Assembly: GCF_026210795.1 (NCBI RefSeq)
Contig: NC_089440.1
Span: forward strand, 2,728,001-2,792,000
DNA from: Rhizophagus irregularis
Lineage: Eukaryota; Glomeromycota; Glomeromycetes; Glomerales; Glomeraceae
DNA: 64,000 nucleotides
Direction of reading: 5' to 3'
Shown here piece after piece: positions 1-64,000 of the stretch; position 1 is the stretch's first letter; each line of letters begins with the position of its first letter. The translations under genes were made by a program, and so were the position numbers. The notes under the pieces were generated by a model. It did no database searches. It was given only the letters and a program-made list of their open reading frames with translations, and was not told the DNA's origin.

Positions 1-386
1 TGTTAAAGATGGCAACATTATTTTATTATGGTGATAAAGATGATAGTGAAATCAAGGAATTTAAAAAATTATTTTCGTCATGTTTATTTCTAGAACAAAT
101 GGTTCTTATCCGTTATAAAGAACATGGATTAAAAGATTATGATAATGAATTATTGGAAGTATTGGGAAAATATGCTCCTATAAGTTTAAAATCTCTTCAA
201 ATAAATAATTTATGTTTTTCACCAGAAAGCTTGACAGAATTCCTTGAAAAATGGAAGCAGAGAAAAATACCCTTATCTTTCTATTATATTTTTGAAGAAG
301 ATATATTTAAGAATATAATTAATGAATATATTAAAGAAGGAGTCATAAAAGAATTTAAAGAGGTTGATTTTGAAGATTTTTTTTAA
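1..386 (+). CDS. F-box-type LRR protein, C-terminal part only (cut by window edge)
   Basis: The reading frame is open to the window edge and stops at 384-386. The first ATG at 9 is probably internal, because the residues just before it (L-K) align with the paralogue at 8204-9667, where N-L-I-L-A-T sits at the matching place. Shared blocks include an EFKKLFS-like segment, SPESLTEFLEKWK and NEYIKEGVIKEF near the end. The part seen is the irregular leucine-rich C-terminus typical of a large fungal F-box-like family; the F-box itself would lie upstream. A role as a substrate-recognition subunit of an SCF ubiquitin ligase is inferred from the paralogue only. Confidence 0.7.
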   Translation, partial: LKMATLFYYGDKDDSEIKEFKKLFSSCLFLEQMVLIRYKEHGLKDYDNELLEVLGKYAPISLKSLQINNLCFSPESLTEFLEKWKQRKIPLSFYYIFEEDIFKNIINEYIKEGVIKEFKEVDFEDFF

Positions 387-415
387 AATTTTGATCATGA
401 TTTTTTATGATTTTA

Positions 416-416
416 A

Positions 417-449
<33 letters not shown>
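416..449. repeat. (ATA)n microsatellite
   Basis: About eleven uninterrupted AAT/ATA units lie directly downstream of the F-box-type gene end. Confidence 0.9.
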
Positions 450-633
450 TTTATTTTTTATTATAATTTATTTTTTTTTTGATAAACTTAAAAGTTTATT
501 TATAATGTACTGTATAATTTAATAAAATGTAATTTTAATTATTAATCGGTTTCTCGAAGTTGTTTCTCTACTTAAAATTCATATTTACGTTAATACTTTA
601 TCATAAATTATCTATTATTTTATTTGTCATTGC

Positions 634-925
634 GGCGGATTTATGAAATTTGGCAAAAACCCCTGCTGCGCACTTGGGAATTAAAATTGACTTACAGAAA
701 CATTAAGCTTTTTTCCTAAAAAATGTCAAATAATGACGCGCCTTTAACAATTGTTTAGGTAAAGGGAAAATTGGTTAGACGCAAAGATTTGGGGTACAAA
801 AAAATTTTTTTAGAGCTCATTTTGACTGTTCACTAATAAATTTGGGACTTAAATAGAAATTTACTGTCAAATATTTATTTAATTTGACATGACGGACAAA
901 TTTTGGGGTATTTCATAAATCCGCC
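634..925. mobile_element. MITE-like element with 16-bp perfect terminal inverted repeats
   Basis: GGCGGATTTATGAAAT at 634-649 is exactly repeated in inverse orientation at 910-925, giving an element of about 292 bp with no coding capacity. I could not find a convincing target-site duplication, so the exact ends and superfamily are open. Confidence 0.5.
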
Positions 926-3900
926 ATGATGTGAAGTTGTGAACTACCGCAAACGCTTATTACCTGAATGAACATTTGTATTAGGATAAATTAGTTTACA
1001 CAATTTCAAATTCTTAAATTCGTAGATAAGAACCGGCATAATGAACAGTTAGACGCAAAAATCATACTGGGTGTAAAATTTAAGCGAGTAAATGAATCAT
1101 CTGAATAAAGTTAGGAGAAACGTGTTATTGGACATATAATTTAAATTCAACATGAATTGATCCAGAAGAATTTATTTCTTAAATACAAAGATGATTTAAA
1201 TCCAAATAAATTTCGTCGATATAAAGATAATGAATAATATAACGAGAATATTATTTTATTAATCTTATAATAAAAATTTCACAATAAAGTCTATGTCTAG
1301 GTTGGAACAAAAATGTTGTTATCCCATTAATAAAAAAATACTTTATTAAAGATATTATAAACTTTAAACCTGATCAAGGTCAATCGCAACTTTCAAAGTT
1401 GTTAGTGAGCAAATTATATGAAATAAAATTGCCTAAAAATATATGCAATTAAATACTGAATATTTTATAAGCAAAAAAAAACCTAACTGAAAGAAATTGA
1501 CGGACTTTTATTAACTAAATGCTATCAAGTAACTTTCTTTCTGATCCTAAATGGCATAAGCCAATTTCTATATCAAATGCATATATTTCAGTGATATGGA
1601 CCATTGTATACCCTTATATTCTTCCAGACCTCTTTCATTAGCTATATGAGTATTATTTCACTTAAAGCTTGATTAGTTTTGGATAGGTGGAATAAAATGA
1701 TTAATATATTTTATCATCTAAATAAAAATTGGTCCTCCGCCGCCGATGACGCCTTGTTTTTGATAATGTTGTTCTTGTAATTGCGAGACAATTTGACGTG
1801 ACAAATTTCACATAGCTACAATATAGTCGCAGCTTTTCGTATTACCGGAAATACCGGCCATAGTACCCCATATATATAGTATACTGTATACCTCAAAAAA
1901 ATTTTCCTGAATTTTAAAATACCCGGATATTATACATTGATATTTGTAAAAACCTGGATATAATACTAATAAATTCATTTACCCCCTCTATGTATAGTAT
2001 CCACCATGCAAGTACAAGTTCAACCCTCCGAAATTTGTAAGATACCTGAATTATGGCCCGTGATATACGATAAATGGAATTTAACATTCGATACCATGTT
2101 TTACATGTAAATAATTACATATATCAAACAAAATTTCTAAAATTAATTATATTAATTTATAATTATTTGTACTTATAACTTGTGGACAGTCCTTACTCTA
2201 AATCTCGCTTAACTATTGTATAATTTACTTCGTTATCTTAGTGAAAGAAAAATAAAAAAATATATTAGAATAAAATTCTAAGTAATGAAGCGGTTAAACT
2301 TTATCTGATGAACAGTAATCCTACTAAGAGCCACACGTACGTTAAGAATAGGGCAACAAAGACCACATGATAAATTTCACGATACATGAAACCCAATTTC
2401 TAGTAACGTGGAAACATGTCAGCAGCGGAGTTACCACCATATTTAATGTAGCCAATTTAATGAAGTTCAAAACCTATGCACCAAAGCCCGTACAAGCGTC
2501 GGCTGGACAATATTGAATTTGTGCAAGATCCCGAAGATGTGAACTAACTCAGTAGTATGAGAATATGAGAAGAACGTTCCCAGCAGGCTTTCACATGCTG
2601 TAGCCATGAAGAGATTTCAACTCCTATCGCATACCTAATAAATAGAAGCACCTAAAGGAAAAAATTTGCCTTTACTTCATGCTTAGCGATGGTAATTTCA
2701 TTCAAAGGAGGATTACGGTCGTATCTTCTCAGGTGTTAGCGAAAGAACCTGGTAATGACACATAGACATATAGCCAAAGGTATTCCCAAATATGGAGTCC
2801 GAGCAAAAAATTAATATAAAAATAAAAGTAACTTTCACAAGCATCATATCCGTGATCTCTATAACTAGCAAAATACCCACTTTGAGAAAGATACCTTTTG
2901 AGATTTTAGCTAGGAAGCTGAGAGACTTGGAGAATACGTTGACACTTAATAATATCTGTTTATAAACAAGAAGTTTGAAGATTAAAATATAAGGATAAGA
3001 AAAGAACATCGAAGAGGGTCTCGAGCTTGGTTAGGAGAGCTTGCTTGTTCTTATATGATTCACGGGTCTTCGCAATCTTAGCAGTATATGCTGTGTTATC
3101 CGAAAAGAGTTTTCAGGCTACGAACTTCACGTATACTATAGGAGACTTTGCCGTTTGGATTTATACAATGAAAAAATAGATTAACTTTTAAACCTAAGAA
3201 CCCCTTCTATTACCCTTCTAACCTTAAATCTCCTTTCTAAAGCTTTACATTAAATTTGGAAAATAAAAGTGATTTTATTTAAAAGCAACGCGTTTAAATA
3301 CATAATTGTCAATGTAAGCCTTAGCTATATAAATAAAAGATATTTGCTTATTCCAATCCTTGATTTCATCTCCAACTCAGCCTATTTTGATTTGAAAGGT
3401 TGGTTAAGTCATTTTTAGTTGCCAAGTTTCGATAATATGAAGGGGAAACCAACATTTTGCCAGAAATTTAATTATTGATAATTGATTCAGCTTTGGTTAT
3501 TCGGTCAATAAAGTCTATTAAATTATATTTTTTACATTTAAAATATACTACCTTTTCAATTGTAGAGTAAATAGAAAATTTTCGACTAATGTTTAGGGAA
3601 AAATCATATGCCCCTGCCTCGCGAATCGAAATAAAGAAATAATCAGAAAAGTTAACTTTGATTGATTAAAAGATTATATCTCAATTATTACATGACAGGA
3701 GTTTTCTCACCTATTCTACAATTCTTTCAGTATTTCTAGTTGTTAATTAAGAACAATATTCTAGAATCTTGATTTAATTGTTCTATGTACAGTATGTTAA
3801 CAAACAAATGAGATTTTTATCTTCTCGTGCATATCTAATATAACCATTCTATACATGTAAAAATCCAAGAATCTCTCCTTGAGAAAATAAAATTTCCTTA

Positions 3901-4684
3901 GATCAAATTAATTCTTGCTAGTAACGAAACCTTTTTAACTACTTTTAAGTGATATTATTTATCAGCAGGAGGAAGTCTGGAACAGTTGAATTTTTTAGTA
4001 TCATCAGTGGCATCATCGTTATTAGTATCGATTTCTTAAATTAATCCTGTAGTCATTTATCGTCATAATTAATGTTCTTATGCTTATATTATCTATAGTG
4101 TTTGACGTTATTCTTGAATGTATATAACTGAAGGTTGAATCTTAAATTCGTCTAATCGTCATAAAAGTGTAATAAGAGATTTAATATCTCATAGGATTGT
4201 AAGCAAAATTCCACAATATATAAACATATATAGCCCTTCGCTTCGCTCCGAACAATAATTTTAAACCGACAATGATATTTTTACCAATTGACATACTTGA
4301 TTAACTTGGAATATTCAAAGCAATAATGAGTTGTTTAAAAAAGAGGCTATTTTATATCTTTTTACATCTTTTTACGATATCCTATCTTGGAAATGTATTC
4401 AATTCTAAAATCTTGATTCGCGTTTACGTTTCTTTCGGTTTGATGCAACATTCGATATTTTATATTTAATATTTAGAAATCAATCATCTACCGCAAAACT
4501 TGACTAGAATATTTTTGGTATGAACAGGAAAATTTTTTTTTACAAATCGAAAAAATCTAATCATGAACTGAATAAATATCAAACATTGAAAGTTTTTTAG
4601 GATGATTTAATTACAGACGTATTTGCAAATGCGTTTGCTTTCCTTCTCATAATCGACTTTTCTGTTACATGTCTTGAATATACC
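926..4684. other. Gene-poor DNA, no supported gene
   Basis: No convincing gene was found. The stretch from about 2300 to 3010 is less AT-rich than its surroundings. On the minus strand it reads as several stop-interrupted hydrophobic segments, including a 98-residue open frame at 2713-3009. It could be an old coding relic, but I recognise no family. Confidence 0.5.
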
Positions 4685-4692
4685 CACGCGTG

Positions 4693-5215
4693 TAGGGATG
4701 CCAAAAGTTCGGTTATAACCGATCATAACCGGTTTTACCGGTTCGGTTATCGGTTCGGTTTCAGCCCAAGACCGACCGGTTAACCGTCAGTTTTATATAT
4801 AAAAAAAAACCGATCAAAAAACCGATCGGTTAATTGTAAATTTTTAATATATTCCGAAAAAAAAAATGATTTTGATTATTGAGGATACCATTAAAAACTA
4901 TGGTTTTAGTGTTTTTATGTATAATATTCTCATTTTTGAAATTATCGAATTTACGCGTTGATCACGTGATTTTTCGTTTCTCTGAAAAATCACCGGCGTT
5001 ATTGTTGTAAAAAAATTACGTAAATTTAAAGAATATTATTCAAAAAATTATAGTTGATACTTTATGGCATTATTTTATTCGATTATGCAGTATTTTTGCA
5101 ATCAGTTTTGTAGTTCAGTTTTATCGATCGGTTTTGCGGTCGGTTCGGTTTTGGTTGAAAACTGCAGTTTTACAGTAAAACCGAAACCGAACCGAACCGA
5201 CCGTTGGCATTCCTA
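4693..5215. mobile_element. hAT-like non-autonomous transposon (523 bp) with 8-bp target-site duplication
   Basis: The ends read TAGGGATGCCAA at 4693 and TAGGAATGCCAA inward from 5215. They are flanked by identical 8-bp direct repeats CACGCGTG at 4685-4692 and 5216-5223. A TAGGGNTGCCAA-type end and an 8-bp duplication are hallmarks of hAT elements. Just inside the ends both arms are packed with CGGTTCGGTT/AACCGAACCG-type motifs, which may be transposase-binding repeats. No transposase is encoded, so this is a MITE. A short open frame crossing the right end (5064-5249) is accidental. Confidence 0.88.
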
Positions 5216-5223
5216 CACGCGTG

Positions 5224-8203
5224 TCATACAATTTTATGCTTTGAAATAATGAAATAGCAGATAATTTTTAACAGTCACATGTGAACTTTATAATAATAAT
5301 TTATCGTGGCTAAAATGTAATTTTAAGCAAAATTGACGCCGAAAAGGATAATTAATAATTAAATTTATTTTACTGTAAGGAGCTGATGCTATGATTTAAG
5401 ATAAAAAAATGGTCATTTTAACACATTTACTGTATAATAGTAATGCCCAAATCAAATTTCACAACCCGTTTTTGTAAGATCAAAAAATTATATAATTTGA
5501 TAGTTGCGGATTTATTGATTTAATGACATGATGAATAAATAATTGAATATGTAAGTATATGTGATATGAGATATGATGAATAAATTAAAAGTGAATGTGT
5601 AAGGAGACATTATTATAAAAGATTGATTATAAAGGAGCGTGGTTTTGGAAAATTCTAGAAAGTTTGAATAATGTTCTTGAGTAATGCCAAGATTTGCCCT
5701 TTAAATCTATTCTAAAGGTTAGAATGAATTTCAAGGGAATGTAAGTTTGAGGTTAATTGCTGTGATTGGTATGAAATTTAAGAGAATTCAAATGTCGTAT
5801 TATCCACAGGAGCTGCGATTAGTATGAGTTTTCGAATTTAAAGATTAATAGGAGGAGGATGAGGAAGGGGATGTACCAATCCGTTTCTTCGGTAAATAAA
5901 TAAAGGATATTTTTTATATTTTATAATAAAGTTTAAACGTTTTAATGTTTTTAGCTTGAAATTGAGTAATAAATTTTGTAGTAGGCTGATACGATTGACA
6001 CTAATATTTAATAATAATTTGATTTATAATAATTTTTGTGAAATTTAATATTTTAAAGAAAAAATTATAAAATTATTTTTCCTATGATGATTTCTTACGC
6101 ACGCAGTAAAAAGTGTTACATATTTTTAATAATACTAATAAAACTATTTATGGTTGAATTAATTCTTTTTAAAATTAAATTTTAAATAGGTTGAATACTA
6201 AAACAGATCAGTAAAATCAGATAGCGGACCTTTCCCTGTAAAATAAGGTAAATATGGACAATGGACTCTTGTTAAAATCTGCATATACTTTCAAAAAAAT
6301 CTGGAAAGGTCTCAATTAGATAGCGAATTATATGTATTCATATTGGTACAATTGATACACTACCGCATTATACGCGGCTAAAATAAGGAAATAAATCCCT
6401 AATGGGGAAACTCTTCAAACTCCGTCTTGTGAAAGGAAAGAAAAAAAAGAAAATTGTAGAAGCTTTAATGATTTAAATAAACAAGGTGTCTGTGTCAGCT
6501 TTTTTTAATGAATAAAATTTGTTCTTTCCTAATTTTATAAACTTGGACTATGACTAAAAAGTTCCGTGAATGAAATTTCCTTCGACCGTGCTAAGATTAT
6601 TTTGTAAACAATGACATTGAAAAGTGATATATAATAATCCGCAGGCATGACCTAAATTTATTGGTCGTTATACGAATTAGTCATTAATAAAGCTGTTTTT
6701 CGACTTTAAATCAAAACTTGAACTATATTTCCATTAATTGGTTTAGGTGTAGTGTTCTATGGTGATGAAATCCTTGAAAATTTTGTCATCTTTCAATTTT
6801 ACTTTTTGCAAGCATGTAGTAGTACTAGAATTTACATAGACTTTAATTGAGGTGCGGAACATTTAAAAGTAATAGAATTAAGACACTCTTTCCTTTGATT
6901 CAAGTTGAAGTCGTACATTGAACATTTCCATATTGAGATCATAGCAGAAAATTTTTTAATCAACAAAATGAAACAATAATAGAAATTTTACTGTACATCA
7001 TCAATGTTTCTAATCAATTCGATATTTTTATAATACTTATAAATTTATAGAATTTATGTGGATTATTACAGATGAATATGAGAATGTGCCTTAATAAATA
7101 TATTTTATTAAAGAAATATTTGAAATATTTTTAATGGCCAAATTTTTTTATATAATTAATAGGAAATTTAATCTGAAACAATTAACTTTAATTACCTACG
7201 GACATTAAATTATAATAATTAATCGATGTTATAAACGTGGTACGTATCACAATTGGGCATTAGAATAAACTTGGTTACTTCGTTAAAGATTGTTCAAATT
7301 TTTAAATATTTATGGTATTTATTACCCACAACAAGCTGATATGTGTGACACGTTGTATCTATGTTTAGTTTAAATAGCCTTAATTTGATTTTTTTTTTTG
7401 GGTAATATGGCGCCATTCCAATAAAATTTGTTGTAATAAACTTGTGAGTATCAACTTAGTTTGAAATAGAATAAAGAACCGGTCAAGTTTTACAAACAAT
7501 TAATAAGAGTTTGTAGATCATAATAAATCATAAGAACAATGTTGTCGTAATTCTTGGGTATGAAAAATTCGTGTAACATAATTTCGAAACTTTTGTAACA
7601 TGATTTCGAAACTTGATCCGATTCTCTTTAATAAGAGTAATCTTAAACATTTTTTTTCTTTAAAACAGTTTTCAACAGATAATCCATCAAAATGATTATA
7701 ATAGATGATCAATTATAAAAAATCAATCAGTTTAAAAATAATTCGATTTTTTTCTCTTAGAATCTTAATAATAATTATAAATCAATACATATTGGTTTAA
7801 ACCTAATGAAAAAAAAGGTCTATACACCTGAAATAAACCCCTTAGATGTTATGCATTTCACGTCATGTGTGTACGCCATATAATCAATTATGAAATGTGT
7901 GCAATCAAAAACCGCCAATCCGCCGCTAAATTATAGGGTTTTTCTTAAAATATAAAATTGTACAACGCTTATTTCCGAAAAGCCACATTATTAAACACAT
8001 GTAGTATATGCCGTCATAATATAAATATAAAAGATTTGTGTCACGTAAATCAGTGAAAATCGAAACAAGAAAATCGTTATATTAATAATCAAAAAAAAAA
8101 AATTTCCCAGTAAAAACTGCAAGAATTTTTTTTTTTTCGAATTCTTTTTGAGTTTTTTTTTAAAAAAAAAAAAGAGAAAAGAGAAAACGAAAAGAGAAAG
8201 AAT
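5224..8203. other. Intergenic AT-rich DNA
   Basis: No gene, RNA or defined repeat was recognised. The last 30 bases before the gene at 8204 are a purine-only run of A and GA(AA) blocks, a likely transcribed leader or promoter-proximal tract. Confidence 0.5.
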
Positions 8204-9667
8204 ATGGCAAAACTTACACATGATTGTCTTTACATTATATTCGAAGAATTGGAAGATGATAATAATACATTATATTCATGTCTTTTAATGAATCGAACCA
8301 TATGTGAAACAGTTATTCCAATTCTTTGGAGGGACCCATGGAAATTTTGTCAAAACAATAACAAATTAAAAATATTATACAATACAATAATTTCATTATT
8401 ACCACCAGATTCCAAACTTTTATTAATTAATAATGATATTAATATATTTAATACATTCTCACCAAAACCATTATTTAATTATATATCATATTTGAAAACA
8501 TTAAATGCTATCGATATAGATAATATGATTAAAGATTTAACAGATTTTCAAAAATATACATATATTAAATATAATCCTAATAATAAATTTTTATTAGGAA
8601 AAGAAATTATGAAGATGATTATGAATTTGGGATTAAACTTAAGAATACTTTCATTATATAAATGTAATGTTAAAGAATTTTATAAGTTTCCAGGAGCAAG
8701 AGAATGTCTTAAAAATATTGTAAAATTAGAATGTACTATTAATCTTGATCCATCAATTTTTTATGGATTAGCCCAAATTTGTCATAATATTAAATATTTA
8801 TATATTAATGATTGTATTAGAGATAATGAAGGTTTAGCAACTTTAATTGAAGCTCAAAAGAATTTACAATATTTTACATATGAAAAATTTTATAATAATC
8901 ATCCTTTATGTAAAAGAATTGGAAATGCTCTAGAAAAGAAAACAGATTCACTTATATCACTTGAAGCATATGGAAATATTGCAATATGTTGTTCTACTTT
9001 TACAAAATTAACTAATTTAAAAATATTAAAATTAAAAGTAGATTTATCAAATGGTTGTCAAGAAGAATTTTTAAGATCATTAAGTTTACCAAATCTTGAA
9101 AGACTATATTTAAGTTGTCATTCACTTTATACAATATCAAAAATTATTCAACAAACAAAAGGTGAATTATTAGAAATTAGAATTGGTTCTGAAAAAAATA
9201 TTTCAAGTGAAGATACTTTAATGCTTATTAAATCTATTACTCAACATTGTTCAAATTTAATTTTGGCTACAATAATTTGTTATGATTATAATGATATTAA
9301 GGAATTAAAGAAATTATTCTCAGTTTGTACAAAAATAGAAAAATTAGTTTTAATTCATTATACTTTTAATACTAATTATGAATTTTATGATGATGATTTA
9401 TTAGATATATTAATTGATTGTGCTCCTTTAACTTTAAATTCTTTAAAAGTAGAATGTTTTAATTTTTCTACTGAAAGTTTAGAAGATTTTTTTGAAAAAT
9501 GGAAATTGAAACAACAAAAACCATTATCTTTTTATAATATATCAGAAGAAGAATATTTTTCTTTTAATAATGAAAAGAAATTGATTGTTAATAAATATAT
9601 TAAAGAAGGTGTAATTAAGAAATTTGAAGAAATTGATCCTTATGCTAGATTTACTGATTGGGATTAG
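8204..9667 (+). CDS. F-box-type protein with irregular leucine-rich repeats
   Basis: Single-exon protein of 487 residues. Residues 1-50 resemble an F-box: an L-x-x-D/H-C-L-x-x-I-F-E-E-L start, then a cysteine/leucine helix and I-P-I-L-W-R-D-P-W. The remainder is leucine- and asparagine-rich with repeated L-x-x-L-x-L blocks, including a stretch near residues 255-300 (NLKILKLKVDL, LPNLERLYL) that fits degenerate LRRs. Such proteins usually present substrates to Skp1-Cullin-F-box ubiquitin ligases, and this role is inferred from family. The C-terminal 125 residues are clearly paralogous to the partial gene at 1-386, so the region holds members of one expanded family. Codon use is strongly A/T-ending, like the surroundings. 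The start was chosen because the F-box begins immediately after it. Confidence 0.85.
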   Translation: MAKLTHDCLYIIFEELEDDNNTLYSCLLMNRTICETVIPILWRDPWKFCQNNNKLKILYNTIISLLPPDSKLLLINNDINIFNTFSPKPLFNYISYLKTLNAIDIDNMIKDLTDFQKYTYIKYNPNNKFLLGKEIMKMIMNLGLNLRILSLYKCNVKEFYKFPGARECLKNIVKLECTINLDPSIFYGLAQICHNIKYLYINDCIRDNEGLATLIEAQKNLQYFTYEKFYNNHPLCKRIGNALEKKTDSLISLEAYGNIAICCSTFTKLTNLKILKLKVDLSNGCQEEFLRSLSLPNLERLYLSCHSLYTISKIIQQTKGELLEIRIGSEKNISSEDTLMLIKSITQHCSNLILATIICYDYNDIKELKKLFSVCTKIEKLVLIHYTFNTNYEFYDDDLLDILIDCAPLTLNSLKVECFNFSTESLEDFFEKWKLKQQKPLSFYNISEEEYFSFNNEKKLIVNKYIKEGVIKKFEEIDPYARFTDWD

Positions 9668-10422
9668 TGAGATTTTTATTGTTTCTTTTTATGTCATTTT
9701 TGTAATTTTTTTTTTTTTAATAAAAAATTTGGTAATGCTAAAAATTGATTAATTTTTTTAATTAAATAAACAAACAATTTCTTATTCGGTCATAGAATGA
9801 TCGTTAGTTTAGTTAAGCTCCTAACTAATTTCATTTTAACTTTAATAAATTAAATAAACTTGTGCGACATCAGGTATTTTCTCTTTAAAATATATTTTCC
9901 CCTTTCTCGTAAATCGATTTTAATTGAAATTGATCTTAAAATTTAGGGATGTGTACTTTATATTGTAAAGAACAAATTTCTTGGACAATAATATATCAGT
10001 GAATTACCCGATTTTTATTAATATTTTTCGTAGATGGTAAAAAACTTTGCTGTAAATATATGCATGAGGTGAATGAGGCTTGTACTGATTTCGCGGCGCA
10101 GTGAAAATTGTATAATATATCACACGTGACTTTTAAAATTAAACAATTTGATATGTTACAAACATACAAGTCCGTCAAGAAAGGATTGGTCGTACAATAT
10201 AATAGATCCATACTTTTACATCTTAGATAAATAGTAAATACTAAATACAACGTGTGACCAGTATATGACTGATACAAACATTAGATTTGATTCAAAAATC
10301 TGATTCAAATCTGATTCAAAATTTATTATCAAAATTAATCAAATTTTTTAAATTAACACTACACTTTGAAGTCATGATGCCATGATGATACAATATATTT
10401 TTAAAATCATCACAATAAATTT
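9668..10422. other. Intergenic DNA between convergent genes
   Basis: Contains an AATAAA-type signal at about 9719 for the F-box gene and a short direct repeat of GATTCAAA units at 10288-10320. An open frame on the minus strand (9996-10277) has no recognisable family and is probably chance. Confidence 0.5.
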
Positions 10423-11594
10423 TTATGATTCGAAATCAAGTGCTTCTTTATTTCTCGATTTTTTCATCCGAAATGCCATAAATTCTGTATCATAAAAATT
10501 AACTTTGCGTCTATGTGTAGAAGGAATTAATCCTATAATAATTATAAAAAAAAAAATTGAATAAATACGAAAAAAAGGAAATCGGAGAATCCTAAAGAAT
10601 TTATGGTCTTACCAAATGATCTTGCACGTTTAATAGCTTTTGCTAATTTTCTTTGATTCTTTGCCGTCGAACCTAAAATATTTAATAGGTTAAATTTTAT
10701 GGTTTCCAAAAAAAAATAGAGACGTCGTAACGGTTTGATTTACCTGTAACTGATCTTGGAAGAATTCTACCCATATCCGAAACAAAATTGGAAAGTAATG
10801 TAAAGTTCTATTTTTTTTTATTGAAAAAAAAAAAATCTATATAATTGTTCCCAAAAAATCAACCGTTATTAAGGAAATAGAATACCTACCTTATATTCAA
10901 TTAATGGATTGAGTCTTAATGCATTAAATGTATCAACAGTTGGCGGTTCCCATCTACTCATACTTTTCCTATTCTTATAATTATTTTCATTTAAATCATG
11001 TGGTGCATACAACTGTATCATAAGATTAATTTATATTAATGATTCGTAAATAGTTTTAGGTAAAAGAATATAATAATAAAATATATTATAATTTATTACG
11101 TACTTCACCGTATCGAAAAGTTTTTCCATATCTAACTTGTGATTCGATTGTATGAGTTCGATCATCTTTAATATTAATAATAATATATTAATTTATAACT
11201 AACAGACTTCCAAAATAAAAATTTTAAGAATTAATCATTATTTCCCGACTCATTACTACTGATTCTCGAAGAATTTCCATAATTTTTGAATGAGGATCTT
11301 GTTCACCTAACCAAGAATTTATTATTAAATAAAAAAAAGATAAATTTTAATAAATAAATTCTCAATTTAAAACCAAGATTAATAAGATTAATTACCGGTA
11401 TTACTATCACCAACATTATTACTACTACTAGCTTCACTATCAGAAGAGTTTAATGAAATTTGACGGTATGCCCCCGAAATTAATGGAAAAGAATTACGAA
11501 GACTCGACGCATTACTACCAGTAATAACTTTCACTTTTGTCAAAGGTCGAAGTAATGGTAAACTTTTTTTAGAAAAAAACGTAAATCGATACAT
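10423..11594 (-). CDS. MRPS18: Mitochondrial small-subunit ribosomal protein bS18m (7 exons)
   Basis: A component of the mitochondrial 30S-like ribosomal subunit. I join exons 11594-11396, 11306-11250, 11165-11104, 11012-10890, 10807-10744, 10672-10613 and 10532-10423, which give a continuous frame of 224 residues. The diagnostic core is in the last four exons: NPLIEYK, then VSDMGRILPRSVTG, then AKNQRKLAKAIKRARS, then GLIPSTHRR. This matches the bacterial S18 pattern of a Gly-Arg-Ile-Leu-Pro block followed by the basic K-A-I-K-R-A-R helix. The N-terminal 100 residues are basic and serine-rich, starting MYRFTFFSKKSLPLLRP, as expected for a mitochondrial import signal. The donor of exon 2 (GTCGGG) is atypical but keeps the frame. 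Divergent from the J-protein gene at 11808. Confidence 0.88.
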
Positions 11595-11807
11595 TTGAAA
11601 TCTTTAAATAATAAAATTGAAACTAAAATTTTTTCTAAAATCTAACAGATCTTGATTTATATCATGTGATACGGCATATATATTAATAATCGCCCTAATC
11701 ACTTTCATGACTTCATGTAATTTATTTGCTAGCCCAAACACCCAAACACCAAACACCCAAACACACACACACCGAGAAAATTTGAATTCTTATTACAATT
11801 TATAATT
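11595..11807. promoter_or_regulatory. Shared divergent promoter of MRPS18 and the DNAJC12-like gene
   Basis: 213 bp separate the two start codons. A C/A-rich repeat made of CCAAACAC units runs from about 11733 to 11773, ending in a short (AC)n run. No other annotated signal was recognised, so the promoter role is inferred from gene orientation. Confidence 0.55.
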
Positions 11808-12567
11808 ATGGATTATAATTCTATATTAGAAGCTATGGGAAGTAATGACGATGATGATAAATTTTATGAAAATTTATATGAAGTGCTTGGATGTTTTCCA
11901 ACAAGTACAGTAAAGTATCCTATGTTAACTATTTCGTTCTTATAAATGTTTTTATTTTGAATTAGTTTTATTAATCTAAAATTCAGACGGAACAAATTTC
12001 TACGGAATACAAAAAACGTGTATTACATTGTCATCCGGATAAAGTTATTAATGAACGAGATAAAAAAGAAGGTATTTTAATAATATTTCCTCTTTATGAT
12101 ATATGATCTGGTACTAACTTTTTATTAAAAAAAAAAAAAATTATAGCCGAAGAACAATTTCAAAAATTATCTACAGCATACAACATTCTTAATGATGAGA
12201 AAGAACGTAAATATTATGATAATTGGAGAAATGGATCTATTAAAATTAGTTATAAAATGTGGAGAGAATTAGTTATTAAAAAAGGACATGTACGTTGAAT
12301 ATTTATTATTTTTGAAAAACGTTAAATAATGTTGGGAAAGTATTAATATGAAATTTTAAATAATTATAGGCAGTTCATTGGCAACCGCCTCCTAAAGAAA
12401 CACTTTCAATCACAGATAACAGCGATAATAGTTCAACAACTAACAGTACAGTATCAACATCTGCAATGGAAAATAATATACCGATAAATAACAAATCATT
12501 TTGGAATTTTACTTCAAGTGGAAATCGAGATTATTTATATGAAAAATTTAGAAATTATGAAATATGA
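11808..12567 (+). CDS. DNAJC12: DNAJC12-like J-domain co-chaperone (4 exons)
   Basis: Exons 11808-11909, 11987-12071, 12147-12289 and 12370-12567 give 175 residues; human DNAJC12 is about 198. The J domain spans roughly residues 20-95: FYENLYEVLGC, helix II with VLHCHPDK carrying the invariant HPD that stimulates Hsp70 ATPase, then FQKLSTAYNILNDEKERKYYDNWR. After a polar linker the protein ends in KFRNYEI, which is also the extreme C-terminus I know from animal DNAJC12, so orthology rests on both ends. Animal DNAJC12 works with Hsp70 in handling aromatic amino acid hydroxylases; the client here is unknown. Convergent with the membrane protein gene at 12708-13295. Confidence 0.88.
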
Positions 12568-12707
12568 GATTTGTATATTTATTTTGTTCGAATAAAGAGA
12601 GTATGATGATAGAACTAGAACCTGTCTAGCCATATAATGATAAAATATATATTTCAAATCAATAAAATTGAAAAAAAATCCTAACTAAATATCTCCAGGC
12701 AATAAAT

Positions 12708-13295
12708 TTAATCTTGATGACTGGGAGGATGTCCAAAAAAAATTAAAATTTGTTGTTTTGTAATTTCCATCAAATCATTACCACCATACAATAAAGTATC
12801 TAAAACCCATTCAGCACTTCGACCAAGAGCTTTTACGAGGAATACAATACAAACAACCGAGAAAACAACACCGAATACAATTCCAAAAATTAAACCCAGA
12901 CCTCCACCTACTAATGATAACACAAAGGGAGTAGCTAAGCCTCCGATTGCTGCTAACATACCAAATATAACAGGTCCAATAAAAAGAGACACAAAGGCTG
13001 CAAATATCAATGCACATAAATAAAAATAATGCCATACTGGATGTTCTTCTCTTAATTCCTTTGGTCTCATAATAAAATAAGATAATCCTTTATCAGCAGT
13101 GGTAAAATCAAAGTTTCCAGAAGAGGAACCACGTACTAATGCATTTTTATCCTCATAATTTGCTAAAGTAAGGGCAATGGGCGAGAGAAAGGGAGGAATG
13201 CGTTAATTCTTCTGAAATATTCGCCAAATTACGAACGAATTCTTACCTGTCATAATAGGATCGCTAAAATTATTTGATTTAAATGTAGTTTCCAT
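12708..13295 (-). CDS. Small multi-pass membrane protein of unknown function (2 exons)
   Basis: Exon 1 is 13295-13247 and exon 2 is 13162-12708, with an 84-bp intron, giving 167 residues. A shorter start at 13070 is possible, but the upstream exon is in phase, has good splice sites and adds a polar N-terminus. Residues 1-65 are hydrophilic. Residues 65-135 form about three hydrophobic, glycine-rich segments (LAAIGGLATPFVLSL, GGGLGLIFGIVFGVVF), followed by an amphipathic tail ending HPPSHQD. The glycine-spaced hydrophobic hairpin is reminiscent of lipid-droplet or ER-shaping proteins such as promethin/LDAF1, but I cannot establish homology. No catalytic motif is visible. Confidence 0.75.
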
Positions 13296-14053
13296 TTTTA
13301 ATCCGAAGGGTAAATTTATTTCTATTAGCAAAGATTATTCAAATTTTATTTTTTTGACTGAAAAAAAAAACTCGAGATATGCGATATTTATATTTAAACT
13401 TTTTCCATTTAATTATATCCCTTTACAAGTGATAAGCATGCTCACTTGCATGAAGAAATACTTTGTCCCAAAAAATATCTCATGTTATCATATAAAGAAT
13501 TTCTTATGAATTGCACATGAAAATTTTATAGGAATACATTTTTAGTAATTTGCGTGGCAACGGCAAAATCTCAGATTTGTGTCGCACGGGAACTACATGG
13601 GATCAGGGATCTTCAAATTTTTTTTGTACAAATAAATACAGCTTGTGTACAGCTAAATTTAACACGGTGATATAAAATATGAAAAAGTATCGTGATTGAA
13701 ATATGTTACAATGTGTTTAAGTGTCTCTGGTAATAATCTTACAAAAAAAATGTAATTGTATATTATGTATTTTTTTTTCTTTTCTTTTTCCTACTTTTGA
13801 TGTATTAAATCTTTTTTTAATAAAAACGGCATTGATTTGAACGAATATGTTTGAATTAATATCAGATATCAAATTATTAACCACCACTTTTGGAGCAGTA
13901 TATAAAATTCTTAACCATTGACGTTTAAAAACAATAAACAATTAAAAATCTTATAATGGTAAATAATCCGATGTAATAACACAATAAATGATTTCCTTTC
14001 GCCTTACCTCTTGTACATAATAAATCTCTTCATAATCTTTCTCACTTAATTTT
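13296..14053. other. Intergenic DNA; possible 3' extension of the BTB gene
   Basis: On the minus strand, open stretches at 13951-14142 and 13717-13941 follow the BTB gene in other frames. Extra 3' exons are conceivable, but I found no clean splice-site pair joining them in frame, so they are left outside the model. Confidence 0.4.
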
Positions 14054-14970
14054 TCAAACAATAATAACAAAAATTTGAACAATATCACAACTTTTAGAAC
14101 TAAATAATCCAAATTCACTTTCAATTCTATAACTAATTTCAACTTTATTTACTGTACACTCTTTAACATCAGATTTACTTATAATAAGATCTCTTAATGT
14201 ATCTCTTTTTTGAAGTAGAAATTGCAAATCAGTTAAATCATTCTCCAAGCTATCATCTTTTTCTACTGATGATGAGTCGGTTGATAATCGAATCCACTCA
14301 TGTGGATCATTAATATGTTCTAATTCTGTTGTAATATTTTTTGTTATAATATTGTTTGGTGTTAGATAAAACGTTATTTGATGATGTCCACGTTTTGCAT
14401 GACGTTTTAAATAAGGTAAAATCACATCTGAAATTAGGGTATCAATTCTTTATATCCACCCCAGAAAGTAATAAAATATGTTAGAAACTATTTGTAAAAT
14501 TAACTTTTTTTATAAAAGAATTAATTATACCTTCTGAGAACAGCCAACGTTGCCGCATCCCTCAATGTAACTCCATCGGAAGCTGAAAATTCATTCAAAG
14601 CTTGTTCATAAGAAGGCAAGGCATCCTCAATTATGGAAGCATTTTTGTCTTGTATTAATAAATTAATATCATCACCAAGGCCAAATTCTCTCAATTGTAA
14701 TTCAACAATTTCCCTTGCAACATCTTTTGGTACACATAATCGTTTATACCGAATATAATCTAATATTACACTAAATGCAAACGGATTATGATCAAGACAT
14801 ATTGTTTGTGTAGAAGATTTGTTTGAGGTAAAACGGGAAGAGAATGAAGATGAGGATGATGACTTATTTACTAGTTTGTATAAAATACTATTGGGATATG
14901 CATTAAAAGAATCTTTTGATATTTCAAATGTTGTTCCTCCAACATTAAAAATCACAGTCTTTTTAGACAT
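14054..14970 (-). CDS. BTB/POZ (T1-type) domain protein (2 exons)
   Basis: Exon 1 is 14970-14531 and exon 2 is 14447-14054, giving 277 residues. The acceptor at 14448 was chosen because it keeps the frame into IDTLISDVILPYLKRH. The N-terminus VIFNVGGTTFEISKDSF is the signature of the potassium-channel-tetramerisation (KCTD-like) BTB fold: an NVGG turn, then a serine-rich insert, then FSVILDYIRYKRL. BTB domains self-associate and often recruit Cullin-3 ubiquitin ligases. The second half (ILPYLKRHAKRGHHQITFYL and beyond) faintly recalls the region after the BTB in animal BTBD10/KCTD20, but this is only an impression. The C-terminus may be incomplete. Confidence 0.75.
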
Positions 14971-15443
14971 TTACGGGTGAAAAAAAGCGAGAAAGAGTTT
15001 ATGACAAATAAAGCAAAGCAACTTGATTATATGATTGAATGAGGCGTCAATTACATCATTATACAGATAAGGAATTGCTTAAATTGGTAAGTTTTTAAGT
15101 TTTTATTCAAATTAAAGAATATATTTATTTTAAGAATATAAATAAGTTTTAAGAATATTAATCCAAGTCATGTGACTAATATATATATCATTTATTTGCA
15201 ACATATAGCCCGCATACAAACAAGCTTACAATTGTTCGAAATCTAAATGTATGAAGTATAGAAAATATACCAATCCCAACCATTTTTATTTTTGGTTTGA
15301 ATTTTTTTTTTCTTTTCGCAGATGATGCAATTTTTTGAGTCCCCATTGATGTCACGTCAAAAACATGACCCAGTAGCATTTTTGATAAAGAAATCAATTC
15401 TTTTTTAATATTATTGGGTTATTTCGATAATTTTCCCTCCTAC
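14971..15443. other. Intergenic DNA
   Basis: Includes the BTB gene promoter and the 3' flank of the NmrA-like gene. A 69-residue open frame at 15188-15397 (minus) shows no recognisable domain and is not annotated as a gene. Confidence 0.5.
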
Positions 15444-16594
15444 TTATCCTGTTTGCGGAGAAGTGAAATCATCATATGAATTTTCAAAGAATTCTCTCAA
15501 GCTCTTTCCAGTACTTCCGGTGATTTGTTCTAAATCTCTTGTAACCTGCACTTTTCTAGCGGTTCCTAAATATCCTTGTAATCCCCATAATTCTAACAAA
15601 TATGCAACTTCTTCTTCATCAGATGTCGTTTCCATCAATACGTTTTTTAACTGCTTAATAGACATAAATTCCACTTTAATCTCTCGTTTAAGGCCTAAAC
15701 TGGCTTTAATAGCAATCTCGTCCGTTGTTAACAAATTAGGTCCAGTTATCTTGTACTCTTTACCACCATGTGATTGTATGGGACTAACCAATATACGACA
15801 TGATGCACGTACAACATCACTAATATCACAACATTCGAACGTCATGTATGAATTGTCAATTAAAGGCATTTTTGATTTTTCCGTAATATAATTTGCAAAA
15901 TATAGTAAGTGTTGGTTTAGTACCCCAGGATAGCGGAGAATTGTTATTTCTGATCGTGAAAAAGATTCTAGTAACGTTGATTCAATAGCTTCAAATTGTT
16001 CTCGATAAGATCGCATATTTGTACGTTCTTCATTATCATCATCAACAGGAGTTAATGGAGGTGAATAAGGTGCTTCATATTTTGAGAATGGTGTTGGAAA
16101 CACGATGTGTTCAATGTTTGCTTGCTTAGCTGCATTTATATATCTATTATATAAAAGAAGATAAAATTAGAAATTTATTTAACTAAGATTTTATTTGTCA
16201 AAAATCTTACCCTTTTGCAAAAGCAAGAGCATCTTTCTGCCTGATTTCACCAGATAATGGATCGATTAATAAAAATAATTTTGACACTTGCTTTAGAGCA
16301 TGTATGGCAGAGTCAGGATTATTAACTGGATCAACTTTTACAACCAAAGCGTTTGTTGAAGGTTGTTCTGTCTCGTGATGAACTCCTGCGTAAACTTGAA
16401 AATTTGAATTTTGTAATATAGGATAAAGTTTTGGCATTTCCAATAACCCTTTTACAATAGAGTCGCCTTTTAATACAAAAAAAAATATTAGAATGTTTAT
16501 CTTATTAATATTTATGATAATTTTTTTTTTTTCGTGAAATATTACCTAACATTCCATCAGCTCCAGAAACGTGAATACCAATTTTCTGAGTCAT
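15444..16594 (-). CDS. NmrA-like NAD(P)-binding Rossmann protein (3 exons)
   Basis: Exons 16594-16546, 16466-16211 and 16143-15444 give 334 residues. The N-terminus IGIHVSGADGMLGDSIVKGLL fits the first beta strand and glycine-rich dinucleotide turn of the NmrA/atypical SDR family. A hydrophobic strand (KLFLLIDPLSG), then A-A-K-Q-A-N-I-E-H-I-V-F, follow at the spacing expected for the Rossmann core. Later segments (ITILRYPGVLNQHLLYF, YKITGPNLLTTDEIA) match NmrA-type proteins, in which the latter resembles the conserved 'itGpe.lt..eia' block. The usual Y-x-x-x-K catalytic pair is not evident, so it may act as a redox sensor or an oxidoreductase of unknown substrate. Start chosen because the dinucleotide-binding strand begins within five residues. 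Confidence 0.82.
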
Positions 16595-17591
16595 TTTTCA
16601 ATTTATTAACTTTTTTTAAAAAAATTTTTTTTAAAAAAATATTATTATTATATATTAACTTTTTTGTGTGAAGAAAAAAAAAATTTCGCAAAAAAAAAAA
16701 AAAAAAAAATGCCAACAAAAATCTACCTGTATTTATATCATTTTAGCAGTTACCCATCAGGTTTTTACATCAAACAGCCAGGGAATCACGATGATCTAAT
16801 TGGCTAATTGATAATGAATAATCATGATCTATCAATGATTATGCAAGGGAGAATTTGAAATTTAATCAAATTTATCATTTCAACTATATCCCTTGTGACT
16901 TTGTTGTTGTTATCTTATCAAACATAAATATTTCTTTTATCTCATAAATCGACACCGGATACCCGGGAAAAGGATATTCTTTCATTTAACGAATTAATTT
17001 TTTAAATTGCAAAATATATGGGATAATATTAATTTATTACTGTAAAAGAGAAAAATGATTGCTTAGGAATTATTTATATCAAGCTTTTAACCAAATGCTG
17101 ATTTGTTACGTAATAATACTTAAGGAGTGTGCCGAAAATCTTGCTATGCCACCTGTAATATTGGGCTGTTAAAAGATAAAGAGTGTTCCGCGTGAACTCT
17201 TTCCTTATCTTGCATCACACACATTGTATTTTACAAAAATAAAAAAGGAGAACAAAGATGATCTGATAACGCAATTGCAACACATTTGAAGATCTTTGTC
17301 AGTTACTACAATATTACATAAAATGATATAAACATACATTTCATTGTTAAATTCCAACTTTGTTTATTGGTAGAAAGCAAAGCCCAACTCTTTTAATTCC
17401 TTACTTGATTTATTTTATTCATTAAATTCATTCAAAAAAAATTTTCAATGCTTGTGTGATCATGTCGTGTGAAGATTTCCATCACAAGTAAGCTTATAAG
17501 ATCACATGAATTTTCAAAAAAAAGGGCTAAATTAGCATCTAAATATAAATATAAGACAAATATTTTTCTCTCTTACTCATCAATGTAAATA
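16595..17591. other. Shared divergent upstream region (NmrA-like / ANKRD39-like)
   Basis: About 1 kb between two divergent start codons. It holds T/A homopolymer blocks near 16613-16640, including a near-palindromic A/T run, and a 20-base A tract at 16690-16709. No gene was recognised. Confidence 0.5.
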
Positions 17592-18294
17592 ATGAGTACT
17601 CATGATACTCATAATCATGATGGTAAATCATGTTGTTCCCATAGTTCAACACCAAATCTATACGCTCAAACATTAGATGAATTAGATTTTGAAAAATCCA
17701 TTCATTATGCTTGCTTAAACAATGATATTAATCGAGTGAAAACCATTATTTCCAAGAAAGGTGGTTCTACAGTAAATGAAATTGATAGTACAGGATATAC
17801 ACCATTAGTAAGTATAATCCCATATAATCAGTTTATTATAAATTTTTTTCTTAATAAGTTTCCACTTTTTTTTTCGTGAAGCATTATGCGGCAAGAAAAG
17901 GTTATTTAGATATTTGTCGTATATTAATAGATTATGGAGCAGACGTTAATGCTATAACACCGGAATTATTTTCAACTGTAAGTTCATATATTCTTAAACG
18001 TTTTCTTGAATATTTCAATTAATTATGCTCGTATAATAGCCTTTACATAGAGCATCAACTTATAATCATTCAAAAGTTGTCACTTCATTATTATCATCCG
18101 GTGCAAAACCCGAATTACAAGATTCCGATGGTAAAACTTGCTTGCACAAGGCATGTGAGAATGGTTCAAAAGATGTTATTTTAACTCTAAAAAAATTAAA
18201 TGATTTTGAGTCATTATTAAGGATTAAAGATAAAAATGAGAGAATCGCTAGTGAATATTGTAAACATGAGGAAATCTTAAAACTATTTGAATGA
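17592..18294 (+). CDS. ANKRD39: ANKRD39-like ankyrin repeat protein (3 exons)
   Basis: Exons 17592-17807, 17882-17977 and 18040-18294 give 188 residues; human ANKRD39 is about 183. The N-terminus carries a CCSH motif, then QTLDELDFEKSIHYACLNND, which parallels the animal protein closely (CCSH...QTLEEMDFE). Three to four ankyrin repeats follow: a TGYTPLHYAARKGYLDICRIL unit split by an intron, then PLHRASTYNHSKVVTSLLSSGA, then DGKTCLHKACENGSKDV. The family is a protein-interaction scaffold without known enzymatic activity, and its function in fungi is not established. An antisense open frame at 18066-18320 is a shadow of exon 3. Confidence 0.85.
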
Positions 18295-18876
18295 TTAAAT
18301 GTGAATTTGGAACTATTCAAATTGAAGTAAGTTGGAAATTTTTAAAACTAATTTAATATATTCAAAATTATTTATTATCCTGTTTCAATCGTCTATTGTT
18401 ATTTGAAAAGGAATTTAACCATTATTTTCTTCCTTAGAAATACTTTAATCACAAACCAAGACTGAAAGGGTACTGTCCCCACTTATTCATCGATCAATCT
18501 TTAGATTCATGAGAATCAATATATACTTTTATATGCTTTTGAAAATAAGCAGTGTATAGTACGATTTTGTAAAATAGCATGTAAGCCACAATTTTGTCTT
18601 GTATGTACAATTTTAAATACAGTATCATTATATGATTGGCTTTTAATTAAAGCCAAAAAATAACAAACAAAAAGCAAAAATGGAAAAGAAGGAAAAGAAA
18701 ATGAAAAGGAGAAAATAAAAACAATCTGCTTTGTACATTTGATAAAAACAAATTCGAAAATTTTGGTCAAATCAAAATATAAAATTTCCATCATATTTAA
18801 ATTTTTTTTACCATATAACTGAATTAAATACTGTATATTTTAAGTATAATTTAAATATCTGGACAAAATACAAGTA

Positions 18877-19626
18877 CATAGTGAAATTCAATATAACAGA
18901 ACCATCCATTCCAGTAAAAATATCTGGTATATCGAAATTTCTGATATATCAAAAAATTTTAATATACTGGATTCCATTATATCAAGTTTTTATTTGTACA
19001 ACATATATAACAAACATTAAAAATTTAGATTATTTTTTATTTAAAACATTATTTGAGAAATTTATATATTGAAATTAACTAAAACTTAAAAAAAATCATC
19101 TATCCTACCCTATTTTTGCTTTTCTTATTTTACTATTAGACATATTTTCAATAAAAAAATTTGTGATTAAAATGTAAAAAAAAATTTCATGTATAATTTA
19201 ATTTATTTAGGGGTTTCACATATTAATATTTCCAAATAAACAATCTTATTTAGGAAATTCTATTTATATTACAACCTTATAAAGTGTTCAATATTCAATA
19301 TTTTCAACATTTCTAGTTAATATTTTCAGAAAAATTTCATTTGGGTCTTCAAAGCTTATGTATTTTACTAAAATTTCTTAAAAGATCATTATATTTGCTG
19401 CTAATTTTATTGGTTTAAAACCATAAATCATCACATATTCTAGTAAATTGAATAATTTTTAATATAACTGATTTGTTGTTTGTTCCATTATAGTCATTAT
19501 TGAAAATTTACTAATAAATTCTATTATATTAAATTTATTTTAATATATGTGATTTGATTCTGAAAAAAAGTTTTAATATAAGGCCAGTTCTGGTTTATTG
19601 AAGTTCCATTATATCAAATTTCATTG
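18877..19626. mobile_element. Degraded Tc1/mariner-like (pogo-type) element, about 750 bp
   Basis: The left end has GTGAAATTCAATATAACAG and the right end, read inward, ATGAAATTTGATATAATGG, differing at a few positions and by a 2-base indel near the tip. Each end abuts a TA dinucleotide (18875-18876 and 19627-19628), as expected for TA target-site duplication. No transposase frame survives. Confidence 0.55.
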
Positions 19627-20027
19627 TATAACATTAAAAGTATATTCAAGAATATTTTAAAATTAATTGCTAATTTATTACTTACCAATACAAATAATCG
19701 GCAAAACTAAAATGCTACTTTTCCAAATAGTAAAAGTTCATTAATTTCTAACCAAATTATTCAAAATTTTTACTGAAAAAACTTTGAGATTGAGACTTTT
19801 TTATCCAAAATATTTAATATAATTTTATAAGGAAAAAACTTTACAAGTAATTTCTAAACATTGCCAATTAGTCAAATTTTTAGCAAAATCCTATTTAATA
19901 ATAAAAATATTAGCTAGAAATTTCAAAATTAACATATATATTCTCAAATATATATTATTAGATTTCAAAAAAAAAACTAATTTAAAAAATATGAAATATT
20001 TCATAAATTAGAATTAACAGTTTAAAA

Positions 20028-20324
20028 AGGACCCCGGATATCTCCAAAACAGGTCATAAGTCACACTTTCGGCAGATTGGCCTATTTTTCAGAATTTCAA
20101 AAAATCGTTTTTTGTAAATATCTCGGCATCCAGTGGTCCAATTTTGATGAACATTTTTTTAAATTGTAGAGCTAAATGAGGGCTACAAAATAAAAAAAAG
20201 TTCATTAAAATTGAATTACTGGATGCTGAGATATTTACAAAAAACGATTTTTTGAGTTTCAGCAAAAAGGGGTGTTTTTGGCCAAAAGTCCATTATGACC
20301 TTTATATTAGATATCCGGGGTCCT
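20028..20324. mobile_element. AGGACCCC-family fold-back MITE, copy 1 (297 bp)
   Basis: Perfect 16-bp terminal inverted repeats AGGACCCCGGATATCT (20028-20043 and 20309-20324) are flanked by the 8-bp duplication GTTTAAAA at 20020-20027 and 20325-20332. The interior is itself nearly palindromic: a TCTCGGCATCCAGTGGTCCA segment is mirrored by GGATGCTGAG on the other arm, so a transcript would fold into a long hairpin. Confidence 0.9.
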
Positions 20325-23300
20325 GTTTAAAAATACATTAAATTTCTCAAATTTTGAAAAAATTTCCTTTCAATATTAAATAATTCAATGGGATCAAATT
20401 TTTAAAACTTGTATAATTAATGCAATACTTCTTAAATGGATATCCTAATATATACAAAGTGTTTATTTTCAGATTATTAAAACAATATTTTGCTGAACAT
20501 AGACATATCATTAAGTAACAAATCAATTAATACTTATTTTAAGTATATTTTAAATATAAATATACCTTTTTTGAAAATTATTATATAGTAAATTTGCTAA
20601 TTATTTATAATCATGTGATATTATAAAATTTTATTTTTTTTTAAAAAATAAATATGATTTAAACCTTATGTATTTATTATAGAATCTTTAAAGTACATAT
20701 TCTATATATATTTTTGCCTGTTCTACAATTTAATTTATAAGACTAAAAAGAGTTTAAAATACTAATTTTGACTTTTATATATCATAATATAAGAGGTGTA
20801 TTACTATGCATCACATATAAAATTTAAATCTTAAATACAAATATAATTAAATTTTATTAAGAAAAATTATATTTAATTCATTTAAATATAAAATATTACA
20901 AATATATTATTCTAATATAATTATTCAAAACTATAATAAGCTTAAAAAGCCAATATATATGGATTAAAATATTAATTAAAAGTAACAAATGAATAACTTT
21001 TAATTTTTAGTTTAATTATTTAAATATAATAAATATTAGCTAAATGGTTTTGGTATAAAATTTCAAAAATCATTTAATATAAGATCAATAATAAAATTTT
21101 GACAATCCAAAATCCTAACAAATTATTATACTAACAAGTTGATAACTTGTCAGGATTTTGTATTACTAAGATTTTGGCTTTTTGAGATTTTGCTATATTA
21201 GTTATGCAAATGACTGTCAAGATTTTAATTAAATACCTAGCTAAATAATATCCTTTTATAATTAATATTATTTTATTAGAATATTTATTATTATTATTTT
21301 GAATTTTAATCATCAATTACTTATAATAGAGAAAGAATGAATAGAAAATCAAAATTTACTTTTTTACTTCATATAATTTAAAAAAGTTTTTTTGTACTAA
21401 AATAACTTATACTAATTAACCAAAATGCAGATAAATCCTGTATGATAAAGAGTTATAAAGTTGCAATAACCAGTTAATTATAGGTAGTAAAACCAAATAG
21501 CGAAATTTTACTTTTAAAAGTATGTTTTAATAAAAAAGAAATTAACGTTTTTCTTAATTTTCCAAATGCATTTTTTCGTAATTATACTAATTGTAATAAA
21601 GGCTTCTTATTGTAGGAAATATCATAAATACAATTTATAACCCTGAAAGATCGAACATGTTCTCATGTAACAAAACTAATGCTCAAAAAGACTGCTCCAA
21701 ATATGATGATATCTACTCTATATCAAATATTCCAGGACATATTTTATTTTAATATACAATAAAGCATAAATAATAAGTAGCATTAAAGTTTTTTTTATTA
21801 TGAATTTAAGCAAATCCGTTGATAAGATTTTCGTGATAAGAACAAATTTTCATTCCTTGGACCTATTACAAACAGTGATATAAATTGAGGTAACGCAAAC
21901 ACAAAATTTTCAAAGTTTTTACATTTTGCGCGTAAAAATTTTTTGAATTTATATCATTAACTACAAAACATATAAAGGTGAGTCTCTATTTAGTGGATCC
22001 TTTAATTCACCTATAATAAAATAGAAATTTAGAGTACAGTATTAACTTACCATCTATACATCAAAATCATCATCAACCAAAACATTTTTAAAACATTTTT
22101 AAAATCGTCGGATAGTTCTATAAATAAGAATTATACGCACTGGCCATTTTGATTTCAAGAATCCGACACGCAAAATTTCGATTTCGAAATGTCACTGCGC
22201 AAAATAGACATGACTACGATTATTTGAATTTCTTAGCAGTATGTCCGAAGTTATGACTTATGAGTACCTAATAAAGTAATATTTTTGATCAGTATATACG
22301 GTAATAAAATAAAAAAAACAATAATGTTAGAAGAAACAACCAACTCACAAACCCACAAACCTCATCCGCACCACCCACAGCATCCAAGAAGTATTAGAAT
22401 AGATTTTTTTCAAAATAAAATCGCTTTAATGCCAAGTGTTCTACCAAAAAGAACTATAATAATTTTCTTCGGATATTCGGAAGAGTGGTGAATATTCCAT
22501 TACCTCATTGTAATTTCCGGAATTTATATTGTCAGTTCGAAATTATTTCTTATCAAAAAACTTTTTAACTTAATCCTCAATTCAAGCATTAAAACGGATT
22601 GTTCTTATCACATAAAGGAACTCGTCTTAAATGGAAGTATAGACTATGGTATTGTAAAGCAGAAATGGTGCAACTCCGGTTAGGGACTTAACCCAGTCTT
22701 TCAATTCAAGTATCATAACGTGGGTTCCGATGGGAAGCAAGTTTCTTGACTTCACTAAAAACAAATCGTGCATAAAAAATTTTTTGCGCATTTGTAATGA
22801 AGATCTGAGTTACACCGGGTAATGAATACGCGTTTTTCCTCGCGAATAACCCTTATCCGTTATAACGAATCATGCAAAGTATATTTTTACTGATAATTTT
22901 TTCCAAGATAATAATAGAAGGGAGATATCGTGAATAGATGAAAGAGATCATTGAGGAGTCGAAAGTTAGTAAAAAATAGTTACACGTACATTGAAAAAGT
23001 TTACGTCGCTGAATCTAGATACATAGAACTTATATATGGTAATATTAATTTCTATCTAAGTATTACAAAAAATATCTAATATATCTATAAAAGTAATAAT
23101 TACATCAATTACATCATATAACCTTTTTGAGTTGGCCACTATCGGATCGAGAACTATATAAAGGCACGAATATAATTCTTCTCGTAATATTCCTCAAATA
23201 TTATCTTCTCATGGAAAAAATAATAATTACTACAACAAATAAAGACCTCCTGAAAATATTATACCATCAATTATTAAGAAATTTAATCATCCTACAAACC

Positions 23301-23611
23301 ATTTCCATATCAGACATTTCTTATATGAGAGGTTTCATAAGAATCCATCGTAGAGAAATATTCAAGTTTCTTCTGAAACCTGAGTGGACAATAACCACTT
23401 TAAATAAAGCTAATGCTAGAAATTATGGTAATTTTTGTCATTTTTTTTTAATTGAATATCAAAAGTAAAGGTGCTTGATTAATTTTTAATTTAATAATTT
23501 AGTAGGATTTGTGGTTAAGTTTCATAAGTCAACATTAATGAATTCTCCAATGCCTATAACAGATGATTTTAGCTACAACTAATTTTATGCATCCTTTCGC
23601 TAGATTTGTTA

Positions 23612-23736
23612 CCGTACCATTCCGAAATTGAACAACCCTCCCCCCCTCGAAAAATAAGCAACCCTGGCCCCGCGTTATGGAGATTTTGGCCGGAATTAAG
23701 TTCAAAAAATGGTTGTTTAATTTCGGAATGGTACGG
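23612..23736. mobile_element. Short TA-flanked MITE (125 bp), Tc1/mariner-like
   Basis: Inverted repeats starting CCGTACCATTCCGAAATT on both ends match at 26 of 27 positions and are bounded by TA at 23610-23611 and 23737-23738. The centre has a C-rich run. No coding capacity. Confidence 0.75.
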
Positions 23737-25148
23737 TATTTTAAGAAAATAGAGATACGTCAAATTTACCTCTTTCTCTACCCTTTGCCTTTTTTTTCTA
23801 CCCCCTTCCTTTTATCACTCCATTCTTTGCCCTTTTTCGTTCTCTGCCCCTTCACTTTAATCACCAACTAACACATACATATTTTGAATATACTTTTGGT
23901 GGTGTTATAACTCCATTTATTTAGCATAATACTATAATACTCAACCCCTTTCAAAATTCAAATTAATAGTTCTTATTAAGAGAATATTTCTTTTTTACCC
24001 TTTACCTTTATTGTTTCTTCTTTCTCTACTCCTTTACCTTTGTGACTTCTACTTCATTCACTTTATTATCAACTAATATAAAAAGATTTGGCAGTATTTT
24101 GAATATATATTTTTTATATTTATATATATATATTGTTTAATAAAATGTGTAATTAACTCTTAAAAAAATATATATGGTAAAACATTGTAGGCAAATTCCT
24201 GCAATTTTACCAAAAATTCAGTTCTCATCTAATTTTATGAAAAATGAAGTTATTCTAATAAAATTTTTTTTGCAAAGAGCTTAAATCATAATTTATTTGA
24301 CAATAATCATTATTTATTAATTACATATAAGATTGAAGATTCAAAAGTTGTATTTTTTAGATGATAAAAATTTTTGAAAAATTTTGCATTCAACTTTAAC
24401 AATTTCATTGAGATTTGATTGTGACTATATTAAAGCTTAATAGAAAATATAGAATTTTCTATGGTGACCAACTTTTAATATTATGTATTTTAATATTTAG
24501 AAGTAGCATTTTAACTTTACATAGAATCCTAAATTATTTTTATAAACTTGTAAAAAATGCATAAAGTTAAATTGTATTATCTCTATTTTGTTCATTAGAG
24601 TGTGAAGTTTCATAATAAAAATAAAAAATATATTAAAAATTTAAAATGCTTTGTAATAAAGCAGAATATTATGGTAAAGAAAATTAATTTATTATACAAA
24701 AATTCTGATGTTATTTTTTTAAGGTTAATTTAAGATTAATTTATATCTAATTTTGGTAATTAGTCACATATCAAACCATACAATTGATGCTAAAATATAG
24801 ACTGTAAAATTATAGGATAATCCAAATTATATTGACAAACTTTGTGTTTAGATATAATTTTTATTTAAAAAATTGCAAGCAAATTTGTTTGCAAAATCAT
24901 TTAAGGAATAATATTTTTTTTATTTCTTTAATAATTTACTATATATTTAAAGAAAATGTAATTTATAAATATTTATTTTAATACAAGACAAATTGTTCTA
25001 GTTGTAGATATACTTATAAAATATAAATAAAATACAATTTTAATTAAGATTTAAAAGTATTATTAATTTTAATTGAAAAAAAATTAACTGGGTAAAGAAT
25101 TACATCAATCTAATTTTAAAGCTTATGTAATTCTGCTTAATAGTTATT

Positions 25149-25836
25149 TTTTTTTTTTTTTAAACTTTATTATAGATGCGATCATGTTTTATTATAATCA
25201 CACTTACTTACATATATAAACTTACAAATATAAGATAAACAAATACATATATAAGAATCAAGCATTATGAAACAAGACTACTTTTCATTAAGAACAAATC
25301 GACCTGTCACCTAAATGATCACATCATTGTTAAAAACTATGATGCAACCACAAATTCAAAGGTGACTGTCATGATTTACCTAAAAATTTGCTCAATGACC
25401 ACCTCGATGGAATGCCAAATCATTCCATTTATTCCAATTACTTTCTAACATATTACAGTCAATATCTTTGACACCCACTTCAGTGCGTTTACTATGTGAC
25501 TTAGCTTTTTATCTCTACCGCTAATACCGCACCGCTTTTTTTCCTTTACTACATGTTATAAATAACGTGCATGTATGTTTTCTTTATTAATAAAAGCTGT
25601 ATGTACATACTATCGAATACAGAATGATGAAATAAACAAACAAAAGTTTCTAAATAATTCGTTAAAACTACTAAAAGAAGTTTATATATTTTTCTTTCAA
25701 ACATAGTTTGCCATATATAAATATAATCAAATATGGAATGATGTAAACACTATAACAAAATTCAATAAATAAACTATCTATATATTTTTCTTTCTAACTA
25801 AATAGCCCTATGTAAATATTATCAAATAGGAAATGT
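25149..25836 (-). mobile_element. Poly(A)-tailed retroinsertion (688 bp) with 18-bp target-site duplication
   Basis: TTCTGCTTAATAGTTATT occurs exactly at 25131-25148 and 25837-25854. The left boundary continues into a T run, so on the minus strand the insert ends in a poly(A) tail, preceded by AATAAA-type signals about 9 and 30 bases upstream. This is the footprint of LINE-driven target-primed reverse transcription. On the minus strand the 5' part contains about 2.3 tandem units of roughly 100 bp (boundaries near 25836, 25804, 25706 and 25595). I found no open reading frame of note, so it may be a SINE or a retrocopied non-coding transcript. Confidence 0.8.
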
Positions 25837-26418
25837 TTCTGCTTAATAGTTATTCAACAGTTAATTTTCTTTTTAATTAAATGTAATAAAATATAATTAT
25901 TCTTTTAATTAATTTTTAATTAGAATATAGAATATAGTACAATAATTTTATAAAGATCATAGTGATATTATGCATTCTTCTCTATTTATTTAATAAAATG
26001 TATATTAACTTCAGAATTTTATTTAATTAAAAAAAAAAAATAGTAATTAAATTTATACTATAAGTAAAAAGTATTTAAATTTTATAAAGCGCAAGTTGTA
26101 ACTCTTGGTCCACAGTGATGAACTCTTTGTTAAGTGCTTTTTTTGCTTGTGTATTTATGTTTATTGTATAATGTTTCTTACAAACACTGCTAATACTGCA
26201 TTCTTTTATTAAGGGTTGAACTACAATAAGTAATGATATAAATATCAAGTTCAAGTTTAATCAAGTGAGATTTTAATCTGAAAATTTCTTAGATTAAAAA
26301 ACTTAAAGTAATATTTTTCTTCAATTAGATATAACAACAGGTGCTTGCAACTAGTAATACAGTATTTATCAATACTATTGATAATTATCATTCAACTGAA
26401 AAATATTTTTAAGATAAA

Positions 26419-27890
26419 GAAGAGAAAACTACAGATGATATAACCTTACAAAAAATCTGGTTCATTATTGAAAGTGCTTTTATTTTAAATGATATCCAAA
26501 GAAAAAGACCAGAAAATGCCTTTTTTGTTATTACTTCTCCTCTAAATCTTTAAAAACATAAACGAATTCCAGAAGAATATAATATAGGAAAGAGAAACAT
26601 TTAAGAGTTATTATCTGATATAAAGACTATATTACAAAATAAAAAAAAATCCTTCAAAAGTAAATATTATTAGTATTTTAAATTAGGAAACTATTTTTTT
26701 ATATATATCATTGCAAATCAAATGATATTGAAGATATTGAAAAAGGTATAAAGTTTATAAAATAAAGTCAAGCTACAATTAGTAATTTTACTTTCTTCTA
26801 ATATCTAATCATATGTGAAAAACTCTCAAAGTTTTTATACACCAGTTATTAGATCACAATAAAAAGGTTAAACTAGGGCTAATTCTATATCTTATTTATC
26901 CTATTTATACTAACACTATGCTATAATCATTTGTTAATATATCATAGACCAAAGCAAATATATTTAATCAGGACCCCGGACATCACATATATAACTCACA
27001 TTTGAGTTTTAGCAAATTCAATCAAAATTAGGTTAAACTTATAATTTTAGAAAGAGCAAATTAATTGAAAATTAATTAATAGTCATAATTATGAGTTTTA
27101 GCAAATTGTATTGATTTTACAAAGTTATATTTTATATTTGAGCAAATTGGTACTTTTTTTTATCCTTTTTTTTTAACTTTTATTAATAATATTTTTAAAA
27201 ATATTAGTTTCGGGGTCCGGGTTATATTTTGGCCAAAATTAAGTATAATTCCGGCCAAAATTAAACATAATGCGGGCCAAAAACTGTCTAATTAGTTTCG
27301 CAACATTTATTTTTTAATAATTATTTATATTTAATTTATTATTTTTATTAATTATTATTTTATCTATAATCTACATATTTTTAATTATAAATTATAAAAA
27401 TTAACAGTTTAATTTATATTAATTATTTATTTTTTTATTGATAATAAAAAAAAAAGATTGTTAATTTTGGTAAATTGACAATTAAATTTACTGAACTACA
27501 AATAATTTGAATAAACTGAAATTATATTTTATTAAGCAAATTTAAACCTATATTATTTAGAATTTTACTATAACTCATATTTTGAGTTTTAGCAAATTAG
27601 TATAGATTTAAAATGTGATAATTTGATTTTTAGCAAATTAGGTCTATTTTAGCAGAAGTAAAAAGTGCTAAATTCATACAGATCAGTTATGAATTATATA
27701 TGTGATGTCCGGGGTTCTATTTAATCTGTTATTTAATGAATATACTAATTTTATTAATGCCATGAACATATAAAATAAAAATAAGAAGATAGTTGAATCA
27801 AGTGAAGATCTTGAGAATGAGAGTAATGAAAAAATAAAATTTGATCTTTCTGATATTTCATTAGAATTTCAATGCAAACCAATAGTTAAA
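26419..27890 (+). pseudogene. Possible decayed coding relic interrupted by a MITE
   Basis: 26419-26552 reads as 44 codons of balanced composition ending in a stop (contains LQKIWFIIESAFILNDIQRK). 27792-27890 reads as an acidic exon-like segment (VESSEDLENESNEKIKFDL) followed at once by a GTATGT donor. Copy 2 of the AGGACCCC family lies between them. The family is not recognised, and the two pieces may not belong together. Confidence 0.25.
26970..27718. mobile_element. AGGACCCC-family MITE, copy 2 (749 bp)
   Basis: Inverted termini starting AGGACCCCGGACATCACATA (left) and AGAACCCCGGACATCACATA (right, read inward) are flanked by exact 8-bp duplications ATTTAATC at 26962-26969 and 27719-27726. 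It is longer than the other copies; an internal block near 27210-27290 with GGGGTCCGGG and several GGCCAAAATTA motifs suggests a nested or composite origin. Confidence 0.85.
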
Positions 27891-29072
27891 GTATGTTACA
27901 TATATTTTAGTTTCTATATTTTGCATATCTTTAGTTTTATTTCTTTTTTTTAGTAGAAAGTTAGCAATATAAACATAACTGATAGATTTCAAGAATACCA
28001 AAAAAATGTACTTAGAAAAGCAGAATAAAGAGGCTTATATTATAAAGATATTTATAAGTTATTGTAAATATTCTGAAACATAACATTTTATAATAGTTGG
28101 ATTTATTAAAAAAATCTTTTTGTCACCTTATTTAAAGCATTATCATTGATTATAGTTATCTGTTAGCTATGTCTATATCATATATTTACAAATTAAAAAT
28201 GAGTAAAGATTATAAAAACCAATTCTCATACAAACGAAAACTCTTCATTTTCACAGAAGATTTCAATATCTCTTCACAGAGCAAGTTATGAGAATTTTAT
28301 TGATGAAGAAGTATTTATGAATATGAAAAATTAATATTAAATAAAAAAATAGCAACTTTATTTAATAATTTGTATATTTAACAAAATATTAAAAATTGGT
28401 ATTTTCATTTTACGATAATGCAAAATTTTACATTTTGCTAAATATCTCAGCATTCAGTAATCATATAGAGGTACATAATAGTTTATTTAAATCATCTCAT
28501 TTATAATATATTGTTGTTTATTATTGGTTTGTGAATTGTAGTGATTTATCAGCAGGTTCATTTAAAATAATAGAGAAGAAGAATACTGCTACAAGTTCCT
28601 TTATCTGATCACTAAACCTTTCTTTGTTAATTCCTTAAAGAAATATAAAGTTATTTTAAATCATGTCACTGCAGGATCAAAGAAAGACCTGATCTAACCT
28701 GCATGATAGATAATGTTATAATTCTAAATTTAGAAATTAAACCATTAAGATGTATTCCATTCTAAATGCAGAAAGACTTTTTAAAAACATATTTAAAAAT
28801 TTGTAAATTGATCAATATACAATTAAAAAATAAGGGCAGGCCAGAAAAATCCAGTATATTTTTGAATATGGGTATGTGTTTCAATACTTGCAATAAATTA
28901 TATGAAAGAAGTTTATTATATTATATACAATTACTAAAGTTTTTCTTTTGCGATAACTAGAAAAGTAGATGGAATCTTATATAATAGATTTCAAATGTCA
29001 TAGACTGTACTGATTATGGTCATTTCTCACAATAAAAATAGTAATCAATAAAGCATCTATTCCACTTGTTAA

Positions 29073-29386
29073 ATCATATGAGCTGATTTAACGTATAAAA
29101 TGGATTTGGCTAACATTATTAAAGAATTTTGGCTAAAATTATGGTATTTTCAGCCAAAATTAAGACATGTCCAACAGGTGAACAACAGGTTTTTGAGAAG
29201 ACGATAGATGATTATTATTATAACTTTATACTATTTTGCCAAAAATGATAATTTTGTAACTAAAGTAAATTTGTTACTTTTTACCATTATTGTTATATAG
29301 AAAAAAAATACTTTATTGAAATTTTTTAACAAAATTTTAATAAATAACAAATTTACTACTTAATGCATCAAATCAGCCCATATGAT
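29073..29386. repeat. Inverted repeat pair, possible MITE
   Basis: ATCATATGAGCTGATTT at 29073 is mirrored by ATCATATGGGCTGATTT read inward from 29386. No clear target-site duplication was found. Confidence 0.4.
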
Positions 29387-29870
29387 ATATACAATAGATT
29401 ATGTCATTGCTTTAAAGGTATGTAGTATTTTCACTTTCAAGTTTATTGAGTTTGTAATGAAATAATTTGTTGATTTAACATTTGCAATAACAGAAGCATT
29501 ATCACTGATATCTACCATATATTAGTAAACTAATTATTACTCAGTTTAACATTATGCTTGATTTAGATTTTAACATTTCTTTATTTCTTTTATAACTTTG
29601 AATTTAATTTTCAAACTTCAATAATTTTCCTTATACTAAATAAACTTTACATCAAATAATTAAACTGGGATAATTTTCCATATTTTATTTCTCTAGACTT
29701 TATAATTTAAATATTAATTAAATCTCAGATATATCATGAGCATATTTAAATTAATTTTTAATAATTAATATTATTTTTATTAATAGTAAGTTAAAAGCTA
29801 AAAGCTCTTGACAAAAGTCAAATTCCAGCCTTAATGTTTCACTAAACTATTGTAATACTATAAATTGTTC

Positions 29871-29910
29871 TACAATATTCTACAATATTCTACAATATTC
29901 TATAATATTT
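29871..29910. repeat. 10-bp tandem repeat, four units
   Basis: TACAATATTC is repeated three times exactly and once with changes. Confidence 0.85.
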
Positions 29911-30362
29911 ATACTACTATAAATCATATATTAAATCACATGCTAATCACATATTAATAAACTAAATTAAACTAAACTATAACAATATTAATTCCTATAC
30001 TATAAAATACTTTAACTAACAATAATCTTTATATAATTTTATCCTATATCTTTGATTACAACATATTAAAAAATTGCAGAAAATTATAAATATTAAGACA
30101 ACTAAAGGAATTAGAAGAATTAAAGTGAACCACCTGTATATTTATACGTATATCTCCAAATATCCCTTAAGTGAAAAGGTTACTTCAGCGATAATTATTG
30201 TAATACAGAACCTAAAAATTTATTTCTTTTTATGATAATATATTCTTTTAATTTTACTTGCATTAAATTTCAGCTTATAATCTGAAACTAAAATAATAAT
30301 AGTTTTATCTTAAGGTTAGCATTTTCCAATTTCATATTACATTAAACTAATAAAAAATTGAT

Positions 30363-30657
30363 AGAACCCCAGACATTACATATACAACTCAGTGGCAACT
30401 TTTTTGCAGATTAACCTAAATTTTACAAAAAAAAATCAGTTTTTTGCAATTATCTTAGCATCTAGTGGTCCAATTTGTACAAACTTTTTTTTGTTTTGTA
30501 GTTCTCATCAAGCTCTACAAAATAAAAAATAATCTGCATGAATCGGATCACTGGATACCGAGATAATCGCAAAAAAACAGAAAATAAAAAAAAAGCAAAT
30601 TGGGTCTTTTTTAGTAAAAAGACAGTTGTGAGTTCTATAAGAGATGTCTGGGGTCCT
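30363..30657. mobile_element. AGGACCCC-family fold-back MITE, copy 3 (295 bp)
   Basis: Ends start AGAACCCCAGACATTACATA (left) and AGGACCCCAGACATCTCTTA (right, inward). The flanks are AAATTGAT at 30355-30362 and AAGTTGAT at 30658-30665, a 7/8 match. The interior keeps the TCTAGTGGTCCAATTTG hairpin arm seen in copy 1. Confidence 0.82.
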
Positions 30658-31571
30658 AAGTTGATTTTATATATATATTGCTAAAATTTTATCATTTTTC
30701 TATTGACCAGTAATACAAATAAAATATAATAAATATATTTACTATATATGGTATACTTTTTTAATTATAAATTACATTTTTTGCTTTATATATATATAAA
30801 AATAAATGAAAAGAGTTTTAGATGTGGTAGTTGGGTTATTAAAGAATATGGTTATTTGGATGATAAGCCAGAAAAAAAGAGGGTTAGGATGAAGGGTTAT
30901 CATTCAAAAAAATATGTTTAATAGTCTGCAAAATTAGCATAGAAATGTTATGTATTTTGTCTTCAGTTACCTTTTTTAAAGATATAATTTATGATACAAA
31001 GAAAGCTATTGCATCAGCAGAAAATTGTATTGATATGTTAGAAATAGTCATAATCTCTTATAATTTGGTAGGAATCACCACTTTGTTAACAAGCCTGTTT
31101 CAAACTTTGTTAACTATAATTAGACATTAGGAAGATAATAGCTATAATATAGTTTATATCAGCAAGACATGCAAAAACATAATACATAAAAATATAACAC
31201 AATCACAGTTCATTTATTTTTAATATAAAAGTTTATTGAATAGTTATTATAAATTAATCCCTAATTTATACTATTTAAACTTAATATATTTCAATCTTTA
31301 TTTCTACTTTCTTTAATTCAAAAAAAATCCAAAAATATTTATATAAGAATAAAATATAAGAAAAATAATATAATTAAAATAAATAAAATAAATAAAATAC
31401 ATAAAAGAAATAATAAAAATAATAAAAATAATATAAATAATATAAATTTTATTTATATTGTGTTATTCATCAGATTTATTAGTTTATTTTTATTTTATTT
31501 TACTTTGATAAGTTATACATATTTCTCAATGTTGTGTATATCTTTTTTTCCTTCATTATTAATATTAACTA

Positions 31572-31974
31572 CAGTCAACTCTTCTTATAACGAATTTTGA
31601 TATAACGAATTTTACAATATAACGGATCTTCAGTATGGTACAGATTTTAACATATGAAAAAAATCTCATTATACCGAATTTTACTAATTAAATGCTGTAT
31701 ACCGTTTAACGAAGTAAATTTTATAAACCGTATATGAAAAATGCCCCTTTTAATAACGAATTTTCTTTTATAACGAATTTTTTTTCAATATAACGAAGAT
31801 ATTTTGTGTAACTTGCGTTTTTGCATTATAAGATACAATTATTATACGACAATATACCATAATATACAAAAATTTTCCGGGTTATACCAGATTTTCCCAT
31901 CATATTAACGAATATTCCTATAACGAAGGCCTGATCAGCCCGGACGCCAACTTCGTTATATTAAGAGTTGACTG
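31572..31974. mobile_element. Pogo/Tc1-mariner-like MITE (403 bp) with TA duplication
   Basis: The ends begin CAGTCAACTCTTCTTATAAC and CAGTCAACTCTTAATATAAC and match at 21 of 23 positions, flanked by TA at 31570-31571 and 31975-31976. The interior carries at least seven further copies of a TATAACGAATTTT-like motif, an array of putative transposase or host-factor sites. No transposase frame. Confidence 0.85.
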
Positions 31975-32199
31975 TATTCTTCCTTCTTTTCATTTTATTT
32001 GTCATTCCACTTCGTCATTTTTTGTAAGTAGTTTTTTCTACCTTTTAACAGCTTTAAAACTTTGGCATTAGTATCCTAGTAAATAGTAAGTTATTTTGGA
32101 CTTTTTGGAATTGAAAATTTATTTTTTTTAACTAACTATCTTTTTCTTTTTTTTGGTTGGACTGTTTACTTTTTTTCTGAGCTTTATGGTTTTTTTGTT

Positions 32200-33080
32200 T
32201 TTTTCTTATTATTCCATGCAGCCCATATTATTCTATCACTTTTTTCTATCACTATTTCATCTTTTATCATTCTTTTTCTATATCCATTTTATTCCATATA
32301 TTTATTCATTTCCATTTCATTTTATATTATTTTTTCTATCACCATTTCATTCTACACCGCTTTTTTATTATCATTTTGTCCTTTCATTACTATTTTATCT
32401 CCTATCATTTTTCTCACCACTATTTCATCATCTATCATTCTTTTTCCATCTCCACTTCGTTTTACATTATTCTTTCATTTTTCATTTCTATTTTATCCTA
32501 TTTTTTTTTTCATTACAATTTTGTTTTATATCATTTTATCATTATTATTTGTTTCTTTTATCTACCATTTCGTTTTATATCATTATTTCTATCACCATTT
32601 CATTCTATATCACTTTTTTATCATCATTTCAATCTATACCATTTCTTTAATTACCATTTCATTTCCTATCATTTTTTTCTATCACCTTTTATTCTATATT
32701 ACTTTTCATCATCATTTCATTCTATATATACTGTTCTTTTTATTACTATTTCGTCTAAATCATCTTATATTGTTCTTTTCCATTACCATTTTGTTTTATA
32801 TTACTTTATCATTATCATTTCGTCTCCCTTTATCACCATTTCATCCTATATTGTTTTTTCTATCATCATTTTGTTTTACATTATTTTTTCTATTACCATT
32901 TTATTCTATATATCACAATTTCATTTTATATTGCTTTTCATCATTATTTCATCTATACTATTCTTTTTATTGCTATTTCGTCTTCTATTATTTTTTTTCC
33001 ATTACTATTTCATACTAGTTTTTTATTACTCTTTTTGTTCTTATTATTATTTCTTATTTCTTATTACTTATTTTATTTAT
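32200..33080. repeat. Degenerate pyrimidine-rich satellite array
   Basis: A T/C-rich strand made of imperfect units built on (C/T)ATCACCATTTCATTCTATA followed by a T/C run, with spacing of roughly 25-60 bp. Because TAA, TAG and TGA are almost absent from this strand, all three forward frames stay open over 165-240 codons. The translated products are only F, L, S, Y, I and H repeats, so I regard the frames as artefacts of composition. Confidence 0.75.
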
Positions 33081-33479
33081 TATTATTTAATTGATTAGGG
33101 TGTTCTCAAAAATTAAAAATATATATAATTTTTTAGTCATGTAAAATTATATAAAGTTAAATAAAATTATTAAATTAATTACATTAATACTATTAGTTAA
33201 TTATAATTACATGATATTGGTGCTGACCACCAATGGTAATAAATAGCAAATTTCTAATATAAATAATATAAATAATAAAAATAATAAATATAACATTAAT
33301 CAAATCTACAAAATGATTTGATTACATAATAATTGATCTACTAATTAATTATCTGAATTTTAAGTCATATGATTTTTATTGTACCATGATCTTTATTATC
33401 AGTTACTAATTCTTATGGAAATATCAAATAATCAAAGTCATATCATATTGGATATTTTCTTCAACTTTTTTCTTATTTA

Positions 33480-35530
33480 ACTATTCCAGTTTTTGTTCCT
33501 GTTCTAGTTGTGGATTTAATAATCAAAACCATTCTTTATGCAAGTTTTTGCATACATTTTGTCCTGCAGAATGTTGTTTCTTTAACATCCTGCTCTCTTT
33601 CACTATTAAATATTATACTTGGCGAAGTAAGATTTCAGCCTTCTGCGTATTGATGTAATTCTTAATATCATTACAATATATGAAATTTTTGATCTTCTAT
33701 TTTATTCTTGCATCTTCTTCTCTTTTCTCTGTACGACTTCTAGATCTACCTGCTGTTGATTATTTACCTTCTTCTGTTACTAATCTTTACACTGATGGTT
33801 TATTTCTTCCTATCTTTTCTTCATTCTTTCAATCTATGACTTGCATTTGGATTACTTTAGATAACGATAAATATATTCTGAAATTCTTTTTTATTAATTT
33901 ATTCAAAAATTTTCCATTTGTATTTTAAACTGAAACTGCTGCTTTGCTTTTAAAATTGGCTTTTCTTGCTTCTGATTCTAAGATCACTATTATCTCAGAT
34001 TGTTCTCAACTTATCTCCTTCTGGTTTACTTATATGAACATGCCTTTTTTTCTGAGATTTTTAAAAAAAAATTCTCATTTACTATAACTTTCTATATGTT
34101 CTCTAATCAAAATGCGCTATCTTAATATTTCTTTCAAAAAATTCCTGCTCATTCTGATAATTCTTTGAATAATTAAATTGATATTCTCATGAAAATGCAT
34201 ACCATTCTTGATTTCCATCAATTTCTTCTCACATTTAACTCTTTATCTATGGATATTAATATTTGTCATTTTTTTAAATTTATATTTAATCTTTGCCCAC
34301 TTTCTTATTTTATTGCATTCAGTTTCTCTCCGCTTTTCAACTGGGCTTGTATCTACTTTTGCTTCTCTTAAATCAAATTTTTCACTTCACACAAAAATGA
34401 TCAATTTTATGCCTTTTATATCAAACTTCTTTTAGACATATTTCCTACCTTGTCTACTCTTCAAAAGCATCAACTACATATATACTTACCTTCTTGACTT
34501 TGTTCGCAATATAATTTGACTTTTGAGAATTTAGATTATTTATGGACCTATTCTATTTTTTTACCAGAATTTTCTTCATGCTCTAGTCCAATGTTGGGTT
34601 TTGGACTTGTCCAATTGGTTTTTTTAATTGGATAATTTTGAACTGTCCAAACCAGTTTTGGACATAGTTTTAGACAGTTTAAAACTGCTCAAGAGTTCTA
34701 ATATTCATCAACTGAAACTAAAAATAAAATAAAAATATAATGTTAAAATGTTAAAAAAGTAAATATTTAATATTAATTAAATGATAAAAATTAATGTAAA
34801 ATCAAATAATATTAAAAATTCATATTTAAAGATTTTTGAAGTAATTTAATAATTGAACTAAAATTAAAATTAGCTAAAATTAGTTATAATTCTGGCCAAA
34901 ATTAAATTTTTTGTCATGTGATCTGTCCAAACCCTGTCCAATGAAAAAAAGGTTTTGGTTTTGGACAAGTTTTGGACAGGTTTTGGACAAATGTCCAAAA
35001 CGTCCAATTGTTCAATTATCCAATACTGCTCTAGTCATCAAATTCTAATTTACAACCTTTGAAATACTTGCCTTTTTAAATTTCATGAAAAATCTCTACT
35101 TTTCCAAACTTCTTTACATCTAATTTTAATAAATTGAATTGTTGGAATTGTGTCTTCTCTTTGGATTTCTGTCTTTTGTTCACTTGTGATTTAGTTCTTA
35201 GCCTTTTAACCGATTTTCTTTTAAAATTTTTTTTACAATAAATGGTGTTTTCTATTTTAACTCCTCTCTTCAATAACTTTTATTTTCACTTTTATATGAA
35301 TATTTAAATTTGTCATAATATTTTCTTTTACCATTAGAAATCTTCTTAAAGAATTACTTTTACTCTTAAATCTTCCTCAACCCCTTTGAAAACTTCTCTT
35401 TCTATCCCTTCTTTAACTTTAAATCTTTCTTCTCTAATAACAGTTGATTCAGATTTCTGAATTTCCTAAGTTTTCTCTTCTATAATTTAGGATGGATCTG
35501 GATTTCACATTTGAATTTTCTACGTCACTT
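33480..35530 (+). pseudogene. Decayed non-LTR retrotransposon RNase H region
   Basis: From 33680 the frame reads an RNase H-like sequence: L-Y-T-D-G near 33785-33798, then after one in-frame stop (33926) E-T-A-A-L-L-L and I-I-S-D-C-S-Q, which fit the first Asp, the Glu and the second Asp of the RNase H active site. Further on, a C-x-x-Y-N-L-T-F-E-N-L-D-Y-L-W segment (about 34500-34550) resembles the zinc-finger tail seen after RNase H in LINEs. Multiple stops and frameshifts show it is dead. A hAT-like element (34589-35038) sits inside it. Confidence 0.55.
34589..35038. mobile_element. hAT-like MITE (450 bp) inside the retroelement relic
   Basis: Ends CAATGTTGG and CAGTATTGG (inward, 7/9) are flanked by exact 8-bp duplications CTCTAGTC at 34581-34588 and 35039-35046. 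Both arms carry many copies of TTTTGGACA/TGTCCAAAA, apparently subterminal binding repeats. Confidence 0.82.
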
Positions 35531-35541
35531 AATAGTTTAGC

Positions 35542-35834
35542 AGGACCTTGAATATTACTAAAAAAACTCAGATCTGAATTTGTATAAACCTTATAATTAA
35601 TTTCTGTTCCAAATGTATAAAGTTACAGTATATATAGATTTTAGACTCAAATTTTTCTATCTTGGGATCCAGTAATTGGATTTTAATAATTTTTAACTTG
35701 TTAGATTCGTCTCAATGAGACGAACATTTTGATATATAATTCATTTTTTTTTAGGTATAATATTGACTGGGATATCGCATTTTAAAATTTTAGTTACATA
35801 GAATCTGAGTTGTTTTAGTAATATTTGGGGTTCT
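35542..35834. mobile_element. AGGACCCC-family MITE, copy 4 (293 bp), diverged
   Basis: Ends AGGACCTTGAATATTACTA and AGAACCCCAAATATTACTA (inward) define the element. The left duplication is AGTTTAGC (35534-35541). The right one is split by the next element and becomes AGTTTAGC again when that element is removed. The interior keeps a GGATCCAGTAATTGG hairpin arm related to copies 1 and 3. Confidence 0.82.
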
Positions 35835-35840
35835 AGTTTA

Positions 35841-36135
35841 GGCCAAAGAAATAAAATTATTCGTTTCTCATGAAAAAAAATTGCTAAATTTGACCCAGCC
35901 GCCCGGAAAAAAAATTTATTTTCAAAAAAAAATTTAGCTGATTCCTAGAAGATGATTGGTTGATTTAATAAATTTTTTGCCCGGGTTACCGGATGGAAAA
36001 AAAAATTATTTTTTTATGATTATGATTGGTCAAAACCAAAATTACATGACCAAATAAAATAAATTTTTTTATCTTTTCGTAACATTTACATGACCCGCCC
36101 GGTCATGAGAAACGAATAAATTTATTTACTTGGCC
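35841..36135. mobile_element. PIF/Harbinger-like MITE (295 bp) with TTA duplication
   Basis: About 33-bp inverted ends, both starting GGCCAA and sharing TTATTCGTTTCTCATGA, match at roughly 30 of 33 positions. They are bounded by TTA at 35838-35840 and 36136-36138, the 3-bp target typical of PIF/Harbinger elements. It is inserted in the right target-site duplication of copy 4. Confidence 0.85.
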
Positions 36136-37100
36136 TTAGCCTTTTTGTTTTAGAATTTCTCTCTGATAATGAACTGGATTTTGAAACATGCTGGATAGTT
36201 GACTTACACTAACCTTAATTTGGGTTATCTATTTTGATTTTTTATTGACAGAATTAGATGCTGCTGCTTCACATTCTTATTTCCTATTATACATTTTCTT
36301 TATCAATCTTTCTCCTCCTTAATCTATTATAGAATCCTATACAGTTTCTCAGTTTACATTTATAAATAATTCCACTTACTTCTTTTAAGACTAGTTTGGA
36401 AATTTTGCTTTTCATTACTGAAGAATTTTATTCACTAAATAATGTATTCACAAATTACAACAAATATAAGTTTTTAAGTTCATTCTCTTCTAATCGTTTG
36501 GTTAAATTTAATTTAATTACCTTTATACTTAACTAATACTTCACCATTTTTCTTAAATCCCATTTTACTAAACACTCTTTTTACCTTAGATATTTGATTC
36601 AATCTTTTCTGCTCTCTGAATTTTGTCATTAAACAATTTGCTGATGAATATTTATCTTTTAATATTGCTGTCATTTATAAAAAACTTATTACTAAATAAC
36701 TTTAGTATTTGCATAATACTGTTTTTATACCAAAACTTAAATTTTGAGTTTAAGGCTAACGTCTTTACAAAGAATTCAACTTGATTTTTATTAAGTTTTT
36801 TATTAGCATATGTATTTATCAAATAATTTCTCCTTATTGGCTATTCATAGTCCATCATTTCTATATATGGTATCAAAGAATTGTTTTAAACTTTTTTACC
36901 AATCAGTTTGCATAATTTAAAAGATTACTTTCTACCGACTTTACAAAAATGGTTTTCTGTATTTGTCTCTTTAATTTACAAAACTTTTTTGCATATGGTA
37001 TTAGTCCTTTTGAGATATTTTTTTACGTCACTTCAATACCTTAAAAGACTGCCAAACAGGTGTAAAAGGAAAGCATTATTAGTATCTTAACAAGCAATCA
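36136..37100 (+). other. Possible continuation of retroelement relic
   Basis: The forward strand stays pyrimidine-rich and reads as stop-interrupted hydrophobic peptide segments like those before the MITEs. It may be the same dead retroelement, but no domain is recognisable. Confidence 0.25.
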
Positions 37101-37529
37101 AAAAGATCTGAAAACAGGTAAATAAATAAATATCTCTTTATTGATAAAAATTTCGCAGAGTATTGTAAACAAATGGATAGTTAAAAATAATAAAAATGAA
37201 AAGGATGAAGAAAAAAATATAACTATCAGGTTATGTAGATACTATTAGATTAAAGAATTCCAATTACTATTAAATTATAAGGTTATCATTGGATTAAAGA
37301 GTTGTATAAAGTAATATAGTAAGAATAAACTATAATAATATCTAGAGAACCATAAGGGCAGTGACATTTATTATATAATATTTTAAGGGATGGAAAAGTA
37401 TTTGAAGGTCATATAATATATAAGTGTAATGTAAAATTTTTCATAAAATATAGAGGTGAGTAGGTATAAGCTTATAGTAAATAGATATTATATAATAAAT
37501 ATCACTGCTCTAAAAAGATCTAGAAATTA

Positions 37530-37730
37530 GATTATAGAATTACAAATAGGTTATGAAGTTACATCTAAATTATACAATTAGGTTATAAAGTTACCATTAA
37601 ATTATGTAATTAGGTTATAAAATTATTATTAGACTATAATATCCTCATTAAACTATAATGTTTCTATTAAATTATAGTGTCTCTATTAGATTATAATGTC
37701 CCTATTAAACTATAGCATCTTTATATAATC
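37530..37730. repeat. Short tandem repeat array of about 22-30 bp units
   Basis: Repeated variants of ATTAAATTATAGTGTCTCT and AATTAGGTTATAAAGTTA follow each other with substitutions. Confidence 0.6.
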
Positions 37731-37794
37731 TGATTTAAGTCGCTGATAACTCTTTAATATAATTTATATTAAATAATTGCTAATGACTAATTTT

Positions 37795-38242
37795 TTTTTT
37801 TTTTTTAATCGCAGCACATTTATAAATTTATTAAAATAATTAAAGTAATATATAATAAAATTATTAAACTACCTAATTAAACTAATATTATTAATTTATA
37901 AACTACTTGTCATATTATTAAAATATCCCACGTGTGCATTATCGAATGATCTATTATGCTATACAGGTAAACATATATGAAATATGTTTTTTTAGCTAAG
38001 AACCCTATAGTCAATGCAAGGGTGATCATGGGACTTACTATACTGTGACTATGTTTTCCATGATTGTGAAGAATCTTTTGTTAGAAGTGACTGGATATAA
38101 TTCTTGCATTGTGTCATAGATTCATGCAAAAATTCATTTTTATCCAGTGTTCCATATGTCTGTTGTATGTCAAGTTGTTGAGATATAGAACACGAATAAC
38201 TTCTAACAGTGTTCATCTCATCTTTTTTAGTGATGCCCAATT
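37795..38242 (-). pseudogene. 5'-truncated, poly(A)-tailed retrocopy of a protein-coding mRNA (448 bp)
   Basis: CTAATGACTAATTTT is found at 37780-37794 and 38243-38257. The left copy runs straight into a T tract, which is a poly(A) tail on the minus strand, with AATAAA about 20 bases before it. Read on the minus strand, the insert begins inside an open frame (38240-38049; contains DIQQTYGTLDKNEFLHES and ends QSWKT-stop) and then a 3' UTR-like stretch of about 230 bases. This is the layout of a truncated processed retrocopy. I do not recognise the parent; it could be a host gene or the last ORF of a LINE. Confidence 0.72.
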
Positions 38243-41200
38243 CTAATGACTAATTTTAATTAATTGTTTAAAAATATAAATAATAATATTATTTAAAATT
38301 TTATTATATAATAAAATAAATATTAAAAAACAGGTTTTGTGATCACCAGACATTAAAGATAGGACCTTTATGGCTAAGATGATCTGTTACTAAATGAAGT
38401 CTACTTATGGAGTCAAACAATCACTTGACAGTATATATGTGAAGTACTATCGATATAACAAGTAGTTTATAGTTTAATTATATTAGAGTAGTTATTAAGG
38501 AATTTTATTTTCTTTATTTTTTACTTTAATAAAACTGCAAATGCATTGCGAAAAATAAAAAAGTAAATAAATATTAAAAAACATATATATATAAAGTTCA
38601 TATTACTAACTTTTAATATAATTATATTTATTAAAAATTAAAAAAAATTAAAAAATTTAATAATTTTATTATTTTTTTAATTGTTAATTTTTAGAAAAGG
38701 TAAATTCATATGCTTATTTTTCCAAAATAATAGCTTTTATATAATATAAAATTTAAACATCTTTATTATGTACAAATGTACAATTTTCATAAAATTAAAA
38801 AAATTATAAAAAATTAATTATTAATTTAAATAGTAAACATTAAAAAAATATATGTTTTTTTTTAACTTTTAATTAATATAGTTGTATCAAAGTTAGCAAT
38901 ATAAAACTTTGTATATATATTCTTTAATACTTATTTTATTATAGATTAAAATTTCAAGTAATATTTTTATATATGTTATTGATGAGTAATTAATAAAAAA
39001 AAGTTTCACTTACTTTTGTTTAAATAATGTATATTATTAATTTATTTAATATTAATATTTAATATTTTTAAATTTTAATTACATATAAAACCTTTATTAC
39101 TTTTAATTTATATTTATAAATTTCCAATTCTACCTAATATATTTATATATTTAATTATAATTTAAAGATTAAGCAAAAAAAAAAATTGGATTATAAGTTA
39201 AAAATTATAATATCTTTATTTTTATTGAAAATTTGGCTGGAATTATAATTACCAACCTAATTTATAATGCCTAATTTTTTTAATCTTATATAATTTTTAT
39301 AATTTTGGTAAATTTATAATTTAATGCCAGCCAGTATTTTATTAGAATTCTAATTCTGGCCAAAAGCACATCATAATGTTGGTACCATTCACTACTGGTG
39401 AACTTTAGTAATACTTTTAAAATAATAATAGATTTTGTAATTGAATTATTATAAAACTCTTTGCTATTATAATTACAAACAGTATTCTATTCAAATAACC
39501 AAATAGAAGGCTTATAATATAAAATTTTCTTTTTTCAAGTTTTCCCTTAAAATTATCTAACATTAGACTATATGCATTATAATCATTATTATTTTAAAAA
39601 TAGTATTTGTTTTTTTAAAAAAAAAAGTTTACCATCTCTAATAAAAGTACTGCTTAATGCTTTACCTAAAGTAAAAAATTAGATATTACATAATTTTAGG
39701 AATAAATGCTAACCATTATTTTAAAAGAATCATAAAAACGTCATTTTTAAGCTTAGATTTAAATAAATAAGGGGCTTTTTATATAAAAATATTTTTATTA
39801 TTTTAAATACTTTTTTTATATATAGAAGTTTGGAACTTGAGCACCTTTTTTGGAATAGAAGTAGAATTTTTTTATTTAAATATGGTAATTTATTTTTTAT
39901 ATTTGTAAAAAAATTGATAGACATAGCATACACTAAAGCAAATATGTAAAGATCACTTTTTTTTTTATTTTGATATCTATGTTTAATCTATTATCAATTA
40001 GAATTACGATTTGATTAGTTGACAACGATAAAAAAAAAAATTATGTAAAATCTTACGATATGAGTAATTAAAAATCTTACAATCCAAAATGACCTTCCAT
40101 CTGATTTTGATCTGATTATTGATATTTTTTTGATATTTTTTGATATTTTTGATATTTTTGATAATTGTAAAAGTATTTAACAATACCTCATTAATATTAC
40201 ATTGTAAAAATTACCCGGATTTTCTAAATTACTAGAATTTTCTTATTTGAATTATCAATCAAAAGATCAAAGATCGATGAATTTCTTGTATACAACCGCA
40301 GAAATCCAATGAATAATAATTATTATTTCTACCGGACCAAACCGGACCCGAGTTAATTTGTAATATATAATAAATATTCCGAATAATAATAATTTTTACA
40401 CAGATTTTTTCTATTTCATCAAAATATTTATGTTATTAAATAAATTTTTTAATATAAACAAAAAAAGTTAGACAAAATTATTAATAATATTTTTTATTAT
40501 TATTATTTTGCCACGGTTAATAAGTATCCAAAGAAAAAGTGACGCGGAGAAATTCCGAAGGAAATACCGGTTAAAATTTCATTGAAACGATAAAAAAGTC
40601 GGGAAAAATATAATTGATAATTTATATTATTTATATTTGTAATATATTAAATTCTCATGACTTTTTTTTTTGATGGGAAAAACATTTCACAAAATTAAGA
40701 TCAATCATTATTTTATGTATAATAATACTTTTCTATTTCATGTAGTGATGATTTCGCACAACCAACCACAAAAAAGATGAAGCGATAAAAAAAAATTTAT
40801 TTTTTTTTTTCGCGTGGTAAAAAACAGATTGTAATATTTATGCAACTTAATTGTTACCAATGTTTAAAATGTTTAATGTAATTCATTCATTTTGTAAGAC
40901 AAACAGTTATTATTATTTTTTAAAGTAAATAAATAACTTAGTAATAATAAATTAATAAATAGAGAAGTTCGGGATTATCAATGATACCAATTTCCGAGTT
41001 TGGAATTAAGTTTAATCACATATCACAACAGGTTGACCAACCATATATCAAATAAATTTTTTCACTTTATATAGCTTAAATCATTTAAAGAGTAATAATA
41101 AAACCTAATAATCAAATTCCGATCATTTTAAAAGTGAAAAACACTAGTAATAAACCATGATATTTAAATTTCATATAAATACTAAACTTAAAAAATAATG

Positions 41201-41810
41201 CTAGCCAAAAGATTTCTTTTTTTTTTAAGTTTGAATGGGATTGATACTGCGGTACTACCAAACAATGATAACACAGACCATATGTAATATATATTTTTCA
41301 CGTGGGTAAGTGGGAAAATTGGAAAATTCATATGACAAATATAACAAACCTGAAATTTCTAATATTGAAGTATCTAAAAGAAGTTTAGTATATAAAGAAT
41401 TGTCCGTGCGTTATCTTATAAAGAAAATATGATTTTTTTAACGGATCTACTCACATAAGCAAGTACAAAATTATTCTTCATCATTTTTCATCAATTTACA
41501 ATCAAATACAGCGCATAATATATAATTTTTTTTTTTTTTTTCCCCCACAAATTTTTTTTTTAAGATTATTAGTTTAATTCTAAATTTAAAAATATCCGTA
41601 AAATTGAAAAGGATTTTTATGCTTAAATTTTTTTGTATCATATCTTTAACTAATTTAAGTTCAAGTCCAAATCTCGAGATTATAATTACGGTTGTAAATT
41701 GCGGGGAATTAATTAAAGTAATTAAAGATAATCATATCTAATATCAATTCGATCATATAAACATTTAAAAGAAAATATTTTATTTGTTAATTAATATTTT
41801 TTTTTCTTTA

Positions 41811-41850
41811 TATAATATATATATTATATTATATATATATATATATATAT
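41811..41850. repeat. (AT)n microsatellite
   Basis: Nearly pure alternating A/T of about 40 bp. Confidence 0.85.
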
Positions 41851-44800
41851 TTTAAAAAAATATTTCGAGGACGGAGATACCAAATAAATCATGTGACAAT
41901 TGTGACATGGATTAACATGGTGCAGTTTAATGCAGTTGAGCTGTCAATTATGCTGCCAATTGTGCTCACATGGTAAAATTTATGATACCTTACACAGTAT
42001 ATGATTAAAAGAAAATTTGTTCTTTTGAAAGAAGTCATCTAAATTCTGAGATGAAAATAAAATAGGTGTAACAGGGACTAAGCCTCATTTATGTAATAAA
42101 GTGGCTTTGTAGATGAGAAATAATTTCTCCAGGGTAAAATACATTACCGAGTAAATATTAGTATAAAGTTATTCTCGTTTTAAAACTTGACATTTTAAAG
42201 TGGCTTTTAAACAAAAAAAAATTGACAGCTTTTGACCATCTGATCAAAACATCTCTTTTTTACAATGAAATTTCTTATAAACATTACTTAATTTAGAAAT
42301 AATCGTTATCATAATCGCTCGGGCCAAGCGTTATCTTCTTTTTTAAAAAAAAAACAAAAAAAGTCATTTGGCGTAGTTATTTTGATTCTTTTTCAATATG
42401 ATAGATATGTATGGTTAAATTGATTATCATTTTTTTTTTTAATGGTCTAAATGGAAACTAAGAAATTCCCTTAAAACTTTTTTAGAATAAATTTCTTTTT
42501 TTCTTTACTAAAAATTGCGTATTTTTTTTCCCTTTAAGATGTTGATTATTTTCCCATTTACTTTGTCAAGAAATTTGTTTACTTGAAAATTATCCGGATT
42601 TTATATTTTAGAATGGTGAAACTCTTAAAATATATTGTTTATTATTTTTAACTATTTTTATTTTTATTTTTTTTTTGGTTATAAAGTAAAAAGGAAACAA
42701 GTGAAAAGTTATTATTTATGGATTTTGAAACTCACGAGAAATTCAACCATTTTACTACAACAATATTTTTTTTTTACCTGAATTTTCTTTTTTAAATTTT
42801 CCCATCATTAAAAATTTTTTTAAACATATAAAGGAAAATTAAGGACCCGAAAAAGATTCTCTTATTTAATAACGTATTAAATAATGATGCCATTCATTAT
42901 AATACCTGATTTATGCAATATGCAGATATTGTCAATTCTAAGTCGAAAAAAAATAATTTTCTCAAGATTATCACAAGTTAACTTAATTAAGCATACATAT
43001 TATTATTTATATTTGTACATCAAAATATTTATATGCTATATATATATATAAATTATATTATATGTAATTATGTTAATTATGTTATAATTTTATCCAATAT
43101 AATTTTTAATTCATTAATTAATATATCACCTAAAATACATCACACTTTTTTAATGGTTTAACCTGAAAAAAAAAAACAAAAAAAAATTCTTGGTTTGGTT
43201 ATTTAAAATTTTTAAGGAGTTTTTTTCTTTATGTTTCATAAAAGAATCACAAAAATAATTTTTAAATTGTTTTAAATTACAAAATTATAAGACCATAAAA
43301 TTATTTGAAATTACACAAAAATTTGTTAATATCAATAATAAGAACAACTTTAACAAACAATAGAAAGAATGGATCACGCGACATTCTGGTTGTTTCTCTA
43401 ATTACATAATGAATCCTGTTATCGGAAGGACCCTTGACAACTATTGTATCAAGATTATATGATATCATTCTCGATTCTACGCTATGTATAGTATCGATCA
43501 TCATCATATTTTGGCATCACCAGAAAATCATGTTAACGAATTTTAGTGAATTATTCATTGTTAAATTTGGTTAAAATCACGCTTTTCTAAAAGTGTATCT
43601 ATTGAATTCCCATTTACATTATATTTTTGGGGAGGAGGAGGAAGGGTTCAATGAATATCTACAATTCCGATAACACTCCGTAAACAAAAAAAAAAAGATT
43701 TCTCGAGTTCATTATTTGTTTTCTTTATGTGATTTATGGCAAATTGATAGCCACTAAAAGGTGACCGATCCAATAATTAAAAAGTTGGGCTACACAATGA
43801 GGCAAATCGTGTGACCTCTTGCAGCATATCTACGTATTTCCCAAGTCATAAAACTTTATTTTTTAAAAAAAAAGCATAAAAAAGTATTAAAAGAAATTTT
43901 CTTATTATAGATTAGTTTGATAATAATATAAATAATTAGGTAATTATTTAGATATTTAGATAATTTTTTAAAATATTTTCTGATTTCTAATATATTTATT
44001 ATTAAATTCCCGAATATTTTAAGAATAAAATTCTAGGTTTTTTTTTTTTGAATGATGATCATAAATATTTAATATACTGTATGATGTTATTTGTTAAAAT
44101 GTAAATTTCCCTCTATTTCAACTGCATTTAGCACGATATACTCGATATACTCTCACGTTTATTGTATAAGTTGGTTTATCTGGTTATCCGATCTTACTTC
44201 ATCTTACTTTTTAATTTAACTATAATCAGAACGATTTCTTTTTAGGCGGATACATAAAAGTAATTTATTATTATATATTACTGTATGTACTCCACCTCTT
44301 TTCACTTCCTATTCAAATTTTTCACACAGTAGGTCATTTGCTATGTTATGTTGCATGATGCATATCAAATACGTAATTTAATAATCACTTAAAAATAAGT
44401 TATATGCTGTGTGACAAACGTAAACTTTAAAAAGTTCACTCGCGAGATATGCATTGATATGCTGTAATTCGTGATTTCGCGTTCTCGATATGTATATATG
44501 CATATTGAATCGTTACTTCTAATGTTGTATTAATTATATTTAATACATTACATATTTATTAAAAAAATGTTAGATATATGTTGGTTATATGTTGGTTTAC
44601 CTTCGTGGTAAAATAACACGAAAGATTGCATCATTATTTATATTCCTATAAATACTTGTCGACCCACTTTTTTTTCTCTATTATAAGAAATGTTTAACAT
44701 TTGATATTTTGATTATACATATTTTTTTTTTTTCGGGTTCGATTAAATCGATCTTCAATAAATACTTTTTAAGCCTTTTCGACCGTTTGACCGTTTTTTA

Positions 44801-44852
44801 AATAATCATAAATCTATTTATTTTGCTGATTTGTTTACTAATGATATATATA

Positions 44853-44853
<1 letters not shown>

Positions 44854-44886
<33 letters not shown>
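44854..44886. repeat. (ATT)n microsatellite followed by (CT)n
   Basis: About eleven ATT units, then TTTCTCTCTCTCTTT. Confidence 0.9.
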
Positions 44887-45082
44887 TTCTCTCTCTCTTT
44901 CCTTTTTTTTCTTCTTTCTCTAGAAACACGCTGTACATTTAAGTTTGTTTTTAACACATGTCAAAAAAATAAAAAATGATATAATATAATAATGATATAA
45001 TTTATAATTTATTTATCCATTGTTATTTTTTGAAAAAGTATTTTTTTTTCATATGAAAAATCAGGTCTCCTTATTTTTTTTT

Positions 45083-45210
45083 TACGATAACTATTCTTTT
45101 CTATTCTTTTACAATAAAAAAAAAACATTTTTACGATAAAATAAAAAACATCTTACGATAAAAAAAAAACATTTACGATAAAAAAAACATTTACGATGAA
45201 ATAAAAAAAA
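45083..45210. repeat. Direct repeats of TTTACGATAAAA
   Basis: Five TTACGATAA/TTACGATGAA units, four of them embedded in A-rich spacers of about 20 bp with ACAT linkers. They lie about 2 kb upstream of the F-box/LRR gene. Whether they are regulatory or slippage products is not clear. Confidence 0.6.
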
Positions 45211-45889
45211 GAATCTAAATAAATAAAAAAAAATGTTCTTTTTCTTTTTTAATTCGTAAATTCGAAAAATTAGGTTTTAGAAAAAAAATTATTTATTTGT
45301 TATAAACATTTGATTATTTTTATTTTTATTTTTTTTTTTGATGGAATAGATATTCTTAGTTTAATATAAATTTTTTTTTTTTTTTTCTTGTCAGACGATA
45401 AATAAATAAATAAATAAAATAAAATGATTTACGCCGTTATAAAATTATAATGAAATCTTTTTTTTTAAAGAAGAAAAAAAACTTGTTAGCTGTTGTATAG
45501 TTTTTTTTGTTTAGTTGTTATCTAATACATATATGTATTATGTATTATATAAAAAAAATCATTCCATAAAATTTTTGAGAGAAAAAAAAAAAGTAAAAAA
45601 ATAATTAAATTTTTTTTTTCGACTTTAGGAATATATCAGTATTATCACACAATATTATCACATATTTATCACATAATAACAACTAAAAGAACACTAGAAC
45701 ACTAAGAACAACTCTTTAGAAAAATCCATAAATCCATAATAATCTAATAATTCCAAATAATCGGTATAATCGGGATTAAATAAATTAAATAAAATTTCAT
45801 CATTATAATCTTATACAGTTAAAATGATTTTTTTTAGTTTCATGTAATCATGTTTCATAAAAACTTTTTTTATGTTTTTAGGTTTTAAA

Positions 45890-47139
45890 CAATTTTTTTT
45901 TTTTTTAGTTTATAATAATGAAATATGATAATAATAATGATGATATGATAATAATAATAAACTGATAATAATAATAATAACAATAACTGATAATAATAAA
46001 AAAAAAAATTTTTTTTTCTTTTTTAAAAAATGTAAAAATTACCAAATATCTTATTTTGTAACTTCTTGTTTGATAATCCTGTGCTAATCCTATTATATAA
46101 AAATTTTTTTTTTTTTTTTCAAAACTCGGATTTATTGAACGGTTTATTAACTTTACACAACAATTACCATACACGACATGTACCTGTCAGCAAAAAAAAA
46201 AAAATATTCCATTTTTTCTTGCATTTTTATTACGAAAATATAATTTTCTTTTTTAAATAAATAATTTTTTTTTCCTTTTATTTCTTTTTTCTTTTTTTTT
46301 TAAAGAAAATAATAAAAAAAAAAAGAAATAAAAAATTATAAAAAGAAAAAAAAGATAAAAAATAAAATAAAGTAAAATATGTCAAATAAAATAAAGTAAA
46401 TAAAAATTATTGTAAATAATACAATATAATATAATATATAAAAAAAAAAACAGTGAACTATGCCAATTTCCTCCTACGTTCTGATGCACCAATCTGATCT
46501 TATAAACAAAGACGCCTTACCATAAATTTTTTTTTTTTTTTTTTCCAAAGTCCCAAAAGTATTACTACCTATATTAGCTATTCTATCTAATACATAAATA
46601 AATTATATACGGTATTGCATATATTTTTGTATAAATAATAATCACATAAAAAAAAATTTTTTTTTTTTTATATTATGGTCCCAATGATCCAAATAATCAA
46701 GTTTGTAACTTGCAAATCATTAAAAATTGTATATATATTGTATATTTTTGATATAGCAGTTGTACAAGTTGTATAATCATCCATTCATAATCTTCAAAAA
46801 CTCGAAAAAACTATTCAAAAAAAAAAAACTTTATATATAGTTGTTCGTCGTTTATTTTTTTTATTTTTTTCGTGGTTATTTACCGTTTGACAACTAAAAA
46901 AAAAAATAAAATTTTTTTTTAAAAAAAAAAATTTTAAAAAAATTAAATAAAAACCAAAAAAAAAAACGTACGCTTCTTCACTTTTTATTATTTTTTTTTA
47001 TTATTATTTCATTTTTTATCATTAAAAAAATATTTTTTTGGATACATAAAAAAAACCAAAAAAGATTTCTATCAAATATTATTACCTTTTTTTTTTCTTA
47101 AAAAATAAAACGACACCTCTCTTCCAAAAAAAACCAACA
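45890..47139. other. Homopolymer-rich upstream region of the F-box/LRR gene
   Basis: Dense A and T runs of 8-20 bases, (ATA)n patches around 45917-46000 and short C-containing islands (46460-46520). No gene was seen. Probably a long promoter or 5' untranslated region. Confidence 0.45.
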
Positions 47140-48822
47140 ATGCACAACTTTAAAGAAATGATTTTTAATTTGATTTATAACGTAATAAGATTATGGTGTT
47201 CCCCTATACTCTTCGTCTGCAGACCAATATTAGATTTTATAGATTTTTTAATAGCGGAGTCAAAATCATCAAATAATTCCAATAATAAAGGTCGGACCGC
47301 ATCTTTTAATTCTTTATTAAATAATGATGGTTATTCATCATCGGTTCGTCATGGAAAAAAGAGAAGAAGGCAACAGTTTCATAATAATTCCTCTTATAAT
47401 AATGGTGGTAATATTAGAAGACTTACTGAAGAACAACGTCGTAAATTGATAAATAATCCGATGAGAATTCAATCGAGAAAAAATTCAATAATTTCTTCAA
47501 CAAAATTATCTACAAAACGTATCTCATCCGGTATATCAGTTACGAATAAATCAAAATATCTTATGATTAAAACCACTATACATCATTTACCAATAGAATT
47601 ATTATTATGTATATTTGAACAATTACCTAATAGGAAAGATTTCTATAATTGTTTATTCGTTTGTAAATCATGGAATTATATGGTAACCCCTTTCCTATAT
47701 AAATCTCTTCAAATTTGTCCTTTACCTCAAAATTTTCCAATTGAAAAATTTGGTCATTATATAAAAGTACTCGATTTTTCTTCATCAAGTTACGATAAGG
47801 TAGATAAAGTAACTGATGTTTTAATTCAAACCATAGCTATGGCTTGTCCTCGTTTAAGGTGTATTAATCTCAATGGTTGTAAACATTTATCTGATTCTTC
47901 TTTAGAAGCTATTTCAAAAAATTCTTGTTCTTCCTCTTTATTATCAATTAATTTATCTGGTTGTAGAAAGATTACTGATATTGGTTTAAAACATTTATCA
48001 AAATCTTGTCATCATCTCACTTCATTAAATGTGGCTGATTGTGGTAAAATATCTGATAAAGGTGTAATATATATAGCGAAAGGTTGTCCCGGATTAAGAC
48101 AAATAAGATTATCCGATTGTCCAAGAGTAACAGATCAATCTATTGAAATTTTGGTACAAAATTGTACTAAATTATGTTGGTTAGATATTGCAAGAATAGG
48201 TAGAATTACTGATTCTTCCGTAAGAATTATAGCAAATTCTTGTAAAGAAAATTTGGAACGTTTAAATTTAGCGAGACCTTCTCCTTTAGAAGTTCTTTAT
48301 TCTTCCGCTCTCGCTAGTCCTTCACTTCTACCTATTACATATATTAATGATGATATTTCCTTTGATGGTGATGGTGATTATCATGACGTGATCAGGAGTG
48401 TTAGGAGTGATACTGAAATAACTGATGAATCAATAGCTTTATTAACAAGACAATGTCCGAATTTACAATTATTAGATTTATCTTACATGAATTCCATAAC
48501 AAATTATTCGATAGAATCTATAGCAAATAATAGTTTTTCTTTGGTTTGTTTAACTATAATAGGTTGTAGATTTGTAACATGCGATTCATTAAGATATTTG
48601 GCTCAATTAAGACGTAAATCTGGTCATTTAGGTTGTATAACTATGGGTGATGCTGCTGGAATAACTGAAAAAGATATTGAAAGTATTACAAATGAACCGG
48701 AAGGTCTTTTGTCCGGTTGGCAGAAAAGTTCTGTAGATGAAGATAGTTTAAAAGAAATTTTAGGCGGTGTTAGTTGGGATTATACATGTTGCCGAAATAT
48801 TTCGGCTATTTCGCCCACATGA
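47140..48822 (+). CDS. F-box/LRR protein of the AMN1/GRR1 type, C-terminus altered by a MITE
   Basis: Single exon, 560 residues. The N-terminus is hydrophobic (residues 5-38) and followed by a basic N/S-rich linker. The F-box lies at about 149-200: HHLPIELLLCIFEQLPNRKDFYN...CKSWNYMVTPFLY. From about residue 220 come cysteine-type LRRs of about 26 residues, e.g. CPRLRCINLNGCKHLSDSSL, SINLSGCRKITDIGLKHLSKSC and LRQIRLSDCPRVTDQSI. One acidic insert near 390-425 breaks the array. The family acts as substrate receptor of SCF ubiquitin ligases; AMN1 acts in mitotic exit in yeast, but a specific role here is unproven. Residues 548-560 are encoded by the MITE starting at 48781. Without it the frame would end D-V-G-N-W-stop at 49207-49209 (552 residues). 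Confidence 0.9.
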   Translation: MHNFKEMIFNLIYNVIRLWCSPILFVCRPILDFIDFLIAESKSSNNSNNKGRTASFNSLLNNDGYSSSVRHGKKRRRQQFHNNSSYNNGGNIRRLTEEQRRKLINNPMRIQSRKNSIISSTKLSTKRISSGISVTNKSKYLMIKTTIHHLPIELLLCIFEQLPNRKDFYNCLFVCKSWNYMVTPFLYKSLQICPLPQNFPIEKFGHYIKVLDFSSSSYDKVDKVTDVLIQTIAMACPRLRCINLNGCKHLSDSSLEAISKNSCSSSLLSINLSGCRKITDIGLKHLSKSCHHLTSLNVADCGKISDKGVIYIAKGCPGLRQIRLSDCPRVTDQSIEILVQNCTKLCWLDIARIGRITDSSVRIIANSCKENLERLNLARPSPLEVLYSSALASPSLLPITYINDDISFDGDGDYHDVIRSVRSDTEITDESIALLTRQCPNLQLLDLSYMNSITNYSIESIANNSFSLVCLTIIGCRFVTCDSLRYLAQLRRKSGHLGCITMGDAAGITEKDIESITNEPEGLLSGWQKSSVDEDSLKEILGGVSWDYTCCRNISAISPT

Positions 48823-49183
48823 CAAACTGGTCAAAGCAAAATCATCTGATTTCATAGATCTGGCTGAAATTAGGCTTCAAATAGGTTAATCCGGGTCTGA
48901 AGAACCTATGAAAGAACTTTTGAGGAATTTCGACCAACTTACATAATTTCGGCAGGGCTCTGGAATTTCGGACAACCTATATTTAATATATGGCCAAAAC
49001 TTTAAAGTCCGATTCGAAATTATTACAGATTATGCCGAAATTTTCTGAAGTCTGCTAAAAGTTGCTGCAGATCTGGCCCAAATTATCTGAGGTTTAAAAA
49101 AATTTATTGATATATCTACAAGTAGCTATATTTTGGAGCCGAAATGCGGCCGAAATTGAAAAAAAGTTTCGGCAACATGTATA
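48781..49183. mobile_element. MITE (403 bp) inserted in the last codons of the F-box/LRR gene
   Basis: Perfect 17-bp inverted ends TATACATGTTGCCGAAA at 48781-48797 and 49167-49183 are flanked by GTTGGGAT at 48773-48780 and 49184-49191 (TAGTTGGGAT if two ambiguous bases are counted). The interior holds many CCGAAA/TTTCGG motifs. The 8-bp (or 10-bp) duplication fits hAT or Mutator-like elements. It supplies both the new C-terminal 13 codons and the stop at 48820-48822. Confidence 0.9.
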
Positions 49184-49675
49184 GTTGGGATGATGTGGGT
49201 AATTGGTAATCGGGTAATTGGTAATCTAAAAATATAATCTGTAGTATGTAGATATTATTATAATTTGATTTATTAAAAAAAAAAAAATTTTATTATTTTT
49301 GAACAATTTATTTTTCTGAAAGATTTTTATATCATTTATTATATTAGTCATGAAAAAAAAAAATTTTTTTTTTCTTTTTCTTTTTTTTTTTTGTATATAT
49401 TTTTTAGTATTTATACAGTATTTTTTTTTTTTTTTTTTATGGTCGGACAAAGAAAAAATAAATTCTAATACGCATTATCATACTTTATTTTTATCACGAA
49501 ATATTTACATTAATACTGCGGTTGATTGTTATTGATCATCGAAAAAATTGAATTATATTTTAATGATTTTAATGGTTTATTTATCTTGTTTAATACGGAA
49601 CGTCCGAATTTTATTAATTTCTTTTTTTAAGATAAAGCTTCACCAAAAAGTCATTAATAATAACAACAAAACTAT
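49184..49675. other. Spacer between convergent genes
   Basis: Contains the displaced original 3' end of the F-box/LRR frame (to 49209), then poly(A)/poly(T) tracts. The open frames here on both strands are homopolymer artefacts. Confidence 0.6.
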
Positions 49676-52600
49676 TTAACGACGAATTTTTTTATTTTTG
49701 CCACGCGTGTCATCGGGTGTTTCTTTACGTTTAGAAGTACCTCCTCCTACTTCTTTTCGTTCATCAGCTATGAAAAATAAAAGTTCTGTTTATTAATTAT
49801 ATATTCACATAACTAACCAATTATATTTAATACTTACCTTTACGCGCTTTTTCTTCAAGCTCATCCCAACTTTCGCCACTCTCATCACTCTCTTCTTCGG
49901 AAGATCCGGCTGATTCAGAAACCTCATTTTGATCACTACTTTCATCGCTCTAAAAGAATCAATTAAAGTTTAAATTCGTGACAAAACAAATTAAGGAATT
50001 GACTTTATTACTAATAATACTTACGCTCGATTCACTATATGCACTTTCACTGAGAACATATTCACTTGCAGTTTCAGTAGAAGCATCCGAATCATCACCC
50101 TAAATAGATAATCAATTGAATTAGAAACTATTAACAGGGGGAAAATCTCCTTTTTTTATTTTGTACAAATTAGTAGTTTACCTCTCCATGCATATTTAAG
50201 AAAGACCAGCCTCCATCCTGATAAAAATCTGCTGGATCTTTTTGAATAGTTCTCATAATTTGTGTCCAATTTAAATTTTGTGGTCCTTCATAGAAAACCA
50301 AATCTACATGACTATATAATTTTACACAAATCTATCAGTCAAGCGATAATAATGTAATTAAGACTCTATATTGCCTACTTACTCAAGCCAATCTTTAACA
50401 TTTTCCAACTGATTCATAGGGATTGTGTTAATATGAACTGGCGCCCGTGAGTAGTCTTTAAAAATAAAAACTAAATCAAAGTTTTTCAATCCAAACTAGT
50501 AATATATGAAAAAAATAATTATTTAAAAAAAATTTCGATACTAGCAACATTTTATCGTAATATTTACCTGAACACGTTCTAAATGAGCTATTTCAACATC
50601 AGCTATTGTAATTACTAAAAATGGAGGATCTGTCAAATGAACGAGACATTCTGTCGTAGGCTGTAATAACACATTGGTACGGAAAGGAACTCCTTGAAAG
50701 GCTATTTCCCTAAAGGGAATGTCAACGTCTACTCGACCTTCACTCTTAAAATTATTCGAAAATTAATTATAAAAAAAAAATATGATAATGAATAAACAAG
50801 GATTAAAAGAATAATTATTAATATTTACTGATTCTGCAATTTTTTCTGCAAAGGATTTAAATTCTTTATTCAATAAAGCTCGCCTTCTTCTTTCTTCTTG
50901 TTCAGCACCAAGTTCATCTTCATCTCCATAACGATATTTTCTTTTTCTATTTCCTGTTTCATCAAATTGTACATCAGACGCTTCACGATAAAATTGAATA
51001 TCCTATTTTTTAAATATTAATTATTAGTGATAGATTAAAAATAATGAATCTTTTATATTAAGGAAAGATATATATATATAAACTAATATAAATAACAATG
51101 ATGAACCTTGGTTTTTTTCTTCCCATGTATGACCGGATTCTTAAGATGTATATGTAATAATACAATTAGTTCATTATCACATGGCTGGAAGAATAAGTGT
51201 TGAATGTTGCTGAATAAAATATCTAGATTTAATTCATAGAATTATAGTTATAAAGGTTAGTTTTATATATATATATACATAAAGTAGAACCTTTCTTTAA
51301 AGTATTAACCTAGCTTTTGATTAGTTCGATGTGATTGATAACGTAAACCATTTTCGTGAATTTCTAATTCACCAGGTATACGTTTCCCGTCCAAACCTGG
51401 ACGAACGAATACTTCTGATAAACGATGCGTTGGTCTTCGACCTAAATGGAAAATTCAGTAAATGTATTAGAACATTATTATAATAAACAGATTATAAATA
51501 CAATACCTCTTAGCTCGATTAGTTTGTCCTGTTCAACTAAATCCGACATTTCTTTCCGCTCGGCTTCTCTGATCATGAATTAAATTAATTAATTAATTAT
51601 ACTAAAATATATCGATAAATTAGTAAATGTAAATTAACCCTCACTTTTTTGCAGCGGTCTTTTTAAGTTCAACTATCTTCCTATAAATTTCCGACAAATT
51701 CTCATCTATACTTCGATAGGTAACGGCACGTACAAAGTTTGCATTTGGATCGTCAAAAGGCTTAATAATAAAAAGAAAATGTAAATTGATAGGTGAAGGT
51801 TGAACATAAGATTGTTCTTATTTTAATAGTAATTGATATCTACCATATCTTCCTTTTTGCCAGAAGCTTGTCCTGGTGTTAGGAAATTTATTCGCAAATA
51901 AGTGTACTCGCCCTCATCAGTCTTATTTACATTCTTCAAAGTAGAAATATGAAAAGGAACAGCTAGTCCGAACACTGGAAGAATAATCGTTTCGTTTCTT
52001 TGATCTACAACTATCTATAATAGATGTTTGTTAATCTATGAGCATAATTTAAAATTAACAATTATTTATTTTTATACCTTTAATTCCTTGACCTCCTTTG
52101 GTAGAGCCGTATCTCTTTTATAACTTTCGAATTTCCTAAAAGTGGCTTCCCTTTGACTTGTCTGATGATCTACACCATATCCAAATCGTGCCAATCCTTC
52201 TGCCTGTTTCTGTTTAGCTAATTCCGCCTGGTGCTCCTTCCGTTTTTGCTCGGAATCCTCGTCCTGCAAAACATGAATAAATTGATATCATAATTAGGTA
52301 AAAAAAAAAAACATTACAATGATTAATACAAATAGTCCTACCTTATCTTCACTTCTGAATTTACTTTTCAAGACAGTAGATTTCCTCATAGCAGTTCTCT
52401 TGGTTTCAACTTTTTGAGCAGGACGTTTATTTTCTTTCTTTGCTTCAGAGCCACTTTCGGGTCCATCCTATATAACGAAACATTGTTAATTTAATGAAAA
52501 AAAAATTATTCTGCACTTGATCAGTATATAGGTAAAGTTACCTGAAAGGAAAAAGCCATATTATTTAACTTCCGATTGCCTTCCGTTAATAACGGAGCTG

Positions 52601-54790
52601 GTTCGTTATTAGATACCCTAATAGTATCTATTATCCAAAGTGAATAACTGTCAACCAAAAAATTTTAGGAGACAATAATGATTAATCTCTAAACCGATAA
52701 AAGAAAATATAATAGCTAAAATAAATAAAATTACATTTTGCTTTCTTCGTCTGTAGCCTTTGAGTTTTCTAAATTTTGAAACCCGACGGATAAATTAAAA
52801 ACCATTCCAGCCTTGAATTCTTTTGTACTTTTAGCATTAATAGAATATGCGGATTCTCTAAATTCGATTCCCATCTAAAAAATAAATGAAATAAAAATTG
52901 TTTAATATTATTAAAAACAATCAAAAAGAAAAGAAAAAAAAAAAAAAATTCTTACCCCATGGCCGAGGCTCTTTACAAAATGTGAAACAAGTTCAGGTTT
53001 CTTATTTTTAACAAAATTTATGGCTTTCACGTAAACATCACGAAGTTTTACTCCACTTTTTATATGTTCAACAATACGCCGCTGTAACTCCAACAGAATC
53101 TCATAATTCCTTTCTTGTTCCTAAAATGAGAAACGGTTAGTTATAGAGCAATTACAATTATTTTTGAAGATGCAAGTATCGCATACCTTAGTTGGGTCGA
53201 ACAAAATAGTTCTACCGATGTTCGAACAATATGATTTGTAACGAACACCAAATGAACAAAGAATAGTTCCGGCATGTAACGTTCTGTTATCAGATTCAGC
53301 CGAAGATTTAAAATCATATATACCACCGCTTTGAATTATTGGAGTATAACAAAAATCCGCTCGTGAGAGATCAACCTGGTGTTAATAATGTAAGAAATAA
53401 TATAATTATCATGAATAAAAAATTGTGAAATTTTTTTAGAAAAAAAAAATACACACATCTTGAACTCCTTTTTTAAGGAAAGTATTTTGATCGCTTGTTA
53501 ATATATTATCGATATCTTCAGATAATTTTTCATGAGTGACTTGTTTTTCTTCATCAACGAGGGAAGTCACGACTCCAATGAAATGTTGCATTATCAAAGA
53601 ACTAAGCTTGCCAGCAACTCGGACCGTTTTCTAATATTGAATATTATGGTTATTATATATCTTTACAAGTTCATTCGACTTTTTTTAATCATATTAGAGA
53701 AACCACACATGTTTAAATATCATATTCATATTCGGATTATTGTAACAAATTGTTTAAATACATATCCCTAATCTAATCCGATCCAAACCATCCCAATAAA
53801 CACCACTATGAACTAAAAATTGCAATTTGACATACCAATTCTTCTTCATCCTTAACAGCTAAAACCGATGCGACTCCTGCACTAACATCAACTTCTTCAA
53901 TTTTATCTTTGAAATTTTTATATACTTCCGACCATTCTTGCACAAAATTGCCTTCCTTCAAATCTTTTGGCAATATTCCAAGACGTTTCTAGTGAAGAAA
54001 AAAATGTGATTACATTATCTCTACAGTACCTAATAATAGAGGTAACAATGTAATACCTTTTCTCCTTCGGTTATATAAGTGATAATAGATTCAAAAAGAT
54101 CTCTGTGTTGTGATTGATCCTTTGTATACTTATGAATTTCAACAGATACTTGTTTGTCGCCTTGATTTAATTGCTCCAAAACTTCGGCTATAATAAATTC
54201 GAAAAAAATTTAGTAAATTAACCAATAAAGAACATAATATATATATATATATATAACAACTTATTACCCATTTTTTCCTTAGCAACGAAGTGGAATTTAT
54301 CTTGTGTCAATAAGATTAATGTATCTCTCCATTCATAACCTAATAGCCATGTCTTTTATCAATGTAAAATAAATAAAGAAATTTTGTTTAATGGAACGTT
54401 TTAGCAGGAAAAAATTTTGTTATTTACAAACCTGAATCGCCGTAGATTTTTGATATGGATATTCTTCTAGAAGATCACCGACAATAATAAGTATGGTTTC
54501 AGCGCCTTGGAATTCGTCACTTGCATCTTTACTTTTACTCAACGATTCCTAAGTTAGAAACAAAATTCAACCCTGATCAAACTTTCGCGCGTTTTTTTAA
54601 GCAAGTATTAAAAATTACACTGTGATACACGTTTGTTTTCGTGAATCAAGAAAAAAGCAGAGCGCAAACTAAAAGAGGAACTGCACCAAGTATTTTTCAA
54701 ATACACACGTACCTTCCAAATGGTTTGTAAAATGCGTGCGCGTTTATGAAAGGTTTTAGTGTCTAAAATGAGCTGTTTTTCTTCAGTCAT
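49676..54790 (-). CDS. SPT16: FACT complex subunit SPT16 (about 24 exons)
   Basis: Large subunit of the FACT histone chaperone, which loosens and rebuilds nucleosomes during transcription and replication. Translation starts at 54790-54788 ([20 protein letters not shown]). The aminopeptidase-like N-terminal domain follows ([15 protein letters not shown], then [21 protein letters not shown], then FVKSLGHG, then [13 protein letters not shown]). The middle/dimerisation region has [21 protein letters not shown] and RREATF-type motifs. The PH-like middle domain has the hallmark [17 protein letters not shown] followed by [12 protein letters not shown] and [14 protein letters not shown]. Further on come [20 protein letters not shown], an acidic serine-rich tail ([13 protein letters not shown]...EEESDE) that binds histones, and a basic end KNKKIRR-stop at 49676-49678. 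The exons are separated by short introns. Divergent from the CCHC gene. Confidence 0.95.
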
Positions 54791-55115
54791 GGTTTCGTAA
54801 TTGAACAGATCAAAAAATTAAACTTGTTCACTTTTGAAGAAACTTTTTGTTATATGTTATAAAATTTTTTAAGGTAAATATTAATTCTCCGATATAAAAT
54901 CCGTAATCTGTATCATGTGTCTAAACTCTCTAAACTCTTTTTGTCTGGTTAGTCAAACAAGGTCACTGTTCATGTATCATTTGTATGCATATGCGTGCGA
55001 ATAAATCCGCATAAAGCTGGCTAAAATCATGAAAAAAACACTAGATATTTATGACATTTTTATCAGGTATTCGAAAGATTATCCTTTTCTTCCATTTGTT
55101 GAACCAATAACGATA
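54791..55115. promoter_or_regulatory. Shared divergent promoter SPT16 / CCHC protein
   Basis: 325 bp between the two chosen start codons. An in-frame upstream ATG at 55029-55031 would lengthen the CCHC protein by 29 residues and shorten this region. No specific motif is claimed. Confidence 0.5.
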
Positions 55116-57277
55116 ATGGTATATCAAAGTGGTCGTAGCAGTAGTGGCTGTTATAAATGCGGTGGTAAATATATGTATATTTTTTAATAATATTTTTATT
55201 GATGCAAGCTTACAGTCTTCGTGTTTTCTTGTAGGCGATCACTTTGCTCGAGATTGTCACAATACCAACGACGGCTGGTAAGTGCACTCATTATCTTAAT
55301 TTATAATATCTAAAAATTTTGATCGTTTAAATTAATTATTCTTCGCACTTACAGTTATAAATGCGGGTAAGTATTTTTATTTTATTAAATCTTTTTTAAA
55401 AAAGACTTTTGCATTAACGCGACTTTAAATAATAGAAAAGAAGGGCATATTAGGTACGGCATGTAATGATTTCTGAACGCAATTTAACTGAATATTAATT
55501 GAACTGGAATGATTTAAGCCGTAATTGTGATGAACAACCCAAAGAAAATAGAGAGAAAACGTGCTATACATGTGGTAAACCTGGCCATTTGGTTAGTATA
55601 CTTAAAGTATATTCAATCGTGCAATTTAATAAAATTTGATAACTTACAAAAATTTTCATTCCTAATGAAGTCTCGTGAATGTCGTTCAGATTCGAACTCG
55701 GGCGAGTGTTACAAGGTGATCTTTTACTTTATTCGTTTACTTGTTTCACTTGACTTTAACTAATTAATATTTTAATTATAATAGTGTGGCAAAGTATGAA
55801 TTTTTACAACGAAATTTCTATAAGTGGTCTTATGTAATTCATATCATTAACTTAATAATATTATAGCAAGGTCATATAGCTAGAAACTGTGATGCAGATC
55901 AAGATAACGATGATAAATATAATTCAGGATATGGATCTAAAGGATCGTGTTATACTGTACGTAAATTCTTGAAACTTTTTGCCTAATTTATAACATGCAT
56001 TTTTCTAATATGTAAATATTACTTATTTTATTTATCATTAGTGCGGACAGGTTGTTTAAAATAATCAATATCAATAATAAATCCTTAACATCAAATTGAA
56101 TTATAATTTTGTTAAACGTTAATTTTATAGCACGGTCATTTATCACGCGATTGCCCTAATAGTGGAAGCGGTGGAAGATGCCATAAATGTGGACAAGTAG
56201 GTCATTTTGCGCGTGATTGTACAGATTATGGTAACGGAGGTGACTATGGAAGCCGTGGGAAATGGTAAAAATATATACATTTATTTGTTTTTTCTTTCCT
56301 TCTTACTTTCTTATATTTCTAAGTAACTAGACGATAAATTTTTAATAATTATGTTTACAGTTTTAAATGTGGAAATTATGGGCATTTTGCCAAGGATTGC
56401 GATGATGATAATACTGATAATGAATATGGATCTTCGCAAGCATGTTATACGGCATGTAGTATTACTTTAAATTTTTAACTATATATCCTATCCTTGATGA
56501 ATTAATTTTAATTTTTTTAAAAAAAAAATCTTGTTCCTTTAGTGTGGAAAGGTATTTATTTTATTTAATAAAATAAAAATTGTGTCTATTGAGTTCTAAA
56601 TTTTAATTTTAATTATATTACATTCTAGACTGGCCACTTGTCTCGTAATTGTTCGCGATCAGGAGGTGGTGCAAAATGGTATAAATTTGAAAATTTTCAT
56701 TTCTTGTTACTGTTTATTTTTTCCGTTTACATATTTTAATATTTGAAATTCTTTAAGCTATAATTGTGGTAAAACTGGACATTTGGCTAAAAATTGTAAT
56801 AGTAATAGTAGTAATAGCAAGAAATGCTATAGTTGTGGCGGTAAGATATATTTCAATTTTCAAATATTTCACGCGTTTTCCACTTAATATGATTATTAAT
56901 TGTTTACTGGACTTTATGAACTTGTAGAACATGGACATCTTCAACGGTAAATTGAATTTATTTAAATTATTTAACCACACATTGCGGTTACCATAACAAA
57001 TTTATATATAATATCATTTTTTTAGAGATTGTGATAAGGAACCAAAATGCTATAATTGTGGTCTTCCCGGTCATCAAAGTAGAGATTGTGATTTACCACC
57101 AGATTCTAAAGTTTGCTATAATTGTAAACAGGTATGATGCATTTTTATTTTAATATATGAAATGTTTATTTAGTATATAAAATGTTAATTTTATTGAATC
57201 GTTATAATTACACATATGTATGTGCATAGGAAGGGCATATCAAAAGAGATTGTACCTTATCTAATGTCGACGCGTAA
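55116..57277 (+). CDS. CNBP/GIS2-like protein with 12 CCHC zinc knuckles (17 exons)
   Basis: The joined exons give 295 residues consisting almost entirely of C-x2-C-x4-H-x4-C knuckles: [140 protein letters not shown] and [15 protein letters not shown] first one ([13 protein letters not shown]) has one spacer residue too few. Linkers are short, polar and Asp/Asn/Gly-rich. Relatives bind single-stranded RNA or DNA and influence translation; yeast Gis2 has seven knuckles. Three exons are only 9 nt long (55785-55793, 56042-56050, 56543-56551). The start at 55116 is preferred as the exon then begins [11 protein letters not shown]; 55029 is possible. Confidence 0.9.
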
Positions 57278-57640
57278 TCACAGTTTAATTACCTTTTTTT
57301 TTATTTTGAATTCATATATAAATTATATATATTTTTTCTATCTGCAAACATGTTGTTACTATGAATTAACGATCGGGATTTGAGAGGCAAATATGATCAA
57401 TCAAATTGTTGTATTTTTAACATTTTTTGTAGTGTCGTGTATAATAAAAAAATTTTGAATTGCAATAGAAATGCAGTAATGATATTTATTATTGAATAAT
57501 TTTTGATATGATAAAAGGACAATAAATTAATTATTTGGTTGAATACAATGTTAATAAGGAATTTCTTATTTCAAGTTTATATCATAAATGTACAATAAAT
57601 CTTCAACATTAACATTGTTTTGGGAATAAAATATAAAATA
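57278..57640. other. 3' spacer between convergent CCHC and NTF2 genes
   Basis: Holds AATAAA-like signals for both strands (about 57441 forward, about 57485 reverse). No gene was recognised. Confidence 0.55.
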
Positions 57641-58295
57641 TTAACCATAGTTTAACCGGAAAACATCATTAAGTACCCAATAGTTACCACTATCGGGAAT
57701 AAGTTGAAAAGCTTGTGAAAATCTTGTTGCGTTGGTTTCCTGGTCAATCTTTGGTAAAATTTAGATTTGACGTGTTTAGTTTGAAATAAGAGTAGGTTAA
57801 AATCCAATAAATTTGCAATAATTTGGATAATTTACCAGCAATTCGCCAGTGACCATCACAATTATTCCATTATTAATACTTGGCTGAGCATCTAAAGTAG
57901 CAATACGGTGTGCCACTTGCTGAAATGGCAAAGACTAACAAAAATGAAATTATTTCAGAAAATTTTAAAAATATAATAATCAAAAAAAAATATGTAATAT
58001 ATATACAGTCAATTTTCCGATAATATCATTCACTCCTTTAAATGGAGCACCTTCGAAAGTTAGCATAGAATCGTCACGCTGATATGGAATTATCAAATAT
58101 TTTACGCGAAAAATAAACAAATAAATTTAGTTAATTAAGCCGGGCATAAATTAAATTTGCACGTAATAAAAAGCACGAAATCTAAACTTCTACTAAAGTA
58201 CTCACATAAAGTGGCTTAAGATTACTTCTGTCGGATTGAAACACTTGGTAATAATATTGAACGAATTGGCTTGCAAGTGTATTAAGGTCAGCCAT
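57641..58295 (-). CDS. NTF2: Nuclear transport factor 2 (4 exons)
   Basis: Exons 58295-58206, 58078-58007, 57934-57836 and 57748-57641 give 122 residues, the normal NTF2 size. The protein carries Ran-GDP into the nucleus and binds FG nucleoporins. Visible family features: N-terminal helix NTLASQFVQYYYQVF, then SDRSNLKPLY, SMLTFEGAPFKGVNDIIGKL, the central AHRIATLDAQPS strand, IIVMVTGEL, and the end FSQAFQLIPDSGNYWVLNDV followed by FRLNYG. Asp-rich positions around the Ran-binding pocket are kept (the D in DAQPS and the DVFR region). A 240-bp gap separates its start from the stop of the cyanase gene in the same orientation. Confidence 0.93.
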
Positions 58296-58534
58296 TTGTC
58301 AAATTTCTTTTTTTCGGTTTCAATAATAACAAATCGGAATTTTTAACAGTTAAAGTAGTAAAAGAAAAAAAATATATTGATTTCGTATATTACAAATTTA
58401 CAGCATCTTATTGGCAGATAAGAATTACAGTACATCCCGTGATATTTGCACATGCGTTTAAGATGACATCGATCATTTTTGACCATTTTATTAAAAATAG
58501 ATGAAATCATAACAATTATAACAACACTTTACAT

Positions 58535-59557
58535 CTACCATTTTCTGTATGGCAAAAACTTACCTTCAAATGTTATTTTAACTTTTTCATGGTCTTCTTT
58601 CTTAATCTGTATATTTCGAAATATTAACATGAATCATTAAATACATATAAAATAATTAAATAATAAACAAATACCTTGTCAACTTTTGCGGTAAAATCAA
58701 TTGCAGACATAATCCCATCACCAAACTATTAAATTGATCAATAAGCGATTTGATTTCATGTAAACTGATAAATACAACAAAATTTTTAAATTTATTATTA
58801 ATTTCAGTTCGATGATTTTACCTTTTCATGAATCACTGCCTTAAGTGGATATCCATACACCTAAAACATTAAGAAATCAATTATTAAGACATTAATCATT
58901 TATTTATTACCAATTAACATTATAGTTTAACTTCACCTGCAATATTTCATAGAACCGATAAATAACAGGATCAGTTGGTGGCATTTGAAATAATCTTGAT
59001 GAAAATTAAAAGAAATTAATAAAGTTCCTTTCATGAATCTTCTCGCTTTTAGAGAACAAATTACACAAGTAATGAATTACCCTCCACGATCGGGGAAATA
59101 AGTTTTAGTCCCAAAATCATTAATCAAATAATTTTCTCTAATATCCAACACAATGCTTAGTTCCTTTAGATCCGATTCATCAGGTTTAGCCTTAAAATAA
59201 TTTTTTTTTTAAAAAAAAAAGGCTACAAAAAAAATTACACAACTGTTCATTTATAATAAAATTTTATTAAACCTGTCCATAAAAAACTGCTGCAACCCAA
59301 ACTTCATCTTTGTTAATCTTTTTGCCAATATCCGCAAATCTAATGATAAATAATTAAATTGATAAATATAATGATAATATGAAACGTAAAAAAAAAAGAA
59401 TAACTCACGTTAATTTTTTTGCAGCTTTAGCTTCAAAAAGAGTTTGACACATTAATGGAAGTTTACTTTTTAATACCGGCTATGAAGGTAAATATTTGAT
59501 TAATCAAATAAGTTATTGTACTATTCGATCAAAACCATTTTCTTCACATACATTCAT
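58535..59557 (-). CDS. cynS: Cyanate hydratase (cyanase), 8 exons
   Basis: Converts cyanate plus bicarbonate to ammonia and carbon dioxide. Exons 59557-59552, 59479-59409, 59339-59273, 59190-59081, 58994-58937, 58860-58822, 58725-58675 and 58606-58535 give 157 residues; E. coli CynS has 156. The helical N-terminal domain has TFADIGKKI and EVWVAAVFYGQ. The catalytic domain reads PPTDPVIYRFYEILQVYG, then KAVIHEKFGDGIMSAIDF, keeping the Arg and Glu of YRFYE and the Ser of GIMSAIDF that form the active site. The end ITFEGKFLPYRKW matches the usual GKYLP tail. The first exon would code only Met-Asn before a strong GTATGT donor. Divergent from serine dehydratase; this fungal protein has no visible targeting signal, so cytosolic. 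Confidence 0.94.
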
Positions 59558-59709
59558 TTTCGAAGAACAAGAATTTTTTTTTTTTTTTTTTACGAACCGC
59601 CGTATTTATACTATTTATTATGTATTACATAAATAAAACCGTCATGATAGATTATATAAACTGTGCCGATCATGTAAAGATAATTATTACGTTTTTTAGT
59701 TGAACAAAA
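59558..59709. promoter_or_regulatory. 152-bp divergent promoter, cyanase / L-serine dehydratase
   Basis: Contains a TATATAAA box at 59653-59660 and two HGATAR matches, TGATAG at 59645-59650 and AGATAA at 59678-59683, the core bound by fungal GATA nitrogen regulators. In such AT-rich DNA two matches can occur by chance, so nitrogen control is only a suggestion. Confidence 0.45.
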
Positions 59710-61895
59710 ATGAGAATTTTACAATTTCTTAATATAACACATAATACATTAAGAATTGGTCTTGTCTCTCATATTGGGCAACGACGACATCAATTTTTTA
59801 CGAGAAAAATATTTAACTTTGAACAAACTGTTCGAGAAGCAACAAATTTTAGAACATATAATTCATATAGCTCTAAGGTTGAATTTAATTCTCTCTCTGC
59901 ATCGAAAGTTTCCAATACCAACGAGAATGATGCTGTTATTAGTACATTTGATCTCTTTAGTATTGGTATTGGTCCATCCTCAAGGTTTGTAACGGTCACA
60001 CTATAATATCCAAAATATCATTCATAAATTTGGGTCAAATTTTAAATAGTCATACCGTCGGTCCAATGCGAGCTGCCAAGAAATTTATAGAAGAACTAAA
60101 ACAAAATAATGTATTTCATAAGGTAAGGTAAAGAACATTTTCCATATTTACTTAATACTTAATAAGTGAATTTGTTTAACTAGATTACAAGAATTCGTAT
60201 TGATCTATATGGATCACTTGCTCTAACTGGCAAAGGCCATGGTACCCCTAATGCAATTTTAATGGGATTGGAAGGAGAGACTCCAGATGAGATAGATACG
60301 GCAAAAATAGTACCACGGATTGCACAAATATACGAAACAGGTTAAATTTATAACGCTAATGATTTTTAATTTTATTGATCTAATTAATCACTTTAGTCTG
60401 ATTATTGTTATGGAATCAAGACATTCTCAAATTAGATGGAATGAATCCTATTAAATTTATTCCAGAAAAACACATTATTTTTCATTATCATGAATCTTTA
60501 CCTATACATCCTAATGGTATGCGATTTATTGCTTTCGATGAACAAGGAGATTGTGTAGCCTCCAGTGAATTTTTTTCAACTGGCGGAGGATTTATTATTG
60601 GTGAAACCGAAATCCATGAAAATAGGAAAAATATTTTTCGCAAAAATAATAATGATCTTATTAAACAAAAACAAAATGCTATGTCTTCCGCATTTCCATT
60701 CAGTACTGCCGGAGAACTTTTACAAATTTGTAAACGGGAGAACATGACCATTGCTCAAATGGTCTATCAGAACGAATTGCAGTGGCGCAGTAAAGGAGAA
60801 ATAAAAAAAAAGGTATTTTATTAGCAATAATTGTAAATTAATTTAAGATACTATTTAATCATAATTCTATTAATTAGGTAATGGAGATATGGAATATAAT
60901 GGATCAAAGTATACGAAACGGATGTCTAAGCACAGTAGAATATTTGCCGGGTTCTTTAAAAGTTCGTAGAAGGGCACCAGGATTATACAATAAGCTTTTA
61001 AAAGACATGTATCCTCAAAACTCATCAAATTATACTGCAATAAAAAATTCATTATTACAACCTTTAGCAGCGGCCACTAGAAAGTCAATAACAGTAAACG
61101 TTTTAGATGTTATTTCGGTTTATGCTATTGCTGTAAATGAAGAAAATGCAGCAGGTGGTAAAGTTGTTACAGCTCCTACTAATGGGGCAAGTGGCGTTAT
61201 TCCTGCTGTTCTTAAATATTATCTGGAATTCATATCAGAGCAAAGTTCTGAAAAAGAAATTATGGATTTTTTATTTACAAGTGCCGCTATTGGCATGCTT
61301 TATAAAAAAAGAGCTAGCATTAGCGCAGCAGAGGTAATAAATAAGTTTTTAGACGTGAATGTCAAATTTATGTATTAAAACAATTTTTGTATATTAAAAC
61401 GAAAGATGGGTTGTCAAGGAGAAATCGGTGTTGGTATGTAATACCTAACGATTAATGTGTTTACATTTAACAATATTTATTAATGTTCAGTACTTATACA
61501 GCTTGTAGCATGGCGGCAGCAGCGTTTGCCGCAGTAATGGTATGTTTAAAACATCTATCTAAACAAATAAATATATCCTAAAAAAAAAAATTTTTTTCAT
61601 ATAGGGAGGCACCCTAGAACAGATTGAAGATGCCGCAGAAATCGGTATGGAACACAATCTCGGATTAACCTGCGATCCGATTGATGGGTTAGTACAGATA
61701 CCGTGTATTGAGCGAAATGCATTAGGTGGGATAAAAGCACTAGGAGCTGCTCAGCTTGCATTAAGGAGCAGATCGGTCGCAAAAGTTACACTCGATCAAG
61801 TAATTGAAACAATGCGTCAAACTGGTATAGATATGCAAACAAAATATAAAGAAACAAGCCAAGGAGGATTGGCAGTTAATGTTCCACTTTGTTAG
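59710..61895 (+). CDS. Bacterial-type Fe-S L-serine dehydratase (8 exons), probably mitochondrial
   Basis: Deaminates L-serine to pyruvate and ammonia using a [4Fe-4S] cluster rather than PLP. Exons 59710-59984, 60050-60122, 60184-60340, 60421-60812, 60878-61333, 61406-61433, 61502-61539 and 61605-61895 give 569 residues; bacterial SdaA has about 455. The N-terminal 80 residues are basic, hydroxylated and non-acidic at first ([18 protein letters not shown]...), like a mitochondrial presequence. Then follow the beta domain ([40 protein letters not shown]) and the catalytic domain ([56 protein letters not shown]). The last residue is Cys (N-V-P-L-C), matching the C-terminal cluster-ligating or tail Cys known in bacterial enzymes. 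Located 102 bp before ATG22. Confidence 0.93.
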
Positions 61896-61997
61896 ATTAT
61901 AAAATAACGATAATTGGCTACGTACTGTAACACCGCATTATGTGTTACATAAATATAAGAAACTTGCCAATTTCAAATTAATTCAATTAAATTCGAT

Positions 61998-63683
61998 ATG
62001 GATGAATTTGACATAGAAATAAATCCCAACGTTGCGATTAACAATTCAAGCACAACTCTTCCGAATAAAACTACAATCGAACAGCTTAAAATAAACGAAA
62101 ATCAGGAACCTATTTTAACAAAAAAAGAATTATTTGCATGGTATCTTTACGCATTTGCCTGTGAGGTTTATTCTGTAGTTTCAATATCAAGTTTTATACC
62201 TTTAATTTTAGAACACTTTGCTTCAGAGAAGGGTGTAACTAGCATTGATCGAACGCCTTGTAAAACTGCTAAAGAAGGATTACGATGTGTAGTAAATATA
62301 TTTGGATTTTGGATTGATACGGCATCGTTCAGTTTATATACATTTTCATTAAGCGTAATATTGCAAGCAATTACGACAATTTCAATTGGAGCGACAGCAG
62401 ATCATGGGGCAATGCGCAAAACGTTGCTTCTGAATTTTGCCTTTGTTGGAAGTATATCAGCAATGTTATTTTTATTGATTCCTTCTGGCTCATATATAAT
62501 AGCTGGTATTTTAACTATTATTGGAAACGTAAGTTTTGGTGCAGCTTTTGTTTGCTTTAACGGGTTTTTACCAGTTATAGTTAGAAATCATAGTGATGTA
62601 AGAAAAATTTCAAATGAAATAAAAAACTATATAATAGATAAAAATAAAACGCATGAACATGATACACAAATCGAAGATGATGAAAGTACTTTAGAGGATC
62701 GAAGTCTTTTGAGTTCAAAAGATCCAATATTAATTAATCTTAAAGAAAATTTATTAAAAACTAAAGATCGTATATCGGCTCATATATCTGCACGTGGTTT
62801 TGCGAGTGGATACTTTGGTGGTATAATCCTTTTAATTATTTGTTTGCTTATTTCATTTTTATTACGTTCTACCATTTATAGTCTACAAATTGGGGTCTTT
62901 CTTTCTGGAATTTGGTGGTTTTTATTTTCTTTATTTGTCAGTAAATGGCTACAACCTAGGCCGGGTCCTCCTTTATTTCTTAATGAAGAAAGTAAAATAA
63001 GATGGATAAATTACGTGACATTCTCTTGGAGAAGGTTATGGAAAACAATTTTACAAGTTAAAAAGTTGGAAATGACTTTTCGATTTTTGATTGTTTGGAT
63101 TCTCGTATCAGACAGCTGCACCACTATATTATCAGTAGCTTTGCTTTTCGCTAAGACTACTTTGAATATAAAGACACCGGGTTTGATTACCTTAACATTG
63201 ATAGCTCCGATTTCCGCTTTAATCTCAACTTTATTATTTCCATATTTTATTAAGCTTAGTGTTAAAAAAACGACCATTTTGCTTCTTTTCATGCTATTAT
63301 TTATTCCTATTTATGGGTGTCTAGGGTTAATTCTACCATTTGGTGGTTTAAGGAGTTCGGGTGAACTTTATTTTATGGCTGTGTGGTTTGGATTCGTTCT
63401 GGGACCTCTTCAAAGTTATTGTAGGACAATGTTTGCAGAATTAGTTCCACGTGGAAGAGAAACTGAATTTTTTGCACTTTATGCTATAACTGATAAAGGA
63501 TCAAGTTGGTTTGGACCATCTTTAATAGCTATAATAGTTGATGTTACAGGTGAAATTAGATATGGATTTTTATTATTATTTGTACTTATTTTTTTATCAA
63601 TACCCATTTTGTGGTTTGTGGATGAAAAAAAAGGAAAGGAAGACGCTATGAATTCCTCTATAGACAATGAAGATATTATTTAA
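61998..63683 (+). CDS. ATG22: ATG22-like vacuolar amino-acid effluxer
   Basis: Single exon, 561 residues, about the size of yeast Atg22 (528). The family lies in the vacuolar membrane and exports amino acids (leucine and others in yeast) released when autophagic bodies are broken down. Visible features: cytosolic N-terminus to residue 40, then KKELFAWYLYAFACEVYSVVSISSFIPLILE, the Atg22 signature around the first membrane helix. A lumenal loop with two cysteines follows (C-K-T-A-K-E-G-L-R-C), then ISIGATADHGAMRKTLL of the MFS-like loop, and about 11-12 hydrophobic segments in all. A hydrophilic central loop (residues about 200-260) and a tail follow. Its stop overlaps the stop of the convergent TOPORS-like gene. 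Confidence 0.92.
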   Translation: MDEFDIEINPNVAINNSSTTLPNKTTIEQLKINENQEPILTKKELFAWYLYAFACEVYSVVSISSFIPLILEHFASEKGVTSIDRTPCKTAKEGLRCVVNIFGFWIDTASFSLYTFSLSVILQAITTISIGATADHGAMRKTLLLNFAFVGSISAMLFLLIPSGSYIIAGILTIIGNVSFGAAFVCFNGFLPVIVRNHSDVRKISNEIKNYIIDKNKTHEHDTQIEDDESTLEDRSLLSSKDPILINLKENLLKTKDRISAHISARGFASGYFGGIILLIICLLISFLLRSTIYSLQIGVFLSGIWWFLFSLFVSKWLQPRPGPPLFLNEESKIRWINYVTFSWRRLWKTILQVKKLEMTFRFLIVWILVSDSCTTILSVALLFAKTTLNIKTPGLITLTLIAPISALISTLLFPYFIKLSVKKTTILLLFMLLFIPIYGCLGLILPFGGLRSSGELYFMAVWFGFVLGPLQSYCRTMFAELVPRGRETEFFALYAITDKGSSWFGPSLIAIIVDVTGEIRYGFLLLFVLIFLSIPILWFVDEKKGKEDAMNSSIDNEDII

Positions 63684-64000
63684 GCATAGCTCACTAATTT
63701 GTCCCAAGTATCAATATTCAATTCACTCTCTATAAACTGAGTAATTTCATGTATAAATTTTTCTGTTGACTTTCCTAACCAAGGTTTTAGCTTTTCAATA
63801 ATTTCATTTTTTGTTTTTTTTTGTTTATAAAATGATGATATCACCGAAAAGACATATTCATCGACCACCACGTCATAAGCGTCAGAAAGTAAAACTATTA
63901 AATCGCGTGTTATAAAAGGCCTTACGCGTTCAGTATCGTACTTATTAAATGTAAAAATCTTTTTACTTTTTAAATTAGGAACATTTGTTGGAAAAAGGTT
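63680..64000 (-). CDS. TOPORS-like E3 ligase, C-terminal (PWI-like) region, partial
   Basis: The minus-strand frame is open from the window edge to the stop at 63682-63680 (about 106 residues seen). The sequence reads YDTERVRPFITRDLIVLLSD, then a helix pair, then IIEKLKPWLGKSTEKFIHEI and ESELNIDTWDKL. This resembles the segment in fungal and animal Topors where a PF/PWL-x-x-x-T-x-x-F-I-H-E-x-x-x-F motif follows the RING. Topors proteins are RING E3 ligases for ubiquitin and SUMO. The RING itself would lie beyond 64000, so the call depends on the C-terminal resemblance only. Confidence 0.6.
   Translation of the reverse strand, partial: NLFPTNVPNLKSKKIFTFNKYDTERVRPFITRDLIVLLSDAYDVVVDEYVFSVISSFYKQKKTKNEIIEKLKPWLGKSTEKFIHEITQFIESELNIDTWDKLVSYA

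Follow-up and report, generated by a model that had tools for sequence, protein, structure and literature searches.

How a conserved F-box/LRR gene of the arbuscular mycorrhizal fungus Rhizophagus irregularis came to its present stop codon and last residues is the question raised by this locus. A preliminary description of the DNA had proposed that a MITE insertion rewrote the C-terminus and stop codon of the gene, that the perfect ends of the element mark a recent event, and that the 3'UTR of the transcript now starts inside a transposon. The window analyzed here is a stretch of 64,000 nucleotides (C12:2728001-2792000) of the R. irregularis genome, which was searched as a whole (146,748,485 bases in 32 contigs). 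Transposon insertions that alter the end of a gene are a well-known phenomenon, and the present insertion is a new instance of this known kind of event, in which a MITE supplies both the stop codon and the C-terminus. No paper on this insertion was found in the open-licence literature, among the matches listed (titles and the beginnings of abstracts). The insertion is a clean, well-bounded case from an arbuscular mycorrhizal fungus, in which a conserved gene has received its stop and C-terminus from a DNA transposon.

The F-box/LRR host gene

The gene product has Pfam matches to F-box-like (PF12937, E = 8.1e-10, residues 147-190) and LRR (PF13516, E = 1.1e-11), with the F-box preceding the leucine-rich repeats as in the GRR1-type layout. 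Its closest solved structure is F-box/LRR-repeat protein 2 (chain 6o60_C, E = 4.4e-42), and the 93% homologue P0002 bears the JGI name "F-box and leucine-rich repeat protein GRR1". The F-box-like and LRR matches are common to this product and the GRR1/FBXL-type proteins, the substrate adaptors of SCF; however, residues 548-560 at the C-terminus of the window allele are transposon-encoded. Among the 78 of 142 first-look candidates that were scored, the genome contains one full-length match to the gene (100%) and no close paralogue. A close paralogue that might compensate was not seen among these scored candidates, the runner-up being partial with an identity of 32%.

Structure of the insertion and the resulting frame

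The element begins at 48781, immediately after codons 546-547 (TGG GAT), and is arranged in the gene as listed in Table 1.

Table 1. Features at the 3' end of the F-box/LRR gene (positions within the window)
Feature	Position	Strand	Remark
F-box/LRR (GRR1-type) gene, present open frame	47140..48822	+	560 codons + TGA; intron not needed
Target-site duplication, left copy GTTGGGAT	48773..48780	+	last 3 bases = codon 547 (GAT)
MITE, 403 bp, without transposase frame	48781..49183	+	
Left terminal inverted repeat, 17 bp, perfect	48781..48797	+	
Element DNA translated as new tail YTCCRNISAISPT, 13 residues	48781..48819	+	
New stop TGA, from element	48820..48822	+	
Right terminal inverted repeat, 17 bp, perfect	49167..49183	+	
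Target-site duplication, right copy GTTGGGAT	49184..49191	+	
Displaced ancestral gene end D-V-G-N-W-stop, 3' of new stop	49192..49209	+	= C-terminus of P0001, P0003 and P0004

The element starts with 17 bases that are the reverse complement of its last 17, with a mismatch at base 18 (T versus C). These terminal inverted repeats (TIRs) are part of a looser inverted repeat of 40 nt with a complementarity of 80%. The two copies of the duplication GTTGGGAT match at 8/8 positions at a length of 8, compared to at most three matches at lengths of 7, 9 and 10. Both the 403-bp element with its 17-bp perfect ends and the duplications at codon 547, as put forward in the preliminary description, were verified in the sequence. 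The same holds for the ancestral frame: removal in silico of the element and one duplication yields 552 codons that end in GVSWDDVGNW, with the old stop at 49207-49209. In its present form, the gene reads 560 codons, of which the last 13 (YTCCRNISAISPT) and the stop derive from the transposon, as had been claimed. The TGA at 48820 is the first stop of this frame, and seven further in-frame stops precede the old one at 49207. Within the MITE, the longest open run is 35 residues (six frames entered from both ends).

An assembly or collapse artefact could be thought to have put a repeat copy into the gene, given that an identical copy of the element lies on another contig. However, a misjoin would not duplicate exactly 8 bp of the gene itself and leave the displaced end of the gene right behind the duplication, and we regard such an artefact as extremely improbable. 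In addition, the old stop codon lies within a perfect 15-bp tandem duplication (GGGTAATTGGTAATC twice) at 49197-49226, and a second copy of the ancestral last codons and stop thus follows immediately 3' of the old stop.

Together, the element and one duplication have a length divisible by three, which favors another explanation, namely that the element acts as a cryptic intron and the ancestral-tailed form is still made. Eight GT..AG pairs (donors scanned at 48700-48821, acceptors at 48860-49299) would give a frame ending in GNMYSWDDVGNW. The earlier statement that the 3'UTR starts inside the transposon, which follows from the open frame as read in the sequence, is qualified by these pairs, which on paper recover the old last residues. 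Yet none of the eight restores the exact ancestral protein, as the element-encoded GNMY stays ahead of SWDDVGNW. Moreover, the donors look weak, none of the eight being GTAAGT or GTATGT by eye, and such pairs may well arise by chance. Splicing of the element is thus very unlikely in our view.

Direction of the change

To place the insertion in order, we read the ends of 13 homologues (P0001-P0013) among the matches listed (120 of 180). Twelve of them were aligned with the window protein (13 rows), whereas P0007, a partial 908-residue model, was read at its end but excluded from the alignments. As the preliminary description had anticipated for orthologues, the insert-free C-terminus SWDDVGNW is present in P0001 of R. 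irregularis, P0003 of R. clarus and P0004 of Glomus cerebriforme; P0002 ends in SWDDVGSW. P0001, the best protein match, has the same length (552 residues) and ending as the empty-site frame, and differs at two of the 552 residues. Residue 26 is V in the window and F in P0001-P0003, whereas residue 287 is T in P0001 and S in the window and P0002-P0004. As the representative of a nine-sequence cluster, P0001 demonstrates at least one R. irregularis sequence without the insert, which is known as protein.

When the window protein and the 12 aligned homologues are compared (13 rows), no column beyond W546 is invariant, whereas W546 itself is. The motif W-D/E-D is found at the tail position in 11 of the 13 homologues read, and the two more distant ones (P0012 and P0013) stop at WDE. 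Beyond this motif the homologues vary: P0005 ends in SR, P0010 has eight additional residues, and P0011 has a longer tail. Homologues ending in the MITE-encoded residues, which were sought as counter-evidence, amount to none of the 13 read. Because P0001, R. clarus and G. cerebriforme share the insert-free end and the new tail is found in no homologue read, the insertion is almost certainly derived, and it is absent from at least one conspecific sequence (P0001).

The opposite order would require an ancestral insertion, with P0001 produced by excision. DNA transposons are capable of excision, although elements of this kind less commonly excise cleanly, without a footprint. The insert-free end common to R. 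clarus and G. cerebriforme and the W-D/E-D motif described above both speak against this order, as does the outgroup test, in which all 13 homologues read are insert-free. The identity of the window copy to another genomic copy points the same way, and we give the excision scenario hardly any probability.

The MITE family in the genome

A genome search with the element returned at least 42 matching stretches, some of which are pieces of one copy. Fifteen copies, including the window's own, are gapless over 403/403 positions at an identity of at least 95%; the window copy is identical to L001 (on C24), and two more copies differ at 2/403 positions. All 15 gapless copies are flanked by 8-bp duplications, 14 of them exact and one at 7/8. 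The TIR pattern, with up to two mismatches, occurs 404 times in the genome (207 + 197), compared to three (1 + 2) for a reversed control pattern, and the element is therefore more than a chance arrangement. Altogether, these elements are short, lack a transposase, carry TIRs and target-site duplications, and exist in many homogeneous copies, as MITEs do.

Duplications were further compared for 25 elements (L001-L025), leaving out L026-L028, for which no pair of ends was found. They match at 8/8 in 19 elements and at 7/8 in three, and at 6/8, 5/8 and 1/8 in L025, L022 and L024, respectively. When the 22 duplications at 7/8 or better were symmetrized, position 2 was T and position 7 was A in 24/44 each, and positions 4-5 were a pyrimidine followed by a purine in 37/44 each. 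This base pattern resembles the target preference of hAT elements. The short elements L021-L025 have TIRs in common with the family and are otherwise little alike; likeness restricted to the TIRs is usual among MITE families served by one transposase.

At 24 copies we looked for uninterrupted frames (80 codons or more) that enter the copy, with introns ignored and ~1.5 kb of flank for each. Such frames run into four copies: that of the window gene, that of a Helitron ORF (L014/L029), L009 and L024, the frames at the last two being short (88 and 51 codons from ATG, respectively). We do not claim that this MITE family is a habitual C-terminus donor. At the Helitron locus (L029:2413-6435, on C14), the MITE copy at C14:919583-919985 splits the Helitron open frame (Helitron_like_N), such that a 912-codon upstream frame stops ~21 residues into the MITE and a 302-codon frame starts behind it. 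On C9 (L048), pieces resembling the family are spread across ~1 kb, from which a clean larger element could not be delimited.

Superfamily and search for an autonomous parent

The window family resembles hAT-type MITEs in its short length (403 bp), lack of a transposase, TIRs and homogeneous copies at many sites, and also in its 8-bp duplications (22 of 25 elements at 7/8 or better). In contrast to the classic hAT end, its TIR begins with TATACATG. The hAT TIR consensus is C/T-A-G/A-N-G, with which the TATAC of this family agrees at positions 1 and 2 and disagrees at positions 3 and 5. We infer the hAT superfamily only from the duplication length and the symmetric target preference, and the MITE is probably mobilized in trans by a hAT-type transposase. 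A curated transposable element library reports hAT families for R. irregularis strains, and its methods assign transposase-free TIR sequences between 50 bp and 1 kb to the MITEs (PMC11075540), a definition that fits the window element. In that paper "MITE" occurs once, as "MITEs" in the Methods, and in its accessible portion, unlike here, an individual MITE family or gene insertion is not described (PMC11075540).

Among the family elements examined, of which L017 is the sole one with transposase pieces, none proved to be an autonomous partner with the same TIRs. This 3838-bp element (L017:1501-5338; C27:2225164-2229001) has the MITE TIRs and an 8-bp duplication (AATTCTGT), and matches DUF659 (E = 9.5e-17) and, weakly and under the cut-off, Dimer_Tnp_hAT (E = 0.03). 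We considered L017 as the autonomous parent, of which the MITE would be an internal deletion, and ruled this out by the own ends of its hAT core. The core has 32 matching stretches, five of which were fetched at greater length (L043-L047, 74-97% identity) and scanned for ends. The scan required exact 8-bp duplications and agreement of the two ends at no fewer than 11 of 14 bases, and also returned AT-rich, chance-looking pairs. L043, L044, L045 and L047 possess a common end TARTGATNCYGGGC, with 13/14 bases matching, inside exact 8-bp duplications, while the same scan gave no such pair in L046. In L017 the TARTGATNCYGGGC end begins at base 35, directly behind MITE base 34, and the opposite end breaks off at a TTTCGCCC repeat. 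As the relatives carry ends of their own, and the same end follows MITE base 34 in L017, this element is, judged from these junctions, a MITE copy with a separate nested hAT element that subsequently underwent a small deletion. The four relatives with the common end are hAT-like elements of 3.2-3.9 kb, and are DNA kin of the transposase-bearing core of L017.

Age of the insertion

Perfect 17-bp ends are found in 12 of the 15 family copies, including the most diverged one, L015, and the perfection of the TIRs is hence without dating value. We therefore dropped this argument of the preliminary description, whereas its conclusion of a recent insertion stands on other grounds. Relative to the majority of the 15 copies, C>T/G>A changes amount to 33 of 420 position-copies at CpG and 20 of 1740 at other C/G positions, in counts that score shared changes once per copy and thus include non-independent events. 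In the interior of L001-L015, such changes are ~7 times more frequent per position-copy at CpG than at other C/G, an excess consistent with cytosine methylation and decay with time. The window copy and four other copies have no C>T/G>A change at CpG, and the window copy differs from the family majority by two transversions, both also present in the identical L001. The insertion looks recent in view of the identical copy, the lack of CpG changes, the exact duplication and the insert-free conspecific sequence, but is not datable in years.

Course of events and predicted effect on the protein

In our reading, the last codons of the gene, which codes for an F-box/LRR ubiquitin-ligase adaptor without a close paralogue, were hit in the lineage of this strain by a non-autonomous DNA transposon, namely a MITE that makes 8-bp target duplications. 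The gene is presumably transcribed, and its protein presumably still works in the SCF complex, in which case the tail change would be near-neutral. Unless polyadenylation takes place within the element, the mRNA would acquire a 3'UTR that contains ~360 nt derived from the MITE. We consider this account as a whole to be highly probable, with a derived insertion being almost certain and a near-neutral protein effect somewhat more likely than not.

The present protein retains residues 1-547 with the F-box and LRRs, loses DVGNW and gains YTCCRNISAISPT. AlphaFold2 models of the insert-free form (P0001) and the present form, predicted from 20 and 21 sequences only, are moderate overall, with a mean pLDDT of 68.9 each and a pTM of 0.59 and 0.61, respectively. 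The two forms are nearly alike in secondary-structure elements. Most LRR blocks have a pLDDT of at least 90, and the final 11 residues are below 50 in both forms. As the models are shallow and their F-box part is also of low confidence, they say little on function. A small protein effect is expected because the F-box/LRR region is untouched, the tail is disordered in the models and W546 is the last invariant residue; we accordingly lean towards a tail swap that is tolerated and near-neutral for the protein. Against this view, the W-D/E-D motif followed by a short tail persists in the Glomeromycotina homologues read, a hint at some constraint on the lost residues. The C-terminus is thus literally rewritten, as first proposed, but the change is small: 13 residues take the place of five, within a stretch of predicted disorder past the last invariant residue.

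Possible effect at the RNA level

Alternatively, the MITE hairpin in the new 3'UTR might cut translation or feed small-RNA silencing, which would make this a knock-down allele of the F-box gene. The MITE RNA is predicted to fold at -113.3 kcal/mol with its ends paired, versus a mean of -83.8 kcal/mol for shuffled sequences (z = -4.6; 0/100 shuffles as good). In rice, a stowaway-like MITE in the 3'UTR of Ghd2 represses translation, mainly via OsDCL3a, and three further MITE-bearing 3'UTRs also repressed a reporter, as far as the accessible part of that report goes (PMC5338036). Both the Ghd2 element and the window MITE, the latter by prediction, lie within the 3' part of the transcript. However, the Ghd2 element resides in the 3'UTR and its repression was measured, whereas the window MITE, known from sequence alone, also provides the stop and the last 13 residues (PMC5338036, in part). 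In R. irregularis, abundant small RNAs arise from evolutionarily young genome regions, according to the portion of the source available (PMC10234402).

Against such an effect, the transcript may end inside the element, at a variant AATATA signal at 48985. AATAAA and ATTAAA are absent from the element and first occur at 49457 and 49272, respectively. An RNA effect could be larger than the protein effect, yet a knock-down allele is only a tentative possibility and we hold to the near-neutral insertion as the preferred reading.

As a conspecific sequence without the insert exists, the MITE is a likely presence/absence marker and offers a natural pair for tests of 3'UTR MITEs in fungi. It is also conceivable, though rather unlikely, that some R. 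irregularis strains carry the MITE and others lack it (or, should this strain be heterokaryotic, some of its nuclei and others), and that two working versions of the SCF adaptor result, which differ in the tail and the 3'UTR hairpin. If true, this would amount to a naturally occurring transposon switch that acts on a conserved ubiquitin-ligase gene and is open to testing.

Downstream of the F-box/LRR gene lies a convergent neighbor on the minus strand, extending from about 49700 to at least 53381. A match to peptidase M24 (E = 4.6e-08) covers 53124-53381 of it, and, judged from its reading frame, this neighbor looks like the histone chaperone SPT16.
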